NCBI GenBank assembly: GCA_027486585.1 | Contig: JAIXOU010000099.1 | Coordinates: 1-64,000 of the forward strand | DNA: 64,000 nucleotides | Direction of reading: 5' to 3' | DNA from: Verrucomicrobiaceae bacterium | GTDB lineage: Bacteria; Verrucomicrobiota; Verrucomicrobiia; Verrucomicrobiales; Verrucomicrobiaceae | In this document: positions 1-64,000 of the stretch, piece after piece | How the letters are laid out: each line of letters opens with the position of its first letter | How positions within the stretch are numbered: position 1 is the first letter of the stretch | Position numbers and translations under genes: made by a program | The notes under the pieces: model-generated | Databases searched by the model: none | What the model was told of the DNA's origin: nothing | The model's input: the letters and a program-made list of their open reading frames with translations, nothing else

Positions 1-1
1 A

Positions 2-316
2 AGAGCAGCCCGGTCAAAGGCTCCATCCGCAGCAAGCGCAAGCGCTGCTGCCTCGACCCCGCCTTCAGGACCGAAGCCACCCAACACATTTTCCATGGTT
101 TTGGTGCGTAAGCCCTGGCTGATTGGTCAGTCCGTAGATATTTACGTTGATGGAATAATTTCTGATCGAGCAGTTCTTATTCAAGGACGAACGCCACATG
201 CAATCGAAAGTCATTTCTTTGAGTCAGGCAATAGTCGGTCGAATATTGTTTTTGCCGTCTTCTCTGTTTTGTTTGGAGCATGCGTTTTCGCGTTAAAGCG
301 CTTCCGTCACAGTTAA
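2..316 (+). CDS. Partial hypothetical membrane-anchored protein (left edge)
   Basis: This frame is open from the left edge of the window to a stop at 316, so it may be the 3' end of a longer gene. If it starts inside the window, the first ATG is at 95 and gives 73 residues. The last third holds one hydrophobic segment (about residues 50-67 from that ATG) followed by a basic tail (KRFRH), which fits a C-terminal membrane anchor. The upstream part is rich in Ala, Ser and Pro and resembles a linker. I recognise no domain. A second frame (1-111) is also open from the edge, so the frame assignment before 95 is uncertain. Confidence 0.4.
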   Translation, partial: RAARSKAPSAASASAAASTPPSGPKPPNTFSMVLVRKPWLIGQSVDIYVDGIISDRAVLIQGRTPHAIESHFFESGNSRSNIVFAVFSVLFGACVFALKRFRHS

Positions 317-394
317 ATAGAAATAAAGGGTCTTTCGCTCTATGGATACATTCGTTTGAGAGAATGGGATTACTGTCAGCGTGAAACACAGTGC

Positions 395-1444
395 ATGAAA
401 TCTCTTCTAGTCGCTTTTTTTGCCCTCACACTCGCAGCCTCGGCCCGCGATAAGACACTCGATCTTTATTGGATCGACTCGGAGGGCGGTGGCTCGACGC
501 TGATCGTGACGCCTGAGGGAGAATCGGTGCTCATTGATACGGGCAATCCCGGGGGGCGAGATCCGCAGCGTATCCTGAAAGTGGCGACTGAGATCGCGGG
601 GCTGAAGCGGATCGATCACGTCATCATCACGCATTTTCACATGGATCACTTTGGTGGGTTGGCTGAGCTGGCAGAATTGCTGCCGATTGGGACACTTTAC
701 GATAAAGGCATCCCTGAAGGTAGCCCAGACGGAAAGGCTCAGGATTTGCGGTGGACTCTGGCCAGCAGGCCTTATCGCGAGGCAAAGGTGGAAAAGAGAG
801 TCGTGCTCGCGGCCGGTGACGTGGTGCCGCTGAAGCAGGCTGAAGGTAGCTCAAAGCTCACGCTGCGTTGCATTGGCGCTAACCAGAAGTTTGTTCCAGC
901 TGCTCTTGATCAGTCGGAGAATCCGCTGAAAGGCAGTGTGCCGCCAAAGGCACCCGATACCACGGATAATGCTAACAGCGTGGTGCTTGTTCTGGAGTTC
1001 GGTGGTTTCCGCTTCTTTGATGGCGGTGATTTAACTTGGAACGCCGAGGAGAAGCTGGTTTCACCTCACAATCTCGCTGGCACTGTGGACCTGTATCAGG
1101 TGAATCATCACGGACTGGATGTGAGCAATAATCCGATGCTGATCCAGAGTCTGGCTCCCACAGTTTCCGTGATGAATAACGGCCCACGCAAAGGCACTAG
1201 CAAATCAGCCATGGATGCCCTGAAATCCACTTCTTCGATCCAGGCCATGTATCAAGTGCATGAGAACGTCCGCCCAGATGCAGAAAATACAGCCGATAAG
1301 TCCATGATCGCCAATCACGGTGATCTAGGGGATGCCTGTGCTGCTCATCACATTCACTGCATTGTCAGTGCGGATGCCAAGACTTACACCGTCGAAGTGC
1401 CGTCCCAAAAACATAGGCGAATGTTCACGACTAGGCAGAGGTGA
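395..1444 (+). CDS. Secreted metallo-beta-lactamase-fold hydrolase
   Basis: A 349-residue metallo-hydrolase, probably acting outside the cytoplasm. The start at 395 is chosen because it opens directly into a signal peptide ([17 protein letters not shown]); longer frames use a TTG further upstream. The zinc-binding signature HFHMDH lies at residues 80-85. Later metal ligands are likely in FFDGGD (about 207-212) and NHHGLD (about 237-242). This arrangement resembles the ComEC/Rec2-type MBL domain, which here stands alone without the ComEC membrane part. The substrate cannot be told from sequence; phosphodiester or lactone hydrolysis are both possible. It converges on the pdhC gene, with a strong hairpin between the two. 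Confidence 0.85.
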
Positions 1445-1504
1445 GTTACCCTCCTGGCTTATTTCAAAAGGGTTTGTGAAATGCACGTCAGTCTTCCTGC
1501 GCAG

Positions 1505-1648
1505 CTAGGTCATGCGCGATGCATCATTGCCTTCGATTTGATGCTTTTCAGCCAGCCACTCTAGGGTCTTCCACTCAGTTGAATTCCTTTGGATTTTGGA
1601 ATTCAACTGATCTTGGATGGCCTGACGTTTCTAGCCGGGTCTGTTCAT
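1505..1648 (-). pseudogene. Possible broken small ORF downstream of pdhC
   Basis: On the minus strand an ATG at 1648, two bases after the E2 stop codon, opens a 47-codon frame broken by TAG at its sixth codon. The remaining 41 codons read as a plausible charged helical peptide (KRQAIQDQL followed later by EWKTLEWLAEKHQIEGN) and end at 1505. The position directly after pdhC and the protein-like composition suggest a decayed small gene or a gene remnant. The frame also runs through the 1575-1610 inverted repeat, so chance cannot be excluded. I do not recognise the family. Confidence 0.22.
1575..1610. terminator. 13-bp perfect inverted repeat between convergent genes
   Basis: TCAGTTGAATTCC at 1575-1587 and its exact reverse complement at 1598-1610 are separated by a 10-base loop. 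It lies between the 3' ends of the MBL hydrolase and pdhC, where a bidirectional terminator is expected. There is no clear T-run after either arm, so a classical intrinsic terminator is not certain. Confidence 0.5.
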
Positions 1649-1650
1649 GA

Positions 1651-2943
1651 TTACACTAGCATCAGCGCCGGGTTTTCCAGCAGCTTGCGCATTTCAGCTA
1701 GGAAGGTGGCAGCGACCGCGCCATCGACCACGCGGTGGTCGCCACTGAGGCCGACCCACATGCGCTGACCGACGACGATTTCACCCTTGTCGTTGACGAC
1801 GGGAGCTTTGCGAATGCTACCGATGGCGACGATGGCGGCCTGGGGTGGATTGATGATGGCGGCGAACTGGTCGATGCCGAAGGCACCGAGGTTAGAAACG
1901 GTGATCGTTCCACCAGCGAAGTCATCGGGGCTGAGCTTCTTGTTCTTGGCCTTACCAGCGAGATCCTTCACGCTTTGGCTGATTTCCATCAGGGTTTTCT
2001 TTTCAGCCTGCTTGATGACGGGTGTCACCAAACCGTCTTCGATGGCGATGGCCACACTGAGACCGACGGACTTGAATTTGACGATGGCGTCACCATCCCA
2101 GGCGGCATTGATCGCAGGCTGAGCTTGAGCGGCTCGGATGACGGATTTGAGGATAAAATCGTTAACGGTGTATTTGTTGCCACCGGTTTTCTCTGCGCTG
2201 GCGTTCAGGTGTGCGCGGAATTCCATGAGCGGACCTGCATCCACTTCCATTTGTAGGTAGAAATGGGGGATCTGGGTCTTCGAGGCCAGGAGACGCTCGG
2301 CAATGATATTGCGCATCGTGCTGGTTGGCACGCGCTCGTCATCTGGGCCATAGGTCGGGCGGATGGCTGGTGTCGCAGGTCCACGGGCTGCGCTGCTGCT
2401 GCCACCGACAGGGGCGTTTTCGACATCTTCACGGACGATGCGTCCGCCAGGGCCGGTTCCTTCGACGCTGCTTAGGTCCACGCCTTTTTCTTCAGCAATC
2501 TTGCGGGCTAGAGGGCTGGCTTTGACGCGGACATCACTAGCAGCCGCGGCGCGACGCGTCGGCTGAGGGGCGGTCGGGAGACGCGGTCCGGGAACAGAGA
2601 CGGCTTTTTTGGCACCAGCAGCTGGTTTCTCCACTTTTGGGGAAGGGGCCGCTGCAGCCTTGGCTTTGGCGATGATCTCGTCCAGGTTGGCTGGAGCTTC
2701 TTCACCGTCTTCTAAAACGACGGCTAGCGGGCTATTGAGAGGGATTTTTTCACCTGCTTTGACGAGGATGCTGTGAATGACGCCTTCAAAAAAGCAGGGC
2801 ATTTCCATCGTAGCCTTATCAGTCTCCACATCTGCCACAGATTGTCCATTGGTGACTTTGTCGCCCACTTTGACGATCCATTTGGCAATCGTGCCCTCGG
2901 TCATGGTGTCACTGAGCTTGGGCATTTCGATGATTTTTGGCAT
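1651..2943 (-). CDS. pdhC: Pyruvate dehydrogenase E2, dihydrolipoamide acetyltransferase
   Basis: A 430-residue E2 core subunit that moves the acetyl group from lipoyl-lysine to coenzyme A in the cytoplasmic pyruvate dehydrogenase complex. It has one lipoyl domain (residues 1-80, modified lysine K43 in VETDKATMEM), an Ala/Pro-rich linker, a peripheral subunit-binding domain (about 138-175, SPLARKIAEEKG) and the catalytic acetyltransferase domain (about 200-430) ending with the active-site DHRVVDG (H403, D407). The start at 2943 begins the lipoyl domain exactly (MPKIIEMPKLSD); the upstream extension of the frame looks non-coding. The MPKLSDTMTEG opening is typical of pyruvate rather than oxoglutarate E2. 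No E1 or E3 gene is adjacent, so the subunits are dispersed or the gene stands alone. Confidence 0.95.
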   Translation of the reverse strand: MPKIIEMPKLSDTMTEGTIAKWIVKVGDKVTNGQSVADVETDKATMEMPCFFEGVIHSILVKAGEKIPLNSPLAVVLEDGEEAPANLDEIIAKAKAAAAPSPKVEKPAAGAKKAVSVPGPRLPTAPQPTRRAAAASDVRVKASPLARKIAEEKGVDLSSVEGTGPGGRIVREDVENAPVGGSSSAARGPATPAIRPTYGPDDERVPTSTMRNIIAERLLASKTQIPHFYLQMEVDAGPLMEFRAHLNASAEKTGGNKYTVNDFILKSVIRAAQAQPAINAAWDGDAIVKFKSVGLSVAIAIEDGLVTPVIKQAEKKTLMEISQSVKDLAGKAKNKKLSPDDFAGGTITVSNLGAFGIDQFAAIINPPQAAIVAIGSIRKAPVVNDKGEIVVGQRMWVGLSGDHRVVDGAVAATFLAEMRKLLENPALMLV

Positions 2944-3086
2944 GGCGGAAGGGTAGGCGGCGTGTTGAGTTCGGGGAGAAAGAGGGCGGAGACTAGACGA
3001 GTCCTGAGCAAGACTCAAATTCTGTGTACCGAGAAAAAGAATCTTTTTCAACTCGGATTCTGGTTTCTCTGCGCCAAAATGCCGCA

Positions 3087-4127
3087 ATGTCTCACCCTTT
3101 AGCCATCCTCCCAGCCACAGATCCAGCCCAGATTCTTCGCCTGCGTGATCGCCAGTATGGGGCTGAGTTGATCGCGGCGGCTCTGATGCACTTTGATTTT
3201 TTCTCCTGGCTTGATCAAAACGATGGCGTGACCGACGAAGACATTTGCAAACATTTCGAGTTTGCCGCACGGCCTACGGATGTGTTGATGACGCTCTGCC
3301 GGGCCAATGGCTTCCTTACGACGGATCCTACGGGCAGGCATCATTTGGCTCAACTCGGGCGTGAGCATTTGGTCAAGGGGTCGCCTTGGTATCTGGGGCC
3401 GTATTATGCGCCGATTGAGGATACACCGATTGTGCAGGGCTTCCTGAAAGTCTTGCGCACAGGCAAGCCTGCGAACTGGCAGGCTAAGACGGATGCCAAG
3501 GATTGGCATGAGTCCATGCTGGATGAGGACTTTGCGCGCAGTTTTACGGATCTCATGAACAGTCGTGGCATGATTTTTGGTCAGTATTTGGCCAAAGCGG
3601 TGACGCCGTTGCTCGGTGGGCGTCGTCATTTGTTGGATGTCGGCGGTGGTTCAGGGATCTATTCGGCCACTATGGTCGCCGCGCACTCGGAGCTGAGTGC
3701 GACAGTGCTGGAGCAGCCACCTGTGGATGCCATTGTGCGGAAGGAGATCGCTAAGCATGGTCTCTCGAACCGCGTGCAGGTGGCTAGCGGAGACATGTTT
3801 AAGGTCGCCTGGCCAGAAACCGATATCGTGTTGCTTTCGAACGTCCTTCACGATTGGGATGTGCCAGAGATGCGTGCGCTTTTGGTGAAAGCTGCCGAGA
3901 CACTGCCTGTGGGTGGTTTGCTGATCATCCACGATGCCTTTATTAAAGATGATAAAACGGGACCGAATCCGGTGGCTGAATACTCGGCTCTGCTGATGAA
4001 CATCACCCAGGGCAAATGCTACTCGTCTGCTGAGTATGGTGCGGTTCTTCGTGAGCTTGGTTTCGCCGTGGGCCCCTATCAGGATACGGTCGCTGATCGT
4101 GGATTCATGACGGCAGTCAAGTGCTGA
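3087..4127 (+). CDS. SAM-dependent O-methyltransferase (acetylserotonin OMT-like)
   Basis: A 346-residue protein of the methyltransferase_2 family. The N-terminal part (about 10-100) fits the winged-helix dimerisation domain. The Rossmann part carries the SAM motif LLDVGGGSG (D184, G186-G190) and an acidic motif followed by SNVLHDWD, where H255 matches the catalytic base of plant-type O-methyltransferases. Small hydroxylated aromatic compounds are the usual substrates; the actual one is unknown. It is transcribed divergently from pdhC (143 bp apart) and ends 2 bp from the convergent AraC gene. ATG 3087 is preferred to an upstream GTG. Confidence 0.85.
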   Translation: MSHPLAILPATDPAQILRLRDRQYGAELIAAALMHFDFFSWLDQNDGVTDEDICKHFEFAARPTDVLMTLCRANGFLTTDPTGRHHLAQLGREHLVKGSPWYLGPYYAPIEDTPIVQGFLKVLRTGKPANWQAKTDAKDWHESMLDEDFARSFTDLMNSRGMIFGQYLAKAVTPLLGGRRHLLDVGGGSGIYSATMVAAHSELSATVLEQPPVDAIVRKEIAKHGLSNRVQVASGDMFKVAWPETDIVLLSNVLHDWDVPEMRALLVKAAETLPVGGLLIIHDAFIKDDKTGPNPVAEYSALLMNITQGKCYSSAEYGAVLRELGFAVGPYQDTVADRGFMTAVKC

Positions 4128-4129
4128 GT

Positions 4130-4963
4130 TTAACCCCAACTCTCCTGCCGATAGGCGGCTGGTGACGTGTTCCGATACTGTCGCATCATACGGCTGAAAT
4201 AGTGTCGGTTCAGCAGGCCGCAATATTCAGCAATGGACTCGATGCTATCATCCGTGTGCCGCAGCAGGCGGCAAGCTTCATCCAGGCGATAGTCGAGCAG
4301 CATTCGCATCGGGGGAAGCTGCAGTTCTTGTTGAAACAGATGGTTTAAATTACGTACGCTTAGGCCGGCGTGACGTGAGATCTGATCTGCGGTCAACTTC
4401 AGCCCCTTGTGCTGATTCATGAACTCCATGGCCTTTAAGACTCGCGGATCTAGTCTCTGCTGCTCCCAGATGCTATCGGGCAGACGCTGCACAGCCTCTG
4501 CCACAAGCTGTATCGACACCCACGGGAAGCGCACGCTACCTGGTTGCTCGCCTAATTGAATCAGGCTTTGTAACAGGCTGCGCATATGGGGCGTGTTGCT
4601 GAAGCTGTAGATCCCAGGAGCTGCTCTGTCGGCCACGGCACCGAGGCTGAAATGGGCGTACCATTTGCTAAAAGGCCCTGTGGTGGTGGTGCTAAAAGTC
4701 GTGTGTGGCGGGATCAGATACACCGTGCCTGGTTTTAGCGGCGTTTGTTTTTCGTCGATCTCGATAACGCCGCCTATTTCCATCGGCCAATACAATCGCC
4801 AATACGGGTCGTTGAGCCGGCGTAGCTCCCATTGCTGGAGTTCGATTTTCCTCGTGGTTAGGATGTCCACAGTCACACCCGGCAGTGCAACAGAGCGGTG
4901 CCCTTGAACCTGGTGGGCGGACCCTGCGGGCACGACGCTGAGAAAAGAAGGAGGCTGCGGCAT
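4130..4963 (-). CDS. AraC-family transcriptional regulator
   Basis: A 277-residue regulator. The first ~150 residues form a cupin-like sensing domain (GTVYLIPPHTTF is typical). The last ~100 residues carry the double helix-turn-helix AraC domain: first helix pair LTADQISRHAGLSVRNLNHLF, second around IESIAEYCGLLNRHYFSRMM, ending YRNTSPAAYR. The inducer is unknown; regulators of this layout often control sugar or glycan genes. It is divergent from the glpX operon. Two near-identical direct repeats in the 185-bp gap could be its binding sites, so autoregulation or control of glpX is possible. Confidence 0.9.
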   Translation of the reverse strand: MPQPPSFLSVVPAGSAHQVQGHRSVALPGVTVDILTTRKIELQQWELRRLNDPYWRLYWPMEIGGVIEIDEKQTPLKPGTVYLIPPHTTFSTTTTGPFSKWYAHFSLGAVADRAAPGIYSFSNTPHMRSLLQSLIQLGEQPGSVRFPWVSIQLVAEAVQRLPDSIWEQQRLDPRVLKAMEFMNQHKGLKLTADQISRHAGLSVRNLNHLFQQELQLPPMRMLLDYRLDEACRLLRHTDDSIESIAEYCGLLNRHYFSRMMRQYRNTSPAAYRQESWG

Positions 4964-4974
4964 AACGGATTGCT

Positions 4975-5059
4975 AAATCAGACACAAATCTGGCCGATGC
5001 TGGTATGGATGGCAAGAAAGGATCTGATAAAGATCAATTGTTAGTCAAATCGGACACAA
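4975..5059. promoter_or_regulatory. Pair of 13-bp direct repeats between AraC gene and glpX
   Basis: AAATCAGACACAA at 4975-4987 and AAATCGGACACAA at 5047-5059 differ at one base and are 72 bp apart in the same orientation. Direct repeats between an AraC gene and a divergent operon are the usual geometry for AraC-type operators. Function is inferred from position only. Confidence 0.4.
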
Positions 5060-5163
5060 CCCCAGCATGTCATGCCAATCGCCACACCTGACCAAAACCG
5101 CGCAAGGCTGGATGCTGCCCAGCGCGGTGGTGTTGCTGTTTCGGCGGCATGGTTAATCATCTC

Positions 5164-6243
5164 ATGAGCATCTCCACTTTACCTGAACTACGCAGCACTC
5201 ACGACGTCGAGCGTGTGCTTGAGTTTGAATTTGTGCGCGCCACAGAGAATGCCGCCCTTAAAGCCGTGCATTGGCTTGGGCGTGGCGAGAAGGAACTCGC
5301 AGATGCAGAGGCCTGTGCTGCTATTGCAGGCGTCTTTGATCTTTTAGATGTTTGTGGTCACGTCGTAATCGGTGAAGGCATCAAGGACAAAGCTCCCGGG
5401 ATTTTTGTGGGTGAGAAATTGGGCACTTGGAAAGAGGGGTCACCTCGGTTTGAGATTGCCCTTGATCCCGTGGATGGCACCTCGAATTTATCGAAAGGAC
5501 TCCCCAACAGCATCTCGGTCATGGCCGCTGCACAGGTGCCAGAAGGCGTGAAATCCGTAATGCGCCATTTGCCTAGTTTTTACAGCCACAAGATCGCTTA
5601 CGGCCCAGCCTTGCGTGAGCATTTCAAGAAAACAGGTGCCCTGCCACTGCTCTCCATGCCCGTGGGTGAGGTGCTGGAAATCACCGCCAAAGTCCTGGGT
5701 AAAAGACTGCGTGATCTCGTTGTCGTGACCATGGATCGTCCTCGGCACGCAGATATCATCGCCAGCATCCGTGCCAGTGGTGCCGCTCTACGCATGATCA
5801 GTGATGGTGATGTCACTGCAGCCGTAGCGCCATCATTGCCTGAAAGCGGAGTCGATCTCTACATCGGCATCGGTGGCACGCCTGAAGGCATTTTGGCGGC
5901 AGCCGCAATCAAATGTCTGGGTGGCGATATGCAGCTTGCCATGTGGATGAATGAGGCTGACACGCGTGATCGCTCAGCCATCCTAAAATCCGAGGCCAAT
6001 CTCTTTTGTCACTATCATGTCGATGACCTGATCGAAGGTGATAGTGCCCTATTTTGCGCGACTGGGATCAGTGATAGTCCACTCGTGCCGGGTGTGAAGC
6101 TCATCGGGCATCACCGTGCTGAAACCCACAGCATTCTCATGCGCGCCCGCAGCGGAACGGTGCGCCGCATCCACGCCACGCATGACCTGAATCGCAAGCT
6201 TATCCCTCTCCGCGAAAGTTTCCTCATCAACCCAACCCCCTAA
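5164..6243 (+). CDS. glpX: Class II fructose-1,6-bisphosphatase GlpX
   Basis: A 359-residue metal-dependent phosphatase that hydrolyses fructose 1,6-bisphosphate to fructose 6-phosphate in gluconeogenesis. It shows the family N-terminus (FEFVRATENAALKAVHWLGRG), the VIGEG metal-site motif and the inositol-phosphatase-type signature DPVDGTSNLSKG starting at D101. The C-terminal third (GIGGTPEG, later LIEGDSALFCATGISDS) also matches GlpX, including the sedoheptulose-bisphosphatase-active members. The start could be 5149 or 5164; neither has a clear ribosome-binding site. It is the first gene of a three-gene operon with an aldolase (12 bp gap) and dhaL (12 bp gap). Confidence 0.93.
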   Translation: MSISTLPELRSTHDVERVLEFEFVRATENAALKAVHWLGRGEKELADAEACAAIAGVFDLLDVCGHVVIGEGIKDKAPGIFVGEKLGTWKEGSPRFEIALDPVDGTSNLSKGLPNSISVMAAAQVPEGVKSVMRHLPSFYSHKIAYGPALREHFKKTGALPLLSMPVGEVLEITAKVLGKRLRDLVVVTMDRPRHADIIASIRASGAALRMISDGDVTAAVAPSLPESGVDLYIGIGGTPEGILAAAAIKCLGGDMQLAMWMNEADTRDRSAILKSEANLFCHYHVDDLIEGDSALFCATGISDSPLVPGVKLIGHHRAETHSILMRARSGTVRRIHATHDLNRKLIPLRESFLINPTP

Positions 6244-6255
6244 TCAATAAAGACC

Positions 6256-7218
6256 ATGGCCGACATCCAAATCAGCGCAGCAGACAAGAAGGACAAAGAA
6301 TATTTCACATCGACCCCACAGGAGGCTCCAGGCTTTTTCCTCAAAGGTTGCCACCAATACGACTGGGGTCTCAAAAACCGCATGAGTCGAATCTTCGACC
6401 CCAAAGATGGTCGCACCGTCATGCTCGCCTTTGATCATGGTTATTTCCAGGGCCCAACCACGGGCTTGGAGCGTGTCGATCAGACCATTCTCCCTCTCGC
6501 TCCGTATGCCGATTGCCTCATGCTCACACGTGGCATTCAGCGTAGCGTCATTCCTGCCAGCACCACGAAAGCCATCGCTCTGCGTGCTTCTGGCGGCACT
6601 TCCATGGTGAGTCCGATGGAAGAATGGGAAGGTGAAATCGACGGAAAGAAAGCCAAGTTTAATCGCCCAGGTTTTGAGCCGCTTTCCAATGAAAGCACTG
6701 CTCTCAATATCGAAGAAGCCATTCGTCTCAATGCCAGCGTTCTCGCTGTTCAAGTATTCATCGGCAGTGCATACGAGCGTCAGTCGTTGAAGAATCTCAC
6801 AGACCTTGTCGATGCGGCTAGTCGTTACGGCATCGCTGTCATGGGGGTGACCGCTGTCGGTCGTGCCATGGCTCGCACTCCGCAGTATTTCCGCCTTGCG
6901 ACGCGCATCATGGCTGAACTCGGAGCGAATGTCGTGAAGTGCTACTACACCGACACCGAGTTTGATACCGTCACCTCGTGCTGCCCAGTGCCAATCGTCA
7001 TCGCCGGTGGTAAAAAGCTTCCGGAACTCGATGCCCTGACCATGTGCTACAACGCCATCCAACAAGGTGCTAACGGTGTGGACATGGGGCGTAACATCTT
7101 CCAGAGCGACGCTCCGATCAGCATGATGCAAGCCGTGCGCGGTGTGGTGCATGAAGGTCTGACTCCTGAGCAAGGCTACGCCATGTACAACGACCTCAAG
7201 GCCAAAGGAACCAAGTAA
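6256..7218 (+). CDS. DeoC/LacD-family class I aldolase, LsrF-like
   Basis: A 320-residue TIM-barrel aldolase closest to LsrF and to archaeal-type class I fructose-bisphosphate aldolases. The Schiff-base lysine is K228 in [22 protein letters not shown] near residue 58 and the C-terminal phosphate loop [13 protein letters not shown] match the LsrF family. LsrF itself acts as a thiolase on phosphorylated AI-2, but none of the lsr transport or kinase genes are present here. Between a fructose bisphosphatase and a dihydroxyacetone kinase subunit, a fructose-bisphosphate or related ketose-phosphate aldolase role is more likely. The cysteine-rich stretch [11 protein letters not shown] at the barrel end is notable. 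Confidence 0.88.
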
Positions 7219-7230
7219 TTTCTGACAACC

Positions 7231-7857
7231 ATGGAACTTAAACCCAATCAAGTCCGCCTCATGATGATTCAGGTGGCGGACGCCATCATCGCTGCGGAAG
7301 CTATGCTTTCCCAAGCCGATCGTGACCTCGGCGATGGCGACCACGGTCTTGGCATGAAACGCGGAATGGAAGCTGTGAAGGTTCAGCTTGAGCCTTTAGA
7401 GCCAAGCAGCGTCGAGCAAGTCTTCGTCACAACAGGAACGGCGATGATGTCCAGCATGGGCGGTGCCTCAGGCGCGCTCTTTGGCACCGTTTACCGTGCT
7501 GGTGGTAAAGCTCTGGCGGGTCGTGATGTCCTCGATGCAGAAGGCCTTGCGCTTTTGCTCGAAGCGGCGCTCGACGGTGTCATGAAACGGGGTGGTGCTA
7601 AGCCTGGCGATAAAACCATGATTGATGCTCTTGCCCCAGCTGCTGCGAAAGCTCGTGAGGTCACTGCGTTGGATCTGCCCGATGCTTTGACAGCCGTCGC
7701 CGCAGCCGCCGAGTCCGGCAAAGATGCGAGCAAGGCTATGATCGCCCAATTTGGTCGCGCGAAAACTCTTGGAGAAGCCTGCATTGGTTTCCCAGATGCG
7801 GGAGCCTGCTCGGTGACGATCATGCTAAGCACCATGCGCGATTACGTTTTGGGTTGA
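7231..7857 (+). CDS. dhaL: Dihydroxyacetone kinase ADP-binding subunit DhaL
   Basis: A 208-residue all-alpha protein of the DhaL/Dak2 family, which holds ATP/ADP-Mg for phosphorylation of dihydroxyacetone bound to DhaK. The Mg/nucleotide motif QADRDLGDGDHGLGM supplies D30, D35 and D37; MGGASGALFG and GDKTMIDAL are further family motifs. Length fits a stand-alone DhaL and not a fused Dak kinase. No dhaK, dhaM or PTS gene is present in the window, so the substrate-binding partner is elsewhere or the protein works on another ketose. It closes the glpX-aldolase operon. Confidence 0.92.
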   Translation: MELKPNQVRLMMIQVADAIIAAEAMLSQADRDLGDGDHGLGMKRGMEAVKVQLEPLEPSSVEQVFVTTGTAMMSSMGGASGALFGTVYRAGGKALAGRDVLDAEGLALLLEAALDGVMKRGGAKPGDKTMIDALAPAAAKAREVTALDLPDALTAVAAAAESGKDASKAMIAQFGRAKTLGEACIGFPDAGACSVTIMLSTMRDYVLG

Positions 7858-7920
7858 GTCAATAGATTGAATCACGGTTTGGTAGAAAGGCAGACAGTTG
7901 AGTCGCGTTCATAACGCCAC

Positions 7921-9303
7921 ATGAAACTGTCTGCCTTTTTTCATCAAGCGCTGCGCCTCGGATTACTTCTCTGGTTTTTTGCTCTAAGCTCAGCCTCAGC
8001 CTCTGAGCAGCGCCCTAATATTCTCTTTATCCTAGCTGACGACTTCGGCTACGGAGATCTCGGTTGCATGGGCTGCACGGATATCGCAACGCCGAACATT
8101 GATAGTCTGGCTAGAGATGGTGTGAAGTTCACCGACTTCTATTCCAATGCACCCGTCTGCACGCCGACACGCACCGGTTTCATGACCGGACGCTGGCAGC
8201 AGCGCTGCGGCCTGGAGTTTGCCTTTGGTTATCAGGTCGAGCAGTTCCGCCGAGTGAAAGATGAGTGGGTGCCTGAGCCCGACATCCACGCGCTTGGCCT
8301 GCCTTTGACGGAGACGACCATCGCAGATCGGTTGAAGTCGGCGAGCTACGCCACGGGTGCCTTTGGCAAATGGCATCTCGGTTTCAAAGAGGAGTTCAAT
8401 CCCACCAAGCGCGGCTTTGATGAATACTTCGGCGAGCTGCTCGGTCATGCCGACTACTACAAGCACAGCTATTATGATGGCACCTATGCGCTGCGTGAAG
8501 GACTGAAGCCTGTGAAGGCGGAGGGTTACTTCACCGACCTTGTCAACGAGCGCGCCACCAAGTTCATCCGTGATCACGCTAAACAGCCTTTCTTCTTGTA
8601 TGTGCCGCATCTGGCCGTGCACGCACCTTATCAGCCGCCAGATGCGCCTGAGACGCCGCTGGTGACTAAAGACAGCATGCATCATGGTAGCCGTGCCATT
8701 TATAAAGCCATGGTAGAGCGCATTGATCGCGGAGTCGGTATGATGCTCGCCGAGCTCGAAAAACAAGGCATTGCCGACAACACGCTCGTCGTTTTTTCCA
8801 GTGACAATGGGGGCGAGCGCTTCAGCCGAAACACGCCGCTGTTTCACCACAAAGCCACCGTCTGGGAGGGCGGTATCCGCGTTCCGTGCCTCATGCGTTG
8901 GCCCAAGCAATTACCGAAGGGTAAAGTTACCTCGCAAATGGCCATCACTATGGATCTACACGCCACCTTTCTCGCCGCCGCAGGCGTCACCACTCCAGCG
9001 CCTAAACCGCTCGATGGCATCAATCTCTTGCCTCTGCTTGTGAGTGATGCCAAACCTACAGAGCGCACCTTTTTCTGGCGTATTGATCGCAGCAACCGCA
9101 AACAAAGGGCCATCCGCCAAGGCCCCTGGAAATACATCAATGATGGTAACACCATGGATCTCCTCTTTAATCTCCAGGAAGATATTGGTGAGCGCACCGA
9201 CTTAGGTTATCAGCATCCTGAAATCCTCGAAGATTTAAAGTCCAAACTTAAAGCCTGGGAAGCCGAAATGGATGCCACGGAGCGCGAGATCCTGGTGCGT
9301 TGA
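7921..9303 (+). CDS. Secreted type I sulfatase
   Basis: A 460-residue arylsulfatase-family enzyme with a signal peptide (residues 1-27). The sulfatase signature CTPTRTGFMTGR starts at C80, the cysteine that must be converted to formylglycine by an FGE-type enzyme. Metal ligands are seen in ILADDFGYGD (D40, D41) and SSDNGGE (about D304, N305); FGKWHLG is the conserved K/H motif. Likely substrates are sulfate esters on polysaccharides. No FGE gene is visible here. It is followed after 13 bp by an SGNH hydrolase, which suggests co-transcription and joint removal of sulfate and acyl groups. Confidence 0.93.
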   Translation: MKLSAFFHQALRLGLLLWFFALSSASASEQRPNILFILADDFGYGDLGCMGCTDIATPNIDSLARDGVKFTDFYSNAPVCTPTRTGFMTGRWQQRCGLEFAFGYQVEQFRRVKDEWVPEPDIHALGLPLTETTIADRLKSASYATGAFGKWHLGFKEEFNPTKRGFDEYFGELLGHADYYKHSYYDGTYALREGLKPVKAEGYFTDLVNERATKFIRDHAKQPFFLYVPHLAVHAPYQPPDAPETPLVTKDSMHHGSRAIYKAMVERIDRGVGMMLAELEKQGIADNTLVVFSSDNGGERFSRNTPLFHHKATVWEGGIRVPCLMRWPKQLPKGKVTSQMAITMDLHATFLAAAGVTTPAPKPLDGINLLPLLVSDAKPTERTFFWRIDRSNRKQRAIRQGPWKYINDGNTMDLLFNLQEDIGERTDLGYQHPEILEDLKSKLKAWEAEMDATEREILVR

Positions 9304-9316
9304 AGTTTGAAATTTT

Positions 9317-10699
9317 ATGAAGCATACCCTTATCGCCTTTCTGTTTCCTTTTGCTTTGCTGGCCCAAGATAATCGCAATATCACGACTGATGAGCCGCTC
9401 TCTCTCAAGGGGCGGCCTGCGGGCGCTCCTGAATATGTCGCGAAAGCAGATGGCGCTGATGGTCAGCATCTGGCGCTGACAATCCAGAAGCTCAAACAAG
9501 GTATTACACCTGCACGACCTTTTCTAGTTTGGGCCGTCGGATCAAGCTATACGAACATGCTGGGCAGCGGTGAGTTTTGGCAGGAAGAGATCCCGAAGCG
9601 TTTCCCGAACGCGCCACAGATCGAATACAAAAAGATGGTCGGTAACTCCTGCCCCTGGCAATATGCTCGCGGTTGGTTGCGGCATCTAGTCATCCCTGAT
9701 CAGCCGGATTTGATCATCACTTACACCATTGGGAATCCTCAGGATTTGGAAAAACTCATTCTTGAAATTCGCCAACACAGCACCGCTGACATCATCGTCC
9801 CCAGCATTCATTGGCGTGAAAGTGATGCCGCTGAGTGGGGGCGGACTGAAAACTCACTCCAGCAAAACGTGGAACAGGTGCGCGAGGTCTGTCGCAAATA
9901 TCAGGTCGAGTTCATCGAGAATCGCCGTGACTGGTCTGCTTACTTGATCGCAAACAAGCTGCCTATTTCAGCGCTTCTCAAAGATGCGGTTCATCAGAGT
10001 GACTACGGCGCCAAGATCATCAACTCCAACATCCTTGCCCATTTTCGCCAGCCTGAAGCCTTTAGTTATAAACCAGAATCACGCGAGCGTCGTGTGACTG
10101 CACCCACCGCAAAGGACGGGTCGATCAAGCTCACATTCACCGGCAACCGAATCGACCTCATCGGCAAAAAGTCTACGGCTGGTGGTAGTGCACGCGTTTT
10201 GATCGACGGCCAACCTGCTGATCGGCTGGATGCGTTTCTCATGAGCTATGTGTTGCCTGATGAAAAGAATCACAAAGAGGGGAAAGGCAGCGTGCCCCGA
10301 GATCAGGCTCCTCATGCCATCACGCTTGGTGAAAAGATCATCCCGCAGGCATGGAAAATCGTCATGACCAGTGATGAAGGTGACTATGAGCTCACAGGTA
10401 GTGTCACAGGGCCAGATGGTCAGGGCAATGCCTTCAAGCCCTTCACAAGTGCCAGCCGACAGATCATCATTGATCCCGAACTCTGGCGTCGTGCCGAGCG
10501 CACTGGTAGGGGTGATTCGTTCACCTGGGATATTCGCCGAGCAGGAGTCAGCGAGGTTTCATTCAAAGGCACAGACGGTGAAGTCTTTGTCACACGTCTC
10601 GTGCAATCCTTATCCAATGCTCTGCACACGCTGGAACTACTGCCTACAGGTAAGGTGAATGTTGAGGCCTTCGACGTCTTTGAGCCGCCCATAAAATGA
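9317..10699 (+). CDS. Secreted SGNH/GDSL-like hydrolase
   Basis: A 460-residue exported protein with a short signal peptide (MKHTLIAFLFPFALLAQ). An SGNH-type esterase core lies at about residues 60-240. Block I reads VGSS, so serine follows G-S and not the usual G-D. A glycine/asparagine loop (TIGNPQDL) and a D-x-x-H near DAVHQSDYG (about 226-234) complete the probable triad. The C-terminal half (about 250-460) looks like beta-sandwich and could bind carbohydrate. It probably removes acyl groups from a glycan together with the upstream sulfatase. Family level is fairly secure, substrate unknown. Confidence 0.72.
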   Translation: MKHTLIAFLFPFALLAQDNRNITTDEPLSLKGRPAGAPEYVAKADGADGQHLALTIQKLKQGITPARPFLVWAVGSSYTNMLGSGEFWQEEIPKRFPNAPQIEYKKMVGNSCPWQYARGWLRHLVIPDQPDLIITYTIGNPQDLEKLILEIRQHSTADIIVPSIHWRESDAAEWGRTENSLQQNVEQVREVCRKYQVEFIENRRDWSAYLIANKLPISALLKDAVHQSDYGAKIINSNILAHFRQPEAFSYKPESRERRVTAPTAKDGSIKLTFTGNRIDLIGKKSTAGGSARVLIDGQPADRLDAFLMSYVLPDEKNHKEGKGSVPRDQAPHAITLGEKIIPQAWKIVMTSDEGDYELTGSVTGPDGQGNAFKPFTSASRQIIIDPELWRRAERTGRGDSFTWDIRRAGVSEVSFKGTDGEVFVTRLVQSLSNALHTLELLPTGKVNVEAFDVFEPPIK

Positions 10700-10812
10700 G
10701 GCTGAATTTGGGGCTACTGCGCAGATAGATGGCGCATTAAAATGTTCACATAATCTTGCCTGCGATTCTGCGTGTCGAGTTTTTCACAGAGAATCCGTAT
10801 TCTGTTAAACAC

Positions 10813-11328
10813 ATGCTTATCCCAGAAAAAATTGCTGCCATTTTGCTTGCGGAGCGTCTGCCGCTCACGGCCTTCTTTGCCAGCGTGACACGGGATTTTC
10901 ATCTCGCCGAGGATGTGTTTCAGGAGATCTGTGTGAAGGCTGTCGGCAGGGCGGGGGAGTTCGAGACCGCGGCCCATGTGATGAACTGGGCAAGACTTGC
11001 GGGAAAGAATCGTGCCATCGATATCTTACGTGCGCGTGATGGTCGCTATGTGGGGCTGAGCGACGAAATGCTTGATATTCTCGCCGCGGAGTGGCCTGAG
11101 CGAGCTCAGACTGATGACTTGCAGGAAACTCTCGGCAAGTGTATTGATCAGATTACACCGAACAACCGCGAACTCCTACGCCTGCGTTATTTCGAGCGGC
11201 GGAACTGCACCGAAGTGGCTGCGATTATGGGGCGTAAAATCGAGACTGTCTATCAAGCACTCGCCCGCCTCCATAAAACACTCGGTGAATGCATGCGCCT
11301 GCAACTTCAAAACGAGACCTGTCCATGA
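10813..11328 (+). CDS. ECF-type RNA polymerase sigma factor
   Basis: A 171-residue sigma-70 family protein. Region 2 is seen in DFHLAEDVFQEICVKA and the following WARLAGKNRAIDILRARDGR; region 4 is the C-terminal helix-turn-helix NCTEVAAIMGRKIETVYQALARLHKTL. It resembles the ECF group common in Planctomycetes and Verrucomicrobia. ATG 10813 follows AAACAC and fits the start of region 2. Its stop overlaps the ATG of the next gene (ATGA at 11325-11328), typical of a sigma factor and its membrane anti-sigma partner. Confidence 0.9.
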   Translation: MLIPEKIAAILLAERLPLTAFFASVTRDFHLAEDVFQEICVKAVGRAGEFETAAHVMNWARLAGKNRAIDILRARDGRYVGLSDEMLDILAAEWPERAQTDDLQETLGKCIDQITPNNRELLRLRYFERRNCTEVAAIMGRKIETVYQALARLHKTLGECMRLQLQNETCP

Positions 11329-12266
11329 ACGACATCGACTTCACTGAAACCATCATACGCTACCAAGACGGCGCGCTCTCTGCCGATGAAACGATGGCGA
11401 TGGAGAAAGCGATGCACGCCGATCCCACGAAACGCCAACTTTTCGCTCAATCACAGCTGCGATCCATGGCTCTGCATGAGCGCTTCCGTCAAGAGGCCTT
11501 CAAAGGTGATACAGACACTCCTGTCTATGATTCAGCCCAAACAGGCAAGAATGCCCGTTTCGTTTGGATCACCCGCCCCATTGCCTCCATGGCTGCAGGA
11601 CTCCTCATCGGACTTTTTAGCGCCTCCATTGTCTGGGCAGTCTCATCACCCAAAGCCACCACGGAGCGCTTGTTTTCTCTTATCAATGGCGGCTTCGACG
11701 ACGAACATATCGCCTCCGGTTTCCCCACGCAAACAGGACTCTGGAGCGGTGACGAAGCGGTGGTGAACGATGGCAGATTGCGCTTCATTGCGACAGGTGG
11801 CGACTCCAATGATCCAAAGGCTCGGGCGATCTCCTGCGATGTCTTTCAACTCGTCGATCTCCGCCCCCTGCGCGAAATGCTCAGTTTAAATGGCGACTCC
11901 GTTCTCGAACTCAGTGCTGAGTTTCTTGACGTCCGTCCTCACAACACGAAACCCTCCGTCACTTTCTTCTGTCAGCTCTATCTTTTCAGAGGTGATCCCA
12001 ATGCACTGCATCAATCCTGGCCACAGAGCCTGACAGACAGTCTTTCCAGCGGCAGTGCCCAAGTCACCACACTCGGTGCTGATGCCAAAGGAACGCGCAC
12101 ACTCACCGCGAAAGCGCTCATCCCAGTCGAAGCCGACTTTGCTGTTATCCAGATCGCTGCTCGCCCCAATCTCCGTCCGACAAAACTTGATGCCCTCTTT
12201 GTTGATGATGTGAAGCTCACTCTTAAAACCCAACCCAGTCTGCCCATACGGATTGTCCAGCGCTAA
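11325..12266 (+). CDS. Anti-sigma-like membrane protein with outer beta-sandwich domain
   Basis: A 313-residue single-pass protein translationally coupled to the ECF sigma gene. The cytoplasmic part (1-80) begins with a helical segment (YQDGALSADETMAMEKAM) like anti-sigma or FecR N-termini. A transmembrane helix lies at about 84-107. The outer ~200 residues start INGGFDDEHIASGFPTQTG and resemble CBM4/9 or LamG-like jelly-roll domains, with FVDDVKLTL near the end as is common in carbohydrate-binding modules. The role as anti-sigma factor is inferred from gene order and topology. The zinc anti-sigma motif HxxxCxxC is absent. Confidence 0.7.
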   Translation: MNDIDFTETIIRYQDGALSADETMAMEKAMHADPTKRQLFAQSQLRSMALHERFRQEAFKGDTDTPVYDSAQTGKNARFVWITRPIASMAAGLLIGLFSASIVWAVSSPKATTERLFSLINGGFDDEHIASGFPTQTGLWSGDEAVVNDGRLRFIATGGDSNDPKARAISCDVFQLVDLRPLREMLSLNGDSVLELSAEFLDVRPHNTKPSVTFFCQLYLFRGDPNALHQSWPQSLTDSLSSGSAQVTTLGADAKGTRTLTAKALIPVEADFAVIQIAARPNLRPTKLDALFVDDVKLTLKTQPSLPIRIVQR

Positions 12267-12314
12267 TGTCACGTTTTCGCGTGAGTTGTGCCATGGCTTA
12301 CGTTGTAGAGAGTG

Positions 12315-14237
12315 ATGTTATTGAAAGGGGCACTGCTCAGTTTTATCATGTTCGCCACCGCTGTGCAGGCAGGTGTGCCTTGGGCGTGGCTGAATGGCGA
12401 GATTGGGCGGAATAAGATGCAGCAGCAGGCGATTGAGTCTGAGTTGAGGGTGCTGCCCAAACTTCCAGCTCTACAAGGTCACGAGCATGCAGGCTTTCAC
12501 AGTGGTCTAGCACCCAGTGATGATGCTGTGCGTTGGGTGCAAGTGGACTTGGGCTCGGAGCATGGGTTGGATGCGGTGGTCGTGGTCCCTGCGATGTTTG
12601 GGGCAGCTCAGTCATACGGATTCCCCAAGCGCTTTCGTGTGGATGCTTCCAATGATCCGCTGTTTGCCGATTCGATTCCCTTGCTCGATCAATCCGAGGA
12701 GGATCTGTCACCAGGGCTCGAGCCATGGCACATCCCATCGCATGCGGTGAAGGCTCGTTATGTACGTTTCACAGCGACGAAGCTCGCACCGCAGCCGGGA
12801 TCGAATTTACGTTTCATCTTTTGTCTTGGGGAGTTGTTGGTGTTTAGTGGCGGTAGAAATGTTGCGCTGCAATGTGAGGTGCTGGCTCCGAATGCCGCTG
12901 AGACTCTGCCCACTTGGTCGCCAAAGCATCTGGTGGATGGCGCTTATGCGCTTGGATTGCCTATGCAGATGGATGTAAACAAGAAGTCTTCAAATGGCTG
13001 GCATAGCGCTATTTCCTCGACCCCTGACATGACGAAGTGGGTGCAGGTCGATTTGGGTGCCAAGCATTGCGTTGATGAGATCCGTCTTATCCCCGCGCAT
13101 CCGAACGATTTCCCTGATCGCTTAGGCTTTGGGTTTCCTCGTCGGTTCAAGATGGAAGCAGATGGGCAAACAATTTTCGATAGCACGAACAATGATTTCC
13201 CCAATCCTGGCGATACGTCCGTGGCCATTCCGATCCATGATTTGCAGGCCCAAACCATCCGCGTCACGGCTACGCAGTTATGGGAGCGAAGCGGCGACTT
13301 TGTCTTCGCACTCGCCGAGCTACAAGCTTTCACTAGAGGGCAAAACATAGCGCTAGGAAGCTTAGTAATCAGTTCAGACGAGACCGTCACAGCTTCTTGG
13401 AAGCATGATTACCTCGTGGATGGACTTGGCAGTTCTGGTGTGATGATTGATGAAGCCGAGTGGCTTTCAGGTCTTTCGAGGCGTCGTGAACTCACGACGG
13501 AACTGGGTGTGCTCGCTATTGCTCAGGCCGCTGCGCTAGGTGTCGCTCAAAAGCGTGCATTCTGGCTAGCTGGCTTAGTTTTGATAGGCGTGGTCTCATG
13601 TGCAGGCTTTTCAGTTTTGCATTCACAGCGTCTGCGTGAGCGTGAAATGGAATCATTGCGCCAGCGCATCTCACGCGATTTGCATGATGAAATCGGTAGC
13701 CATCTCGGCAGCATACGGCTGATGTCAGAGCTGGCTTTGCGAGATGGCCGCGATGCCGATTCGCTGGAAGAAATTCACCGTCTCGCCGGAGAAGCGGCGG
13801 AGTCGATGCGCGGCATCATCTGGCTCGTGCGTGAGGGCGATGCTCCGAAGTTGAGTAGTCTTGTCGAGGCCATGCGCCAAAGCGCGGCTAGCTTGCTGAA
13901 AGGCGTCGATTGGACACTAGAAGCACTCACGGTTGATCAATCGACAACGGCCTCCCTTGAGATCCATCGGCAGAGCTTCCTGTTCTTCCGTGAAGCTGTT
14001 CACAACATCACACGCCATGCCAATGCGGCGAATGTGAAGATCGAGATCCGTTGGGAGCCGAAGCACTTGCATCTTCGCATCGAAGACAATGGCTGCGGCT
14101 TCGATGTCGATGCCGTCACGGCAGGAAACGGCCTCGCCAATCTCCGCCACCGTGCCGAAGTTCTGAAAGGCAGTCTTCGCATCACTAGTGAGTCCGGTAA
14201 AGGCACGCACATCACCCTCGACACACCACTTTCATGA
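12315..14237 (+). CDS. Histidine kinase with two discoidin-like sensor domains
   Basis: A 640-residue NarL-type sensor kinase. After a signal peptide (1-20) come two F5/8-type (discoidin, galactose-binding-like) domains at about 55-185 and 195-345, each with W-V-Q-V-D-L-G, GFP-x-RF and a closing A/GEL strand. A transmembrane helix (about 415-436) leads to a coiled linker, HisKA_3 with H457 in RDLHDEIGSHLGSIR, and an HATPase domain (FREAVHNITRHANA, DNGCGFD, GNGLANL). Ligand binding outside the cytoplasmic membrane, probably to a glycan, would control the response regulator encoded by the overlapping next gene. The domain pair is very close to a segment of the DUF1549/1553 protein at 23491-26454. 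A GTG at 12312 is an alternative start. Confidence 0.9.
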   Translation: MLLKGALLSFIMFATAVQAGVPWAWLNGEIGRNKMQQQAIESELRVLPKLPALQGHEHAGFHSGLAPSDDAVRWVQVDLGSEHGLDAVVVVPAMFGAAQSYGFPKRFRVDASNDPLFADSIPLLDQSEEDLSPGLEPWHIPSHAVKARYVRFTATKLAPQPGSNLRFIFCLGELLVFSGGRNVALQCEVLAPNAAETLPTWSPKHLVDGAYALGLPMQMDVNKKSSNGWHSAISSTPDMTKWVQVDLGAKHCVDEIRLIPAHPNDFPDRLGFGFPRRFKMEADGQTIFDSTNNDFPNPGDTSVAIPIHDLQAQTIRVTATQLWERSGDFVFALAELQAFTRGQNIALGSLVISSDETVTASWKHDYLVDGLGSSGVMIDEAEWLSGLSRRRELTTELGVLAIAQAAALGVAQKRAFWLAGLVLIGVVSCAGFSVLHSQRLREREMESLRQRISRDLHDEIGSHLGSIRLMSELALRDGRDADSLEEIHRLAGEAAESMRGIIWLVREGDAPKLSSLVEAMRQSAASLLKGVDWTLEALTVDQSTTASLEIHRQSFLFFREAVHNITRHANAANVKIEIRWEPKHLHLRIEDNGCGFDVDAVTAGNGLANLRHRAEVLKGSLRITSESGKGTHITLDTPLS

Positions 14238-14866
14238 GTACCCTCTGGATCGTCGAAGACCATGCTGCTTTCCGTCGCACGCTTGTTCGAGTGTTGAATG
14301 CCGAAACGGATCTGCACTGTACACGTGACTTCGATTCGTGTGAAAAACTCCTCGTCGCCCTTGCTCAGGATGATGCGCCTCATTTGATTCTGCTCGATGT
14401 CGGCCTGCCCGGAATGAGTGGCCTCGATGGCATCAGGCTCATCAAGGAACGTGCTCCCAAAACCCTCATGGTCATACTTACGGTCTTTGAAGACGACGAC
14501 AAAGTCTTCAAAGCTATCTGCGCTGGAGCCAGCGGTTATCTTTTGAAGACTAGCAGTGTTGCCGAGATCACGCAGGCCGTGCGCGATGCCTTGGCTGGAG
14601 GATCCCCCATGACGCCGCGCATCGCCCGCCGTGTGCTCGAAATGTTTTCCGAGCTAGCGCCGAAGCACAGCAACTATGGCCTCAGTGATCGCGAAAAGGA
14701 AATTCTCCAACTCATGACCACCGGCCTCATCAAAAAAGAAATCGCTGACCGTCTCACCCTCAGTGTTCACACCGTCGATACCTATCTGCGCCGCATTTAC
14801 GAGAAGCTGGAGGTGAACACAAGAACTGGCGCAGTGGCTAAGGCGCTGAAAGAAGGATTGGTGTGA
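14234..14866 (+). CDS. NarL/LuxR-type response regulator
   Basis: A 210-residue two-component regulator. The receiver domain has E8/D9, phospho-acceptor D55 in LILLDVGLPG and lysine in YLLKTSS. The C-terminal LuxR helix-turn-helix is LSDREKEILQLMTTGLIKKE with VHTVDTYLRRIYEKL. Its ATG overlaps the kinase stop by 4 bp (ATGA), so the two are translationally coupled and are cognate partners. The next gene is the DUF1592 cytochrome protein 91 bp downstream, a plausible target or operon member. Confidence 0.94.
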   Translation: MSTLWIVEDHAAFRRTLVRVLNAETDLHCTRDFDSCEKLLVALAQDDAPHLILLDVGLPGMSGLDGIRLIKERAPKTLMVILTVFEDDDKVFKAICAGASGYLLKTSSVAEITQAVRDALAGGSPMTPRIARRVLEMFSELAPKHSNYGLSDREKEILQLMTTGLIKKEIADRLTLSVHTVDTYLRRIYEKLEVNTRTGAVAKALKEGLV

Positions 14867-14957
14867 AGGTGTCCCACGCATGCGTGACGCGACTACAATT
14901 TTTGAGGCATAGCGGGTGCAAAATTGCGCTCAGTCTGACGTAGTAATCTCAGCCATC

Positions 14958-17402
14958 ATGCCTTCTTGTTTTCGTTTCTGGTCATCTTTTGCCACTCTCG
15001 CTCTTCTCCTCGCTTCCACTGCTCATGCAGCGGAGCCGTTTGAAGCTTTCATGGAGACACATTGTATCAAGTGTCACGGGCAGGAAAAGGAGAAAGGCGA
15101 TTTGCGCATCGATCAGCTCTCGCGCGATTTCAAAGTGGGGGCAGACACCCATCACTGGGCGGAGATGATCGAGCAGGTGAACTCGGGGGAGATGCCGCCG
15201 AAGAAGGAGAAGAAGCCGACGCAGGCGGAGATCGCGGCGTTTGTGACGAGTCTTGATGCGCGTATCAAGGAGGGCAAATCGGCACGGATGGCGGCGAGGC
15301 CCTCTGTGGCGCATTACCGGCTGAGCCGGAAGGAGTTTCAAAATACGGTCTATGACCTGCTCGGTGTGCGCTACGATCCTGCGAAGCCGGGCGAGCTGAA
15401 CGAAGACACGCTGTGGCATGGGTTTGAGCGCATCGGTTCAGAGCTTTCGCTCTCGCCGTCGCATGTGGATCGCTATTTCCGCGCGGCGGAACTGGTGCTA
15501 GATCGTGCTTTTCCAACCGCGGCATCGAGTGAGGCTCGCAAGGTGCGTAAGACTGCGGCGGAATTGCGTTACGGCGGCGGAAAGGAACAGCAGGCGGCGC
15601 TGGATCGCTTTGGTATCAAGCGTCCGCTACGTTATCTGCTTTTTCCTGGCACTACCCAGAATGCGCTTTCGTCAGCCTGGTTCCCAAAGACTGGTCCAGA
15701 GCATAGTGGGCTCTACAAACTGCGCATCCAGGCCAGTGGTATCCGTCCAGTCGGTGGTCAGACAGCGCACTTGAGTATCGGCAAGCGTACGACTGAGGAG
15801 ACGGTGGATGGTCTCATTGAATTCGATATCACCGCGCCAGAGGACAAGCCACAGGTGTATGAGTTTGAGGTGTTCCTCGAAATGCCCATGACACTGGACT
15901 TCTGCGTGGTGGCAACGGATGTCGTGGACCGAAGACAAGGTGCTGCTTTCCGTAATGCGCTCTCGAGCCGTGGTGGCTACACCTTCACGCACAGCAGCGA
16001 GACTGTGCTGCTGAATCCGAACGCGCCGCAAATGTTTGATGATAAGGGGAACGGACTCTTCTCCACAGTGATTCTGGATTGGGTCGAGTGGGAAGGGCCG
16101 CTAGTTTCGGATTCAGAAAAATCGCGCCGCAAGGATGTGGTGCCGCCCGATGACGCCACGCCCGAGGTGGTGCAGGCGCATTTGCAGCGCTTCGCCGAGC
16201 GCGCGTGGCGTCGTCCGGTGAAAAGGGAGGAGATCGAGCAGTATTTGAAGTCGTATCGCGAGGAGCGAGACGCGGGCGAAAAGCTGGCGGATGCTTATCG
16301 AGTGGCCTTGCAGGGCGTGCTTACCTCGCGGCACTTCATTTACCTCGTCGAGGGCGATCCGGTGGCCCGCGAGCGTCTCACCGACGCGGAACTCGCCTCG
16401 CGGCTCTCGTATTTCTTGTGGAGCTCAATGCCGGACGACGCGCTGTTTACCGCAGCCAAAGGCGGCACGCTGAAGGGCGATGGATTGAAGAAGGAAGTGG
16501 ATCGCATGCTCGCGGATGCCAAAGCGAGCCGCTTCATCGACGATTTCTCGCGCCAGTGGCTGCAACTTCACCGCGTGGGCATGTTCCCGCCCGACAAGAA
16601 GCTCTATCCGACCTACGACGCGTGGCTGGAGGACAGCATGCGTGCCGAGCCGGTGGAGTTCTTCCGCGAGATGTTCGCCAAAAACCTGCCCATCGATGGT
16701 TTCATCCATTCCGATTGGACCGTGGCCAATGCGCGGCTCTGCGAGTTCTACGGCTTGCCGGAATCCAAGACCGGTGCCTTTGAACGTGTCTCGTTGAAGC
16801 CCGAGAATCGTCGCGGCGGCCTGTTGACGATGGGCGCGGTGCTCGGTCTCACCTCCGATGGCACGCGTCATCGCCCCGTGCATCGCGGCGTGTGGCTCAG
16901 CGAGGTTGTCCTTGGCAAAACACCACCACCGCCTCCTGCCAACGTCCCTGCCATCGAGCCCCCAACGCCGCAGAGCCCCAAAGCGACCCTGCGCCAAAAA
17001 ATTGAGGCCCATCGCAACGACGCGAACTGCGCCGCCTGCCACGCGAAGCTCGATCCCCTGGGCCTCGCTTGGGACAACTACGACGCCATCGGTCAATGGC
17101 GCACGCATGAGAAGATCGTAGCCGGTGTCGGCAATGACCCCGTGATCAATGCCGCCGGCGAAATGCCCGATGGACGTGCCTTCAAGGATTCCACCGAGTT
17201 CAAGCAACGCCTCCTCGAAGACCGCGACGAACTTGCCCGCGCTTTCATCGAACACCTCTGCACCTACGGTCTGCGTCGTGCGCTCAGCTTTGACGATCAA
17301 GACGATCTCAACGCCATCCAAGCCGAAGCGAAGAAAAGCCAATACCGCATCAAAGACATCGTCCGCGCTGTGGCGATGTCGGAACTGATGCGGAAGCGCT
17401 GA
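14958..17402 (+). CDS. DUF1592-type planctomycetal c-type cytochrome protein
   Basis: An 814-residue secreted protein with signal peptide (1-24) and the ordered domains of the PSCyt1-DUF1587-DUF1595-DUF1592-DUF1588-DUF1585 family. One haem site CIKCHG is at C36-H40 and a second, CAACH, at C691-H695 inside the DUF1588/1585 part ([20 protein letters not shown]). The enzymatic role is not established for this family; the haems and export suggest periplasmic electron transfer in glycan or organic oxidation. It is followed by an inserted four-helix-bundle element and then a DUF1552 gene, the usual partner. The start at 14958 opens the signal peptide. Confidence 0.9.
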
Positions 17403-17406
17403 TGAA

Positions 17407-17920
17407 TAGTTCCTGGTTCTTTGTTCTTCGTTCTTGGTTGCCCAGCAGGAAGCCAAAACTACGAACCAAGCCCCACGAACGAAGAACAAGGAACCAATAA
17501 CATGAAGATAACACGCTTTGAAGACATCAAGGGATGGCAGTTGGCTCGTGAGCTGACGCGACAAGTCTATGCCGTGGCCATGCGGGGAGCGTTTGCGAAG
17601 GACTTTGGACTTCGGGACCAGATCACTCGCGCTGCTGGCTCCTCAATGCACAACATCGCCGAAGGCTTCGATGGAGGAAGCAATTCCGAGTTCGCCAAGC
17701 TCCTGCGCTACTCCCAACGCTCATGTTCGGAAATTCAAAGCCAGCTCTATGTTGCCTTGGATCAATCCTACATCACCCAGGAGGAGTTTGATGCCATCTA
17801 CAACCAAGCCGCTCTCACCCATGCCAAAGTCGGCGGATTCATTCGCTATCTGCTAAACACACCCAGCCCTCGCTGACCCCTCTCCAACCAAGAACGAAGA
17901 ACAAGGAACTAAGAACTTTC
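17407..17920. mobile_element. 514-bp element with inverted ends and a four-helix-bundle gene
   Basis: A 32-bp inverted repeat (17408-17439 and 17886-17917, 29 of 32 positions matching) brackets a small gene. A third, internal copy lies at 17462-17500. The element is flanked by ATGAA at 17402-17406 and 17921-17925. Without the element plus one ATGAA copy, the upstream TGA stop and the downstream ATG would share one base (TGATG), a common coupled arrangement. This is good evidence for insertion into an older DUF1592-DUF1552 junction. No transposase is encoded, so it would have been mobilised in trans. The interpretation as mobile is inference. Confidence 0.6.
17502..17876 (+). CDS. Four-helix-bundle protein (23S rRNA intervening-sequence type)
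   Basis: A 124-residue all-helical protein of the S23/four-helix-bundle family, which includes proteins encoded in 23S rRNA intervening sequences and the Avd protein of diversity-generating retroelements. Typical motifs are the N-terminal [38 protein letters not shown] and the tyrosine/serine-rich third helix. The start ATG 17502 is supported by AAGGA nine bases upstream, which is itself part of a GAAC-rich repeat copy. The gene lies inside the inverted-repeat element and interrupts a DUF1592-DUF1552 pair. No reverse transcriptase or template repeat of a retroelement is present. Function unknown, nucleic acid binding is likely. Confidence 0.88.
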
Positions 17921-19297
17921 ATGAACATCCAAACCCAATCCTGGCTCCTCAATCGCCGCCACGCGCTCAAGGCGCTCGGCAGCTTCATCTCACTGCCCAT
18001 GCTGGAGTGCATGGTGCCTCTGCGGGCGGCTGAAAAAGCCATCGCCACGAGTCCGAAGCGCAGCGCCTTCATTTACCTCGCGAATGGGGTGCACTCGCTG
18101 AACTACCAGATCACGACCTCGGGCCGAGATTACAAGTTTTCGCGCTCGTTGAAGCCGCTGGAGAAGCATCGCGAGGTCATCACGCCGATCAGCGGTCTGC
18201 ATCACCCAGGCAGCCTCAGTCATCACCACAATTGCATCAATGTCTTCCTCACCGGCGGCAAGCTCGGCCCCTCGGATCGCAACACGATCTCCGTGGACCA
18301 AAAGATGGCCGAAATCACCGCGCAGCAGACGCGAGTCGCTTCGATGGAGATCGCGCTCACGCAGAACTCGCTCGCCTGGACAGCGGATGGCGTGCAATTG
18401 CCTGCATTGCGTCGTTGCAGCGAGATTTTCGCCTCGCTCTTTGAAGAGCCGAAGGGCGGGAAAGAGGCTCAACGCCGTGCCTTGCGCCGCAAGGGCAGCG
18501 TGCTCGACGCCAACCTCGCCGAAGTGCGCCAACTCGAGCAGAAGATGGGCAAGGAAGACAAAGGCCGCATGGAGCAATACCTCACCTCCGTGCGCGAGGC
18601 CGAGATCCGCACCACCCGCGCCGATGCCTGGCTCGACACGCCGCTTCCGACCATTTCCGACGCCGATCGCAAGCGCACCAACCGCGACATCGCCCAAACG
18701 ATGGCCGGCGATTACTTCCGCACCGTTTATGACCTCATGGTGCTCGCTTTTCAGACTGATGTGACCCGCGTCGCCACCTTCAGCCTCGGCGGCGAGGGCG
18801 ATGCCTTTTCCATTCCGGAAATCGGCATCACCGAGTCACGCCACCAGCTCAGCCACCACGGTGGTGATGCCGGTTACATGGAAAAGCTCACGAACTACGA
18901 CACCTTCGCCATCGAGCAGTTCGGCCACTTCCTCACCCGTCTCACGGAAACGAAGGACCTCAATGGCAAGCCCCTCATCGGCTCCACCATGGCCCTCTTC
19001 GGCAGCGGCATGTCCTACGGCCACAGCCACGGCAACGCCAATCTCCCCCTCGTGTTTGCTGGCGGCACCGACCTCGGCCTGAAGCACGGCAGCCATCTCG
19101 ACTTCAACAAAGCCGCTAAGGACTTCGCAGGCTACTCCCTCGGCCCCGACGGCGCCCTCACCTCCGCCCACTACCAACTCTGCAGCCGCCCCGCCAACAC
19201 CGACGCCCACATGAGCAACCTCCTCCTCCTCATGGCTCAACGCATGGGCGTGGAGACGGATCAGTTTGGCGATAGCAACAAGGTCATCGCGATCTGA
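17921..19297 (+). CDS. DUF1552 secreted protein
   Basis: A 458-residue protein of the DUF1552 family, the regular partner of DUF1592 cytochromes. It starts with a Tat-like export signal ([18 protein letters not shown], twin arginine at about 12-13). The body holds typical motifs: [30 protein letters not shown] in a helical middle and [18 protein letters not shown] near the C-terminus. The fold of relatives suggests a sulfatase/alkaline-phosphatase-like core, but catalytic residues are not established. The coding start lies three bases after the end of the inserted element, so its ribosome-binding site (AAGGA at 17903) is now supplied by the repeat. Confidence 0.9.
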
Positions 19298-19306
19298 CGG
19301 GGCGTC

Positions 19307-19482
19307 GGTGGAGTGTTGGAGTTTTGGAGTGATGGAGAAATGCCACAGCACTCCAGCACTCCAGCACTCCAGCACTCCGGTCCTACAGTACTCCGGTCCT
19401 ACAGCACTTCCCGACTGCGCCGCCCCCATTTCCCTCTCGCGAATGATTCCTCCAATACTCCAGCACTCCACTACTCCATCGC
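19307..19482. repeat. GGAGTG-rich low-complexity repeats with inverted arms
   Basis: The segment 19307-19337 repeats GGAGTG/TTGGAG units; 19346-19408 consists of four AGCACTCC-type units and two GTCCTACAG units in opposite orientation; 19450-19482 has more CTCC units. Together they can fold into long imperfect hairpins. The last part lies in the 5' end of the next coding region. A shorter relative is at 22075-22165. Confidence 0.75.
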
Positions 19483-20738
19483 TCCGTTGGATCGTGGCGC
19501 TGCGCTTGGGCCTTGCCCTACTCGCGACCTCCGCCTTCGCCGCCGAGGAGCCCTTCCGCCCCGAAGCTGGAAAGTTCCCGCCTTTGGAAAAAGCGCACTC
19601 TTACCGCGGCGAACTCGTCTTCGTGGATCATGCGAATCGTCGTGGCAGCATCCGTGTGACATCTCCGGGCATTTTCCGCTTCACTGCACCGCATCCGTTT
19701 GCTCTGCTGCCGTATGCCCTTGTGCGTTATCACGGCGCACCGGCCGACCTGCGCGACATTCCACTGGGAACGATGCTGCATGTCCGTGCGTTTCTCCCGC
19801 CGGACCCGAAAACGTCCGCCGTGCCCGTCTTGCCCGTGAACAATCGGGAGAAGACGAAAGCCGGAGCGCTTGGCGTCGCGCCGGCTGAGAACCACGTTCT
19901 GCTCCTCGAAGACGAGCCCAGCTACTGTCAGCGCGAAGGATTCGTCTGGAAGCTCAAGGAAGTGGAAATCAAAGATCGCGCTGGAACGATCCTCGCGAGT
20001 CGCAAAGCCAAACAAGACGCCAAAACGAAGCCCGTTGATGAAACGCTGACCTTCGATGCCGCCACGCGTGTCTGGCGTGGTCGCGAATGCCTCCGCATCG
20101 AGCACCTCATCGCCGAGGGCATTTGGCCCGCCGAAGGAGAAAAGGCTTTCGGCGGCCAGTCGGTGCAGATTGGCATCACTTGGAGGCCCACACCTAGCGG
20201 TGTGTTCAGTCGCTTTCACCTCTCCGACATCTGGCTCGACGACGACGCGATGCAAAACGCCACGCAGCATCAAACCGAGCTGCACAAAACCTTTATCCGC
20301 AGCCGCTGGATGCCCGCGTGGGTCAATGCGGTCGAGTATGGCAAGTTCGGCCGCGCCACCGTGACGGCGACCTTGTTTGGCGGCATGGATCCCACGCTCT
20401 ACGCTGATTTCAAAGCGGGCATCGCTGCGTTGATGAATGCCGCCGAGAACACCCTGAAGCACACCGAAGGCGGCACCGCCGGCCCCACCCAGATGGCTGC
20501 ACGCGGCAAGCTCCTTGATGTCACGCCACTGCCCGGGAAACCTTCGCTCGGAAGCAGCGGCATCCAGATCCGCTTTGAAACCGATCTCATCACCGAAGGC
20601 ATGCGCCCCGCGCGCATCGTCAAAGTGCGCCCTGCAAGCTGGCCCGATGTCCACCTGCCGCGCGAAGACTATCTCGGCAACGGAGCGTCCAGCATCGATG
20701 AGCGCTTCCCCACTCCGTCCATTTTTCCGAACTACTGA
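19443..20738 (+). CDS. Unknown secreted protein, paralogue A
   Basis: A 431-residue exported protein that I do not recognise. Hydrophobic segment LRLGLALLATSAFA at about 18-32 acts as signal peptide, with mature start near AEEPFRPEAG. From there on it is clearly paralogous to the next gene: shared blocks include SYRGEL-FVDHANRRGSIRV, VRYHGAPADLRDIPLGT, ENHVLLLEDEPS and the C-terminal GSSGIQI-FETDLI-EG. Residues upstream of the signal core (ILQHSTTPSL) are encoded by the GGAGTG-family repeat, so the real start may be the GTG at 19494. The repeated RDIPLGT and IWLDD strands suggest beta structure. It sits between a DUF1552 gene and its own duplicate, so a role in the same cytochrome pathway is likely but unproven. 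Confidence 0.75.
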   Translation: MIPPILQHSTTPSLRWIVALRLGLALLATSAFAAEEPFRPEAGKFPPLEKAHSYRGELVFVDHANRRGSIRVTSPGIFRFTAPHPFALLPYALVRYHGAPADLRDIPLGTMLHVRAFLPPDPKTSAVPVLPVNNREKTKAGALGVAPAENHVLLLEDEPSYCQREGFVWKLKEVEIKDRAGTILASRKAKQDAKTKPVDETLTFDAATRVWRGRECLRIEHLIAEGIWPAEGEKAFGGQSVQIGITWRPTPSGVFSRFHLSDIWLDDDAMQNATQHQTELHKTFIRSRWMPAWVNAVEYGKFGRATVTATLFGGMDPTLYADFKAGIAALMNAAENTLKHTEGGTAGPTQMAARGKLLDVTPLPGKPSLGSSGIQIRFETDLITEGMRPARIVKVRPASWPDVHLPREDYLGNGASSIDERFPTPSIFPNY

Positions 20739-20745
20739 TTATCTT

Positions 20746-22068
20746 ATGAAACCATTCCTTGTTCTTCGTTCCTTGTTCTTCGTTCCTAAAACCCTGGCCC
20801 TCACGTGCTCATTTGTTATCCTGGCAAACGTCACGAGCGCGGAACCAAGCACCAAGAACAAAGAACCAGGAACCGGCGCAGCCGAACCCTTCCGCCCCGA
20901 AGCAGGCAAGTTCCCGCCTCTTGAAAAAGCCCTCTCCTATCGCGGCGAGCTCATCTTCGTCGATCACGCGAACCGTCGTGGTAGCATCCGCGTGCAGGGA
21001 TCAGGCATGTTTTTCCGCAACGATCCGCATCCCTTCGCCATGTTACCGTATGGCATCGTTCGTTATCACGGCGCACCCGCCGATTTGCGGGACATACCGC
21101 TCGGCACCGTGATGCACGTGCACGCTTTCCTCCCGCCCGACCCGAAGACCTCCGCTGTGCCAGTCTTGCCCGTCGATAGCAAAAAAAACGATGCCAACCA
21201 CAACCGCGGCGCTGGCATCTTCCCCGCCGAGAACCACGTCCTGCTTCTAGAAGACGAACCCAGCCACTGCCAGCGCGAGGGACTCGTCTGGAAACTCAAG
21301 GAAGTGGAGATCAAAAACCACGCAGGCATGATCATCGCCATCCTCGAGCCAAAGAAAGGCGGCAACGGCAAGGCCACCGAAGAAAAACTGACCTTCGATG
21401 CCGCCACCCGCATCTGGCGTGGCCGCGAATGTCTCAGCATCGAGGAATTCATCGCCGAAGGCGCGTGGCCCGCCGATGGCAAAAAATCCCTCGGAGACCA
21501 GTCCGTCCAACTCGGCATCACCTGGAAGCCCACACCTGATGGCATCTTCACCCGCTTTCACATCTCCGACATCTGGCTCGACGACGCCTCCATGCAACGC
21601 GCCGCCAAGAACCAAACCGAAACGCACAAAGCCTTCATCCGCAGCCGCTGGATGGCTGCGTGGATCGACGCTGTTGAATACGGCAAGTTTGGCCGCGCCA
21701 CCATCACCGCAACCCTCTTTGGCGGCATGGACGCCTCGCTCTACGCCGACTTCACCAAAGGCGGCGCCGCCCTGATGAATCCAGTCGCCAACACCTTAAA
21801 GCACACCCACGGAGGCTACGGTCCCGCCCACATGGCCGCCAAAGGCCCCACCCTCGACCTCATCAAGTTGCCCGGCGAAGCCCCCCTCGGTAGCAGTGGC
21901 ATCCAGATCAAGTTCGAGACCGACCTCATCATCGAAGGCATCCGTCCTACCCGCATCGTCCGCGTCCGTCCCGCAAGCTGGCCCCAAGCCCAGGTCCCCC
22001 GTGAAGAATACCTCAGCGACAACCTCGAAGAGCGTTTCCCGGGTCCATCCATCTTCCCGAAGTATTGA
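20746..22068 (+). CDS. Unknown secreted protein, paralogue B
   Basis: A 440-residue tandem paralogue of the preceding gene, starting 7 bp after its stop. The mature regions align along their whole length from AEPFRPEAGKFPPLEKA to the FP-PSIFP-Y end. The first 45 residues differ completely. Their codons come from GAAC-family repeat arms: FLVLRSLFFVPK from the left arm (20755-20786) and EPSTKNKEPGTG from the right arm (20841-20874), with a hydrophobic core (TLALTCSFVILANVTSA) between them. The signal peptide was therefore rebuilt from, or invaded by, repeat DNA. No family name can be given. Confidence 0.75.
   Translation: MKPFLVLRSLFFVPKTLALTCSFVILANVTSAEPSTKNKEPGTGAAEPFRPEAGKFPPLEKALSYRGELIFVDHANRRGSIRVQGSGMFFRNDPHPFAMLPYGIVRYHGAPADLRDIPLGTVMHVHAFLPPDPKTSAVPVLPVDSKKNDANHNRGAGIFPAENHVLLLEDEPSHCQREGLVWKLKEVEIKNHAGMIIAILEPKKGGNGKATEEKLTFDAATRIWRGRECLSIEEFIAEGAWPADGKKSLGDQSVQLGITWKPTPDGIFTRFHISDIWLDDASMQRAAKNQTETHKAFIRSRWMAAWIDAVEYGKFGRATITATLFGGMDASLYADFTKGGAALMNPVANTLKHTHGGYGPAHMAAKGPTLDLIKLPGEAPLGSSGIQIKFETDLIIEGIRPTRIVRVRPASWPQAQVPREEYLSDNLEERFPGPSIFPKY
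20755..20874. repeat. GAAC-family repeat arms inside a signal-peptide region
   Basis: The left arm 20755-20786 reads TTCCTTGTTCTTCG units; the right arm 20841-20874 is in inverse orientation. The reverse complement of the right arm contains GTTCCTGGTTCTTTGTTCTT, identical to 17409-17428 in the four-helix-bundle element. The arms enclose 54 bp without a gene, like an emptied or minimal version of that element. Confidence 0.75.
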
Positions 22069-22074
22069 GGGAGA

Positions 22075-22165
22075 AGTGGAGTGCTGGAGTGTTGGAGAAA
22101 TGAGTCCAGCGAATCAGCACACCACATCTCATTAGTCCAAGATTCCACCACTCCACCACTCCATG
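22075..22165. repeat. GGAGTG-family inverted repeat before the LRR gene
   Basis: Left arm GTGGAGTGCTGGAGTGTTGG begins at 22076 and runs into GGAGAAATG; the right arm CACCACTCCACCACTCC lies just before and over the ATG at 22163. The left arm shares the GGAGTG-x-TGGAGAAATG pattern with 19326-19342. It fills the 94-bp gap between two genes of the cluster. Confidence 0.65.
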
Positions 22166-23434
22166 ATCCGCGCCGCTTTTCTCACCCCCCTCCTTCTCGG
22201 CTCGCTCACAGCTCTCCACGCTGTCGCGCCCGATCTTTCCAAGATCACCTCACGCGCTGATCTCAACGCCGTCATCGTTTCGATGACTGATCCAGTTTTA
22301 AAACAAGCGCTCAGCGACCACGCCGCAGGCATTCTCGCGGCTGCGGAACAGCACTCGCATGTGGCGGCCGTCATCCGCACGATCGAGAGCGCACCAGGCT
22401 CGTTTACAAAGATCAACACCACGCCGGAGGCTTTGAAAAAAGCGACTGACGGCGACATGGCGATCTTTGACACGATCACCCAGGTCAGCACCAACATCTT
22501 GGGAGGCAAAGCACACGATCATCGCAAGGAGAACGCCGACCCCTACAACGCTGCGTTCATCGAGCACCTCGGGCACATTGCTTCGCTGGAGTCGGTGAAG
22601 CTGGAGGCTTCTGGCATCCAGGACGACTGGGTGGCTCCGCTGCTCAAGCTCAAGAAGTTGAAGAGCCTGAGCGTCAGCGGCTTTGGCAGACTGGGGGATG
22701 CCAGCCTGGCCCAACTCCAGCAACTCACCGAGTGTCCTGATCTCACTAACCTCGAACTGGCCTATTTTGGCAAGGCCACCGATGCCGGCTGGGAAAAGCT
22801 CGCAGGCCTGAAAAACTTAGAGTCATTCACGCCACGAGGCGCTGGGTATCCAGGTCACTTCTTCGCGAAGTTCGATGGCTGGGCCAAGCTGAAGCGCATC
22901 AACTTCCACAGCAACGGCCTTGATGACGAAGGTCTCGGCCATGTGTGCGAAAAGTTCCCGAATCTCGAGTTCATCAAGCTCTGGCACTCGAAGCAGCTCA
23001 CCGATGCCGGCGCCGAGCACTTCAAGAAGCTCAAGCACCTCAAAGGTATCGAGATCAGCTGCGCCAAAGCCACCGCAAGCCTCATGAAGCACCTGCGCGA
23101 GTTGCCGATGGAATACGTGGCCCTCGAGTATGGCGTGTGCAGTCCTGCCGCAGAAGCCATCGCCACCGTCAAAGCCATCCCGACCCTGCGCAAACTCTCG
23201 CTCGATGCCAAAGCCTTCACCGACGCCGATCTGATCGCTCTCGTGGGGGTGACGCAGGTCCTTGAACTCTCCGTCTCGAACCTTGAATTGCCAGATACCC
23301 GCCTGGAGCAACTGAAAGCCTTCGCCCATCTCAAGACACTCACGCTCGTCCGCTACGGTAAAGGTTACCCCGAAGAAACGCAGGCCAAAGTGAAAGCTTT
23401 GCTGCCCAAGGTGGACGTGAAGTTTGTGAAGTGA
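22163..23434 (+). CDS. Secreted leucine-rich-repeat protein
   Basis: A 423-residue exported protein with signal peptide MIRAAFLTPLLLGSLTALHA. The N-terminal 130 residues are helical and not assigned. From about residue 140 it has tandem leucine-rich repeats of 24-26 residues (LKKLKSLSVSGFGRLGDASL, PDLTNLELAYFGKATDAG, PNLEFIKLWHSKQLTDAG, LRKLSLDAKAFTDADL). The T-DAG/D-D-L spacing is that of ribonuclease-inhibitor or AMN1-like LRRs common in this phylum. Such repeats bind proteins, so a scaffold role next to the cytochrome proteins is plausible. It ends 56 bp before the DUF1549/1553 gene. Confidence 0.82.
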   Translation: MIRAAFLTPLLLGSLTALHAVAPDLSKITSRADLNAVIVSMTDPVLKQALSDHAAGILAAAEQHSHVAAVIRTIESAPGSFTKINTTPEALKKATDGDMAIFDTITQVSTNILGGKAHDHRKENADPYNAAFIEHLGHIASLESVKLEASGIQDDWVAPLLKLKKLKSLSVSGFGRLGDASLAQLQQLTECPDLTNLELAYFGKATDAGWEKLAGLKNLESFTPRGAGYPGHFFAKFDGWAKLKRINFHSNGLDDEGLGHVCEKFPNLEFIKLWHSKQLTDAGAEHFKKLKHLKGIEISCAKATASLMKHLRELPMEYVALEYGVCSPAAEAIATVKAIPTLRKLSLDAKAFTDADLIALVGVTQVLELSVSNLELPDTRLEQLKAFAHLKTLTLVRYGKGYPEETQAKVKALLPKVDVKFVK

Positions 23435-23490
23435 TCATGTCCCGCGCTCGCGTGGCATGAAAGCCACTGTTTGCCGACGTATAGAACTCC

Positions 23491-26454
23491 ATGCGCTTCC
23501 TCTGCCTCTTCACGCTCACCACAACCTCCGCCTTCGCGTTGGATTTTGTGCGTGAGGTGCGGCCCATCTTTGAAAAACACTGCTATGAATGCCACGGTGC
23601 CGAAAAGCAGAAGAACGACTACCGACTCGACATCAAAGCCATCGCATTGAAGGGAGGCGAAGATCACGCGCCCAATGTCATCGCGGGGAAAAGTGCGGAG
23701 AGTCCTCTTTTTCGCTTCGTTAGTGGCGCAGATGAACAAATCTCGATGCCACCAAAGTCCAAACTCAGTAGCGCAGAGATCAATGTGCTAAAGCGATGGA
23801 TCGACGAAGGTGCTGTGTGGCCGGAGGGCGTGGACATCGCCAAAGTAGAAGACCGTCTGGACTGGTGGAGTTTCAAGCCATTGAAAGTGGTTTCGGCTTT
23901 AGCCGAAAAGCCCCAGCCCCTTTCCATCGACACCTTCATCCGCGCCAAGCTTGTTGAGAAAGGCTTGTCACCCGCTTCCACAGCGGATTCACGCACACTC
24001 ATCCGCCGTCTCTATTTCGACCTCACCGGCCTGCCGCCCACGCCAGACGAAATCGCCAAATACACTGCGCAGCCATATGAAAAGCTCGTGGACGACTTGC
24101 TAGCCTCACCACGCTATGGCGAGCGCTGGGCGCGACACTGGCTCGACCTCGTCCATTACGGCGAAACGCACGGCTACGACAAAGACAAGCCGCGCATGAA
24201 CGCATGGCCTTATCGCGACTACGTCATCCGCGCATTGAATAACGACAAGCCTTACGCCCGTTTCATTGAGGAACAGGTCGCCGGCGACGTACTCTACCCC
24301 GGCACCACTGATGGCATCACCGCGCTGGGTTTCATCTCTGCCGGACCATGGGATTATATCGGCCATGCTGAAGTGCCGGAGACCAAGCTTGATGGCAAGA
24401 TCGCGCGTCATCTGGATCGCGATGACATGGTGCAAAACACCATCGGCACCTTTTGCAGCCTCACGGTACAGTGCGCGCAGTGTCACTACCACAAGTTCGA
24501 TCCCATCTCGCAGGAGGACTACTACTCGCTCCAGGCCGTGTTTGCGGGCATCGACCGCACCGACGTGGATTACTACCCGGATGACGCATTGATGCAGAAG
24601 TTCGCCGCGCTTCAAAAGCAGAAGAAGCAGATCATGGACACTATCGGGGCGCTGGAGGAGGCATTGAAGAAAAAGGCAGGTGAAGCCTACACCGCACTCA
24701 CCAAGCGCATCGACGGCGCAGCCGAGAAAGGCGCGAATCCGAATGCGAAGCCAGACTTCGGCTATCACAGCGCGATTTCACCCACGCAAGATTCCATGAA
24801 GTGGGTGCAGGTCGATCTCGGCAAAAGCGTGCAGGTCGAGCGCATCGTGCTGAAGCCCTGCTACGACGACTTTGGCAAGATCGGCGGCGGTTTCGGCTTT
24901 CCGGTGCGCTTCAAGATAGAGGTCAGTGACGATCCTGCTTTCAAAACTGGGGTCACATTGGTGTGGCGGAAGCACGACGCCACCTTCATGAACGATTTGG
25001 CCAATCCCGGCTTAAAGCCTTTCGAAAGCGGCACCGCAGGCGACGACGGCGTCACAGGCCGCTACGTGCGCGTCACCGCCGTGAAGCTCGCCAAACGGAG
25101 CAACGACTACATTTTCGCGCTCGCCGAGCTGGAGGTTTATGACAGCAAAACGGGCCCGAATCTCGCGGTCGGTCGACCTGTGACCTCGCTCGATAGCATT
25201 GAGGCCGCGCCACGCTGGCGCAGAGCCAATCTCACGGACGGCATTGCTCCCGAAAGCCGTACCGAGGAAGATAAGCTAAAGCTCATCCGCGAACGCGATG
25301 CCCTGATGCTCGGGCAAGCAGATGAGGTCACGAAAACAAAACTGCGCGAAGCACGAAAGCAACGCGATGCCCTGCCGCAACTTCCCGCGCCGCAGAAAGT
25401 GTATGCTGGAGCCGTCCACTACGGCAGTGGCTCTTTCAAAGGCACGCACGGAGTGCCTCGCGTCATTCAGATGCTGAAGCGCGGAGACATGAAGCAACCC
25501 GCGCGAGAAGTCAGTGCTGGCACCGTAACGGCGCTGAGCAAACTCTTTCAACTTCCTTTCAGTATCAATGGAAAGGACGAATCCGCTCGTCGTGCGGCTT
25601 TAGCCAAATGGATCACCGACAAAAACAACGCACTGACCTGGCGCAGCATCGTGAACCGCGTCTGGCAGCATCACTTCGGCAAAGGTTTGGTCGATACCGC
25701 GAACGACTTCGGTCGCATGGGAGGTAAGCCGAGTCATCCAGAAATGCTCGACTGGCTAGCAATGACATTTCGTGATGATCTTGGTGGCAGTTTCAAGAAG
25801 CTCCACAAGCTCATCGTGATGAGTGAGACGTATCGGCAGCAAAGTGGTTTCGGCTTTAGCCGAATCGAATCTGGAGCCAAAACTCAAGCTGCGATGGACG
25901 CCAACAACCTTTTCCTCTCCCATCAAAACCGTCGCAAACTGGATGCTGAGTCCATCCGCGACAGCATCCTCGCCGTTAGCGGCAAGCTCGATCTGACCAT
26001 GGGCGGCCCGAGCTTTCAGGACTTCATCATCGAAAAGCCCCAGCACAGCCCACACTACGAATACACCCTGCACGACCCAGAAGAGCCCAAGTCATGGCGC
26101 CGCAGCATCTACCGTTTTATCGTCCGCAGCCAGCAGCAGCCTTTCATGACCGTCATGGACTGTGCCGACCCGTCCATGCGAGTGGACAAGCGCAACGAAT
26201 CCCTCAGCCCGTTGCAAGCCCTCGCCATGATGAACAACGGCCTCACCGTCGCCATGGCCAAGCATTTTGCGGAGCGCGTGACCAAAGAAGCTCAAGGTCT
26301 CGAAGCACAAATCAAATACGCCTTCAACGTCGCCCTTTCCCGTGAACCAAAGCCCGACGAACTGGCCCCCCTCATCGCCTACGCTAAACGCGAGGGGCTC
26401 GAAAACACCTGCCGCGTCATCTTGAACCTGAGTGAGTTTAGTTTTGTGGATTGA
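23491..26454 (+). CDS. DUF1549/DUF1553 cytochrome c protein with discoidin domain
   Basis: A 987-residue secreted protein: signal peptide (1-17), PSCyt1 cytochrome with CYECHG (C31-H35), DUF1549 (about 130-350) containing a second haem-type motif CAQCHYHKFDP (C328-H332), an embedded F5/8-type domain (about 420-560), and DUF1553 (about 650-960, IVNRVWQHHFGKGLV, HPEMLDWLA, RRSIYRF). The inserted domain shares W-V-Q-V-D-L-G, GFGFP-x-RFK, RVTA-x-K/QL and FALAEL with the sensor kinase at 12315-14237. The protein is expected in the periplasm or at the outer membrane, with a redox role on glycans inferred only. No DUF1501 partner follows directly. Two copies of a palindromic repeat lie in its linker regions. 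Confidence 0.9.
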   Translation: MRFLCLFTLTTTSAFALDFVREVRPIFEKHCYECHGAEKQKNDYRLDIKAIALKGGEDHAPNVIAGKSAESPLFRFVSGADEQISMPPKSKLSSAEINVLKRWIDEGAVWPEGVDIAKVEDRLDWWSFKPLKVVSALAEKPQPLSIDTFIRAKLVEKGLSPASTADSRTLIRRLYFDLTGLPPTPDEIAKYTAQPYEKLVDDLLASPRYGERWARHWLDLVHYGETHGYDKDKPRMNAWPYRDYVIRALNNDKPYARFIEEQVAGDVLYPGTTDGITALGFISAGPWDYIGHAEVPETKLDGKIARHLDRDDMVQNTIGTFCSLTVQCAQCHYHKFDPISQEDYYSLQAVFAGIDRTDVDYYPDDALMQKFAALQKQKKQIMDTIGALEEALKKKAGEAYTALTKRIDGAAEKGANPNAKPDFGYHSAISPTQDSMKWVQVDLGKSVQVERIVLKPCYDDFGKIGGGFGFPVRFKIEVSDDPAFKTGVTLVWRKHDATFMNDLANPGLKPFESGTAGDDGVTGRYVRVTAVKLAKRSNDYIFALAELEVYDSKTGPNLAVGRPVTSLDSIEAAPRWRRANLTDGIAPESRTEEDKLKLIRERDALMLGQADEVTKTKLREARKQRDALPQLPAPQKVYAGAVHYGSGSFKGTHGVPRVIQMLKRGDMKQPAREVSAGTVTALSKLFQLPFSINGKDESARRAALAKWITDKNNALTWRSIVNRVWQHHFGKGLVDTANDFGRMGGKPSHPEMLDWLAMTFRDDLGGSFKKLHKLIVMSETYRQQSGFGFSRIESGAKTQAAMDANNLFLSHQNRRKLDAESIRDSILAVSGKLDLTMGGPSFQDFIIEKPQHSPHYEYTLHDPEEPKSWRRSIYRFIVRSQQQPFMTVMDCADPSMRVDKRNESLSPLQALAMMNNGLTVAMAKHFAERVTKEAQGLEAQIKYAFNVALSREPKPDELAPLIAYAKREGLENTCRVILNLSEFSFVD
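23891..23908. repeat. Intragenic palindrome, copy 1
   Basis: TTTCGGCTTTAGCCGAAA is a perfect palindrome (8-bp arms, 2-base loop). With the preceding GTGG it recurs at 25844-25864 in the same gene, here read as VVSALAE in a linker after the cytochrome domain. Confidence 0.7.
25844..25864. repeat. Intragenic palindrome, copy 2
   Basis: Identical over 21 bases to 23887-23907, but read in another frame (SGFGFSR), in a variable loop of DUF1553. The same protein position in the paralogue at 36578 also carries a repeat remnant (38662-38679), so this loop tolerates insertions. Confidence 0.7.
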
Positions 26455-26502
26455 AGAAGATGACTGGTTGCAAATTTGGCATGTTGTGGACGCTTGAGAG
26501 TC

Positions 26503-28119
26503 ATGACTTGGTCCCAAAACTACGATCCGCTTGGCAATCTGATTTCTTCTTCACTCGTGGCATCATTGCCGGTGGTTGTCTTGCTTGGGTTGTTGGCTTT
26601 TTGGCATGTGCGGGCACATTTCGCCGCGCTTGCGGGTCTAGCGGCAGCAGCACTGATTGCTATCTTTGTTTATCAAATGCCGGCCCAGCTAACGGGCATG
26701 GCGGCGGTAAGTGGCGCAGTGTTTGGCCTTTTCCCCATCGGATGGATCGTGCTAAACGCGATGTTTGTTTACAACCTGAGCGTGGAGACGAATCAGTTCG
26801 CCGTACTGCAAAAACAGATTGCTGGCGTCTCAGGGGATCGACGCATTCAGGCGCTCATGATTGCGTTTTGTTTCGGAGCTTTCATCGAAGGCGCGGCGGG
26901 GTTTGGAGCGCCCGTTGCCATTACAGGAGCACTGATGATTGGCCTTGGATTTAAGCCGCTCGAAGCAGCGAAATTGGCGCTCATTGGCAACACCGCCCCC
27001 GTGGCCTTTGGATCACTTGGCATTCCGCTCACTACGATGGCGGACATCACCGGACTCGATCTCATGAAACTGAGCGCGGTGGTTGGCAGGCAGTTGCCTG
27101 TCTTCTCCTTGCTTGTGCCCTTCTGGCTGGTGGCGGCGCAGGTGGGATGGCGTGGCATGGTGGCGATCTGGCCGGCGTGTTTGGTCACTGGGGCGAGCTT
27201 TGCGATCATGCAGTTCGTGATGAGCAATTTTCACGGCCCGTGGCTGGTCGATATCGTCAGCGCGGTAGTGGCGATGGCTGCACTAGTGCTCTTTATGAAG
27301 GTCTGGAAGCCGAAGGAGGATGCCGAAGTGATTTCGACATCCGAATCTGCCACACCGCAGGCCTGGAAAGCTTGGATACCGTGGGTCTTTCTGACATTGT
27401 TTGTTTTTGTGTGGGGCATTCCTGCGGTGAAGGCAGAATTGAATGCGGTCTTCAATCTGGAGATCGAAGTGCCTTTGCTGCACAAGACCATTGAACGTGT
27501 ACCGCCGGTGGTCATTCATCCCGAGTTGGAGAAGGCCGTCTTCAAGTTGAACGCGCTGAGCACAGCCGGCACTGCGGCGCTGCTTTCGGGCATGTTGGCA
27601 GGTCTATGTCTGGGCCTGTCGCCGCAGCGTTTGCTGAGGGTCTATGGTCAGACGATCTGGAAGTTGCGCGTATCTTTGCTGACGATCTCGCTCATGCTCG
27701 CCATGGGTTACGTCACGCGCTACAGCGGCACGGACACGACGATGGGCCTCATGATGGCCTCGACAGGCGTGTTGTTTCCCTTCTTCTCACCAATCATCGG
27801 CTGGCTCGGTGTCGCACTCACGGGCAGTGATACATCCTCGAATGTGCTCTTTGGCAATCTCCAGCAAGTCACCGCTAACCAATTGAACCTCTCGCCAGTT
27901 CACATGGCGGCATCGAACAGCTCCGGCGGCGTCATGGGTAAGATGATCGACGCGCAGAGCATCGTCGTCGCCGCTGTGGCGACGGGTGGTCGTCCTGAAA
28001 GCCCTGATGCGGGCACCGTACTACGCAGCGTTTTCTGGCACAGCGTCGCGCTGGCCATGCTCATGGGCGTGCTGGTAATGGTGCAGGCCTACTGGCTGCC
28101 GTGGATGATTGTGAAATGA
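26503..28119 (+). CDS. lctP: L-lactate permease (LctP family)
   Basis: A 538-residue integral membrane carrier of the LctP/LldP/GlcA family, taking up lactate or glycolate with protons. It starts TWSQNYDPLGN, as is typical. Family motifs include FIEGAAGFGAPVAI in the third or fourth membrane segment, ALIGNTAPVAFGSLGIP, and GWLGVALTGSDTSSNVLFG with ASNSSGGVMGKMI near the end. Around 12-14 hydrophobic segments are visible. Length is normal for the family. No lactate dehydrogenase gene is nearby. It lies 48 bp after the cytochrome gene in the same direction and converges with the ATPase gene. Confidence 0.94.
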   Translation: MTWSQNYDPLGNLISSSLVASLPVVVLLGLLAFWHVRAHFAALAGLAAAALIAIFVYQMPAQLTGMAAVSGAVFGLFPIGWIVLNAMFVYNLSVETNQFAVLQKQIAGVSGDRRIQALMIAFCFGAFIEGAAGFGAPVAITGALMIGLGFKPLEAAKLALIGNTAPVAFGSLGIPLTTMADITGLDLMKLSAVVGRQLPVFSLLVPFWLVAAQVGWRGMVAIWPACLVTGASFAIMQFVMSNFHGPWLVDIVSAVVAMAALVLFMKVWKPKEDAEVISTSESATPQAWKAWIPWVFLTLFVFVWGIPAVKAELNAVFNLEIEVPLLHKTIERVPPVVIHPELEKAVFKLNALSTAGTAALLSGMLAGLCLGLSPQRLLRVYGQTIWKLRVSLLTISLMLAMGYVTRYSGTDTTMGLMMASTGVLFPFFSPIIGWLGVALTGSDTSSNVLFGNLQQVTANQLNLSPVHMAASNSSGGVMGKMIDAQSIVVAAVATGGRPESPDAGTVLRSVFWHSVALAMLMGVLVMVQAYWLPWMIVK

Positions 28120-28126
28120 GTTAGAC

Positions 28127-29572
28127 TCAAGCCTCAAACAACCGCTCAAAAGGCACGAGATAATCAAAGAAATCTTCGTCAGGGATGCTTGCATCCAGCT
28201 CGCCATGATAAACCAGTACTGTCCGGCAAGGCGTACCCTTGGGTAATTTAAGACGACGGATTTTCTCCTGCACATCGGTAATGCAGGAGGCAGGGATCTT
28301 ATCTCGGAGCTTTATCTCCACCACGTACAGCGACTTCTTGGTGCGTAGTAACATGTCGATCTGACAGGCTTCCGTGCGTAGCGTTTTGCCTTGAAAATAT
28401 GGACCTGCATTGAGGATGGGTGTGTTGGCTAAGTCGGTGTGGCGCAGCAGTGAGTCCCGATTGCTTAATACGAGATTCTCAAACTGTAGGCCCATGATGC
28501 TGTCCCATTGCGGCAAGGTCTCGAGTGCTCGTTTGCGATACAATCCACTGTCGATCCGCTTCTTTTCAGGCTCCACGTAGCGCAGGTAAAACCGCACATA
28601 GTTATCACTGAGTCGATATTTGGCGATGCGTTTCTCGGTGCCACCAAGTGGTGAAAAGGGCAGATCCGTGGTGATGAAGCCGCCGCTCTCTAACTCTGTC
28701 AGTGCCTCAGTGACGATGCCGCCTCGCCCGATATCGAGTATCTTGGAAAGCTCGGTGACTGTCCGCGCCGGACCGCTCAGCGCCTGACAAATGCTGCGAT
28801 AGCGATCAGCGCGACGATTGAAGACACTGCTAAAAAGATCATCAAACTCACGGAAAAGAAGCCCGCCTGCGTCAAAGCATAGGCGATGAATGTTTTGCTC
28901 CGCCGTCTGGGACGGGTCGATCTCCTCCAGATATCGAGGTACGCCGCCTGTGACGGCGAGGGTTTTGATTTTTTCCAGGACTGGAATGCGGGCCGCCTTG
29001 CCTCGCCAAAACGGAATGCACTCCGGTAGAGGCATCGGCGGCAGAGTGAAGACCCATGACGTGCGACCGACAAAGCCAGTGCTCTTGAGCAGGTTCTCTT
29101 CGATCCAAGACGACACCGAACCACAGATCACCACAACAAGATTTTTTCGGAGGCTGAATAGATTGTCCCAGGCAATCTTGAGATGCCCAGCAAAGTCACG
29201 ATCACCCGCCGCCATCCAGGAAATCTCGTCGAGCAACAGCACAACCTTGCCACTGTTCGGCAGGGCAGTTGCCATGATCTGGAAAGCTTGCGGCCAGCTT
29301 TCTAGGGTCATGCGTGGCAGTTTCGTCTGGGCAGCGAGCTGCTTAGCAAAAGCCGTGAGCTGCGAGGTAAGGCCTCCGCCCTCGCGTGGTCCAAGACCTT
29401 CAAACTTTAGAAAATGATCTGCATACTTCTCACCGCAATGCGCCACAAAAGCACTTTTGCCAATGCGTCTTCTTCCTTGCACGACGACCAGCGAAGCCTT
29501 GTTTTTTCGAAACAAGCGCCCGAACTGATCCGCATAAAATGCGCGTCCATGAAAGGTATTGAGTGAAGGCAT
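28127..29572 (-). CDS. Archaeal-type AAA ATPase with C-terminal DUF234 nuclease-like domain
   Basis: A 481-residue protein. The AAA/STAND-like ATPase has Walker A GRRRIGKS (33-40) and Walker B VVLLLDEISW (D115, E116), followed by ICGSVSSW (sensor 1). A winged-helix region lies at about 270-330. The C-terminal DUF234 part holds an acidic-D...E-x-K pattern (QIDMLL then VVEIKL, about 403-422) like restriction-endonuclease-fold nucleases. Relatives are scattered among bacteria and archaea, often in mobile or variable regions; function is unknown. The gene is alone, with opposite neighbours, and a regular 54-bp repeat array lies directly upstream of its start. Confidence 0.88.
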   Translation of the reverse strand: MPSLNTFHGRAFYADQFGRLFRKNKASLVVVQGRRRIGKSAFVAHCGEKYADHFLKFEGLGPREGGGLTSQLTAFAKQLAAQTKLPRMTLESWPQAFQIMATALPNSGKVVLLLDEISWMAAGDRDFAGHLKIAWDNLFSLRKNLVVVICGSVSSWIEENLLKSTGFVGRTSWVFTLPPMPLPECIPFWRGKAARIPVLEKIKTLAVTGGVPRYLEEIDPSQTAEQNIHRLCFDAGGLLFREFDDLFSSVFNRRADRYRSICQALSGPARTVTELSKILDIGRGGIVTEALTELESGGFITTDLPFSPLGGTEKRIAKYRLSDNYVRFYLRYVEPEKKRIDSGLYRKRALETLPQWDSIMGLQFENLVLSNRDSLLRHTDLANTPILNAGPYFQGKTLRTEACQIDMLLRTKKSLYVVEIKLRDKIPASCITDVQEKIRRLKLPKGTPCRTVLVYHGELDASIPDEDFFDYLVPFERLFEA

Positions 29573-29579
29573 GCGAAGG

Positions 29580-29744
29580 ATGATGTCGATTTCGTGCTCG
29601 ATTTATTTATATAAAAAAGAGCACCAAATCAACATGATGTCAATTTCGTGCTCTAAATTGACTCAAATTTAAGAGCACCAAATCAGCGTGATGTCGATTC
29701 TGTGCTCCTAATCGTCAGGATAAATCGAGCACTAAATCGACAAT
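29580..29744. repeat. Three 54-bp tandem units of alternating half-sites
   Basis: Forward half-sites ATGATGTCGATTTCGTGCTC start at 29580, 29634 and 29688 with few changes. Reverse half-sites GAGCACCAAATCAACAT start at 29619, 29673 and 29727. Both sets have exactly 54-bp spacing, and 19 bp separate the arms within each unit. The array covers nearly the whole gap between the ATPase start (29572, minus) and the DUF1501 gene. It could be an operator array, a replication iteron-like site or a recombination site; the sequence alone does not decide. Confidence 0.85.
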
Positions 29745-29817
29745 GCATGGGTCACAAAACAACCCATCGTCCCGCAAAGACGTGACTGGCGCACACGTTA
29801 TGAGTAGTGGAAACTTG

Positions 29818-31254
29818 ATGATGATCACCCGCCGCCAACTCCTTCAATCTGCTGGTCAAGGCTTTGGAGCCCTAGCGTTCACCTCCCTAGAGGCAGCAGA
29901 GCAGCGGCAACGCGCACTGTCCGTTCCTCCGAAGGCGAAGCGTGTGGTGCAGCTTTTCATGGGCGGTGCCGCCAGTCACATCGACCTCTTTGATTTCAAG
30001 CCAGCGCTTATCAAACATCATGGCGAGAATTCCGATTTCGGTGAAGCCGTGGAAGCTTTTCAAAACGGTCTCGGCCCCTGGAAGAAGCCCGTGTGGGATT
30101 TCAAACCTTACGGCCAGAGCGGCAAGATGCTCAGCGAAGTCGTCGCACCACTAGGCATCTGTGCAGATGACATGGCCTTCGTGCATAACATGGTGGGTAA
30201 AACGGGCGTGCATTCTCAAGGCACACTGTTGCAAGCGACAGGTTTCAACTTGCCGGGTTTCCCCGGCATGGGCTGTTGGGTCAGTTACGGCCTCGGCTCG
30301 CTTAGCGACAATCTGCCCACCTTTGTCGTGCTGCCGGATCATCGAGGCTTTGCTTCGAATGGCCCGAAAAACTGGGACAGCGCCTTTCTGCCATCGCAGC
30401 ATGCAGGCACCATCATTTATCCCGGTGCGGAGACGCCCATCAGCGATCTGTTTCCCCATAAATCAGGGCGTTACATCTCGGCGAGGTCGGACCGCGGAGG
30501 TTTTGAGCTTCTGGAGCAGTTAAACCGAAAACACATGCAGCATCGTGAGGAAGACTCGCGGCTCGACTCGCGAATCAAGAGCTACGAACTCGCGGCCAAA
30601 ATGCAACTCGCCGCGCCGGAAGCTCTCGACATATCAAAGGAGTCTGATGCGATGAAAACGATGTATGGCATCCAGGAGCATCGCAAAGTCTGGCCCACGG
30701 AAATCAATCCCGAAGAAGAAGCCGACTACATGGGCCGCAAGTGTCTCACTGCGCGCCGACTCCTAGAACGTGGTGTGCGTTTCGTGCAAATTTGGAGTGG
30801 TAACGACAACGGCTTTCCTCGTCGTAATTGGGACAGCCACGAAGACGTCGAGCGCGATCACGGCCCGCTCGCCTGGGGCATGGCGAAGGCCGTTAGCGCC
30901 CTGATTATGGATCTCAAACAGCGAGGCATGCTCGACGACACCATCATCCTCTGGACCACCGAATTTGGCCGCATGCCCAGCACGCAGGGCGGCAAAGGTC
31001 GCGACCACAACCCCTATGTCTTTACCAACTGGCTCTCCGGCGGCGGTATCCAGGGCGGCGTGGTGGCCGGCGAAAGCGACCAATGGGGCTACAAGCCACT
31101 AGATCGCTCGAATCCGACGACCTGCTACGATATTCATGCGACCATGATGCACCTGCTCGGCATCGATCATGAGAAGCTCACCGTGCGGCATAACGGCATC
31201 GACCGCCGACTCACAGATGTGCACGGTCATGTGATCAAAGAACTGATCGCATAG
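29818..31254 (+). CDS. DUF1501 secreted protein
   Basis: A 478-residue DUF1501 protein with a Tat-like signal (MMITRRQLLQSAGQGFGALAF). Characteristic motifs are VQLFMGGAASHIDLFDFKP, GMGCWVSYGLGS, GVRFVQIWSGND, NWDSHEDVE, TEFGRMP and GRDHNPYVFTNWLSGGGI. DUF1501 has a sulfatase/alkaline-phosphatase-like fold; the D and H residues in SHIDLFDFKP and GRDHNP would suit metal binding. It usually pairs with DUF1549/1553 proteins, but here it stands after the ATPase and is followed after 40 bp by an SGNH hydrolase. ATGs at 29743 and 29800 are possible but 29743 falls in the repeat array. Confidence 0.9.
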   Translation: MMITRRQLLQSAGQGFGALAFTSLEAAEQRQRALSVPPKAKRVVQLFMGGAASHIDLFDFKPALIKHHGENSDFGEAVEAFQNGLGPWKKPVWDFKPYGQSGKMLSEVVAPLGICADDMAFVHNMVGKTGVHSQGTLLQATGFNLPGFPGMGCWVSYGLGSLSDNLPTFVVLPDHRGFASNGPKNWDSAFLPSQHAGTIIYPGAETPISDLFPHKSGRYISARSDRGGFELLEQLNRKHMQHREEDSRLDSRIKSYELAAKMQLAAPEALDISKESDAMKTMYGIQEHRKVWPTEINPEEEADYMGRKCLTARRLLERGVRFVQIWSGNDNGFPRRNWDSHEDVERDHGPLAWGMAKAVSALIMDLKQRGMLDDTIILWTTEFGRMPSTQGGKGRDHNPYVFTNWLSGGGIQGGVVAGESDQWGYKPLDRSNPTTCYDIHATMMHLLGIDHEKLTVRHNGIDRRLTDVHGHVIKELIA

Positions 31255-31294
31255 ATCAAATGTCGAGACATCGCTGGTCGTTCCGTAACATCCC

Positions 31295-32209
31295 ATGATG
31301 AAACGACTCTGCCTTATCCCTCTCCTTACCCTCTCCGCTCAAGCACTCGATTATCCATACGTCACCGCTGAGCCGCAGAAAGCCGGTTGGCCGCTCACGC
31401 CTGAAGAGCGGGCGTACGTAATGAAGCCTGAGTTCGAGCGGCGTCCGGGTTCAGAACAGCACAAGCATTTGCCTCCCATGTGGCCGGTTACGCCTTCAGC
31501 GGGAAACTGGGGCGGCACGAGCTGGATTGATACGCATGAGAGGCTCGTCGATTATGTGAAGGCCAATTCGGGACCGATTGATGTCCTGCTCGTTGGCGAT
31601 AGCATCACGCAGCAGTGGGGCAGCCCTCTGGACAAAGGTGTGCTCAATGAGTCGTGGAAGAAGCATTTCTCGAACTACAAGACGATCAATATCGGCATCG
31701 GCGGCGACAAGGCCCAAAATGTCCTCTGGCGGCTCGACCACGGTGGCGTCGAGGGTTTGCAGCCGAAGGTCGTCATCGTGATGATCGGCAACAACAACAT
31801 GTTCTTTGCCCCCGAGACCGGCGTGGAGGCCGCGGCGAAAGGGGCGCAGATGTGTGTGGTCAATGTGCGTGAGAAGTTTCCGCAAGCGGAGGTCATCGCC
31901 GCCAAAATCCTGCCCTGTCACGCGCCCGGCAATGCCTTCTACGAAAACCTCAAAAAGACCAACACCGCGCTCGACACCCTGAAGCTCGACAGCGATCCGA
32001 AGGTGCACATCCTCGACCTTTGGAATGATTTCGCCAACGCCGACGGCACCATCAAACAGCCGCTCTTCACACCCGACAACATCCATCTCTCGCTTGAAGG
32101 CTACGCTGTCTATGCTGAGCGACTAAAGCCACTACTCGACCAGTTCCTCGGCGGGAAAGGGCTTGGTGGAGAAGTGATCATTCCCGCGAAGAAGAGGCCA
32201 AAGCTATGA
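31295..32209 (+). CDS. Secreted SGNH/GDSL esterase (PAF-acetylhydrolase-like)
   Basis: A 304-residue exported esterase. All four SGNH blocks are seen: VLLVGDSITQQWG (Ser in GDS, about residue 95), NIGIGGDKAQNVLWRL (Gly), VIVMIGNNNM (Asn) and PDNIHLSLEGYAVYAERLKPLL (Asp-x-x-His). This matches the platelet-activating-factor acetylhydrolase subgroup, which often deacetylates sugars in bacteria. The protein N-terminus (YPYVTAEPQKAGWPLTPEER) is a verrucomicrobial extension. The basic C-terminal tail KKRPKL is unusual. It probably shares a transcript with the DUF1501 gene. Confidence 0.92.
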   Translation: MMKRLCLIPLLTLSAQALDYPYVTAEPQKAGWPLTPEERAYVMKPEFERRPGSEQHKHLPPMWPVTPSAGNWGGTSWIDTHERLVDYVKANSGPIDVLLVGDSITQQWGSPLDKGVLNESWKKHFSNYKTINIGIGGDKAQNVLWRLDHGGVEGLQPKVVIVMIGNNNMFFAPETGVEAAAKGAQMCVVNVREKFPQAEVIAAKILPCHAPGNAFYENLKKTNTALDTLKLDSDPKVHILDLWNDFANADGTIKQPLFTPDNIHLSLEGYAVYAERLKPLLDQFLGGKGLGGEVIIPAKKRPKL

Positions 32210-32220
32210 CAGAAATAGAG

Positions 32221-32346
32221 AGACGGAAGAACAAATGTGCTGATCATCCCGTTGTCATGGACACATGAGCCCGCCAATGGTCCCTCAGCACGCCCTTTGT
32301 CCGCCAGCACATCCTTGAAGCCATCAAGTGGGCTGGGAAGAAGTAA
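32221..32346 (+). pseudogene. Decayed ThuA-like gene tail
   Basis: In one frame this gap reads ADHPVVMDT, a stop at 32266-32268, then STPFVRQHILEAIKWAGKK and a final stop at 32344-32346. The last helix resembles the C-termini of ThuA proteins (compare LRRLVINGVHWGLG in the intact gene at 55034), and DHPV also suits that family. There is no start codon region or upstream domain, so this would be the remnant of a deleted gene. Short length keeps the call tentative. Confidence 0.35.
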
Positions 32347-32414
32347 AGGCTGTCCCAATGTCGAGAGTCGGTGACGCTCGTCGTAATCTCCGCAACGACT
32401 CTTTTCCTGCCTCG

Positions 32415-35030
32415 ATGCCTCGACTTTCAATTCTCATCTCTGCGTTCTTTCTTGCACTGCCGGGCATCCTTTTGGCCGTAGAGACATCGGCATTCTTTGA
32501 GCAGCACTGCTACGACTGTCACGATAGCGATACGAAGAAGGGTGACCTCGATTTAACAAGCGAACTGTCCCTTGACCGCTGGATCAAAGTGCACGATGCC
32601 GTGGAGAGCGGGGAGATGCCGCCAAAGAAAAAGAAACAGCCAGCGGAAGCCGAGAAGATCGCCTTTCTGGCAAAGATGGATGCGCGACTCATCGCAGAAT
32701 CCAAGGCCTCTATTGAAGGGCGAATGCGACTGCGACGGATGACGCGAGTGGAGTTTCAAAACACGCTGCAAGACTTGCTGGCGTTGCCGAGGCTCGATAT
32801 CGTCAGCTTGTTGCCAGCAGATGGCCGCGTGGCGGGTTACGACAAGATCGCGGGAGCTCTGGATATCTCGCCGGGGCATCTCACGGCGTATCAAGAAGCA
32901 GTCGAGAAAGCTCTGGATGCGGCCATTGCCACGAGCAGTGTTCCACCACGAGTTTACAAGAAGCGCATCTATCCAGCGGGGCTCTTCAAGTTTGGCGGGA
33001 ATCTCGTGCAGGGGCAGTTCGTCCTGCTGAAGGACAAGCAGCCTGACTCTGCGTTACCAGTGCGCGGAGGTTTTGAGGATAAACAAGGCCATGTGGGCGA
33101 TGGCGGGCCCGATTTAGAGGAGCGGAAGAAAATGGTCGAAGCTGTGAAGAACTCTCAAAGTGCCGTCGGCTTGCTCAATCCGAATCTCGCAGGCTACGAG
33201 GCTGCGATGAATGTGTCGCCGATCTACGCGGGCATGTACCGCATGAAACTGTCGCTATGGGGTTTTCAGTGGAATGAGGGCAGCCCAGAACATGGTGCCG
33301 ATCAAGCCGCTGTTTTGCGCGCCCATGAAGAAGGCAAGCAACAGGAAGGCGGGCGCTTGCTGCGTGTCTTTACAGCGCCATCAATGAAGTCGAATGAAGC
33401 GGAGATCACCGAGTGGCTCGATGCTCACGAGAGCATCGTCTTTGATCCAGTGTCGGTGCCGTGGACTGGATTGCGCGTCGGGCAGGTCGCAGGACGTGCG
33501 AAGAAGCATGTGGGGCCTGGTGTGGCGATTGATTGGTTTGAGATCGAAGGACCAATCAACGCCTCGTGGCCACCCGAGAGTCACAAGCGACTCTTTGGCG
33601 ATCTGCCGATCAGCAAGTTTTCAGCTGGCGATGTCATTCCACCCCATCGTAATGAGGTGCGCAGCTTGGGTGGCTATGTGCCGAGCATGTATTTTGATCT
33701 CACGCCGCAGGAGCGGAAGCCTGCACTTGAGACGGTGCATTCCACGCAGCCCGAGGCGGATGCGCGGAAGCTCCTGACCACGTTTTTGTCGAAGGCGTTT
33801 CGCCGTGATGTGATGACCGATGAGGTCGAGCCGTATGTGAAACTGCTGCATTCACGACTCGCCGCGAGGGAATGCTTCGAGGATGCCATGCGGCGTGTTT
33901 ATGTCGCCGTGCTCACTTCGCCGGAATTTCTGTTTCACTCGTTGGATGCACAGACCTTCACGCTGGCCTCTCGCCTATCGTATTGGCTTTGGAATGGTCT
34001 GCCAGATGATGCGCTGCTATCTAAGGCCCGCGATGGCTCACTGAATCGTCCTGAAGTATTGCGTAGCGAAGTGGATCGCTTGCTCGCGGATAAACGCAGC
34101 GAGCGCTTCATTGAGGATTTCACCAATCAGTGGCTGGAACTCAGTCGTCTCGAAGAAACCACGCCTGATCCGCAGCTCTATCCCGAGTATCGTTTTCTCC
34201 TGCATGAAGGAATGCTCGCGGAGACGCGCAGATTTTTGCGTGAACTGATTCAAAATGATTTACCCATCACCGCTCTGCTTGAGCCTGGCTTTGCCATGCT
34301 CACGCAGCGCCTCGCCGAGCACTATGGCATCACCGGAGTGACTGGCGTGGAGGCACGTAAAGTATTACTGCCAGCCGAAAGCAAACGCGGCGGCCTTCTC
34401 GGTCAAGCGTCCATCCATAAGCTCACCGCCAACGGCACGACCACATCACCAGTGAAGCGCGGCGTGTGGGTGATGGATCGTCTTTTGAATGATCCTGCTC
34501 CTCCACCGCCTCCCGGCATCTCCGCCGTCGATCCTGATACACGAGGGACCACCACGGTGCGTCAGCAACTGGACAAACATCGCGCTGATGCCAACTGCTC
34601 TGCCTGTCATGCCAAGATCGATCCTGCGGGCTTCGCCCTGGAAGCCTTCGATCCCATCGGCGGTCTGCGAGACCGCTACCGCTCCAATGGCAAAGGCGAT
34701 GAACCACCTGAAAAAGGGAAAACTGCGTGGCGCATCACCTATAAGCTCGGTCCGACGGTCGATCCAACTGGCGAACTTACGGATGGCCGCCAATTCAACG
34801 GCCCCAACGAACTATCAGCCCTTCTCAACGCCTCTCCTGACAAACTCGCGTGTGCCTTTGTCTCCCATCTCTCGCGCTATGCAACTGGAGCTGAGGTTTG
34901 TTATGCAGATCGAGCCGAAATCCGCCGGATCGTGGAAAGCACCAAAGAGAATGGGCATGGATTAAGTTCATTGATTCATGCGCTGGCTCAAAGTGAGATC
35001 TTCCAAACCCAGAAACTGGTGAAAGATTAA
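32415..35030 (+). CDS. DUF1592-type c-type cytochrome protein, second copy
   Basis: An 871-residue secreted protein with signal peptide (1-24) and the same domain series as the gene at 14958. Haem motifs are CYDCH (C32-H36) and CSACH (C728-H732) in DANCSACHAKIDPAGFALEA. DUF1592 motifs include FLSKAFRRDV, SRLSYWLWNGLPDDALL and IEDFTNQWLELSRL; DUF1588 shows RGGLLGQASIHKLTANGTTT-SPVKRGVW. The gene is diverged from the first copy (different middle region), so the two are not a recent duplication. The DUF1552 partner follows after 53 bp without an inserted element. The ATG at 32415 begins the signal peptide. Confidence 0.9.
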   Translation: MPRLSILISAFFLALPGILLAVETSAFFEQHCYDCHDSDTKKGDLDLTSELSLDRWIKVHDAVESGEMPPKKKKQPAEAEKIAFLAKMDARLIAESKASIEGRMRLRRMTRVEFQNTLQDLLALPRLDIVSLLPADGRVAGYDKIAGALDISPGHLTAYQEAVEKALDAAIATSSVPPRVYKKRIYPAGLFKFGGNLVQGQFVLLKDKQPDSALPVRGGFEDKQGHVGDGGPDLEERKKMVEAVKNSQSAVGLLNPNLAGYEAAMNVSPIYAGMYRMKLSLWGFQWNEGSPEHGADQAAVLRAHEEGKQQEGGRLLRVFTAPSMKSNEAEITEWLDAHESIVFDPVSVPWTGLRVGQVAGRAKKHVGPGVAIDWFEIEGPINASWPPESHKRLFGDLPISKFSAGDVIPPHRNEVRSLGGYVPSMYFDLTPQERKPALETVHSTQPEADARKLLTTFLSKAFRRDVMTDEVEPYVKLLHSRLAARECFEDAMRRVYVAVLTSPEFLFHSLDAQTFTLASRLSYWLWNGLPDDALLSKARDGSLNRPEVLRSEVDRLLADKRSERFIEDFTNQWLELSRLEETTPDPQLYPEYRFLLHEGMLAETRRFLRELIQNDLPITALLEPGFAMLTQRLAEHYGITGVTGVEARKVLLPAESKRGGLLGQASIHKLTANGTTTSPVKRGVWVMDRLLNDPAPPPPPGISAVDPDTRGTTTVRQQLDKHRADANCSACHAKIDPAGFALEAFDPIGGLRDRYRSNGKGDEPPEKGKTAWRITYKLGPTVDPTGELTDGRQFNGPNELSALLNASPDKLACAFVSHLSRYATGAEVCYADRAEIRRIVESTKENGHGLSSLIHALAQSEIFQTQKLVKD

Positions 35031-35083
35031 GGGTGAAAAATGAAATCCAGTTGTGAATCCTATATCAGCCTCATTTGAAACCA

Positions 35084-36325
35084 ATGACCACACGTCGAAC
35101 TTTTCTTCGCGCCGCCGGTGCTTCCCTTGCTTTGCCGGCCATCGGGCGTGCGTCCGAAAAGCTTCCCTCCAAGCGGCTCCTGGCGATTCATGTGCCATTG
35201 GGGATGATGCCAGCGTTTTTCTTTCCGAAGGCTGGCGAGACCTCGAGCCCCTATCTTGATCTGTTAGCGGCGCACAAAAGTCATTTCAGTACTTTTGCAG
35301 GCGTCTCTCATCCAGGTGTGGATGGCAATCATCATGCTGGGCAATGTTTCCTGACTGGTGCACCGCATCCAGGACAGCCGACTTTTCGCAACAGCCTCTC
35401 ACTGGATCAACTTGTCGCAGAGAAGATTGGGCTTGATACACGATTCCCGTCACTCGCGGTTTCAGTGAGAAAAGGTGACCATTATGCGGACTCGATTTCC
35501 GTATCGCGTTCCGGTGTCGTTTTGCCCGCTGAAACAAGTGCCGAGAGGCTTTATCGTCGGCTCTTTGTGGCTGGTACACCCGATGAAATAGCGGCGACCA
35601 TGCGCCGCATTGAGGCGGGCGGCAGTGTGCTCGACTTGATCCTGGACAAAGCTAAACGAATCGAAAAATCCGCCGCGCCACAGGATCGCGAGCGGCTTGA
35701 TCAATACTTCCAAAGTGTGCGCGAACTCGAAACCCGACTGCAACGCAACATCGAGTGGGAAAAGCGTCCAAAGCCGAAAGTGGACTATCCGCAACCCAAG
35801 GACATCGCTGATGCCAATGAGGTTATTGCGAGATCGAAACTCATGTTTGATCTCATCCGCCTTGCTTTACAGACAGATAGTACACGCGTCGTCACGCTCA
35901 CTCTCAGCACCTTCAGTGTCGTGCCGCATGTGCCGGGAGTGAAAAGTGAAACGCATGGACTCACGCATCACGGGAACGAGCCGGAAAAGATGGCTGAGTT
36001 GCGGAAGATCGAAGAAGCGCAGCTGAACGTCTTTGGCGAGCTCCTGAAGGCTTTTCGCGGCGTCAACGAAACCGGTGGCTCATTGCTCGATCATACGCAA
36101 GTGCTCTACGGAAGTTGCCTCGGTAACGCCAACTCTCATAGCAATCAGAATCTCCCTCTCATTCTCGCTGGCGGCGGATTTAAACACGGAAAAAATCTTT
36201 CTTTTGATTCGCAGAACAACACTCCTATGGCCAACCTTTTTGTCTCTATGTTACAAGGGCTAGGCATCGAAGCTGGTAAATTTGCTAGCAGTACAGGATC
36301 AATGCCAGGTCTAGATTTGGTTTGA
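35084..36325 (+). CDS. DUF1552 secreted protein, second copy
   Basis: A 413-residue DUF1552 protein, partner of the preceding DUF1592 cytochrome. The Tat-like signal is TTRRTFLRAAGASLALPAIG. Shared family motifs with the gene at 17921 are FAGVSHPGVDGNHHAG (compare ISGLHHPG), RLDQYFQSVRELETRL, LTHHGNEPEKM and GSCLGNANSHSNQNLPLILAGG. It starts at ATG 35084; a TTG at 35075 would add three residues. The function of DUF1552 is not known, and export in folded, perhaps cofactor-loaded form is implied by the twin arginines. Confidence 0.9.
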   Translation: MTTRRTFLRAAGASLALPAIGRASEKLPSKRLLAIHVPLGMMPAFFFPKAGETSSPYLDLLAAHKSHFSTFAGVSHPGVDGNHHAGQCFLTGAPHPGQPTFRNSLSLDQLVAEKIGLDTRFPSLAVSVRKGDHYADSISVSRSGVVLPAETSAERLYRRLFVAGTPDEIAATMRRIEAGGSVLDLILDKAKRIEKSAAPQDRERLDQYFQSVRELETRLQRNIEWEKRPKPKVDYPQPKDIADANEVIARSKLMFDLIRLALQTDSTRVVTLTLSTFSVVPHVPGVKSETHGLTHHGNEPEKMAELRKIEEAQLNVFGELLKAFRGVNETGGSLLDHTQVLYGSCLGNANSHSNQNLPLILAGGGFKHGKNLSFDSQNNTPMANLFVSMLQGLGIEAGKFASSTGSMPGLDLV

Positions 36326-36577
36326 GAAGGCAATGAGTCTTGGTTGAAGCGATCTTCGCAGAAAGGGTCGATTGTGACCAACTCATAATTACGGATGTTT
36401 CCCTGATGTTAAGTTGCCGATCTACAAAGGCTTCGTCCAGCTCGGTGAGCCACTCGTGGCAAGAAAAAGGATGGTATTAAAACATCTGAAACTCGCAAGA
36501 GTCCGTTTCATCGATTTACCGGCAAAGTCAGGAAACCAAGTTTTTTTGGCACAGCATGGTTTGGCTACGGGAAAGAA
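36326..36577. other. Intergenic region between two cytochrome modules
   Basis: The 252 bp separate the second DUF1592/DUF1552 module from the DUF1549/1553-DUF1501 module. A plus-strand frame without a good start, ending in the TGA at 36579-36581, reads VKLPIYKGFVQLGEPLVARK and on to LATGKK (about 57 codons). I do not recognise it; it might be a gene remnant or chance. No clear promoter or terminator was identified. Confidence 0.3.
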
Positions 36578-39427
36578 ATGAAACCATTTTCGCTTCGTTA
36601 TCATTCTATGATCGGAAAAGCAGTCCTTCTTACTCTCCTAGCCGCATCCTCACTTCAAGCCGAGGAGGGGGAGGTACTGTTCGTGCGTCGGGTGTGGCCG
36701 TTATTTCAAGAGAAGTGTCTGGCTTGTCATGGAAACGACGACAAGAAGATCAAGGGTGACTTCGACATGCGCACGCTTGAGAGCACGCTGAAGGGTGGTG
36801 AGAGCGAAAAGGCAGCGGTGGTGATGGGGAAGCCGGAGGAAAGTCCGCTTTATCTCGCTTCGACACGACAACACGATGACTGGGAAGCCATGCCGCCGAA
36901 GGAAGCGGACAAGCTTTATGCGGAACAACTCGCCTGGATCAAAGAATGGATCGCCGCTGGTGCGCCATGGCCCGATGAAGCAAAGCGTGCTGTGATTTCC
37001 CAAATCAACGCTGAAAAATGGAGCGCTGAGGATGGCATCACCGTGAAGGTCACCGGGGCGCTTTCACCAGAGTGGGCGAACCGCCGCTACAAGCCTGAGG
37101 CGCTATGGGGATACCAAAGCGTTCGTAAACCCGAAATCCGAAGTGCGAATGACGAACATCCCGTGGATGTGCTGCTGGCGGTGAAGGATCCTGTACCAGC
37201 CGCGGATGCGCGCACTTTTATTCGCCGGGCAACCTATGATCTAACTGGGCTGCCGCCAACGCCGGAGGAAGTTGAGCTGTTCGTGAATGAGATGGAGAGG
37301 ACGAATGGGTCCAATAAGACCTATGCAAAACTCATCGACCGTTTGCTCGAATCACCGCATTACGGCGAGCGTATGGCACGCCATTGGCTGGATGTGGTGC
37401 GTTACGCGGACAGCAGCGGTTTTGCCAATGACTACGAGCGTGGTAATGCTTGGCGCTATCGTGATTACGTGGTTCGTAGCTTCAATGCGGACAAGCCTTA
37501 TGATCAGTTCATCAAAGAGCAGATCGCTGGGGATGAAATAAAAGTAAATGATGCGGAGGCGTTGATCGCGACGGGTTTCCTGCGGATGGGGCCGTGGGAA
37601 CTAACCGGAATGGAGGTCGCCAAGATCGCTCGGCAGCGGTTTCTGGATGATGTGACGAACAGTGTTGGAGAGACTTTCCTAGCGCACTCGCTTCAATGCG
37701 CTCGCTGTCATGATCACAAATTTGATCCGATCCCAACGCATGATTATTACTCAATCCAGGCCTGCTTTGGCACCACGCAACTTGCTGAGCAGCCTGCAGC
37801 CTTTTTGAAGACAGAAAATACGGCTGGTTTCGAGGAGAAAAAGTATCTGGAAGCGCGGCGCATTGAGCATATGGCCATGCTGGAGTCGCTCGATCAGAAA
37901 CTGCTGACCAATGCGGAGGTCTGGTATGCGGAGAGAAAATTGGATCGCAAAGACTGGGATACAGCGGTGGCCTCGGCTCGTCTCTTTATCGCAAAAGGTG
38001 GTAGCACCAAAAAGGGGCGGAGCTTCACTGGTATCTTCGAGATAGCCCGCAATACGATTCAGAAAAAGAACCTGCCCGAAGATCAATACCCGCCCAAGCT
38101 CGTCGGCTTCCAGCCTGAGGATTACGGCAACGAGCGTGTGGCACGCAAAGGCCTGGAGCGTCTGAAATGGGAACTGGAGCGCTATGAGCCTTTTGCCTTC
38201 AGTGTCTATAACGGACGCACTCCTCAGATGGTCAGCGTTTATCAGCCAATTCGTATGCCGCAAGATCGCATGACCAGTGGAGAGCTTGAGCAGACAGCCA
38301 TTCTTGGTGGTGGGGATCCTTTTTCACCAACGAAACCCGTGAAGCCCGGCGTGCTGTCCGTACTCGGCAGCATAAAGATTCCTGATGGTATCGAAGGTCG
38401 TCGCACAGCGCTGGCGAACTGGATCGCGAGCAAAGATAATCCGCTTACGACCCGTGCCATTGTGAATCGCCTGTGGCTCTGGCACTTCGGGCAGGCTATC
38501 GCCGGGAATCCTAACAACTTCGGCAGCACTGGCAAGCGACCGACGCATCCTGAGTTACTCGACTGGCTGGCAGCGACGTTTGTTGAGAAGAATTGGAGCA
38601 TCAAGGAAATGCATCGAGTGATCATGATGAGTGCGGCGTATCGGCGGAGTTCGCAGTTCTCGGTTCCTGGTTCTCTGTTGAGCCGTGAAGAAGCGGAAAA
38701 AAACTACGCCGTCTTTAAACCTCGACGCCTGATGGCTGAGGAAATGCGGGACACGATGCTAAGTATTACCGGTGAACTGAATGCCACGCTCGGGGGTATT
38801 CCGAATCGACCAGAGATCAATGTCGAGGTAGCCATGCAGCCTCGGCAAGTCATGGGCACGTTTGCAGCGGCTTGGGTGCCCAATGCAAAACCGGAACAGC
38901 GACACAGACGCAGTTTGTATGCGCTCAAGATTCGTGGGGTGCGTGATCCATTCATGGAGGTGTTTAATGAGCCTGGACCTGACTTTTCTTGCGAAGTGCG
39001 TGAGGTCTCCACGGTCACTCCGCAGGTCTTCAGCCTCTTCAATGGTCAGGCTAGCTACGATCGTGCGCTAGCTCTGGCAAATCGTGTTTTAAAAGAAAAA
39101 CCTGCCGATGTGATCACGCGTGTGTTTCAACTCAGCTATGGTCGTGTTCCAATGGCCGATGAAAAAGCGGCTTGTGAAACCCATTGGATGCAGATGGAAA
39201 AGAAACAGTCCAGCACCGTCATCACCGAGACTAAGCCGCCACTTAGCGTGAAGCGAGATGCCGTGGAAGAGAATACGGGAGAGAAATTCAGCTTTCAGGA
39301 AAAGCTCCCAAGTTACGCCGATTTCATTCCCGATCTTCAGCCCTCTGATGTCGATCTCCGCACGCGAGCACTGGCCGATTTGTGCCTTGTGCTGATGAAC
39401 TCGAATGAATTTTCGTATCTCTACTGA
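36578..39427 (+). CDS. DUF1549/DUF1553 c-type cytochrome protein
   Basis: A 949-residue secreted protein (939 if it starts at the ATG at 36608, which gives a cleaner signal peptide, MIGKAVLLTLLAASSLQA). PSCyt1 carries CLACHG; DUF1549 follows (TFIRRATYDLTGLPPTPEEV, YGERMARHWLDVVRYADSSG) with the second haem-type motif CARCHDHKFDP, then DUF1553 (IVNRLWLWHFGQAI, HPELLDWLAATFVE, RRSLYALKIRGVRDP). Unlike the paralogue at 23491 it lacks the discoidin domain. It is directly followed (3 bp) by its DUF1501 partner, a standard two-gene operon. A GAAC-family repeat remnant is translated as FSVPGSLLS in the DUF1553 loop. Confidence 0.92.
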   Translation: MKPFSLRYHSMIGKAVLLTLLAASSLQAEEGEVLFVRRVWPLFQEKCLACHGNDDKKIKGDFDMRTLESTLKGGESEKAAVVMGKPEESPLYLASTRQHDDWEAMPPKEADKLYAEQLAWIKEWIAAGAPWPDEAKRAVISQINAEKWSAEDGITVKVTGALSPEWANRRYKPEALWGYQSVRKPEIRSANDEHPVDVLLAVKDPVPAADARTFIRRATYDLTGLPPTPEEVELFVNEMERTNGSNKTYAKLIDRLLESPHYGERMARHWLDVVRYADSSGFANDYERGNAWRYRDYVVRSFNADKPYDQFIKEQIAGDEIKVNDAEALIATGFLRMGPWELTGMEVAKIARQRFLDDVTNSVGETFLAHSLQCARCHDHKFDPIPTHDYYSIQACFGTTQLAEQPAAFLKTENTAGFEEKKYLEARRIEHMAMLESLDQKLLTNAEVWYAERKLDRKDWDTAVASARLFIAKGGSTKKGRSFTGIFEIARNTIQKKNLPEDQYPPKLVGFQPEDYGNERVARKGLERLKWELERYEPFAFSVYNGRTPQMVSVYQPIRMPQDRMTSGELEQTAILGGGDPFSPTKPVKPGVLSVLGSIKIPDGIEGRRTALANWIASKDNPLTTRAIVNRLWLWHFGQAIAGNPNNFGSTGKRPTHPELLDWLAATFVEKNWSIKEMHRVIMMSAAYRRSSQFSVPGSLLSREEAEKNYAVFKPRRLMAEEMRDTMLSITGELNATLGGIPNRPEINVEVAMQPRQVMGTFAAAWVPNAKPEQRHRRSLYALKIRGVRDPFMEVFNEPGPDFSCEVREVSTVTPQVFSLFNGQASYDRALALANRVLKEKPADVITRVFQLSYGRVPMADEKAACETHWMQMEKKQSSTVITETKPPLSVKRDAVEENTGEKFSFQEKLPSYADFIPDLQPSDVDLRTRALADLCLVLMNSNEFSYLY
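38662..38679. repeat. Solo GAAC-family repeat remnant in coding sequence
   Basis: GGTTCCTGGTTCTCTGTT matches the start of the inverted repeat at 17409 (GTTCCTGGTTCT identical). It lies in frame within a DUF1553 loop that in the paralogue holds another type of repeat. Confidence 0.45.
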
Positions 39428-39430
39428 GCC

Positions 39431-40855
39431 ATGAACACCTCCTATTTTCCCTGTGCTGGATCACGTGCCTTTCATGCGCCAACGCGCCGTGAGTTTGTTT
39501 ATGGAATGGGCGCATCCCTTGGTAGCGTGGCTTTGACGTCGCTGTTGGCCGCAGAGACCAAGGGGCCGCTGGCTCCAAAGGCACAGCAGGTGCCGGCGAA
39601 GGCGAAGAACTGCATCTTCCTGATGATGGAGGGCGGACCTAGCCACATCGATTGCTTTGACCCGAAGCCGATGCTGGAAAAGCTGCATCTGAAAGAGTTC
39701 ACCAAGGAAGGCAAGATGAAGTCGGCGATGGAAAGCGGGAAGCGTTATTATGTGAAATCGCCGTTTAAATTTGCCCAGCATGGGCAGTCAGGGGCCTGGA
39801 TGAGTGAGCCTTGGCAGCATCTGAGCGGAGTCGCGGATGAGTTGTGTTTTTTCAGAGGCTGTCAGGTGGACTCGGTGAATCATCCGACGGCCATGTATCA
39901 GATGAACTGCGGGAATCGTTTCGGTGGAGATCCGGCGATTGGTTCATGGGTGACATATGGACTGGGATCGGTGAATCAGGATCTACCCGGGTTCATCGTG
40001 TTGCCAGAAATTAGCTATCCGCAGGGCGGGAGTGCGAACTGGGGGAATGGGTATCTACCAGCGCAGTTTCAAGGCACGCCACTGAGGCCGAAGGGATCGC
40101 CCATTTTAGATTTGCAGCCGCCAAAGGGCATCTCGCCTGATCATCAGCGGGCCAATTTAGATCTACTGGCTAAGTTGAATCAAAAGCACGCAGTGGACCA
40201 TCCATGGCATGATGAACTGAAGGCACGCATGAACAATTACGAACTGGCTTTTCGCATGCAGACGCAGGTGCCCGAGACGCTGGATCTGAGCGCCGAAGAT
40301 GAAAAAACGAAGGCCATGTATGGCATCGGCAATGATGCGACAGATGCCTTTGGTCGGAAATGCTTGTTAGCTCGAAAGTTGGTGGAGAAGGGGGTGCGCT
40401 TTGTGCAACTCTATGCAGGCACTTGGGACAGTCACGATTACATTGAGCGTGCTCATGGCAATCTCATCCGTCAGGTGGACCAGCCTATAGCTGCGCTGAT
40501 CAAAGACCTCAAACAGCGCGGCCTGCTGGATGACACGCTGATCGTCTGGTGTGGCGAATTTGGTCGGACGCCTGACAACGGTGTGCGAGGTGGTACCGCT
40601 TATGGTCGCGACCACAATCCTAAAGCCATGACGCTGTGGTTTGCCGGTGGCGGTGTCAAAGCTGGGCATACTATCGGTAGCACTGATGACCGTGGCATGG
40701 AGGCTATCGAAGAAGTTCATCATGTCCGTGACGTGCACATCACACTTCTCCGGCTACTGGGCCTGGATGACAACAAACTCACGTTTTATCACGCGGGTCG
40801 TTTTAAGCAACTTTCGCAATTTGGCGGGCAGGTGATCGAGAAGCTGATTGCTTAG
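39431..40855 (+). CDS. DUF1501 secreted protein, second copy
   Basis: A 474-residue DUF1501 protein in an operon with the DUF1549/1553 cytochrome 3 bp upstream. An Arg-Arg export signal is visible (TRREFVYGMGASLGSVALTSLLA). Family motifs are FLMMEGGPSHIDCFDPKP, AIGSWVTYGLGSVNQDLPGF, GVRFVQLYAGTWDSHDYIE, CGEFGRTPDNG and GRDHNPKAMTLWFAGGGVKAG. Its relation to the copy at 29818 is clear but distant. The stop codon overlaps the end of the convergent peptidase-like gene by three bases. Confidence 0.92.
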   Translation: MNTSYFPCAGSRAFHAPTRREFVYGMGASLGSVALTSLLAAETKGPLAPKAQQVPAKAKNCIFLMMEGGPSHIDCFDPKPMLEKLHLKEFTKEGKMKSAMESGKRYYVKSPFKFAQHGQSGAWMSEPWQHLSGVADELCFFRGCQVDSVNHPTAMYQMNCGNRFGGDPAIGSWVTYGLGSVNQDLPGFIVLPEISYPQGGSANWGNGYLPAQFQGTPLRPKGSPILDLQPPKGISPDHQRANLDLLAKLNQKHAVDHPWHDELKARMNNYELAFRMQTQVPETLDLSAEDEKTKAMYGIGNDATDAFGRKCLLARKLVEKGVRFVQLYAGTWDSHDYIERAHGNLIRQVDQPIAALIKDLKQRGLLDDTLIVWCGEFGRTPDNGVRGGTAYGRDHNPKAMTLWFAGGGVKAGHTIGSTDDRGMEAIEEVHHVRDVHITLLRLLGLDDNKLTFYHAGRFKQLSQFGGQVIEKLIA

Positions 40856-42366
40856 GGTGCCCAGTTGAGTCGGTAAAACTTAGCTCCTGCGGTGATGCTT
40901 TCCTGCCAAGTCGCGATGGTGGCTGGGGTGGTGTCGGCGGTGCGGATTGTTGCGGCTGACTGCCAACTAATCAGATCGTCTGATGACTCGATGGTGTAGG
41001 TTTTGAGCGGATCAATTTGAGAAAGGGCTAACACGTTTTGTGTTCCAGTGCGTGTCAGGGTCATTTGTGGGCCTTTGCCTAGCTGCACTTCCCAGGCGAT
41101 GCCATAGGTCACGTCGTTTGTGCCTGCGCTGACCTCTAGAGCGTATTCGCCTGGAGGCAGATTGCGTAAAAAGAGATGCTCCACGTTATCCACGCTGCTG
41201 TTGCTTTCGGTGATGGTGCTGCCGACGGTGAATTCTGCGGCATTTGCCAAACGCAGGTTGAGATTGGCTAAAGTGGAAGTCGAGTAGTTTAAGGAGAGGC
41301 TGCGGTGCCAAGTGATCGTGGCGGACACGGTGGCTCCCCAACTTGCGGCGGGTAGGGTGAAAAAGTAACGCTTGGGCACAGCCGTGCTGCTTGTGCCATT
41401 ATCCCAACCTTGGAGGGATCGGAGGACGCTATTGCTGGAGGGTTGTCGTCCTGCGGCCAGGATGTGATAGGCATTGAGTGCGTTCAATTCGCCGGCTCCA
41501 AAGATCTCATCATAAGGGCGGCTGCTAGAGATGCGCTTCCAGCCGAGGAGATTTTGTTTAGAAGCTGCGCTAAGCATGATCGACTTCACCACACGCGGAT
41601 CATCGGCATCTGGGAATCCTGGGCGGATGGCATCCAGCAAAAAGGTGGCGACGGAGGCAACAGCAGGGCCCGCGAAACTGGTCAGGGTTTCATTGACGAC
41701 GAGGTCAGGTTTCATGCGCCCTGTGACGTCTAGGTTACTGTGGGTCTGCGGATGATTGCCATTCCGCAGACCAGCGCTGATGCCGTGATAGGCATTGGCT
41801 AGGAGTTTCTGCATAGCACCGCCGTTATTCATGGGCGTGGAGACGATCACACCGTCGCGATTGATCAGAGCATCAAGCCGACGTAAAAAAGTCGTGTCAG
41901 TGCTGTCCGCGCCAAAGCTGCCGACCCAGCTGTGATTCTGCACGCTGCCGCTGAATGTGGGCAGCGGATTGGTGTTATACAAGTTATTGGCAAAGTCAGC
42001 GGCCAGCCAAGCATGAAGCTCAGTCACGCCTGGAGAAATGCTCAAACCTGTGCCGCAAAAGTAATTGGCCACGGCTGCTGCATGACCTGAGGTGCCGCTG
42101 GCTGCTGAGTAGGGAGTGATGGTTTTCCCAGCGAGCACGCCTGTGCCCGCGTAGGCTACCGTACCTGTCGTGCCCTGAGCGTAGTGATTGCCACCTTGCG
42201 ATGCCTCGGACATCATGACGGGGATTCCGGCACCTGTGAGTAAAGAGGTTCCTAGTTCAGCCTGCAATTGCGGAAAACCCGCATCAGCACGCCAGTCGGC
42301 CCGTGCTGTGCTGAAGAGTAGCGCAGTCGTTGCTGAAATAAGACCGATAGGACAAAAGCGACCCAT
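40852..42366 (-). CDS. Subtilisin-like secreted protein with altered catalytic site
   Basis: A 504-residue exported protein (signal peptide 1-22). The order of motifs follows S8 subtilases: strand GAGIPVMMSEAS where Asp is expected (E54 instead), a His motif TSGHAAAVANYF (H95), an oxyanion Asn in QNHSWVG (N144) and the serine motif LTSFAGPAVASVATFLLDA (S230 in place of GTSMAAP). The C-terminal ~190 residues are beta-rich, with a pre-peptidase-like region (LPPGEYALEVSAG) and a verrucomicrobial C-terminal module (YTIESSDDLISWQSAATI) seen in many secreted proteins. The missing Asp leaves activity in doubt. Confidence 0.7.
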   Translation of the reverse strand: MGRFCPIGLISATTALLFSTARADWRADAGFPQLQAELGTSLLTGAGIPVMMSEASQGGNHYAQGTTGTVAYAGTGVLAGKTITPYSAASGTSGHAAAVANYFCGTGLSISPGVTELHAWLAADFANNLYNTNPLPTFSGSVQNHSWVGSFGADSTDTTFLRRLDALINRDGVIVSTPMNNGGAMQKLLANAYHGISAGLRNGNHPQTHSNLDVTGRMKPDLVVNETLTSFAGPAVASVATFLLDAIRPGFPDADDPRVVKSIMLSAASKQNLLGWKRISSSRPYDEIFGAGELNALNAYHILAAGRQPSSNSVLRSLQGWDNGTSSTAVPKRYFFTLPAASWGATVSATITWHRSLSLNYSTSTLANLNLRLANAAEFTVGSTITESNSSVDNVEHLFLRNLPPGEYALEVSAGTNDVTYGIAWEVQLGKGPQMTLTRTGTQNVLALSQIDPLKTYTIESSDDLISWQSAATIRTADTTPATIATWQESITAGAKFYRLNWAP

Positions 42367-42488
42367 AGGACTGACTTTGCCACGAAGAGGCTTCGAATCC
42401 AAGCACAGATTCAAAGAGATCGGCTGGAGATGCTCTCTGAAAAGCACTCAAGAACGTTCGAAACAATGGCGCGGTGAGTTCATTCGAT

Positions 42489-44126
42489 TCACTTGGTTTG
42501 TGAGTGGATCACTTCCCCTAGCCACTTGGCGGTTTCGTCGGCGATGACGTTATAGCCAGCGAGATTCGGATGACGATCACCTGTCCAGCCGGGTAAGTGG
42601 CCAAAGATACCATCAAGTCGGTTGTCCATGACGATGACTTGTGGATCAGTGCCTGGGTTAATGTAAGGTGTGGCAAAGGCGCGTAGATTCTCTGGGATCT
42701 TGGATAGGGGGAAGCGGCGGTAGTTGAGCATGTCGGGACCTTTTTTCAGTTCCGCCAGATAACGTGGGGCGATGTCAAAAAGCGTGAGCTGTTCCTCCTT
42801 CGCGATCTGCTTGATCACGGCATTGATGTCTTCATGCAAATTGTCTAACGCGTACGGAATGACGGTCATGGGAATGAGCATGGCTTTGGGATGATCTTGA
42901 CGCAGACGGGCGAGTAGTTCACGGAAGTCTTTCGGGAACTGAGTCTTCCAATCTTTGATTCTTGCCATGTCATTGAGCCCATAACGGATGAAGATGTAAT
43001 CAGCCTGCGGTTTCCTCTTCACGGCTTTGTCATAGCGTGTGTCGAGCAGGCGGCGGATGTATTCACCACTTTGGCCTTCGTTATAAACATCGCAGAAAGG
43101 AAGCGTGGGTTGAGCGGCGAGGAGGGTGCGCAGCGTATCTTCAAATTGTGGCTCATCGGGGGCGATCTTCTTCGGAATGCTGGCTTCAGTGGTGCTGTCT
43201 CCGAGCAGGAGAACTTGAAGACGTTTTTTTCCAGTGGTCGCATCGCTAAAGGTGAAGGGTTTTCCGCCAATGAATTGATCTGAAGTGATGGTGGGACAGA
43301 TGTGCTTTTCAACATGCTGGATAAAAAGCGCCGTGCCGCGTGTGTGGCTGACAAAGGGCCAGCAGGCGGGGTTGTACATCGTGTCGGTCATGTCACGCAT
43401 GAGCACGACGTGCTTACCATTTTTGGCCATCTGACGCAGACCAAACGGGCGACCTGCCACGCACATGTTGGTGTGCACACCCATGAGGATGACGTTGTCG
43501 ATGTTTTTCGATTCTAACAGATTCCAGATTTCGACACCGCTGTCACTGATGGCGTCTTGGGTTTGATCAATGGTTAGGACATTGATCTGCTTGAGCCAAG
43601 GGCCTTTAGGATTGCGATTCTGGGCTTCGAGTTCTTTGACCCAGGCGGCGTGTTTTTCAGGTTCGTCATCATTGCCGCCATCGCTTTGATCCAGCGGGTA
43701 AATGGCCCTTTCTTCGCTGGGTATTTGTTTGCACCACTCGCCAATTTTATCTGGTAAGCGCGCAGCTTTGGGAGCTGTTTTTGCGCGCTCACGGGCCGGA
43801 GTTCCATCATAAGCGGCCATGCAACTACTCGGCGCATGAATGATGAGGATGCCGTCCTGGCGTGCCTTGGTCAGGACTTTATTCATGCGGGGAGCCATTT
43901 CGCCTTCTCGGGTCACGGCGTTTTTGCAGGTGTGCAGATCCCACATGTCACAGACAATGATGGCCGTGCGGGATGGGCTCCAAGATTCTTTGACCAGGAT
44001 CGCTTTGCCCGAGGGCGCTCGGGATTGCAGGGTAAGGTCCGCTGAGAAAGCAGACCAAGAGAAGGCGAGTAGAAGTGTCAGTGCACGCATAGCAATCAAA
44101 CGCTGCTGCCACTGCCATTTCATCAT
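42489..44126 (-). CDS. Fused isochorismatase-like and SGNH hydrolase protein
   Basis: A 545-residue exported protein with two enzymatic halves. Residues 40-280 match isochorismatase-type cysteine hydrolases: D60 in AIIVCDMWD, the basic/acidic middle and the nucleophile C222 in GVHTNMCVAGRPFG. Residues 300-545 match SGNH hydrolases: LLLGDSTTE (S311), NEGQSGEYIRRLL, IRYGLNDM and DRHPNLAGYNVIA. A signal peptide core lies at residues 13-29 (MRALTLLLAFSWSAFSA). The start at 44126 is chosen because it overlaps the tspO stop by 4 bp; 44090 is the alternative. The combination suggests joint hydrolysis of an amide/ester pair, but the substrate is unknown. Confidence 0.85.
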   Translation of the reverse strand: MMKWQWQQRLIAMRALTLLLAFSWSAFSADLTLQSRAPSGKAILVKESWSPSRTAIIVCDMWDLHTCKNAVTREGEMAPRMNKVLTKARQDGILIIHAPSSCMAAYDGTPARERAKTAPKAARLPDKIGEWCKQIPSEERAIYPLDQSDGGNDDEPEKHAAWVKELEAQNRNPKGPWLKQINVLTIDQTQDAISDSGVEIWNLLESKNIDNVILMGVHTNMCVAGRPFGLRQMAKNGKHVVLMRDMTDTMYNPACWPFVSHTRGTALFIQHVEKHICPTITSDQFIGGKPFTFSDATTGKKRLQVLLLGDSTTEASIPKKIAPDEPQFEDTLRTLLAAQPTLPFCDVYNEGQSGEYIRRLLDTRYDKAVKRKPQADYIFIRYGLNDMARIKDWKTQFPKDFRELLARLRQDHPKAMLIPMTVIPYALDNLHEDINAVIKQIAKEEQLTLFDIAPRYLAELKKGPDMLNYRRFPLSKIPENLRAFATPYINPGTDPQVIVMDNRLDGIFGHLPGWTGDRHPNLAGYNVIADETAKWLGEVIHSQTK

Positions 44127-44599
44127 GCTGGATTCAAACGCCAGAGGGTTAAGTTTAAAAAGGAAGCAAAACTGACCCAGGCCAGATAGGGTACGAAGAG
44201 CCACCCAGCGGTCGGAGTAACTCGCCGGAAACTCAGCAGGGTGAGTAAAATCATGATCCACATGAGAATGATCTCCACAAGTGCCCAGCCGAGCTGATGG
44301 GCACCGAAGAAGATGGGGGTCCAGGCGGCATTCAGTGCCAGTTGCACAAAATAAAACGCCAGAGGTTGTGAAAAACCGACACGCTTCCACACCAGCCACG
44401 CGGCGACTGCCATGAGGGTGTACAGCAGTGTCCATGCAGGACCAAAGACCCATGAGGGTGGGTTCCAGGTGGGTTTATTCAGGGCTGCATACCATGCGCC
44501 TGGCATGGAGCCGATGCTCATCAATGGGGCGCAAAAGGTGATGACGATGAAACCAACAAGAGCCAGTGCGTTGCGAAGTTTGGAGGAAGTTGATCTCAT
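44123..44599 (-). CDS. tspO: TspO/MBR family membrane protein
   Basis: A 158-residue five-helix membrane protein of the TspO/translocator protein family, which binds tetrapyrroles and is linked to oxidative stress and porphyrin turnover. Motifs: GSMPGAWYAALNKPTWNPPSWVFGPAWTLLY (loop and second helix), W-x-P-x-FFG, LNAAWTPIFFG and the C-terminal PYLAWVSFASFLNLTLWRLN. Size is typical. It is translationally coupled (ATGA) to the isochorismatase-SGNH fusion and divergent from the SMP-30 gene. Confidence 0.95.
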   Translation of the reverse strand: MRSTSSKLRNALALVGFIVITFCAPLMSIGSMPGAWYAALNKPTWNPPSWVFGPAWTLLYTLMAVAAWLVWKRVGFSQPLAFYFVQLALNAAWTPIFFGAHQLGWALVEIILMWIMILLTLLSFRRVTPTAGWLFVPYLAWVSFASFLNLTLWRLNPA

Positions 44600-44662
44600 G
44601 AACGAACTTAGTTAGTCGGTAGCGTACTTAATGTCTAGCCTGAACAATCTCTTCACTATCTT

Positions 44663-45580
44663 ATGCAATCTTTGATCTCATTAGCTCTCACGTCTCTCAT
44701 TCTCGCTTCGTGTGCATCCTCAAAATCTCCCGTCGTGCCTGGAGCTGCGCCCAAAGATCACGGCCTCATCGGGGCAGGGGAGGGGCCAGCTTGGAAGGAT
44801 GGATCTCTCTACTTTACTGATGGTAAGCACATCAATCGGATGGATGCTCAAGGCCGCACTTCGGTCTTCAGACACAACGCTTCCAATGGTCTGCTCTTTG
44901 ATCGCGAAGGCCGCTTGGTCGCCTGTGAATCGGGACTGCGTCGGGTGACTCGCACGGAGAAGGACGGGCGCATTATCGTGCTGGCTGATCGCTTTGAAGG
45001 CAAACGTTTCAACACACCGAACGATCTATGCATGGACTCGAAGGGGCGGATTTATTTTACTGATCCACGCTACGGGCCACGTGAAAGCATGGAGCTTGGC
45101 TTTGAAGGCGTCTATCGCATCAATTCCGTTGGTCATGTGACGCGTATCTTTTGTGAGGGAGCCGAGCGGCCTAATGGCATTCTGATCTCGCCGGACGATC
45201 AATATCTCTACATCGCCGATAACAATAACAACATTCACGGCGGCTCGCGAAAACTGCTGCGCTATGCGCTGGATGAGAATGGCGATGTGAAACCGGGCAG
45301 CCGGAAGGTCATCTTCGATTGGAAAAACGGACGTGGTCCTGATGGCATGAAAATGGATGCCGCTGGGCGTATTTACGTCGCCGCTGGCACCAATAAAGTG
45401 ACTGACTGGGAAACGAACCGCTTTAAAGCCGGCTGCTACATTCTTTCTCCCAGTGGGCGGCTCATTGACTTTATTCCCACTGCTCCCGATGAGGCCTGCA
45501 ACTGCGCTCTTGGTGGCAGCGACGGAAAAACGCTATTCATCACTTCCGGCAACCATTTGTGGAGTATGCCTCTGCAATAA
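44663..45580 (+). CDS. SMP-30/gluconolactonase-family lipoprotein
   Basis: A 305-residue six-bladed beta-propeller of the SMP-30/gluconolaconase/LRE-like group. A lipobox LASC (C17) follows a short hydrophobic signal, so it is a lipoprotein. Propeller motifs include GEGPAWKDGSLYFTDG, FNTPNDLCMDSKGRIYFTDP (metal-site Asn/Asp), RPNGILISPDDQYLYIAD and GPDGMKMDAAGRIYVAAG. Members hydrolyse sugar lactones with a divalent metal. The surroundings do not define the sugar. It ends 20 bp from the convergent secretin gene. Confidence 0.9.
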   Translation: MQSLISLALTSLILASCASSKSPVVPGAAPKDHGLIGAGEGPAWKDGSLYFTDGKHINRMDAQGRTSVFRHNASNGLLFDREGRLVACESGLRRVTRTEKDGRIIVLADRFEGKRFNTPNDLCMDSKGRIYFTDPRYGPRESMELGFEGVYRINSVGHVTRIFCEGAERPNGILISPDDQYLYIADNNNNIHGGSRKLLRYALDENGDVKPGSRKVIFDWKNGRGPDGMKMDAAGRIYVAAGTNKVTDWETNRFKAGCYILSPSGRLIDFIPTAPDEACNCALGGSDGKTLFITSGNHLWSMPLQ

Positions 45581-45600
45581 GGCTGTCTTCATGAAAGTCC

Positions 45601-47913
45601 TCACTTACCCTCGTAAGGGCGCGCCCGCGGGATGTCGTCTGACGGGATGCCGAAGCGGATGGTTTCTTCAAGGATCGTGGAGCGGCTGGCTTCGATGTGA
45701 TTGGGGCTGTCCAGGGAGTCGGTCGAGTTAATGATGCGTGGCTGGATAAAGATAAGCAGTTCTTCACGCTTCGTGGTTTTGGTCGTGGTGCTGAAGAGAT
45801 GCTTGATGACGGGAACCTTGCGCAGGAAGATGGCTCCGTTTTCACCATCGCTCGTGCGCTCGGTGACGAGGCCGCCGAGCACGACGGTGGAGCCGTTTTT
45901 CACGGTGACAGTGGTCAGCAGCTCCTGGGTGCCGATGGTTGGTACGGTGTTTCCAGAGATGTTTTGTTGCCCAACGATGTTGTCATTGATCTGAGCAATG
46001 CGCAGGGTGACTTCGTTGTCGGAATTGATTAGGGGCACGACTTCAAGCTTCAGGACGACGTCACGATAATCAATGCTGGCACTGGTTGCTGCGATGTTGC
46101 CAACACCAGCATTGGAAAGGATGTTCACAGGCACGGCGATACGCTGACCACTGGAGATGACTGCCTTGCCATTGTTGGTGGTGTACATGCTTGGGCTGGA
46201 AAGGACTTTGAAATTGTTGTTTCCGTCCATGAGATTGATGTAGCGACTCAGGGAGCCCAGCTGGCCATAAAGGCTCATGTTTGAGGCGGATAACCCTTCG
46301 CCGTTGAATGGCAGATTGATGGCACCTGCCACGGCGGTCGCGGTCCCCGAGCCCGTCCCCGAGGAGAGCGACTTATCACGCACGGTGAAATCATCCAGCA
46401 TCTTCAGGAAGTCGAAGCCATACTTGTAGTCTCCGCCCAGGCTAAGCTGGCCGATGATGGTACTGATATAGACTTGCTGCGGACGTACGTCCATTTCCTG
46501 AATGAGCTGATCGATGATCTGAATGTGTTCAGGGGAGCCGCTAACGACGAGGCTGTTGGATTGTGGATCGGCAATGAGGAGTGTTTTACCCACGATGATG
46601 GATTCAGGTGCTGAGACGGCCTCAGGGTCATCGAGAAGACTGCGGTTGGCATTGCTGTTCTGGGAGCCTGAGCCAAAACCGCCGCCACCACCGAATCCAT
46701 CCTGCTGCCCAGAGAAACCGCCATTCAATCCGCCTCCGTTGTTGGAATTGCGATTTAAATTGGTGGATGGGGTATTGGAGCTGCTGCTCGGGCGGCGGCG
46801 ACTGCTGCTGCTGCTTCCTCCACCACCTTGGCCTGCGCCACCGCTTTCGTTCTGAATGTCGGTATCTTTAGCCAGTGCGTTGTAGGCCACGGCAAGGAAA
46901 TCTCCGACATCGAGATAGTTTAGCTTTTTCTTCAGGAAAGTGACGCTGTCAGACTGCATGTCCAGCTTCTCCACCAGCCCGCGGATATAGGCGATATCGA
47001 CAGGCCGTGCGATGACGAGCAAGCTATTGGTTCGGCGGTGTGGGATGACCTTCACCTTGGCCACGCTGGGATTGGTGTTAGCTGTATTGGCTGCACCTGC
47101 AGGATTAGCGGCGACGGCTCGGGCACCATTGGGAGCTGCAGGCGCTGTGGCGGGTTGAGCCGCTGGCTGGCTGGCGGATTCAGCCTTCTCCTGTTCCTCA
47201 TAAATTTCACTGATGATCTCGGCGATGCTCTCAGCATCACTGCGTTGAAGCTGGATCATCTCATTGGCTATCTCAGCTGGTGGAACGTCGATGACTTGTG
47301 CCATCTCATAGATGCTGCGAATGGTGACACTGTTCTCCGTGATGACGAGGGCTGCGGCATTTTTCATCGGCATGATGGCCCCATAGGTATGCAGCTTGAT
47401 GACTTCCTGAAAGGCCTTGGCGGCCTCTTCGGGGGCGATGTGCTCCAGCGGCATGACGTAGTGGCAGAGTTCTTCCGTCGTTGGCAGGTCCTTGATGGAG
47501 TGATAAACTTTCAATCCTTCAGGAGTCGGGCTTTTGCCACCGCTGTGGTGAATGAGCTTCACAGTCTTGGCATCGACTGGGATGATTGCGTATCCATTGA
47601 GGATGAGAGTGGCTTCGATAAAGGCCACGGCCTCTGTGCGTGTCAGTGGATCAGGCGCGACGATGCGCAACGGCTCACCAGCCAACGATGAATCGAGGAT
47701 GAATTTTTTCCCTGTAATCTGAGTGTAAAAGGGGATGATGGCCTGAACGGGCGTGTTCGGGAAGTTGACTTTGATCGTCGCGCTTTCGTCGAAGCCCGCA
47801 ATTTTGGGCTCATCCGCTTGAAGTGAGATCGTGAAACTAGCCACCAAGATCCAAGCGCTTATTCGCGAGAGAGAGCGGACTGGGGAGCGAAAGTTGAAAG
47901 GAAAGAGAGTCAT
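45601..47913 (-). CDS. gspD: Type II/IV secretion secretin (GspD-like)
   Basis: A 770-residue outer-membrane secretin with signal peptide (1-33). N0 and N1-N3 domains follow (IKVNFPNTPVQAIIPFYTQI; AAKAFQEVIKLHTYGAI; VKVIPHRRTNSLLVIARPVD). A long Gly/Ser/Asn-rich insert (about residues 352-425) interrupts the N3 region and is probably disordered. The secretin pore domain is at about 490-740, with VTVKNGSTVVLGGLVTERT and VPVIKHLFSTTTKTTKREEL. No other type II or type IV pilus gene is present in the window, so the remaining apparatus is elsewhere. Confidence 0.92.
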   Translation of the reverse strand: MTLFPFNFRSPVRSLSRISAWILVASFTISLQADEPKIAGFDESATIKVNFPNTPVQAIIPFYTQITGKKFILDSSLAGEPLRIVAPDPLTRTEAVAFIEATLILNGYAIIPVDAKTVKLIHHSGGKSPTPEGLKVYHSIKDLPTTEELCHYVMPLEHIAPEEAAKAFQEVIKLHTYGAIMPMKNAAALVITENSVTIRSIYEMAQVIDVPPAEIANEMIQLQRSDAESIAEIISEIYEEQEKAESASQPAAQPATAPAAPNGARAVAANPAGAANTANTNPSVAKVKVIPHRRTNSLLVIARPVDIAYIRGLVEKLDMQSDSVTFLKKKLNYLDVGDFLAVAYNALAKDTDIQNESGGAGQGGGGSSSSSRRRPSSSSNTPSTNLNRNSNNGGGLNGGFSGQQDGFGGGGGFGSGSQNSNANRSLLDDPEAVSAPESIIVGKTLLIADPQSNSLVVSGSPEHIQIIDQLIQEMDVRPQQVYISTIIGQLSLGGDYKYGFDFLKMLDDFTVRDKSLSSGTGSGTATAVAGAINLPFNGEGLSASNMSLYGQLGSLSRYINLMDGNNNFKVLSSPSMYTTNNGKAVISSGQRIAVPVNILSNAGVGNIAATSASIDYRDVVLKLEVVPLINSDNEVTLRIAQINDNIVGQQNISGNTVPTIGTQELLTTVTVKNGSTVVLGGLVTERTSDGENGAIFLRKVPVIKHLFSTTTKTTKREELLIFIQPRIINSTDSLDSPNHIEASRSTILEETIRFGIPSDDIPRARPYEGK

Positions 47914-48022
47914 AGGACACTCTCATTATAATTATCATATCAACAATGGCAAATAGAATATTTAGATCTATTAACATTTAACAAGGTAAGAAATTTGTCA
48001 GGCGATAGTCCGCAAGGTAGGA

Positions 48023-48040
48023 CGGCTGGTCCACCAGCCG
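48023..48040. repeat. Small perfect hairpin between PHP and secretin genes
   Basis: CGGCTGGTCCACCAGCCG has 7-bp arms and a 4-base loop. It lies in the 159-bp gap downstream of the PHP hydrolase and could end its transcript, though no T-run follows. It resembles dispersed palindromic repeats seen elsewhere in this window. Confidence 0.45.
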
Positions 48041-48072
48041 CCTCCGTTAGACCCTGGATGACCAGAAATCTC

Positions 48073-49335
48073 TCACCAGCCGACTGGCTGAGTCCATGCC
48101 TGCTGCTTTTGGCCTGGAGCATAGGGATTGGTCATGACCTGATCAGAAACGATGACCGCGCGGACATACAGTTCATCTCCCGTCAGTTGATAGAAGGGTT
48201 CCAGGCTGTCGCTGCTGGCCAAGAGGATGCCGATATCGTCACCATGCTGGAGCCGGATCGGCTGTGGATCTCCGGCAGGTGAGGGGACTTCTTTGACCGC
48301 ACGATCATAGTTTTTCCGCGTGCCACGGAACTCAGTGCGGTATTTCACCCCTGCCTTAGCCTGGATTTTGATTTGCAGTCGGCGGCTGGATGGATCGAAA
48401 TGGATGTCGTCCAAACTGACGCCTGTGGAGGAATAGAAAGCCCCCTTTTGCATGGCAGTGACAAGAGCGTCTGCGTCGAGTTTAGCCGCGTGGACCATGA
48501 CCCAGCCGCGCCCAGGTGTGACGGTGCCTCCGTGGTAATTGTGGCTGTCATCCGTGGCCAAGCCAAAGAGCGGAGGCTGTTTCAACTCGCTGATTCGGAT
48601 GGTATTAGCGATGTCCCAAATGCGTTCATGGGTGGAGTCCACGCGGTCAGGATGGCCTTCATTCAGCGTGCCAGGGTGGCCATTGAAGATTTCAAAGAAA
48701 CGATCTTCGATCACATGGGCCAGATCATCTGCCGTCAGTGCCCATCTGAAGTTCGGATGATTGATGTGGGCCATGATGGGGTTGCCTGTTTTGCTCGCCT
48801 GTTCAGCCACAGCTTGGAGATTGGTGCGGATGGTTTCCCGAATGGAAACAAGATCTTTGATGGGTTGGATTGCCGTGCTGACATTGATGGCGTTGATGTG
48901 AATCGGTGCTTTGCCAAACCCCGCACTGATTTCCTCTGCCTGCACCAGTAGAAATTTCCCAGGTTCTTCAAATCTAGGTCGGTATTCTTCCAGAGTTTTT
49001 AGACGCACTTCGGTATTGCCGGAGACTTCACGGGTCTCTACCCACTCATTCCCAAAACGTGCTTTGTATTTATCCAGAACCTTTGGTCCTAGTGCGATTT
49101 TCTTTTTCTCGATCACGGATTCCTTCACCCAGCGCTCACCTGCGGCCAGGGTATTGTGATCAGACAGCGCCAGAAAATGGTACCCCTGCTCTTTATACCA
49201 AGCCGAGATCATGTCCGGGAAGTCATTGCCATCGCTCCACAGTGAGTGCGCATGTGTGTTGCCCTTGAACCAACGCAAATCCTCCGCAGGCAAGAATGAA
49301 GGAAGTAAAAGGGCAGCAATTAGGATGAATCTCAT
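48073..49335 (-). CDS. Secreted PHP-domain metallohydrolase (CehA/McbA-like)
   Basis: A 420-residue exported protein with signal peptide (MRFILIAALLLPSFLPA). The PHP domain has metal ligands in GNTHAHSLWSDG (H-x-H), HFLALSDHNTL (D-H) and later IMAHINHPNF and ATDDSHNYHG. This pattern fits the CehA/McbA group, which includes phosphoesterases and carbamate hydrolases. The C-terminal ~100 residues are beta-rich, with VRAVIVSDQVMTNPYAPGQKQQAWTQP typical of the family's end. Substrate unknown. It is divergent from the cyclase gene with only 11-47 bp between starts. Confidence 0.88.
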   Translation of the reverse strand: MRFILIAALLLPSFLPAEDLRWFKGNTHAHSLWSDGNDFPDMISAWYKEQGYHFLALSDHNTLAAGERWVKESVIEKKKIALGPKVLDKYKARFGNEWVETREVSGNTEVRLKTLEEYRPRFEEPGKFLLVQAEEISAGFGKAPIHINAINVSTAIQPIKDLVSIRETIRTNLQAVAEQASKTGNPIMAHINHPNFRWALTADDLAHVIEDRFFEIFNGHPGTLNEGHPDRVDSTHERIWDIANTIRISELKQPPLFGLATDDSHNYHGGTVTPGRGWVMVHAAKLDADALVTAMQKGAFYSSTGVSLDDIHFDPSSRRLQIKIQAKAGVKYRTEFRGTRKNYDRAVKEVPSPAGDPQPIRLQHGDDIGILLASSDSLEPFYQLTGDELYVRAVIVSDQVMTNPYAPGQKQQAWTQPVGW

Positions 49336-49346
49336 GGCAGTTCTCC

Positions 49347-51299
49347 TTGAACGCAGCTTTACCTGTCGAACAATCACCTTCCATGCCAGATCGCCTTGAA
49401 ATTGCCCTTGATCACACACGTTCTCATTTGCTGTCGCTGAGAAATGCGGACGGTTACTGGGCTGGGGAGCTTTCTAGCAGTGCGCTGAGTACGGCGACGG
49501 CGGTGGTGGCTCTGCATCAGGTGGATGCGGTGAGTCATGCGCCTTTGATCGAAGCTGGGGCGCGCTGGCTGGTGGCGAATCAAAATGCGGACGGTGGCTG
49601 GGGAGATACGACGATCAGCAAGAGCAATCTTTCCACCACGCTGCTGTGCTGGAGCGCGCTCCGTAACTGCGTTCGCCAGAACGTGGGGGTGGATGAACAT
49701 GCGACCCACAGCCCGCACTCTGGCGAGTGCGCCTACGAGCGTAGGCTTGTTCGCCAGAACGAGGTGGACAAGAGTGCCCTAAGCTTATTGGAAGAACGCA
49801 TTCTGGCGAATACGCCTACAGCCATCACTCGCGCCGAAGCCTGGATCATCTCTCAGGTCGGCTCGCTGGAGCCAGCCGACATCGCCCGGGCGGTGATTGG
49901 TCGCTATGGAAAGGACAAGACTTTCTCGGTGCCGATCCTCATGCTCTGCTGCATCGGCGGCACACTCGGGGAGAATGCTTGGCGGCGAGTTTTGCCACTG
50001 CCTTTCGAGCTGGCGGCTTTGCCACGGAGTTGGTTCGGCGCGGTGGGCCTGCCGGTGGTGAGCTATGCTTTGCCAGCGTTGATTGCCATTGGTTACACTC
50101 GTTTTAAAAATGAGCCGCCTGCTTGGTGGAATCCTCTGCGCTGGATCAGGGCTCTGCTGTGGGATCGCATTTCACCCATGCTGAAAGAGTTGCAGCCGAG
50201 CAGTGGTGGTTATTTGGAAGCGACGCCACTCACCAGTTTCGTCACGATGGCTCTGGCCTCTGCGGGTGAAAAAGAGCATCCCTGCATTCCTGGAGCCGTG
50301 GCTTTTTTGACAGGCTCAATGCGTGCTGATGGCAGTTGGCCGATTGATACAAATTTAGCCACTTGGGGCACCACTTTGGCCGTGAAGGCTCTGGGAGAAA
50401 TACAGCCTGAAACGCGCGACTGGTTGCTAGGGCAACAATACCAAAGCGTGCATGCCTTTACTAGCGCAGCCCCCGGTGGCTGGGCCTGGACCGATCTGCC
50501 TGGCGGCGTGCCTGATGCCGATGATACGGCAGGAGCGCTGATTGCCTTGAAGGCAGGGCGGGCTGTCCCTAGCCCGTCGGGATTTGCCCAGGCCGGAATC
50601 ACTTGGCTGCTGGATCTTCAAAATCGGGATGGTGGGATGCCGACCTTTTGTCGTGGTTGGGGCACGTTGCCTTTTGATCGCAGCACGCCGGAGCTGACGG
50701 CTCATGCTCTGCTCGCCTGGTGGCTTTGGGAAAAGGAAATGCCCTCTGAATGTCAGGCTCGGATTCACCTAAGCTCGAAGGTGGCACTGACATACCTGCG
50801 GAAAACTCAGCGTGCAGACGGCTCGTGGATCCCCCTGTGGTTTGGCAATGAAAATGCTACAGGTGATGACAACCCTGTCTATGGTACGGCCATGGTCGTG
50901 GCCTATTTGAGTGGAGAGCCACGTTTGGCTGAGCAGGCAGCCTCATTGATTGGCTCTGGCGTGACCTATTTACTTTCTGCCCAGCAGACCAGTGGTGCTT
51001 GGGGCGGTGACTCAACTGCACCTGCGACGATTGAAGAAACCGCCGTGACTCTGCACGCCCTGTGCCAATCTGCTAAGTACGCGCCGACCTCGAAGGCTGT
51101 CATAAATCTCGGCACTGACTGGCTGCTGGAAGCTACCCAAGACGGCGGCCACTTCCCAGCTTCTCCCATTGGCCTCTACTTTGCCCGCTTGTGGTATCAC
51201 GAGCAGCTTTACCCGATTATCTGGACGGCACAGGCTTTGAGGAGCGTTAGGCGGTTTTTGGTTCTTTGGATTGGGTTGCTTTCAGTTGCTGCGATTTAA
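49347..51299 (+). CDS. Squalene-hopene-cyclase-family protein
   Basis: A 650-residue terpene cyclase homologue (638 if it starts at ATG 49383). The catalytic DxDD motif is present as DADDTAG (from residue 390), and QW-type repeats such as QNADGGWGD, LQNRDGGMPTF and QQTSGAWGGD run through the protein; LYFARLWYHEQLYPI is the conserved C-terminus. It resembles the squalene-hopene cyclases and related prenyl cyclases that build polycyclic triterpenes at the membrane. Residues about 108-158 are encoded by palindromic repeat DNA and are absent from typical cyclases, as is a short RAVPSPSG segment (palindrome at 50559-50576). No hopanoid-modifying genes are nearby, so the product is unsure. Confidence 0.85.
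   Translation: MNAALPVEQSPSMPDRLEIALDHTRSHLLSLRNADGYWAGELSSSALSTATAVVALHQVDAVSHAPLIEAGARWLVANQNADGGWGDTTISKSNLSTTLLCWSALRNCVRQNVGVDEHATHSPHSGECAYERRLVRQNEVDKSALSLLEERILANTPTAITRAEAWIISQVGSLEPADIARAVIGRYGKDKTFSVPILMLCCIGGTLGENAWRRVLPLPFELAALPRSWFGAVGLPVVSYALPALIAIGYTRFKNEPPAWWNPLRWIRALLWDRISPMLKELQPSSGGYLEATPLTSFVTMALASAGEKEHPCIPGAVAFLTGSMRADGSWPIDTNLATWGTTLAVKALGEIQPETRDWLLGQQYQSVHAFTSAAPGGWAWTDLPGGVPDADDTAGALIALKAGRAVPSPSGFAQAGITWLLDLQNRDGGMPTFCRGWGTLPFDRSTPELTAHALLAWWLWEKEMPSECQARIHLSSKVALTYLRKTQRADGSWIPLWFGNENATGDDNPVYGTAMVVAYLSGEPRLAEQAASLIGSGVTYLLSAQQTSGAWGGDSTAPATIEETAVTLHALCQSAKYAPTSKAVINLGTDWLLEATQDGGHFPASPIGLYFARLWYHEQLYPIIWTAQALRSVRRFLVLWIGLLSVAAI
49673..49818. repeat. REP-like palindromic repeats inside the cyclase gene
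   Basis: A 40-bp palindrome at 49719-49758 has arms TCTGGCGA-GTGC-GCCTACG and CGTAGGC-TTGT-TCGCCAGA around a 2-base centre. A right arm (TCGCCAGA) also lies at 49673-49680 and a left arm (TCTGGCGA..GCCTAC) at 49802-49818. The alternating arms look like a small cluster of extragenic-type palindromes that landed in the coding frame. Confidence 0.8.
50559..50576. repeat. Second palindrome within the cyclase gene
   Basis: CGGGCT-GTCCCT-AGCCCG (6-bp arms) encodes RAVPSP in a surface-loop position shortly after the DxDD region. Probably another dispersed repeat, but short enough to be chance. Confidence 0.35.
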
Positions 51300-51331
51300 G
51301 TCGTCAGGGTCTTTCGCTTCCGTGACTTGCG

Positions 51332-52462
51332 TTACTTAGCGGCGGGATCCCAAGTTTCCATGGCGAGGCTTCCGGCTCCGAGGGCACCGGCGTCATCGCC
51401 TAGGCTTGAGAGGACGATTTGGATGTTCGTGCCTAGTAGTTTGGGACTGAGATTTTCGACGGTGGCCTGGATGTCCTGGCAAAAGCTGTCTCCTAGGGCG
51501 GTCAGGGGGCCATGCAGGAAGAAGATCTCGGGATCGACGATGAGCTGGACGGTGCGGATGACCCGCGCGAAGTCGAGCACGGTGCGCTGCCATTCGGGTG
51601 ATCCGGGTTGGGCGACAGCTTTTAGGGCAGCACCGAGGTCTGCGGGTAGGGGGGCTTCTAGTGGCAGGCCTGCCATGCGGCGGTAGATGGCGGTGGCTGA
51701 CATGGTGTCGTGCAGGGCGCGCTCACCCTCCGGTTGGGGCCAGGACCAGAGCCCGACTTCACCAGCCACTTCATGAGCTCCGTGCATGAGCTGGCCGTTG
51801 TGCATGATGCTGAGGCCAAAACCGCTTCGGGGGCCAAGGATGACGTAGTCTTTTAAATCGCGTCCTGCACCGAACCAGCGCTCGGCTAAAGCGATGCCGC
51901 GCAGGTTGTTTTCAACCGTGATCGTCGTTCTAAAACGCTTTTTAAGTGTTTCTGCGATGGGGATTTCTTGCCAATCCTTGATGAATGAGAAATAGCGGCC
52001 AACGCCACGTTTTCGGTCCACAAGGCCTGGGGCACCAACGCCGATACCAAGCAGGGGAGATTTCTGTTCGGTGACGAGTTTGTCTATTTCAGTGGTAATG
52101 AGCTGCATCACGTCTGAGGCGACGGAATCAGCTGCCAGTGGGCAGGCTTTGGTGGAGATCACTTTCCCTGCGAAATCGATGGCGACGAAATGAACACGCT
52201 GGGCATTGAGCTCGATACCAGCAAACCACCCCACCTCTGGGACGAGGCCTAACAGCCTTTGCGGGCGTCCGATGGTGGCTTTTTCGATGCCGGTTTCTTT
52301 GATGTAGCCTTCAGCGATGAGCTGGTCAGCATAAAGGCAGAGAGTGGAGGCGGATGCACCTAAGAGGCGGGCTAGAGACGAGCGTGAAACTGCGTGTCCG
52401 CTGCGCAGGTTAAGAATGGTCGCACCCAGCATGGCGCGATGATCTAATGGTTTTTTCCGCAT
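51332..52462 (-). CDS. ROK-family transcriptional regulator
   Basis: A 376-residue NagC/XylR-type ROK protein. The N-terminal winged helix-turn-helix (SRSSLARLLGASASTLCLYADQLIAEGYI) is followed by the sugar-kinase fold (LGIGVGAPGLVD, TITVENNLRGIALAE, GPRSGFGLSI). The ROK zinc motif (C-x-C-G-x-x-G-C after G-H) is not present: the region reads AHEVAGEVGLWSWPQPEGERAL. It is therefore likely a ligand-binding repressor without the usual zinc site. It lies downstream of the FAD oxidoreductase and could regulate it; glycosidic sugars are typical effectors. Confidence 0.88.
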   Translation of the reverse strand: MRKKPLDHRAMLGATILNLRSGHAVSRSSLARLLGASASTLCLYADQLIAEGYIKETGIEKATIGRPQRLLGLVPEVGWFAGIELNAQRVHFVAIDFAGKVISTKACPLAADSVASDVMQLITTEIDKLVTEQKSPLLGIGVGAPGLVDRKRGVGRYFSFIKDWQEIPIAETLKKRFRTTITVENNLRGIALAERWFGAGRDLKDYVILGPRSGFGLSIMHNGQLMHGAHEVAGEVGLWSWPQPEGERALHDTMSATAIYRRMAGLPLEAPLPADLGAALKAVAQPGSPEWQRTVLDFARVIRTVQLIVDPEIFFLHGPLTALGDSFCQDIQATVENLSPKLLGTNIQIVLSSLGDDAGALGAGSLAMETWDPAAK

Positions 52463-52528
52463 AAAGGCGGAATCATCCTTGTCTGAAAAAGACTGGAATG
52501 CCAGTCTGTTTCTTAACGAATGGTGAAA

Positions 52529-54874
52529 TTACTTGGCGGAGATGATCTGGACGGCATCCAGGTGGACATTTCCCTTCGCGCCTTCGGTGCGGAAGATGAC
52601 TGCGGATTCTTCTCCTGCGTTGAATTTGAACGTTCCAAGTGACTGTGCACCATCTTTACCGGTAGCTTTTTGGCTCTGATTGACGGTGATGCTTTTTTCT
52701 CCTTCAGCGCTGAGGATGCTGATTGGGACGCTTTTCCCACGGTTTTCATGAGGCTGCCAGTAGGCGATCACTTCATAGGTGCCGCTTTGCTTTACGGCAA
52801 AGGCGAAGCGGGCGCTGGCTCCTTTGGCGCTGCTGAAGCTGTAGTGGCTGCCGAGGAAGGGTTTTAAGCCTTCGCCTTTTCTCCAGTCGCCAACGAGTTC
52901 GGCGTCTTCGTCATCGATGACGATTCCAGCCATCTTTTTAGGGTCGAGTTCACCACTGGCGACTTCTGGGAGCTTTTTAGCATTGGCTGGTAGATAGAGT
53001 GCGGCCTCGACACTATCCCGGCGCATGGCACCAGGTTGGTTCATGAGGTCTTTGAGGATGTCCAGATACTGCTCATAGACGCCACGTGGGCTGGTGTGAT
53101 GGCGGACACAGATCCAGGCGGCTTTTCCGACGACTTCTCCCATCATGCCGCAGGTGCGCATGACACGGGTGCTGCCCAGGGCTTGGCGCTCGACGCTGAT
53201 GGTGCGGCCTGCCATGAAGAGATTACCGATGTCCTTGGAATAGAAGCAGCGGTAGGGCACGGGATAGCCGTTTTTACGATCAATGTGGCCGCCAAATTCA
53301 GCGCGGCTGATGAAGGGGTTGTTGGGGAATTTGACGGCGTATTGCTCCTTGGGATAATGCAGGTCCTGATCCCAGGTGGTGGGCACACAGCCGTCTGGAT
53401 GGATGATGTTTTTGTCCATGTCCGCACTGCTAAGGACGATGTCCCCGACGATGCGGCGGCTTTCACGCGGGCCACCGATGTAGGCCAGCCATTGGAGGTC
53501 GTAGTCGGTGTATTTGTCGCCACCTTTGGTTTTTAAGGCGCTGACGGCACCATAGACGGCGCGGAAATTATGATCGCGGATAAGCTCCAGGTCATTGAGT
53601 GGATGTTTATCAAAGCCGCTTTCCCAGAACCATTCGCCATGTAGATACTCTTCCATCTTCGGCACGGGGGTGTAGCCGAGGTCGTAGCCGCTCATGTTGA
53701 GTTTGTTTTTGACTCCGACGGGCTCCATGGAACGCGGGGCAGGGAAGTCTGCCAGCTCTAAAGGCAGAGCCCACGGCGTGGCTGGCCAGGTGACGGCCTG
53801 CTTGTGTTTTTTCAGAACCCACATGTTGCTCATGCCCATGCGGCCTTTTTCTTCCATCATGAACTGGGCTCCTGCTAGGGCACCGACGCTGCCGTGGCCT
53901 GTGCAATCGACGAAGAACTGGCCTACGAAGCGTGTTTCTTTGCCCGTCTTCGTGTCTAGGCCGGTGACGCTGCGGATGTTTTTGGCATCTTTGCCCATCT
54001 CGACGCCATAGACATGGGTGTTTAAGAAGAGATCCATGTTCTTTTCAGCCTTCACAGCGTCTTCTTTGAGCTTGTCGTTATATTCGGCTGGATCGGCTGC
54101 GGGGCTGTTGCTGGCGCGGTCGGCGAATTCTTCGATGATCTCGCCAAGATGAGGATACAGTCCACGGCGAGTGCCGCCCATGGCCCAGACTTGTACCTCG
54201 CTGCTGCCATTGCCGCCGAGCACCGGGCGGTTTTGGATAAAGGCGACGCTGAGTCCTTGGCGTGCGCCTGAGATGGCAGCGCCCATGCCGGAGTAGCCTC
54301 CGCCGACGACGACCAAATCATATTTTTTGGTTTCTGGCGCTTTTTCTGGCAGTCCTAAAAGCTTGCGGCGCAGGGTGTTGGTCGCCGCTAGTTCGTTGGG
54401 CGGGGTGAAGCTGGCGTCCCGACTGAGTAAAACAGCATCCACTCGGCCATCAAAGCCCGTTTGATCCGCGAGGGCGAGTTTGGCGCTGCCTTTGAGTTCG
54501 GCAGTGCCGGCTTTTTCCCAAAGCCAATCTTTCCCCTCAGTGCCCAGTACTTTTGCCAGAGTTTGACCATTCACACTGAGTTGAAATTTCCCCGGAGCAC
54601 CTTCCGCATCGAAAGGGGCCACCCAGTTCTTCGTCCGCACCCAAAGCGTGTAGGTTCCTGGCTCTGTGATGGCGACCTCCGTTTCGGCATTTTTGACCGG
54701 CTTGCCCATGCCGTGTGCCATGAGGTAAGGGGAGCCCATGATATCAATGAATTGTGTATCAAGCACCCAGCCACCTGGATTAGTGAAGGATTCGGCTTCG
54801 ACCCATACTTGCTGTGCGTGAGCTGACAGAGCCGTGGCAAGGAGGGATGCGAGAAGGAGTCGTGTGGGCTTCAT
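52529..54874 (-). CDS. Secreted FAD-dependent oxidoreductase with binding domains
   Basis: A 781-residue exported flavoprotein (signal peptide 1-20). An N-terminal carbohydrate-binding-like beta domain (21-150, QVWVEAESFTNPGGWVLDT) precedes the FAD_oxidored core with dinucleotide fold DLVVVGGGYSGMGAA (from about 186) and GQFFVDCTGHGSVGALAGAQF. The C-terminal 130 residues (VGDWRKGEGLKPFLGSHYSF to VHLDAVQIISAK) match the golvesin-type C-terminal domain often fused to polysaccharide enzymes. A redox reaction on a polymeric or glycosidic substrate outside the cytoplasm is inferred. Start 54874 begins the signal peptide. Divergent from the ThuA gene. Confidence 0.88.
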   Translation of the reverse strand: MKPTRLLLASLLATALSAHAQQVWVEAESFTNPGGWVLDTQFIDIMGSPYLMAHGMGKPVKNAETEVAITEPGTYTLWVRTKNWVAPFDAEGAPGKFQLSVNGQTLAKVLGTEGKDWLWEKAGTAELKGSAKLALADQTGFDGRVDAVLLSRDASFTPPNELAATNTLRRKLLGLPEKAPETKKYDLVVVGGGYSGMGAAISGARQGLSVAFIQNRPVLGGNGSSEVQVWAMGGTRRGLYPHLGEIIEEFADRASNSPAADPAEYNDKLKEDAVKAEKNMDLFLNTHVYGVEMGKDAKNIRSVTGLDTKTGKETRFVGQFFVDCTGHGSVGALAGAQFMMEEKGRMGMSNMWVLKKHKQAVTWPATPWALPLELADFPAPRSMEPVGVKNKLNMSGYDLGYTPVPKMEEYLHGEWFWESGFDKHPLNDLELIRDHNFRAVYGAVSALKTKGGDKYTDYDLQWLAYIGGPRESRRIVGDIVLSSADMDKNIIHPDGCVPTTWDQDLHYPKEQYAVKFPNNPFISRAEFGGHIDRKNGYPVPYRCFYSKDIGNLFMAGRTISVERQALGSTRVMRTCGMMGEVVGKAAWICVRHHTSPRGVYEQYLDILKDLMNQPGAMRRDSVEAALYLPANAKKLPEVASGELDPKKMAGIVIDDEDAELVGDWRKGEGLKPFLGSHYSFSSAKGASARFAFAVKQSGTYEVIAYWQPHENRGKSVPISILSAEGEKSITVNQSQKATGKDGAQSLGTFKFNAGEESAVIFRTEGAKGNVHLDAVQIISAK

Positions 54875-54932
54875 GGTTGATTCGTTAAGGTGCTTATAAA
54901 CGGTGATTGGTGAACGCTGCAATCTTTTGTCT

Positions 54933-54949
54933 CCGGTTACAGTAACGGG
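54933..54949. promoter_or_regulatory. Operator-like palindrome between FAD oxidoreductase and thuA
   Basis: CCGGTTACAGTAACGGG is an odd-length palindrome with perfect GTTAC/GTAAC arms and matching outer CC/GG. It sits in the 159-bp divergent region between two exported-enzyme genes, a good place for a shared operator, perhaps of the nearby ROK regulator. Confidence 0.35.
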
Positions 54950-55033
54950 AGCTTCTTTGAAAAAGGGATTTTTGGGAAGTAAAACTTTGGATTGACCTTC
55001 ATTACTGCGCCGGAACAATATCACGTCCCAACT

Positions 55034-56071
55034 ATGAAACGTCGTCTCCTTCTTTCCCTTTTTGCCACGATTCCCCTCAGCGCTGCCTTGGCGCAGGAAG
55101 ATTATTTGAGCTATGAACCCAAAGGAGAGGCTAAAGGTAAGCATGTCGTCTTGTTAGCTGGCGATGAAGAGTATCGAAGTGAGGAGGCGATGCCGATGCT
55201 GGCCAAGATTTTGAGTGAGCTTCATGGCTTTAAAACCACGGTGCTTTTTTCAGTGGATAAGGATGGCTTTATTGATGCCAATAATCAGGCCAGCCTTACG
55301 CACCCGGAAGCTTTGGATAGCGCCGATGCCATCATCATGCTGATCCGCTTCCGCCACTGGCCAGATGACGTGATGAAGCATTTCCATGATGCGGTGCAGC
55401 GCGGTGTGCCAATCGTTGGCCTACGCACAGCGACTCATGCTTTTAATATGGAGCCGAACAGCACTTACGGTGCCTGGGCCTGGAATAATGCTGAGGGCGG
55501 CTTTGGTCGGCTCATTTTAGGAGAGACCTGGGTGAGTCACTGGGGCAAACACCGCGCAGAGGCCACGAAAGGTGTTCTGGAGGCTTCCGCAAAAGACCAT
55601 CCGATCCTGCGCGGAGTGACGGAGCTTTTTGGCACGACCGATGTGTATGAGGCCGCACCTCCGGCGGATTCGGTGATTCTGGCTCGTGGCCAAGTTTTAT
55701 CAGGCATGGAGCTAGGCAGTGCCCCCGCCGATTATCGTAAAAAGACCAAAGCAGGTATTGATCAGGCCGTGAATGAGCCCATGATGCCCGTCGCCTGGGC
55801 ACGCGAAGTAAAAAATGAAGCAGGCAAGACCAACAAAATCCTCTGCACCACGATGGGTGCAGCGTCTGATTTGACCAATGAAAGTCTGCGTCGCTTAGTG
55901 ATTAACGGCGTGCACTGGGGGTTGGGCATCGAAGTTCCTGCCTCTGCCGATGTGAACTATGTGGGTAAATTTAAACCTCTCATGTATGGAACCAAAGACA
56001 GCGCAGATCTGGCGGACCCTTATGGTTTCAGAGGTTTTAAGCGTGGGGTAAAGCCTGCGGATTTGAAATAG
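55034..56071 (+). CDS. Secreted ThuA-domain protein
   Basis: A 345-residue exported protein with signal peptide MKRRLLLSLFATIPLSAALA. The ThuA (trehalose-utilisation-like, glutamine-amidotransferase fold) domain shows VVLLAGDEEYRSEEAMPMLA, ADAIIMLIRFRHWPDDVMKHF, GVPIVGLRTATHAF, DHPILRGV and the C-terminal RRLVINGVHWGLG. The domain function is unsettled; related proteins appear in keto-sugar and glycan metabolism. ATG 55034 is preferred to an upstream TTG because it opens the signal peptide. It pairs divergently with the FAD oxidoreductase, a combination common in this phylum. Confidence 0.9.
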   Translation: MKRRLLLSLFATIPLSAALAQEDYLSYEPKGEAKGKHVVLLAGDEEYRSEEAMPMLAKILSELHGFKTTVLFSVDKDGFIDANNQASLTHPEALDSADAIIMLIRFRHWPDDVMKHFHDAVQRGVPIVGLRTATHAFNMEPNSTYGAWAWNNAEGGFGRLILGETWVSHWGKHRAEATKGVLEASAKDHPILRGVTELFGTTDVYEAAPPADSVILARGQVLSGMELGSAPADYRKKTKAGIDQAVNEPMMPVAWAREVKNEAGKTNKILCTTMGAASDLTNESLRRLVINGVHWGLGIEVPASADVNYVGKFKPLMYGTKDSADLADPYGFRGFKRGVKPADLK

Positions 56072-56129
56072 GGGCTGGCCGCCTTTGCTATTTGTGAAAG
56101 CGCGGACTCTGGCCTAGTCTGAGGACCAC

Positions 56130-57002
56130 ATGGCAGACCTCGGCAGATACAATCAACTCAAGGTGCTCTACAGCACCCCGCATGGCATTTACCTGGACGG
56201 AGGCGACCACGGGGAAATCCTCCTGCCGACACGCTACATTCCGAGGGGAACGCAATTGGACGATCTACTGGAAGTGTTTGTCTATCGTGATTCTGAGGAC
56301 CGTGCCATCGCCACTACGGAGAAGCCATTTGCCCAAGCGGGTGAATTTGCCTCGCTGGAAGTCGTCGGCGTGCATCGGCAAGTGGGCGTCTTTTTAAACT
56401 GGGGCCTGCCCAAAGATCTGCTGTTGCCCTATCGTGAGCTGACGGAAAAGGTCGAGGTGGGCCAAAAAGTCGCTGTTTATGTCATTCTCGATGAGCGATC
56501 CGACCGGATCATTGCCACCACGCGGCTGAATCGGCATCTGAGCCGTCAGCCAGCCCCTTATAAAAAAGGACAGGAGGTCGGCCTGCTAGTCACCAATCGT
56601 ACTCCGTTGGGTTACAATGTTTTGGTCGAAAAGACTCATATTGCCCTACTGCATGCAGCCGCAGGCGCCGCTACCCTGCAAGCGGGGCAGGAAATGCGTG
56701 GATTTATCAGTGCCGTTCACCCTGACGGAAAGCTTGATGTGAGCTTAGATGCCTCGGGTTATCAGCGCGTGGCACCTCTGACTGAGCGTATTTTAGAGGC
56801 GCTGAAAGCCAATGGAGGCAGCCTGCCCTTTGATGATGATAGTCCGGCCGACCGAGTCCGAGAAAATTTTGGCAGCAGTAAAACTGCCTTCAAACAAGCC
56901 TTGGGTGCCCTTTTCCGGCAGCGAAAAATCCGCTTCACCCGCCCCGGAATCCAGTGGGTGGATGTCAATGAACCGACCAGCAGTGACTGGCGGCCGAGTT
57001 GA
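56130..57002 (+). CDS. cvfB: CvfB/YitL-type S1 RNA-binding protein
   Basis: A 290-residue cytoplasmic protein with three S1-like OB folds and a C-terminal winged helix, the CvfB arrangement. Motifs: LPTRYIPRGTQLDDLLEVFV (first fold), VGVFLNWGLPKDLLLPYREL (second), GYNVLVEKTHIALLHAA (third), and LPFDDDSPADRVRENFGSSK plus FKQALGALFRQRKI in the winged helix. It binds RNA and influences virulence or stress gene expression in Gram-positive species; the role here is unknown. It stands alone, 58 bp after the thuA stop. Confidence 0.9.
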   Translation: MADLGRYNQLKVLYSTPHGIYLDGGDHGEILLPTRYIPRGTQLDDLLEVFVYRDSEDRAIATTEKPFAQAGEFASLEVVGVHRQVGVFLNWGLPKDLLLPYRELTEKVEVGQKVAVYVILDERSDRIIATTRLNRHLSRQPAPYKKGQEVGLLVTNRTPLGYNVLVEKTHIALLHAAAGAATLQAGQEMRGFISAVHPDGKLDVSLDASGYQRVAPLTERILEALKANGGSLPFDDDSPADRVRENFGSSKTAFKQALGALFRQRKIRFTRPGIQWVDVNEPTSSDWRPS

Positions 57003-57307
57003 TCCGTAATGCCAGTTATATAATTGGAAATCAAAGAAAGAGCTGTCTTTCAGTTATTTTTGACCCAGTGAATTTTGTGCTTGGAGTTTGACATGACTTT
57101 GTGATTACAATGTCACTGTGTCAAAATTCGCCAAAAATCCTTCCTCCAACCTTATTGCCCATCAGCTAGTCATGCTGTGAATGGGCCTGCTTACTGATGA
57201 TTCAAGGTATTTGAATTCGTGTTTTAAGTTCTAAAAAATTAAATTTGAGACTCCAGCCGTTCTGATTGTCTCAAGCATAAGCTGAAAAGCCCCAACCGCC
57301 TGTCGCC
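57003..57307. other. A/T-rich intergenic region before the giant repeat gene
   Basis: About 305 bp without a gene. It contains an inverted repeat TGACAT (57089-57094) / ATGTCA (57110-57115) with a 15-base spacer, in an A/T-rich stretch that probably holds the promoter of the following gene. A TTGACA overlaps the left arm but no -10 box lies at normal distance. No terminator with a T-run was found. Confidence 0.45.
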
Positions 57308-60300
57308 ATGAAAAGCTCAACCAAACACCGCGATCTTTCGCAGCAAGTCATGATTACCATGCGCACTCGTCTGCGTATGCCAGTGACAATAGCCATGCTG
57401 GTTTCCAGTCTGACTTTTCCTTTGCAGTCTCATGGGATTACCTTGATCCAAAGCAATTCGGTAACGAATTCATTTTTGGTCCCGGTAAATGGTCTGGTCA
57501 ATACACCGAATTTTCAAAATGCGGTGCCAACGATCAATGACACTCTTCTATTTAACAATAATGTGACGGGTGCGGTCAACTACCGCGTTTCCAATGCATC
57601 GGGAGCTAATTTGATGCTGGGTGGTCTGCGGGTCGATAATCCTGGTGGGGCTATCACTCTTCAGAATGCAGATAATGTGAATCAGACATTATCGATTGGC
57701 GCTCAGGGGATTGACATGCGCCGTGCGACGCAGAATTTGACGATCAGCAACACCTCAGCAACCAACAGTGTGACTCTGAATTTACTGGGTGCAGGTTCGG
57801 GCGCCTGGGGGGTGAACGCAGGTAGGACACTGACAGTTAATTCAGTCGTAACAGGAACAGGTGGCCTTGCGATTGGTCCTGGTTTGAGTAACAACGGGGG
57901 TACGGTCCTTCTGGGCGGGACCAATAGTGGCACCAACACTTTCACGGGAGCCACGAGCGTAACTGGATCGACGCTGCAACTCGACTATGCAACGGCAGGT
58001 AACCGCATCGATAGCACGGCTAATCTGACTTTGAATCGGTCCACGCTCACTGTTCAGGGGGGAGCTACCTTTACTCAGGTAGTCAATGGTCTGACTCTTG
58101 GCGCTGGTGCCAATCAGGTTACCTTTGGTGGAACCACTGCGAATCTTAATGTCGGAGCCATTTCGAGGACTGGTTTTGATTCCCTGCTAAATGTCGGCAC
58201 GGCAAGTCGTTTAACGACCACTAACACCAACGTGAACGGCATTCTCGGTGGTTGGGCGGTGCTCAACAAAACAGATTGGGCCGTTGGTGGCGGTGCTGTC
58301 ACCGCTTTAGCCACTTACGTGGATCGAACAGGTGCTTGGACAAGTCCTGGGGCCACTTCAAATGCCCGCATTACTGGGACGGTTACGGCTGTTGGGAATG
58401 ACACGATTTATTCGCTGAAATTCAATTCGGGTGCCTTCAACCTGACACAGAATGCGGCAACGAGATTGAACATTACGTCAGGTGGTATTTTGAAAAATGA
58501 CAATAATGCCACGACGATATCAGGCGGCACGATCACCGCCGGTGGAACTGCAGATACGGTCGCAGATACGCTCTATTTTTGGCAAAACCAAAACACCATG
58601 GTCGTCTCGTCGATCCTTGATAACAATGGAACAGATGTGGTGAATTTAGTGAAGGCAGGAGATGGCTCTTTGCGGTTTGATAATGCAGCGGCTCATACCA
58701 TGACCGGCACACTCACGATTACAGGTGGCCGTGTATTGATTGGTAACGGTAACACGGTGGGTTCTGTGCCTGGAGCTAACCTTGTTTTCGCGCAGACACC
58801 AGGATCGCTTAACGGCACCGGAGCTAATGATGGTCTGTTGACCATAAACCGCACCGATGCGGTGACTTTGACTCAAAATATCTCAGGAGTTGGAGGTGAT
58901 TCAGTTGATCGAGTTGCCATTCGTAAATCTGCCGGGACAACCCTGACTCTGACACCTACCTCAGCCAATACTTTCTTTGGCATCACGCGCATTGAGGCTG
59001 GATCACTCTTGGCAGGGAAGGACACAGCATTGTCTCCCAACTCAGTCATTCAGCTAGCTGATGTTGCTGGTGTTCTGCTCAATCTGCAAAATTTCAATAG
59101 TACAGCGCGCGGACTTAGTACGGGTGGAGCGGTGGGCGGCAATGTGACTTTGGGTTCAGCCAATCTTACCTTAGCTCCAGTAGAATCAGACAGTCTGACC
59201 TACGCTGGTATCATCAGCGGTACTGGGGGCTTGGTGAAAAATGGGTTAGGCTCACAAACCTTCACTGCTGGCCAAACCTTTACGGGTCCCTTGGCTGTAA
59301 ATGGAGGATCATTGCAGGCGACAACGCTAACACCTAGCTCAGTGACGGTGACCGACGCTTCTCTTCAAGCCACCACGGTAACCACGGCCGGAGCTTTGAA
59401 TGTCTCCAACGGCACTTTCCGTGGTTCACTTGTCACAACTAACCCCAACGTCACCGTCAACGGCACTGGACTGATCGTTTTGAGCTCTGGTAGTTCACTG
59501 GCAGCTAATAGTTCCTTTGCCCTGAATAACGAGCGTTCCACGTTGCAATTGAATAATGGTTCTAGCACAAGTGTCGGCAGTTTTGTTTCTGCGCGAGGCA
59601 GTCAATTGGCACTAGGAAATGGCGCTAGCGTAACAAACCTTACATTCAATGACACTGGATCTCTGAATCTTAACGGTGTGATCACCATGGCTGGTTTTAC
59701 CGGAGCTGGACTGGGTAACGTCGTAAAGGCTGGCACCGCCAACTGGGTGCTAAGCGGTGGGAATGGGTACACTGGCAGTACAATGATTAATGCGGGTGAA
59801 GTTCAGATATCGTCAGGAGCTACGGTTGAAGTTCTGCCTGATCGCACAGATCTAACGTTAGCCAATAGCACAGGCGTTAAGTTAGATCTCAATGGCAAAA
59901 ACGAAACCATCGGCTCGCTAGCTGGTGGTGGTGTGAATGGCGGGAATGTTCTTCTCGGTTCAGGCACGCTGACGACAGGACTTAGCGGCGTCAATACAAC
60001 CTATGCCGGTGCTATCAGTGGTAGTGGTGGCGTCAATAAGATTGGCCCTGGCACCTTAACTCTGACAGGAGCAAATACATTTACAGGAACTCTGAATATC
60101 GCCGGCGGCGCGCTTACTCTCAATGGTGGATTATTAGACGATGCAGCCAATGTCTCAGTTTCAAATGCAAGTCTGAACGTCAATACATCAGATGCCATCA
60201 ACAGACTTACAGCCTCACAAAATTCGATTATCACAATTGGCTCAGGTGCCGTCCTGACTACGAATCATACTACTGATGCAGATGTCACTGCGACTGTATC

Positions 60301-63300
60301 TACGAGCAATGATTTCCCAATTATCAATGTGGCTGGAGGAACTCAAAATTTAGCGGTGGGGATGAGCATCCGTGATGTGAATTCATCCAATGATATTCCT
60401 GGAGCCTACATCGTGCAGATTTTAAACGCGAATCAAGTGCTGATGAGTAATAACACTGCCTCTAGTGGTGCTGCACCAGCCAAAACCTTTGCCTTTGGAT
60501 CTGTGAGCCAGGTGGCAGCATCCCTGAAAGGAAGTGGTGACTGGGTCAAAAATGGTGCCGGTAATCTTTTGTTAGGCTCTAACAGCAGTGACATGACTGG
60601 AACGATGACATTTAATGGGGGAACGGTCATTGCTGGTGGCTTTAACTTTGGGGGACGTAACCAGATTCAGGATACGATTAGCAACAGCGCGCAATTGTCA
60701 TTTGGTTCGGCAAACCCGGTGACTTTCAACTTAGCCGTGAGCCCAGTGAACTTAATGCCTTTTGAGCGCATCGGAAGCCTGAGTGGCGGTGGTAGTGGCA
60801 CAGTCGTGAATGTTGTGGGCCTCAGTTCAAGCGGGGCTCTGGCTCTAGGTGGCAATAATCAATCAACGACATACAATGGATCGATTCGGGGTTCCATTTC
60901 CAATACAGCTTTCACTGGCTCACCAAACACGAACCTTGCCACGGTTGTCTCTGGAAACTTCCCATGGCTCATTAAAGAGGGGACTGGAACACTGGACTGG
61001 ACTAACAATGATACCAATGTGATTCGCGGCACCGTGAGGGTGGATCGTGGAATGTTGAAAGTAGGCGGGTCTGTAGGTTTGGATTCTGGTTCCAACGCTG
61101 TTCTTAGCAACGCGCCTGGGGCTAAATTGAGCCTGCAAACATCTGATTCGACAGGAGAAGAGTTGGGCTTTATTTCTGGTGGCGGACGCGGCGCTTCCCG
61201 TTCATTCAGCAATGGTGTTTCTGGAGCTTTATTGGGTAATTATTTGGTGGGAGGCACTTCTGAGATTCAGATTGGCACGGCCACTGGCACTGCTACAAAT
61301 GCCAAACTATTGCTGTCCAATAATTTAGTTGGGCAGACTTACTCCTTTGCTGGCAATATTACGGGCGATGGCTCTCTCGAAAAAAATGGCAATAACACTT
61401 TGGAAGTCCTTGGTGCCAATACTTATGTCGGTGATACCATCATCAGAAATACCGCAACTTCAGGTGTCAGTACCAGTGTCATAGCCATTGGCGCTTATAG
61501 TGGTAGCGCAGGTGTCGGGACTCCTGGCTCGGGCGGTTATGGGCAGCTACCAAGCACAACAAGTTTGTCTATGATTGCGGGTGCTAGCTTGGTTTCTGGG
61601 GTTCGTGCGAACGTCCAATTCGATCTTAATGGTACCACTCAAACGTTGAGTGCATTATCTGTTCAGAATACCGGTGGGAATCAGATTATCAATTTGGGCG
61701 GTGGCACCATCAATATTAACACACCTGCCACGGGTGTTTCCAATGGCTTTTTTGCAGGTCTATTTAACGGACGTGGCACTATTAATGTCAACTCAACTTC
61801 ATTGGATGGTCTTCCTGATCTTAGAGGTTGGTATATTGAGTCAAGTTCTGTGCCCAATACCTCCCCCGAGGTTTCCAGCAATACATCTCACATTGGGAGT
61901 TTTAATGTGAATGGCGGCAGAGTGGTTTTGAATGGCCCCGACGGTAGTTTGGGGGATACGGTTCATGTCAGCGTGGGTAGTCAGGGGGCACTGGCTGTAC
62001 AGCAGGCAGACACGACAGGCTCTCTGTTTGGAGCTGGCGCTCTTCAGTTTATCAATGTTCTCAGTCCAACCTTAACGCTGACTTCGGCTCCCAAGGGACC
62101 TATTACTAGCAATGTCTGGTCAGGAACCAGTACAGGGACTGGTAATTTGAGTCTGACGCAAATAGCCCGATTGAGTATTTCGAGCAACCAAGCTTTTAAT
62201 GGCCGCACAACCGTGAGGGGAGCTTCGGAACTGATCCTCAATTATTCGACAGGGGTTAATGCTACGAATAACATCATCCCAGGAACTCTAACTTTGGCGG
62301 GTGGCCGAATTCAGATGCGGGGTGGAGACTCTATCGTGACGGACGAGGTTACAAGCACCCTCCTAGAATCAGGCGCAACGGTCATTGCTGGCTCGTCTAG
62401 CGGCACACGTTTGGGCCTAGGCCAGGTGACAAGGCAAGCGGGTGGAATTCTTGAAGTGCGTGGTGCGTCAGTCGTGATGGATGCTTCTCCTGGCCTTCTC
62501 GGTGGTTATGCGACCTACGCGACACCTGAGCTTGGGACGGATGTTCTCAATGTGACCACTTGGGGGACTTTGGATAATAATGGCTTGATGACGGGCCTAC
62601 TAAATAGCGATTATGAAACAGACACAGCCAGCATGTCTGGTAGCACTTTTGATGTCACGGCTGCTTCAGACCCCAATGGCAACGTTAGTTTCAATTGGGA
62701 ATCTTCTAATAACGTGAACTCATTACGGTTCAACACACCTAATAATCAGGCTTCAATCTCAGTTACCTTGTATGATACCGATAAAATTATTAATGACGGT
62801 GGCATTTTGGTGACCAAAAATATTGGACCACGTGATATTCGAATCCGCGATGAATTGGATTCTCCTTCGGGACGCAGTCTCACAGGTGGCGGTGGGCTTA
62901 TTGATGATGAATTGATTGTTCATCAGCACAACACTTTGGGCAGTCTCAAGATTGAAGTGCCAATCGTGGATAATCCCAATTCATCTCCAAACGCACTTAC
63001 CTTTTCGAAGACTGGGCAGGGCAAGGTCATTCTCGCTGGCAATAATAGTTACACCGGCAGCACGAATATCTTTGCTGGTTCTCTCCAATTGGGAGAAGGC
63101 GGAGGCGGTGGCAGTCTCGGTAGTGGAGCGATAACGAATAACGGTTATCTGATTCTCAATCGCAGCCTCGGAGGAACGATTGCTCCTGAAATCAATGGCA
63201 CAGGTGGGGTCATTAAACGTGGCACCGGGACGGAGACATTGGGAGGCACTTCGAGTAACTACACTGGCACAGTAAGCGTTTTGAGTGGCACCCTCGTTGC

Positions 63301-64000
63301 TGGATCTAGCACGCTGGATGCGGCTTTTGGTTCGCTTGGTTCTCCGAAGGGCTTAACTTCAGTTGCAGCAAACGCGGCTTTAGAGATTCAAAGTTCTTTA
63401 GTGACCAATGAAACCATTTTCCTACGTGGCGGCAGTTTGAATAGTGGCACTGTCGGCGGCACTCTTCGAGGTCCAGTTCTATTGGGGGAAAATGGAACCA
63501 TTTTGTCCAAATCGGCCTCAGTGCTATCTCTTGCAGGTCCGGTCATTAGCCGCCCAGGAACCACATTAGCCTTAACGGGACCTGGTGATATCGTGCTTGC
63601 CAATACTAGCAACCAAATGGGTGCAATCACACTGGGCGGAGCCTCAGGGAATCAGAATTTAACTCGATTGTTTATTGGTGCTGGATTCGGGCTGAATGGC
63701 GCTCCAGGATCTGTGGGGCGGACTGCGATCAATAATCGTGGTTCTGTCATCGTGAATGTCAATGATACCCACTTTGTTCTTGGTTCAACCCTATCCGGAA
63801 CCGGCACAATGGTCATCAATCGAGGCAATATTTATCTCACTGGCGACAATTCCTATTCAGGTGCCACTCTAGTTGGGGGTAATGGGTCTTCACTACCCAC
63901 ATTTGGTTTGACCATCAATAATAGTGCAGAGCTGCGAGTCGGTAATGATACCTATACCGGCAAGCTGGGGTCTGGCTCGCTGATTGTTCAATCGGCAACG
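57308..64000 (+). CDS. Giant autotransporter-repeat (PATR) surface protein, 3' end missing
   Basis: From ATG 57308 one frame appears open to the right edge (2,231 codons), so the gene continues beyond the window. An N-terminal basic segment and hydrophobic stretch (about residues 20-45, VTIAMLVSSLTFPLQSHG) act as signal peptide. The rest is rich in Gly, Asn, Thr and Ser and consists of autotransporter-associated beta-strand repeats, for example GGVNKIGPGTLTLTGANTFT, GDGSLEKNGNNTLEV-LGANTY and FSKTGQGKVILAGNNSYTG-STN. At least nine such repeats are recognisable. The protein is expected to form a long beta-helix on the cell surface; whether it ends in a barrel or a sorting signal cannot be seen. 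Confidence 0.92.
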   Translation, partial: MKSSTKHRDLSQQVMITMRTRLRMPVTIAMLVSSLTFPLQSHGITLIQSNSVTNSFLVPVNGLVNTPNFQNAVPTINDTLLFNNNVTGAVNYRVSNASGANLMLGGLRVDNPGGAITLQNADNVNQTLSIGAQGIDMRRATQNLTISNTSATNSVTLNLLGAGSGAWGVNAGRTLTVNSVVTGTGGLAIGPGLSNNGGTVLLGGTNSGTNTFTGATSVTGSTLQLDYATAGNRIDSTANLTLNRSTLTVQGGATFTQVVNGLTLGAGANQVTFGGTTANLNVGAISRTGFDSLLNVGTASRLTTTNTNVNGILGGWAVLNKTDWAVGGGAVTALATYVDRTGAWTSPGATSNARITGTVTAVGNDTIYSLKFNSGAFNLTQNAATRLNITSGGILKNDNNATTISGGTITAGGTADTVADTLYFWQNQNTMVVSSILDNNGTDVVNLVKAGDGSLRFDNAAAHTMTGTLTITGGRVLIGNGNTVGSVPGANLVFAQTPGSLNGTGANDGLLTINRTDAVTLTQNISGVGGDSVDRVAIRKSAGTTLTLTPTSANTFFGITRIEAGSLLAGKDTALSPNSVIQLADVAGVLLNLQNFNSTARGLSTGGAVGGNVTLGSANLTLAPVESDSLTYAGIISGTGGLVKNGLGSQTFTAGQTFTGPLAVNGGSLQATTLTPSSVTVTDASLQATTVTTAGALNVSNGTFRGSLVTTNPNVTVNGTGLIVLSSGSSLAANSSFALNNERSTLQLNNGSSTSVGSFVSARGSQLALGNGASVTNLTFNDTGSLNLNGVITMAGFTGAGLGNVVKAGTANWVLSGGNGYTGSTMINAGEVQISSGATVEVLPDRTDLTLANSTGVKLDLNGKNETIGSLAGGGVNGGNVLLGSGTLTTGLSGVNTTYAGAISGSGGVNKIGPGTLTLTGANTFTGTLNIAGGALTLNGGLLDDAANVSVSNASLNVNTSDAINRLTASQNSIITIGSGAVLTTNHTTDADVTATVSTSNDFPIINVAGGTQNLAVGMSIRDVNSSNDIPGAYIVQILNANQVLMSNNTASSGAAPAKTFAFGSVSQVAASLKGSGDWVKNGAGNLLLGSNSSDMTGTMTFNGGTVIAGGFNFGGRNQIQDTISNSAQLSFGSANPVTFNLAVSPVNLMPFERIGSLSGGGSGTVVNVVGLSSSGALALGGNNQSTTYNGSIRGSISNTAFTGSPNTNLATVVSGNFPWLIKEGTGTLDWTNNDTNVIRGTVRVDRGMLKVGGSVGLDSGSNAVLSNAPGAKLSLQTSDSTGEELGFISGGGRGASRSFSNGVSGALLGNYLVGGTSEIQIGTATGTATNAKLLLSNNLVGQTYSFAGNITGDGSLEKNGNNTLEVLGANTYVGDTIIRNTATSGVSTSVIAIGAYSGSAGVGTPGSGGYGQLPSTTSLSMIAGASLVSGVRANVQFDLNGTTQTLSALSVQNTGGNQIINLGGGTININTPATGVSNGFFAGLFNGRGTINVNSTSLDGLPDLRGWYIESSSVPNTSPEVSSNTSHIGSFNVNGGRVVLNGPDGSLGDTVHVSVGSQGALAVQQADTTGSLFGAGALQFINVLSPTLTLTSAPKGPITSNVWSGTSTGTGNLSLTQIARLSISSNQAFNGRTTVRGASELILNYSTGVNATNNIIPGTLTLAGGRIQMRGGDSIVTDEVTSTLLESGATVIAGSSSGTRLGLGQVTRQAGGILEVRGASVVMDASPGLLGGYATYATPELGTDVLNVTTWGTLDNNGLMTGLLNSDYETDTASMSGSTFDVTAASDPNGNVSFNWESSNNVNSLRFNTPNNQASISVTLYDTDKIINDGGILVTKNIGPRDIRIRDELDSPSGRSLTGGGGLIDDELIVHQHNTLGSLKIEVPIVDNPNSSPNALTFSKTGQGKVILAGNNSYTGSTNIFAGSLQLGEGGGGGSLGSGAITNNGYLILNRSLGGTIAPEINGTGGVIKRGTGTETLGGTSSNYTGTVSVLSGTLVAGSSTLDAAFGSLGSPKGLTSVAANAALEIQSSLVTNETIFLRGGSLNSGTVGGTLRGPVLLGENGTILSKSASVLSLAGPVISRPGTTLALTGPGDIVLANTSNQMGAITLGGASGNQNLTRLFIGAGFGLNGAPGSVGRTAINNRGSVIVNVNDTHFVLGSTLSGTGTMVINRGNIYLTGDNSYSGATLVGGNGSSLPTFGLTINNSAELRVGNDTYTGKLGSGSLIVQSAT

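What the first reader, a model, noticed from the sequence alone, without database searches (positions are those of the whole stretch)
20746..20880. Repeat arms domesticated as a signal-peptide region
Seen: two tandem paralogues align from AEPFRPEAG on, but the first 45 residues of the second are encoded by GAAC-family arms around a hydrophobic core. The right arm contains 20 bases identical to the end of the four-helix-bundle element. A mobile repeat seems to have supplied or rewritten the export signal of a gene.
Basis: partly seen in the sequence, partly recalled or inferred. Interest (0 to 1): 0.7.

Follow-up and report, generated by a model that had tools for sequence, protein, structure and literature searches.

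The report
Signal-peptide leader encoded by DNA repeats
In a family of secreted bacterial proteins (Prosthecobacter and relatives), the export leader is encoded again and again by short DNA repeats that read as hydrophobic residues on one strand and hydrophilic residues on the other in every frame, so repeat DNA has become a lasting part of a gene.

Summary
The second of two tandem paralogues (ATG 20746) starts with 46 residues that share nothing with its neighbour: an inverted GTTC-heptamer arm (20755-20787), a non-repeat core (20788-20841) and a GAAC-heptamer arm (20842-20873). Of 179 homologues with readable leaders, 95 carry a GTTC array, 71 a GAAC array (115 at least one) and 28 an unrelated octamer array; codon-shuffled controls give essentially none. 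In 64 genomes, 89 of 717 exact array hits lie in these leaders. Because 7 is not a multiple of 3, every frame of the GTTC strand reads hydrophobic (VLGSWFL) and every frame of the GAAC strand hydrophilic (EPRTKNQ). The leader here is shared with sister species, so it is no recent insertion, and its hydrophobic core is not repeat-derived: the arms supply the n-region and the spacer after the likely cleavage site. In short-leader relatives the array itself overlaps the hydrophobic region about half the time. The 20-bp match to the four-helix-bundle element is ordinary among arrays. Repeat codons persist without synonymous drift: renewal or DNA-level selection, unresolved. Export was not tested. 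One precedent exists (RU-2 in YPO1552).

The parts
20746..22068 (+). Gene 2, 440 aa: repeat-flanked leader (residues 1-46) plus conserved mature domain from EPFRPEAG; no Pfam or NCBIfam match
   Evidence: ORF; family and homologues
20755..20787 (+). Left (T) arm, GTTCYTN heptamers; encodes FLVLRSLFFVP (n-region side)
   Evidence: translation
20788..20841 (+). Non-repeat core KTLALTCSFVILANVTSA: h-region and probable cleavage site (A32/E33, judged by eye)
   Evidence: hydropathy across the family; shared with sister species
20842..20873 (+). Right (A) arm, GAACNAR heptamers; encodes EPSTKNKEPGT, a hydrophilic spacer after the probable cleavage site
   Evidence: register conserved across the family
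19443..20738 (+). Gene 1, tandem paralogue, 431 aa; leader MIPPILQHSTTPSLRWIVALRLGLALLATSAFAAE
19450..19494 (+). CACTCCAN octamer array that encodes the n-region of gene 1
   Evidence: family D2; homologous E-type leaders
19343..19411 (+). Upstream octamer array (ACTCCAGC) between the DUF1552 gene and gene 1
17409..17916 (.). Four-helix-bundle (TIGR02436) element bounded by GTTC (17409-17433) and GAAC (17892-17916) arrays, with another GAAC array at 17477-17494; ORF 17502-17876

Best explanation
Gene 2 encodes an exported protein whose leader carries a domesticated inverted-repeat element. The GTTC arm encodes the n-terminal, partly hydrophobic part, a short non-repeat core is the h-region with the cleavage site, and the GAAC arm becomes a hydrophilic spacer at the start of the mature protein. 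The unit is 7 bases, so every frame of the GTTC strand reads as hydrophobic VLGSWFL-type peptide and every frame of the GAAC strand as EPRTKNQ-type peptide. A GTTC...GAAC inverted pair is its own reverse complement, so such an element placed at a gene's 5' end gives hydrophobic then hydrophilic in either orientation and almost any frame, the polarity of a signal peptide. An ancestor of the family most likely acquired such a leader; it was then inherited, exchanged between family members, re-formed or replaced many times, including by an unrelated octamer repeat. SHOWN by sequence: repeat coding, recurrence, in-frame starts, frame-independence, conserved register, lack of synonymous drift, patchy distribution. 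INFERRED: Sec export, original insertion as a mobile element, exchange and renewal of leaders.
For: Leader arrays in 180 homologues against codon shuffles: GTTC score of 20/25 or more in 95 of 180, none in 900 shuffles; GAAC in 71; octamer of 18/22 or more in 29. In-frame ATG within 60 nt upstream of the GTTC array in 87 of 95, against 37 and 7 in the wrong frames. K/R before the h-region and a small-x-small motif after it in 85 and 91 of 95 GTTC leaders. Six-frame hydropathy of ideal arrays +1.1 to +2.3 against -2.4 to -3.5, no stops. GAAC-arm register the same in 50 of 71. 89 of 717 exact arrays in 64 genomes lie in about 22 kb of these leaders; in G051, G039, G062, G001, G002, G009, G114 and G119 all of them do. 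Inverted pairs outside the family: 11 T-to-A, 1 A-to-T. Sister species G038, G026 and G044 share arms and core. The leader type changes at least 77 times on the mature-domain tree (shuffled 104).
Against: No SignalP-type predictor or export assay was available; the signal-peptide reading rests on hydropathy, charge and an AxA-like motif. In both-arm leaders, including this one, the h-region is not repeat-derived. No transposase, target duplication or empty site was shown, so 'element' and 'insertion' are inferences. The conserved register argues for descent while the absence of synonymous drift argues for renewal or DNA-level selection; the model needs both. The tree is FastTree on a family prone to gene conversion, so the number of swaps is uncertain. 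Most genomes are MAGs.
Confidence: 0.68

Rival explanations
1. The arms are kept for an RNA or DNA role: the inverted arms form an mRNA hairpin around the signal-peptide codons (translation or mRNA-stability control), and the encoded residues are merely tolerated.
For: Both-arm leaders fold much more stably than shuffles (mean z -3.5; 67% of the left arm pairs with the right arm). Repeat codons persist although rare in the mature domain (GTT is 86-90% of array Val against 9-11%; CCA 90% of Pro against 8%; AGA 81% of Arg against 2%), also when leaders are chosen by amino acids only.
Against: Variable positions of the two arms do not covary (2.39 of 6 match against 2.71 for permuted pairs). 44 leaders have only the GTTC arm, with the same conserved codons and no unusual folding (z +0.5). 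Mismatches to the right-arm motif are commoner at codon position 3 (16%) than at positions 1 and 2 (7%, 9%), a protein-level signature.
Confidence: 0.15
2. Fresh insertions: this leader position is an insertion hotspot for repeats, and the arrays are recent, mostly neutral passengers, each decaying after insertion.
For: Two unrelated repeats (heptamer, octamer) reach the same place; the leader type is labile; no synonymous drift; array third positions diverge almost as fast as mature fourfold sites in close pairs (0.21 against 0.26).
Against: The register of the GAAC arm is the same in 50 of 71 leaders, not spread over 7 phases. In several genomes the only arrays present lie in these leaders, so no donors are left. 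Sister species share arms, core and unit order.
Confidence: 0.15
3. Chance or convergence: hydrophobic signal peptides happen to use GTT/CTT/TTC codons, and the repeat resemblance is coincidental.
For: Signal peptides are rich in V, L and F (general knowledge).
Against: No codon-shuffled leader reached score 20 of 25, while 95 of 180 real ones did. The hydrophilic GAAC arm has the same heptamer period. Codons differ sharply from the mature domain.
Confidence: 0.01

Closest known systems
RU-2 repeat unit in Yersinia YPO1552 (Delihas 2007, PMC2759123)
   Different: One predicted case with a 168-bp element. Here short heptamer arrays recur in more than 100 homologues, read alike in every frame, and occur on both sides of the core.
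Rickettsia palindromic elements (Ogata et al.; described in PMC10969869)
   Same: Palindromic elements inserted in frame into protein-coding genes and translated.
   Different: RPEs are about 150-bp unique sequences scattered over many unrelated genes. Here a 7-bp tandem unit is concentrated in the leader of one family.
Borg in-ORF tandem repeats (PMC9879509)
   Same: Tandem-repeat DNA encodes disordered, hydrophilic segments, often in exported proteins.
   Different: Units inside Borg ORFs are all divisible by three; here the unit is 7 (or 8) bases, and one strand encodes hydrophobic leader residues.
Arrays bounding stand-alone four-helix-bundle (TIGR02436) genes
   Same: The same GTTC...GAAC inverted arrangement, with one such gene 3 kb upstream in this window.
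   Different: There the arrays lie outside the ORF; in the leaders they are coding. Whether those units are mobile was not tested.

Membership tests
Sec signal peptide | Basic n-region, hydrophobic h-region, small-x-small c-region at the N-terminus | tested here: met
   K/R before the h-region and an AxA-like motif after it in most leaders of every class; gene 2: MKPFLVLRSLFFVPK / TLALTCSFVILAN / VTSA
Sec signal peptide | Directs export and is cleaved | not testable with these tools
   needs an export assay or N-terminal proteomics
MITE-like mobile element | Terminal inverted repeats | tested here: met
   GTTC...GAAC order in 11 of 12 inverted pairs outside the family
MITE-like mobile element | Target-site duplication, empty sites, related transposase | not tested
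   no empty-site comparison or transposase search was made
MITE-like mobile element | Dispersed copies in the genome | tested here: met
   38 exact array hits in the own genome, mostly intergenic
Borg-type amino-acid tandem repeat | In-ORF unit length divisible by three | tested here: not met
   unit is 7 bp

The most novel reading that the evidence does not exclude
Heptamer inverted-repeat elements act as portable, frame-independent and orientation-independent leader cassettes: because the unit is not a multiple of three and the element is palindromic, almost any insertion just after a start codon yields a hydrophobic segment followed by a hydrophilic spacer, and one secreted protein family uses this repeatedly to renew or swap its export leader.
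Probability: 0.35. Interest if true: 0.78.

Novelty: new variant of a known kind. Interest (0 to 1): 0.62.

Why it matters
It gives a large, comparable set of cases in which non-coding repeat DNA became, and stayed, part of a protein's export leader. The frame-independence is a simple reason why this repeat is pre-adapted for that role. The question of where new signal peptides come from becomes testable with natural replicates: homologues with 70-90% identical mature domains carry repeat, octamer-repeat or plain leaders.

Tried and rejected
Origin from the neighbouring four-helix-bundle element: rejected as unsupported, since 20-nt sharing is common among arrays. RNA hairpin as the main reason for the arms: weakened by lack of covariation and by GTTC-only leaders. 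General recruitment across many genes: in genus-wide hits with ATG just before an array, nearly all long ORFs starting there belong to this family; a VanZ-like 148-aa ORF (L199) and a 204-aa ORF (L225) are possible exceptions. ATG-versus-array orientation counts were not used as a test because CATG is palindromic. Structure prediction of the mature domain failed and was then switched off; PDB sequence search gave nothing meaningful; Pfam and NCBIfam gave no family. Literature searches found precedents but no description of this repeat; most subscription papers are not in the library.

Full report
WHAT IS THERE. The window lies in a Verrucomicrobiaceae genome whose genus-mates in public records are called Prosthecobacter (6.5 Mb, 147 contigs). 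Two tandem genes encode 431- and 440-aa proteins that align only from residue 44 of the second (71% identity). Neither matches Pfam or NCBIfam. Gene 2 begins at ATG 20746, seven bases after the stop codon of gene 1. Its first 46 residues, MKPFLVLRSLFFVPKTLALTCSFVILANVTSAEPSTKNKEPGTGAA, are encoded by a GTTCYTN array (20755-20787), a non-repeat core (20788-20841), a GAACNAR array (20842-20873) and three more codons.

IT IS NOT A ONE-OFF. I collected 180 distinct homologues with leader DNA from the order Verrucomicrobiales and from named genome records. The mature domain is strongly conserved (mean column identity 73% in a 26-sequence alignment) while the leader is not. A GTTC array scoring 20 of 25 or more lies in 95 leaders, a GAAC array in 71 and a CACTCCAN octamer array (18 of 22 or more) in 29; five codon shuffles per leader gave no GTTC or GAAC score that high and essentially no octamer score. 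By class (179 in the tree): both arms 51, GTTC only 44, GAAC only 20, octamer 28, none of these 36. Examples: MFLVPRSWFLVLVGSLVVTAHAANEAPGTKNQEP, MTRFLFVLGSSFLVLYLCAAHAVE, and in the isolate Brevifollis gellanilyticus MKQFFVPRSLFFVPCARRLVQFSLLVLVCWFAVDASAANEEPRTKNQEP.

WHY THIS REPEAT CAN BE A LEADER. Seven is not a multiple of three, so an array cycles through all codon phases and every frame reads the same kind of 7-residue cycle. Ideal GTTC arrays read VLGSWFL, VLGSLFF, FLVPGSS and similar in all three frames (mean hydropathy +1.1 to +2.3, no stops); the other strand reads EPRTKNQ-type peptide (-2.4 to -3.5, no stops). Inverted pairs outside the family are almost always GTTC first, GAAC second (11 against 1), an arrangement that is its own reverse complement. 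Such an element at a gene start therefore gives hydrophobic then hydrophilic whichever way round it lands. This is a deduction from the sequences, not an observed insertion.

WHICH PART IS THE SIGNAL. In both-arm leaders, including gene 2, the most hydrophobic decamer lies mainly in the core between the arms (it overlaps the GTTC array by half or more in only 6 of 51). In GTTC-only leaders the array overlaps it in 22 of 44. For gene 2 the repeat thus extends the n-region and supplies a spacer after the probable cleavage site A32/E33, whereas in GTTC-only relatives it often is the h-region. A start codon in the correct frame lies within 60 nt upstream of the array in 87 of 95 (37 and 7 in the wrong frames), which supports translation of the array.

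DESCENT, RENEWAL OR SELECTION. Three facts pull in different directions. (a) Register: the GAAC arm has the same phase relative to the mature domain in 50 of 71 leaders, and species G038, G026 and G044 share arms and core with gene 2; this means descent, not independent insertions. (b) Codons: repeat codons have not drifted. GTT is 86-90% of Val in arrays against 9-11% in the mature domain, CCA 90% of Pro against 8%, AGA 81% of Arg against 2%. Choosing leaders by amino-acid pattern alone still gives array scores of 20 or more in 72 of 78 (GTTC) and 45 of 46 (GAAC). Yet in close pairs array third positions change nearly as fast as mature fourfold sites (0.21 against 0.26), and the difference levels off in distant pairs (0.28 against 0.44), which fits renewal better than strict DNA-level selection; numbers are small. 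(c) Lability: the leader class changes at least 77 times on the mature-domain tree, against 104 with shuffled labels, and well-supported sister genes carry different classes. I favour early acquisition followed by exchange among family members and renewal of arrays, with DNA-level selection as an open alternative.

HOW SPECIAL IS THE FAMILY. In 64 genomes, 89 of 717 exact array hits lie in about 22 kb of these leaders (121 homologues x 180 bp), roughly 2000 times the share expected by length (my arithmetic). In G051, G039, G062, G001, G002, G009, G114 and G119 every exact hit in the genome is there. In the own genome most other arrays are intergenic. Genus-wide, the long ORFs that begin just before an array belong almost only to this family. 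The octamer also clusters at this locus in several genomes (G000, G003, G016, G038).

RIVALS. An RNA hairpin is predicted for both-arm leaders (mean z -3.5), but arm positions do not covary and GTTC-only leaders keep their arrays without it. Origin from the adjacent four-helix-bundle (TIGR02436) element rests on a 20-bp match of a length that 5 of 134 array pairs reach.

WHAT IS KNOWN. [quoted passage not shown] PMC2759123). Translated palindromic inserts are known from Rickettsia (PMC10969869), and in-ORF tandem repeats with units divisible by three from Borgs (PMC9879509). The kind is known; the frame-independent 7-bp unit, the recurrence in one family and the two-sided architecture are new to me and were not found in the searched library.

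LIMITS. No signal-peptide predictor or export data; structure prediction unavailable; mostly MAGs; a FastTree phylogeny of a gene family that may undergo conversion; related sequences are not independent samples, and the named-genome search used EPSTKNKE as one of its six seeds, a mild bias toward GAAC-arm leaders.

Noticed in passing
window 19443-19494 and homologous leaders: Gene 1's n-region (MIPPILQHSTTPSLRW) is encoded by an unrelated CACTCCAN octamer array; 28 homologues have this type. Eight is also not a multiple of three, so it too reads alike in all frames.
   Followed up: partly
L038 1501-1525 (own genome C60:14206-14235); antisense hits in L218, L201, L202: A GAAC array lies inside a long ORF (sequence suggests an FG-GAP/VCBS-type secreted protein) and would be read as ...NPTKNEEPGTKNF...; similar hits in other species suggest a second gene family with a translated array as an internal loop.
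   Followed up: no
window 17409-17916: TIGR02436 four-helix-bundle gene bounded by GTTC and GAAC arrays between two genes of a planctomycete/verrucomicrobial-type operon; the downstream DUF1552 gene starts directly after the right array.
   Followed up: partly
window 22067-22163: The next gene (LRR protein, ATG 22163) also starts immediately after an octamer array (CCACCACTCCACCACTCC).
   Followed up: no
L157 (Limnoglobus roseus PX52, complete genome): A planctomycete carries a homologue 81% identical with a plain leader, suggesting horizontal transfer between phyla.
   Followed up: no
L199 1501 (G005 C3): A VanZ-like 148-aa ORF begins MRSGSSSFLVLGSS, with an array-encoded N-terminus.
   Followed up: no

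Follow-up and report, generated by a model that had tools for sequence, protein, structure and literature searches.

The array considered here lies in the window, i.e. the whole 64,000-nucleotide stretch of DNA analyzed, where it spans positions 29584-29742 between a minus-strand gene for an ATPase with a putative nuclease tail and a plus-strand DUF1501 gene. The neighbors of the ATPase gene, a lactate permease gene and the DUF1501 gene, are not known defense genes. The DUF1501 start is probably located near 29818-29824 (MITRRQLLQ, as in homologs) and not at 29743; within this region (29743-29830), the longer DUF1501 ORF call reaches the array. The locus harbors the following features:

28127..29572, minus strand: ATPase-nuclease gene (481 aa; STAND/ATPase_2, winged helix, DUF234 / PD-(D/E)xK; PADLOC PDC-S27)
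28295..28507, minus strand: predicted nuclease core, aa 356-426; E365, D406, E419 and K421 invariant in 29 homologs
28685..28732, minus strand: winged-helix recognition segment, aa 281-296; R283, I286 and V287 among the strongest operator covariation
29453..29476, minus strand: Walker A motif GRRRIGKS, aa 33-40, with little or no variation among 29 homologs
29584..29599, plus strand: one half of an incomplete unit, the outer half-site closest to the ATPase start
29619..29653: putative operator unit A, 35-bp palindrome GAGCACCAAATCAACATGATGTCAATTTCGTGCTC; half-sites 29619-29634 (minus) and 29638-29653 (plus)
29673..29707: putative operator unit B, 35-bp palindrome, 54 bp from unit A; half-sites 29673-29688 (minus) and 29692-29707 (plus)
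29727..29742, minus strand: outer half-site at the array end farthest from the ATPase start

The half-sites (TGTCGATTTNGTGCTC) begin at 29584 (+), 29619 (-), 29638 (+), 29673 (-), 29692 (+), and 29727 (-), and copies on the same strand are spaced by exactly 54 bp. The six half-sites, three per strand, the 54-bp period and the 19-bp spacing described in a preliminary description of the locus were all recovered, and its statement that the array ends at the ATPase start agrees with a distance of 11 bp between the last half-site and the start codon (29572, minus strand). A lattice detector assigned the array a score of 32.5, while among 222 control windows taken at the same loci only one reached 19. 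Throughout the 6.5-Mb genome, 20 forward and 20 reverse half-site matches with at most two mismatches were counted, the array included, compared with seven and five, respectively, for a reversed control pattern; clustering occurs only at the array, with the other matches scattered.

In one respect the preliminary description has to be corrected. The gaps between half-sites measure 19 bp within the pairs it proposed and 3 bp between those pairs, and the proper unit is not the 19-bp-spaced pair but the 35-bp palindrome, GAGCACNAAAT-N13-ATTTNGTGCTC, that is common to relatives and occurs twice in the window (29619-29653 and 29673-29707). The window array is thus composed of two full palindrome units and one half-site on each side. 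This choice of unit is based on the loss of outer half-sites in close homologs, where both units are kept and one or the other outer half-site is gone (L035/L036; L037-L039), and on the geometry in distant relatives (GGGCACGAAAT-N13-ATTTCGTGCCC). A comparison of the half-sites from twelve arrays revealed invariant G, G, T, and G at positions 2, 11, 12, and 14, a nearly invariant C at position 13, and a random position 10.

The protein is a STAND (NLR-like) ATPase according to its motifs and fold. It shows a conserved Walker A motif (GRRRIGKS), a Walker B motif with the DE pair (LLLDE), and a GxP motif (GGVPRYLE). Its Pfam ATPase_2 score of 29.9 lies below the cut-off of 33.2, and its fold matches 2qen and 2fna with Z 21-22. 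PABY2304 (PDB 2qen) and SSO1545 (PDB 2fna) are the closest solved folds, followed by NLRs (RPP1, CED-4) and ORC/Cdc6. Both share the ATPase plus winged-helix fold over about 300 residues (Z 21.8 and 20.7, respectively), yet their alignment stops at model residue ~332, without the nuclease tail; to our knowledge, neither has an assigned DNA site. As the fold alignments mainly cover residues 1-375, the assessment of the tail relied on its conserved residues and on the elements predicted for it. DUF234 (PF03008) matches residues 329-424 with 23.4 bits (gathering cut-off 22.5), and the PD-(D/E)xK catalytic set is accompanied by a predicted helix (356-370) and predicted strands (405-410 and 415-426). 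We infer nuclease activity from this invariant E-D-ExK set and the predicted elements. The PADLOC PDC-S27 model PDLC04984 covers residues 9-425 (E 9.6e-75, 250 bits), and this entry as a phage-defense candidate is only a lead as to a defense role. A PDB sequence search, NCBIfam, and PHROGs yielded no useful match to the protein.

Scanning GTDB genomes with the ATPase yielded ten close homolog loci (81-99% identity), and in all ten, an array of the same motif and spacing immediately precedes the gene. Relatives with 38-64% identity harbor one to three palindromes of 35-37 bp at the same place, usually spaced by ~54 bp, whose sequence differs from one relative to another. At least two units on a 52-57 bp lattice were detected in 69 of 109 homologs (at least 38% identity) versus one of 222 control windows; the remainder mostly show one palindrome each by inspection, and L051, L052, and L059, where the array seemed absent at first detection, actually possess one unit or a weak pair. 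Palindrome scores of at least 9 were obtained for 71/87 relatives below 50% identity versus 19/348 controls, and for 21/25 more distant relatives (26-31% identity) versus 12/100 controls. The repeat-lag spectrum of 41 non-redundant homologs peaks at 53-56 bp (34 locus-lag hits; null ~0.3 per lag). Relatives carried by plasmids and phages of other phyla (Desulfosarcina, Emticicia, Butyrivibrio, phage WO of Wolbachia) have such palindromes as well; a scan of viral contigs returned few relatives (5 loci). A clear palindrome was not found in a few homologs (e.g. L219, L067, L174), which perhaps have wrong starts or are decayed copies.

The association was also followed from the side of the DNA. 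With up to three mismatches allowed, 14 of 68 family genomes contain the 35-bp unit, and every occurrence is at an ATPase gene, a gene fragment (G393), or a remnant; the sole array without an intact gene (G407, contig 3) is located ~1 kb from an ATPase remnant. The two results that the preliminary description named as refuting, homologs without any array and an array elsewhere without the gene, were not encountered: an array or palindrome upstream is the rule with few exceptions, and the only stray array adjoins a remnant.

Other arrangements are seen in some relatives. In Wolbachia phage WO (L133), an ATPase-DUF234 gene (1932-3395) lies within the phage head module, preceded by two CCGCGG palindrome copies about 56 bp apart. 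Haloarchaeal plasmids (L239, L245) show short TACTTTGAAGTA-kind palindromes every ~17 bp upstream of the ATPase gene, a different geometry in archaeal relatives. In L089, L090, L162, L163, and L168, a near-identical 47-bp palindrome (GATTTTCTTCCTATAACG..CGTTATAGGAAGAAAATC) abuts the start codon (-47 to -1), a putative second conserved type of operator in these distant relatives.

The placement of the palindromes points to a role in transcription. At 29 loci of the group with <50% identity, a distance of 3-10 bp separates the end of the palindrome from the downstream -35 box of a promoter of the TTGNNN-N17-TATAAT type, and at many other loci of this group the palindromes cluster one or more lattice steps from the promoter. 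Promoters in the more distant group seem to resemble the E. coli consensus most. With a calculated center near -60, a palindrome 3-10 bp before the -35 box would be in an operator position. The array of the window clade reaches as far as the start codon; a search within and next to the window array revealed no sigma-70-type promoter. Half-site 4 (29638-29653) contains TCAATT (TTGAC on the gene strand) in 12/12 window-type arrays, and the other half-sites differ; it may represent an embedded -35 element, for which no -10 box could be placed.

Array and gene appear to move together. The ten close homologs and the window occupy five kinds of genomic site: permease/DUF1501 flanks are found in the window and at L031, L032, L033, and L040, L036 is bordered by the upstream neighbor and the permease, and L034, L035, and L037-L039 represent separate sites again. 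Comparison of the filled L036 site with empty junctions (L103/L104) shows the change from GGATTGAAGCAGGATGAGTGG to GGATTGAAGCGGTATCCGC-[ATPase stop ... array]-GCAGGATCAGTGG, an insertion of essentially the operator and the ORF alone. Any relative of the gene is present in 29 of 68 family genomes and an intact gene of the close type in 11, the window's included. These data suggest that operator and gene move as a single-gene cassette, and the supposed mobility is thus supported for the cassette, on the grounds of the five kinds of site and the clean filled/empty comparison. At L037 (6410-6775), an esterase-like gene is present next to the cassette as a truncated tandem copy, and a gene may thus have been damaged at this site when the cassette inserted or the DNA was rearranged.

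Such mobility raises an alternative reading, in which the array is a recombination end of a mobile element, and the ATPase-nuclease excises and inserts the ~1.6-kb cassette, promoter control being secondary. The five kinds of site among proteins that are 81-99% identical, the clean insertion of the array-plus-gene unit, its patchy presence, and the predicted nuclease domain favor it. However, the repeats lie at the 5' side only, the 3' edge of the insert is no more than about 12 bp away from the stop codon, and terminal inverted repeats at both ends, as in insertion sequences or transposons, were not seen. A target duplication is not clear and amounts to at most ~3 bp (a possible AGC, at the L036 site only), the copies examined within one genome are divergent paralogs instead of identical transposition copies, and the palindrome is phased to the promoter in relatives. 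We regard this reading as improbable.

The identity of the binding protein is addressed by covariation. In none of 80 within-genome paralog pairs do both members have a common motif. Among 68 non-redundant proteins, operator distance tracks protein distance (Mantel r 0.26, with at most 0.09 in 500 permutations). When the entire protein was scanned for covariation with the overall distance removed, residues 281-300 emerged as the best 20-residue window and 283 as the best column; residue 283 came first in 54/60 subsamples and windows of the helix in 54/100 genome subsamples. Windows outside the recognition helix (e.g. 151-170, 56-75) score positive too, and shared ancestry makes partial Mantel tests liberal. 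The structure model places the recognition helix of the winged helix at residues 285-296, with 283-287 at its N-terminus. An operator of the ..CTA(A/T) type was found for 18/20 proteins with K, P, or S at residue 283 versus 4/48 otherwise (Fisher 9e-11), and H at residue 286 goes along with GGC and R/N with GTC (Fisher 4e-7). On a tree built without the helix, protein and operator change together on the same branch in four cases (P 5e-4), a count underlain by few changes.

Binding by another host regulator, with the ATPase gene merely as its target, fits these data poorly. Winged-helix host regulators are common, and a one-gene cassette could use host factors; the motif, however, differs per paralog within one genome and varies together with the recognition helix of the ATPase itself, and no further gene is part of the cassette, which makes this explanation very improbable. 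Least probable of all are hairpins of RNA or single-stranded DNA (a structured leader or processing site): inverted repeats can fold and the window-clade array comes close to the start codon, but the palindrome is upstream of the likely promoter in relatives, and a comparison of the arms led us to reject a conserved hairpin in favor of a DNA motif: those of a single unit resemble or complement each other no better than direct copies across neighboring units do, with random pairing at position 10 (0.26).

Taken together, the family-wide association, the private motifs of paralogs, the promoter placement, and the covariation of the recognition helix argue that the ATPase very probably binds its own array, and the 1:1 association and covariation make the array very probably the autoregulatory operator of the ATPase gene. 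A DNA-binding domain and a putative cognate operator at the protein's own promoter, its position taken from relatives, are both present. The autoregulated unit of protein plus DNA site envisaged in the preliminary description is therefore supported by these sequence comparisons. The full proposal, an operator bound by the ATPase, controlling its own promoter, and moving as a cassette with diversified specificity, is judged likely with considerable confidence.

Mechanistically, the winged helix (~281-296) would read 5-6 variable base pairs beside a near-constant AAAT in each half-site, and each 35-bp palindrome would take two subunits. The ~54-bp repeat (about five helical turns) would let dimers stack side by side; paired dimers, as previously proposed, would fit the two palindromes. 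The bound protein may then control its own promoter, with the palindrome before the -35 box in relatives and, in the window clade, extending as far as the start codon. The sign of this control is judged indirectly, and we think that negative feedback is likelier than activation. It would keep a potentially harmful ATPase-nuclease low until a trigger alters its ATP or oligomer state. Operator and gene would travel as a self-contained cassette, and diverging specificity would prevent cross-regulation among paralogs. A further idea, unlikely but somewhat less so than the recombination end, is that these NLR-like ATPase-nucleases are tethered to and gauge their own operator: array binding would set expression and hold the nuclease safe, and phage attack on host DNA or transcription would free and arm the protein. 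If so, the diversified operator code would keep many guards per genome independent.

The autoregulatory cassette resembles several known systems in part. Restriction-modification controllers and toxin-antitoxin regulators keep selfish or defensive genes under their own short palindromic promoter operators. They are small separate DNA-binding proteins, whereas in the window family sensor ATPase, DNA reader, and nuclease are predicted to form one polypeptide. Avs proteins and plant/animal NLRs share the STAND NTPase core (the structural matches include Avs3, RPP1, and CED-4), but sensor repeats or a separate effector domain of the Avs/NLR kind were not recognized in the window protein; we know of no operator array for them. 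STAND transcription regulators of the MalT/IniR type are promoter-binding ATPases, as predicted for the window protein. IniR is able to bind the promoter under its control, and its ATPase domain is predicted to resemble SSO1545 (PMC5760070). It targets other genes (iniBAC) and has MalT- and SdiA-like domains with no nuclease described, whereas the window protein is predicted to act on its own promoter. PDC-S27 is described as an ATPase domain fused to a member of the PD-(D/E)xK superfamily and is abundant, with 3,503 archaeal and 4,562 bacterial detections in one survey (PMC12988326); the passages describing it mention no operator, in contrast to the one predicted for the window gene. A literature search, with subscription papers thinly covered, returned no report of operators for the ATPase-nuclease family and no paper with a functional test of it.

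With its own putative operator, the ATPase-nuclease family gains a concrete, testable partner and a partial residue-to-base code, and each family copy can now be paired with its site. The findings suggest that one NLR-like protein, moving as a single-gene cassette, combines sensor ATPase, gene regulator, and nuclease, so that its function may be approached by binding and reporter assays, beyond phage screens alone.
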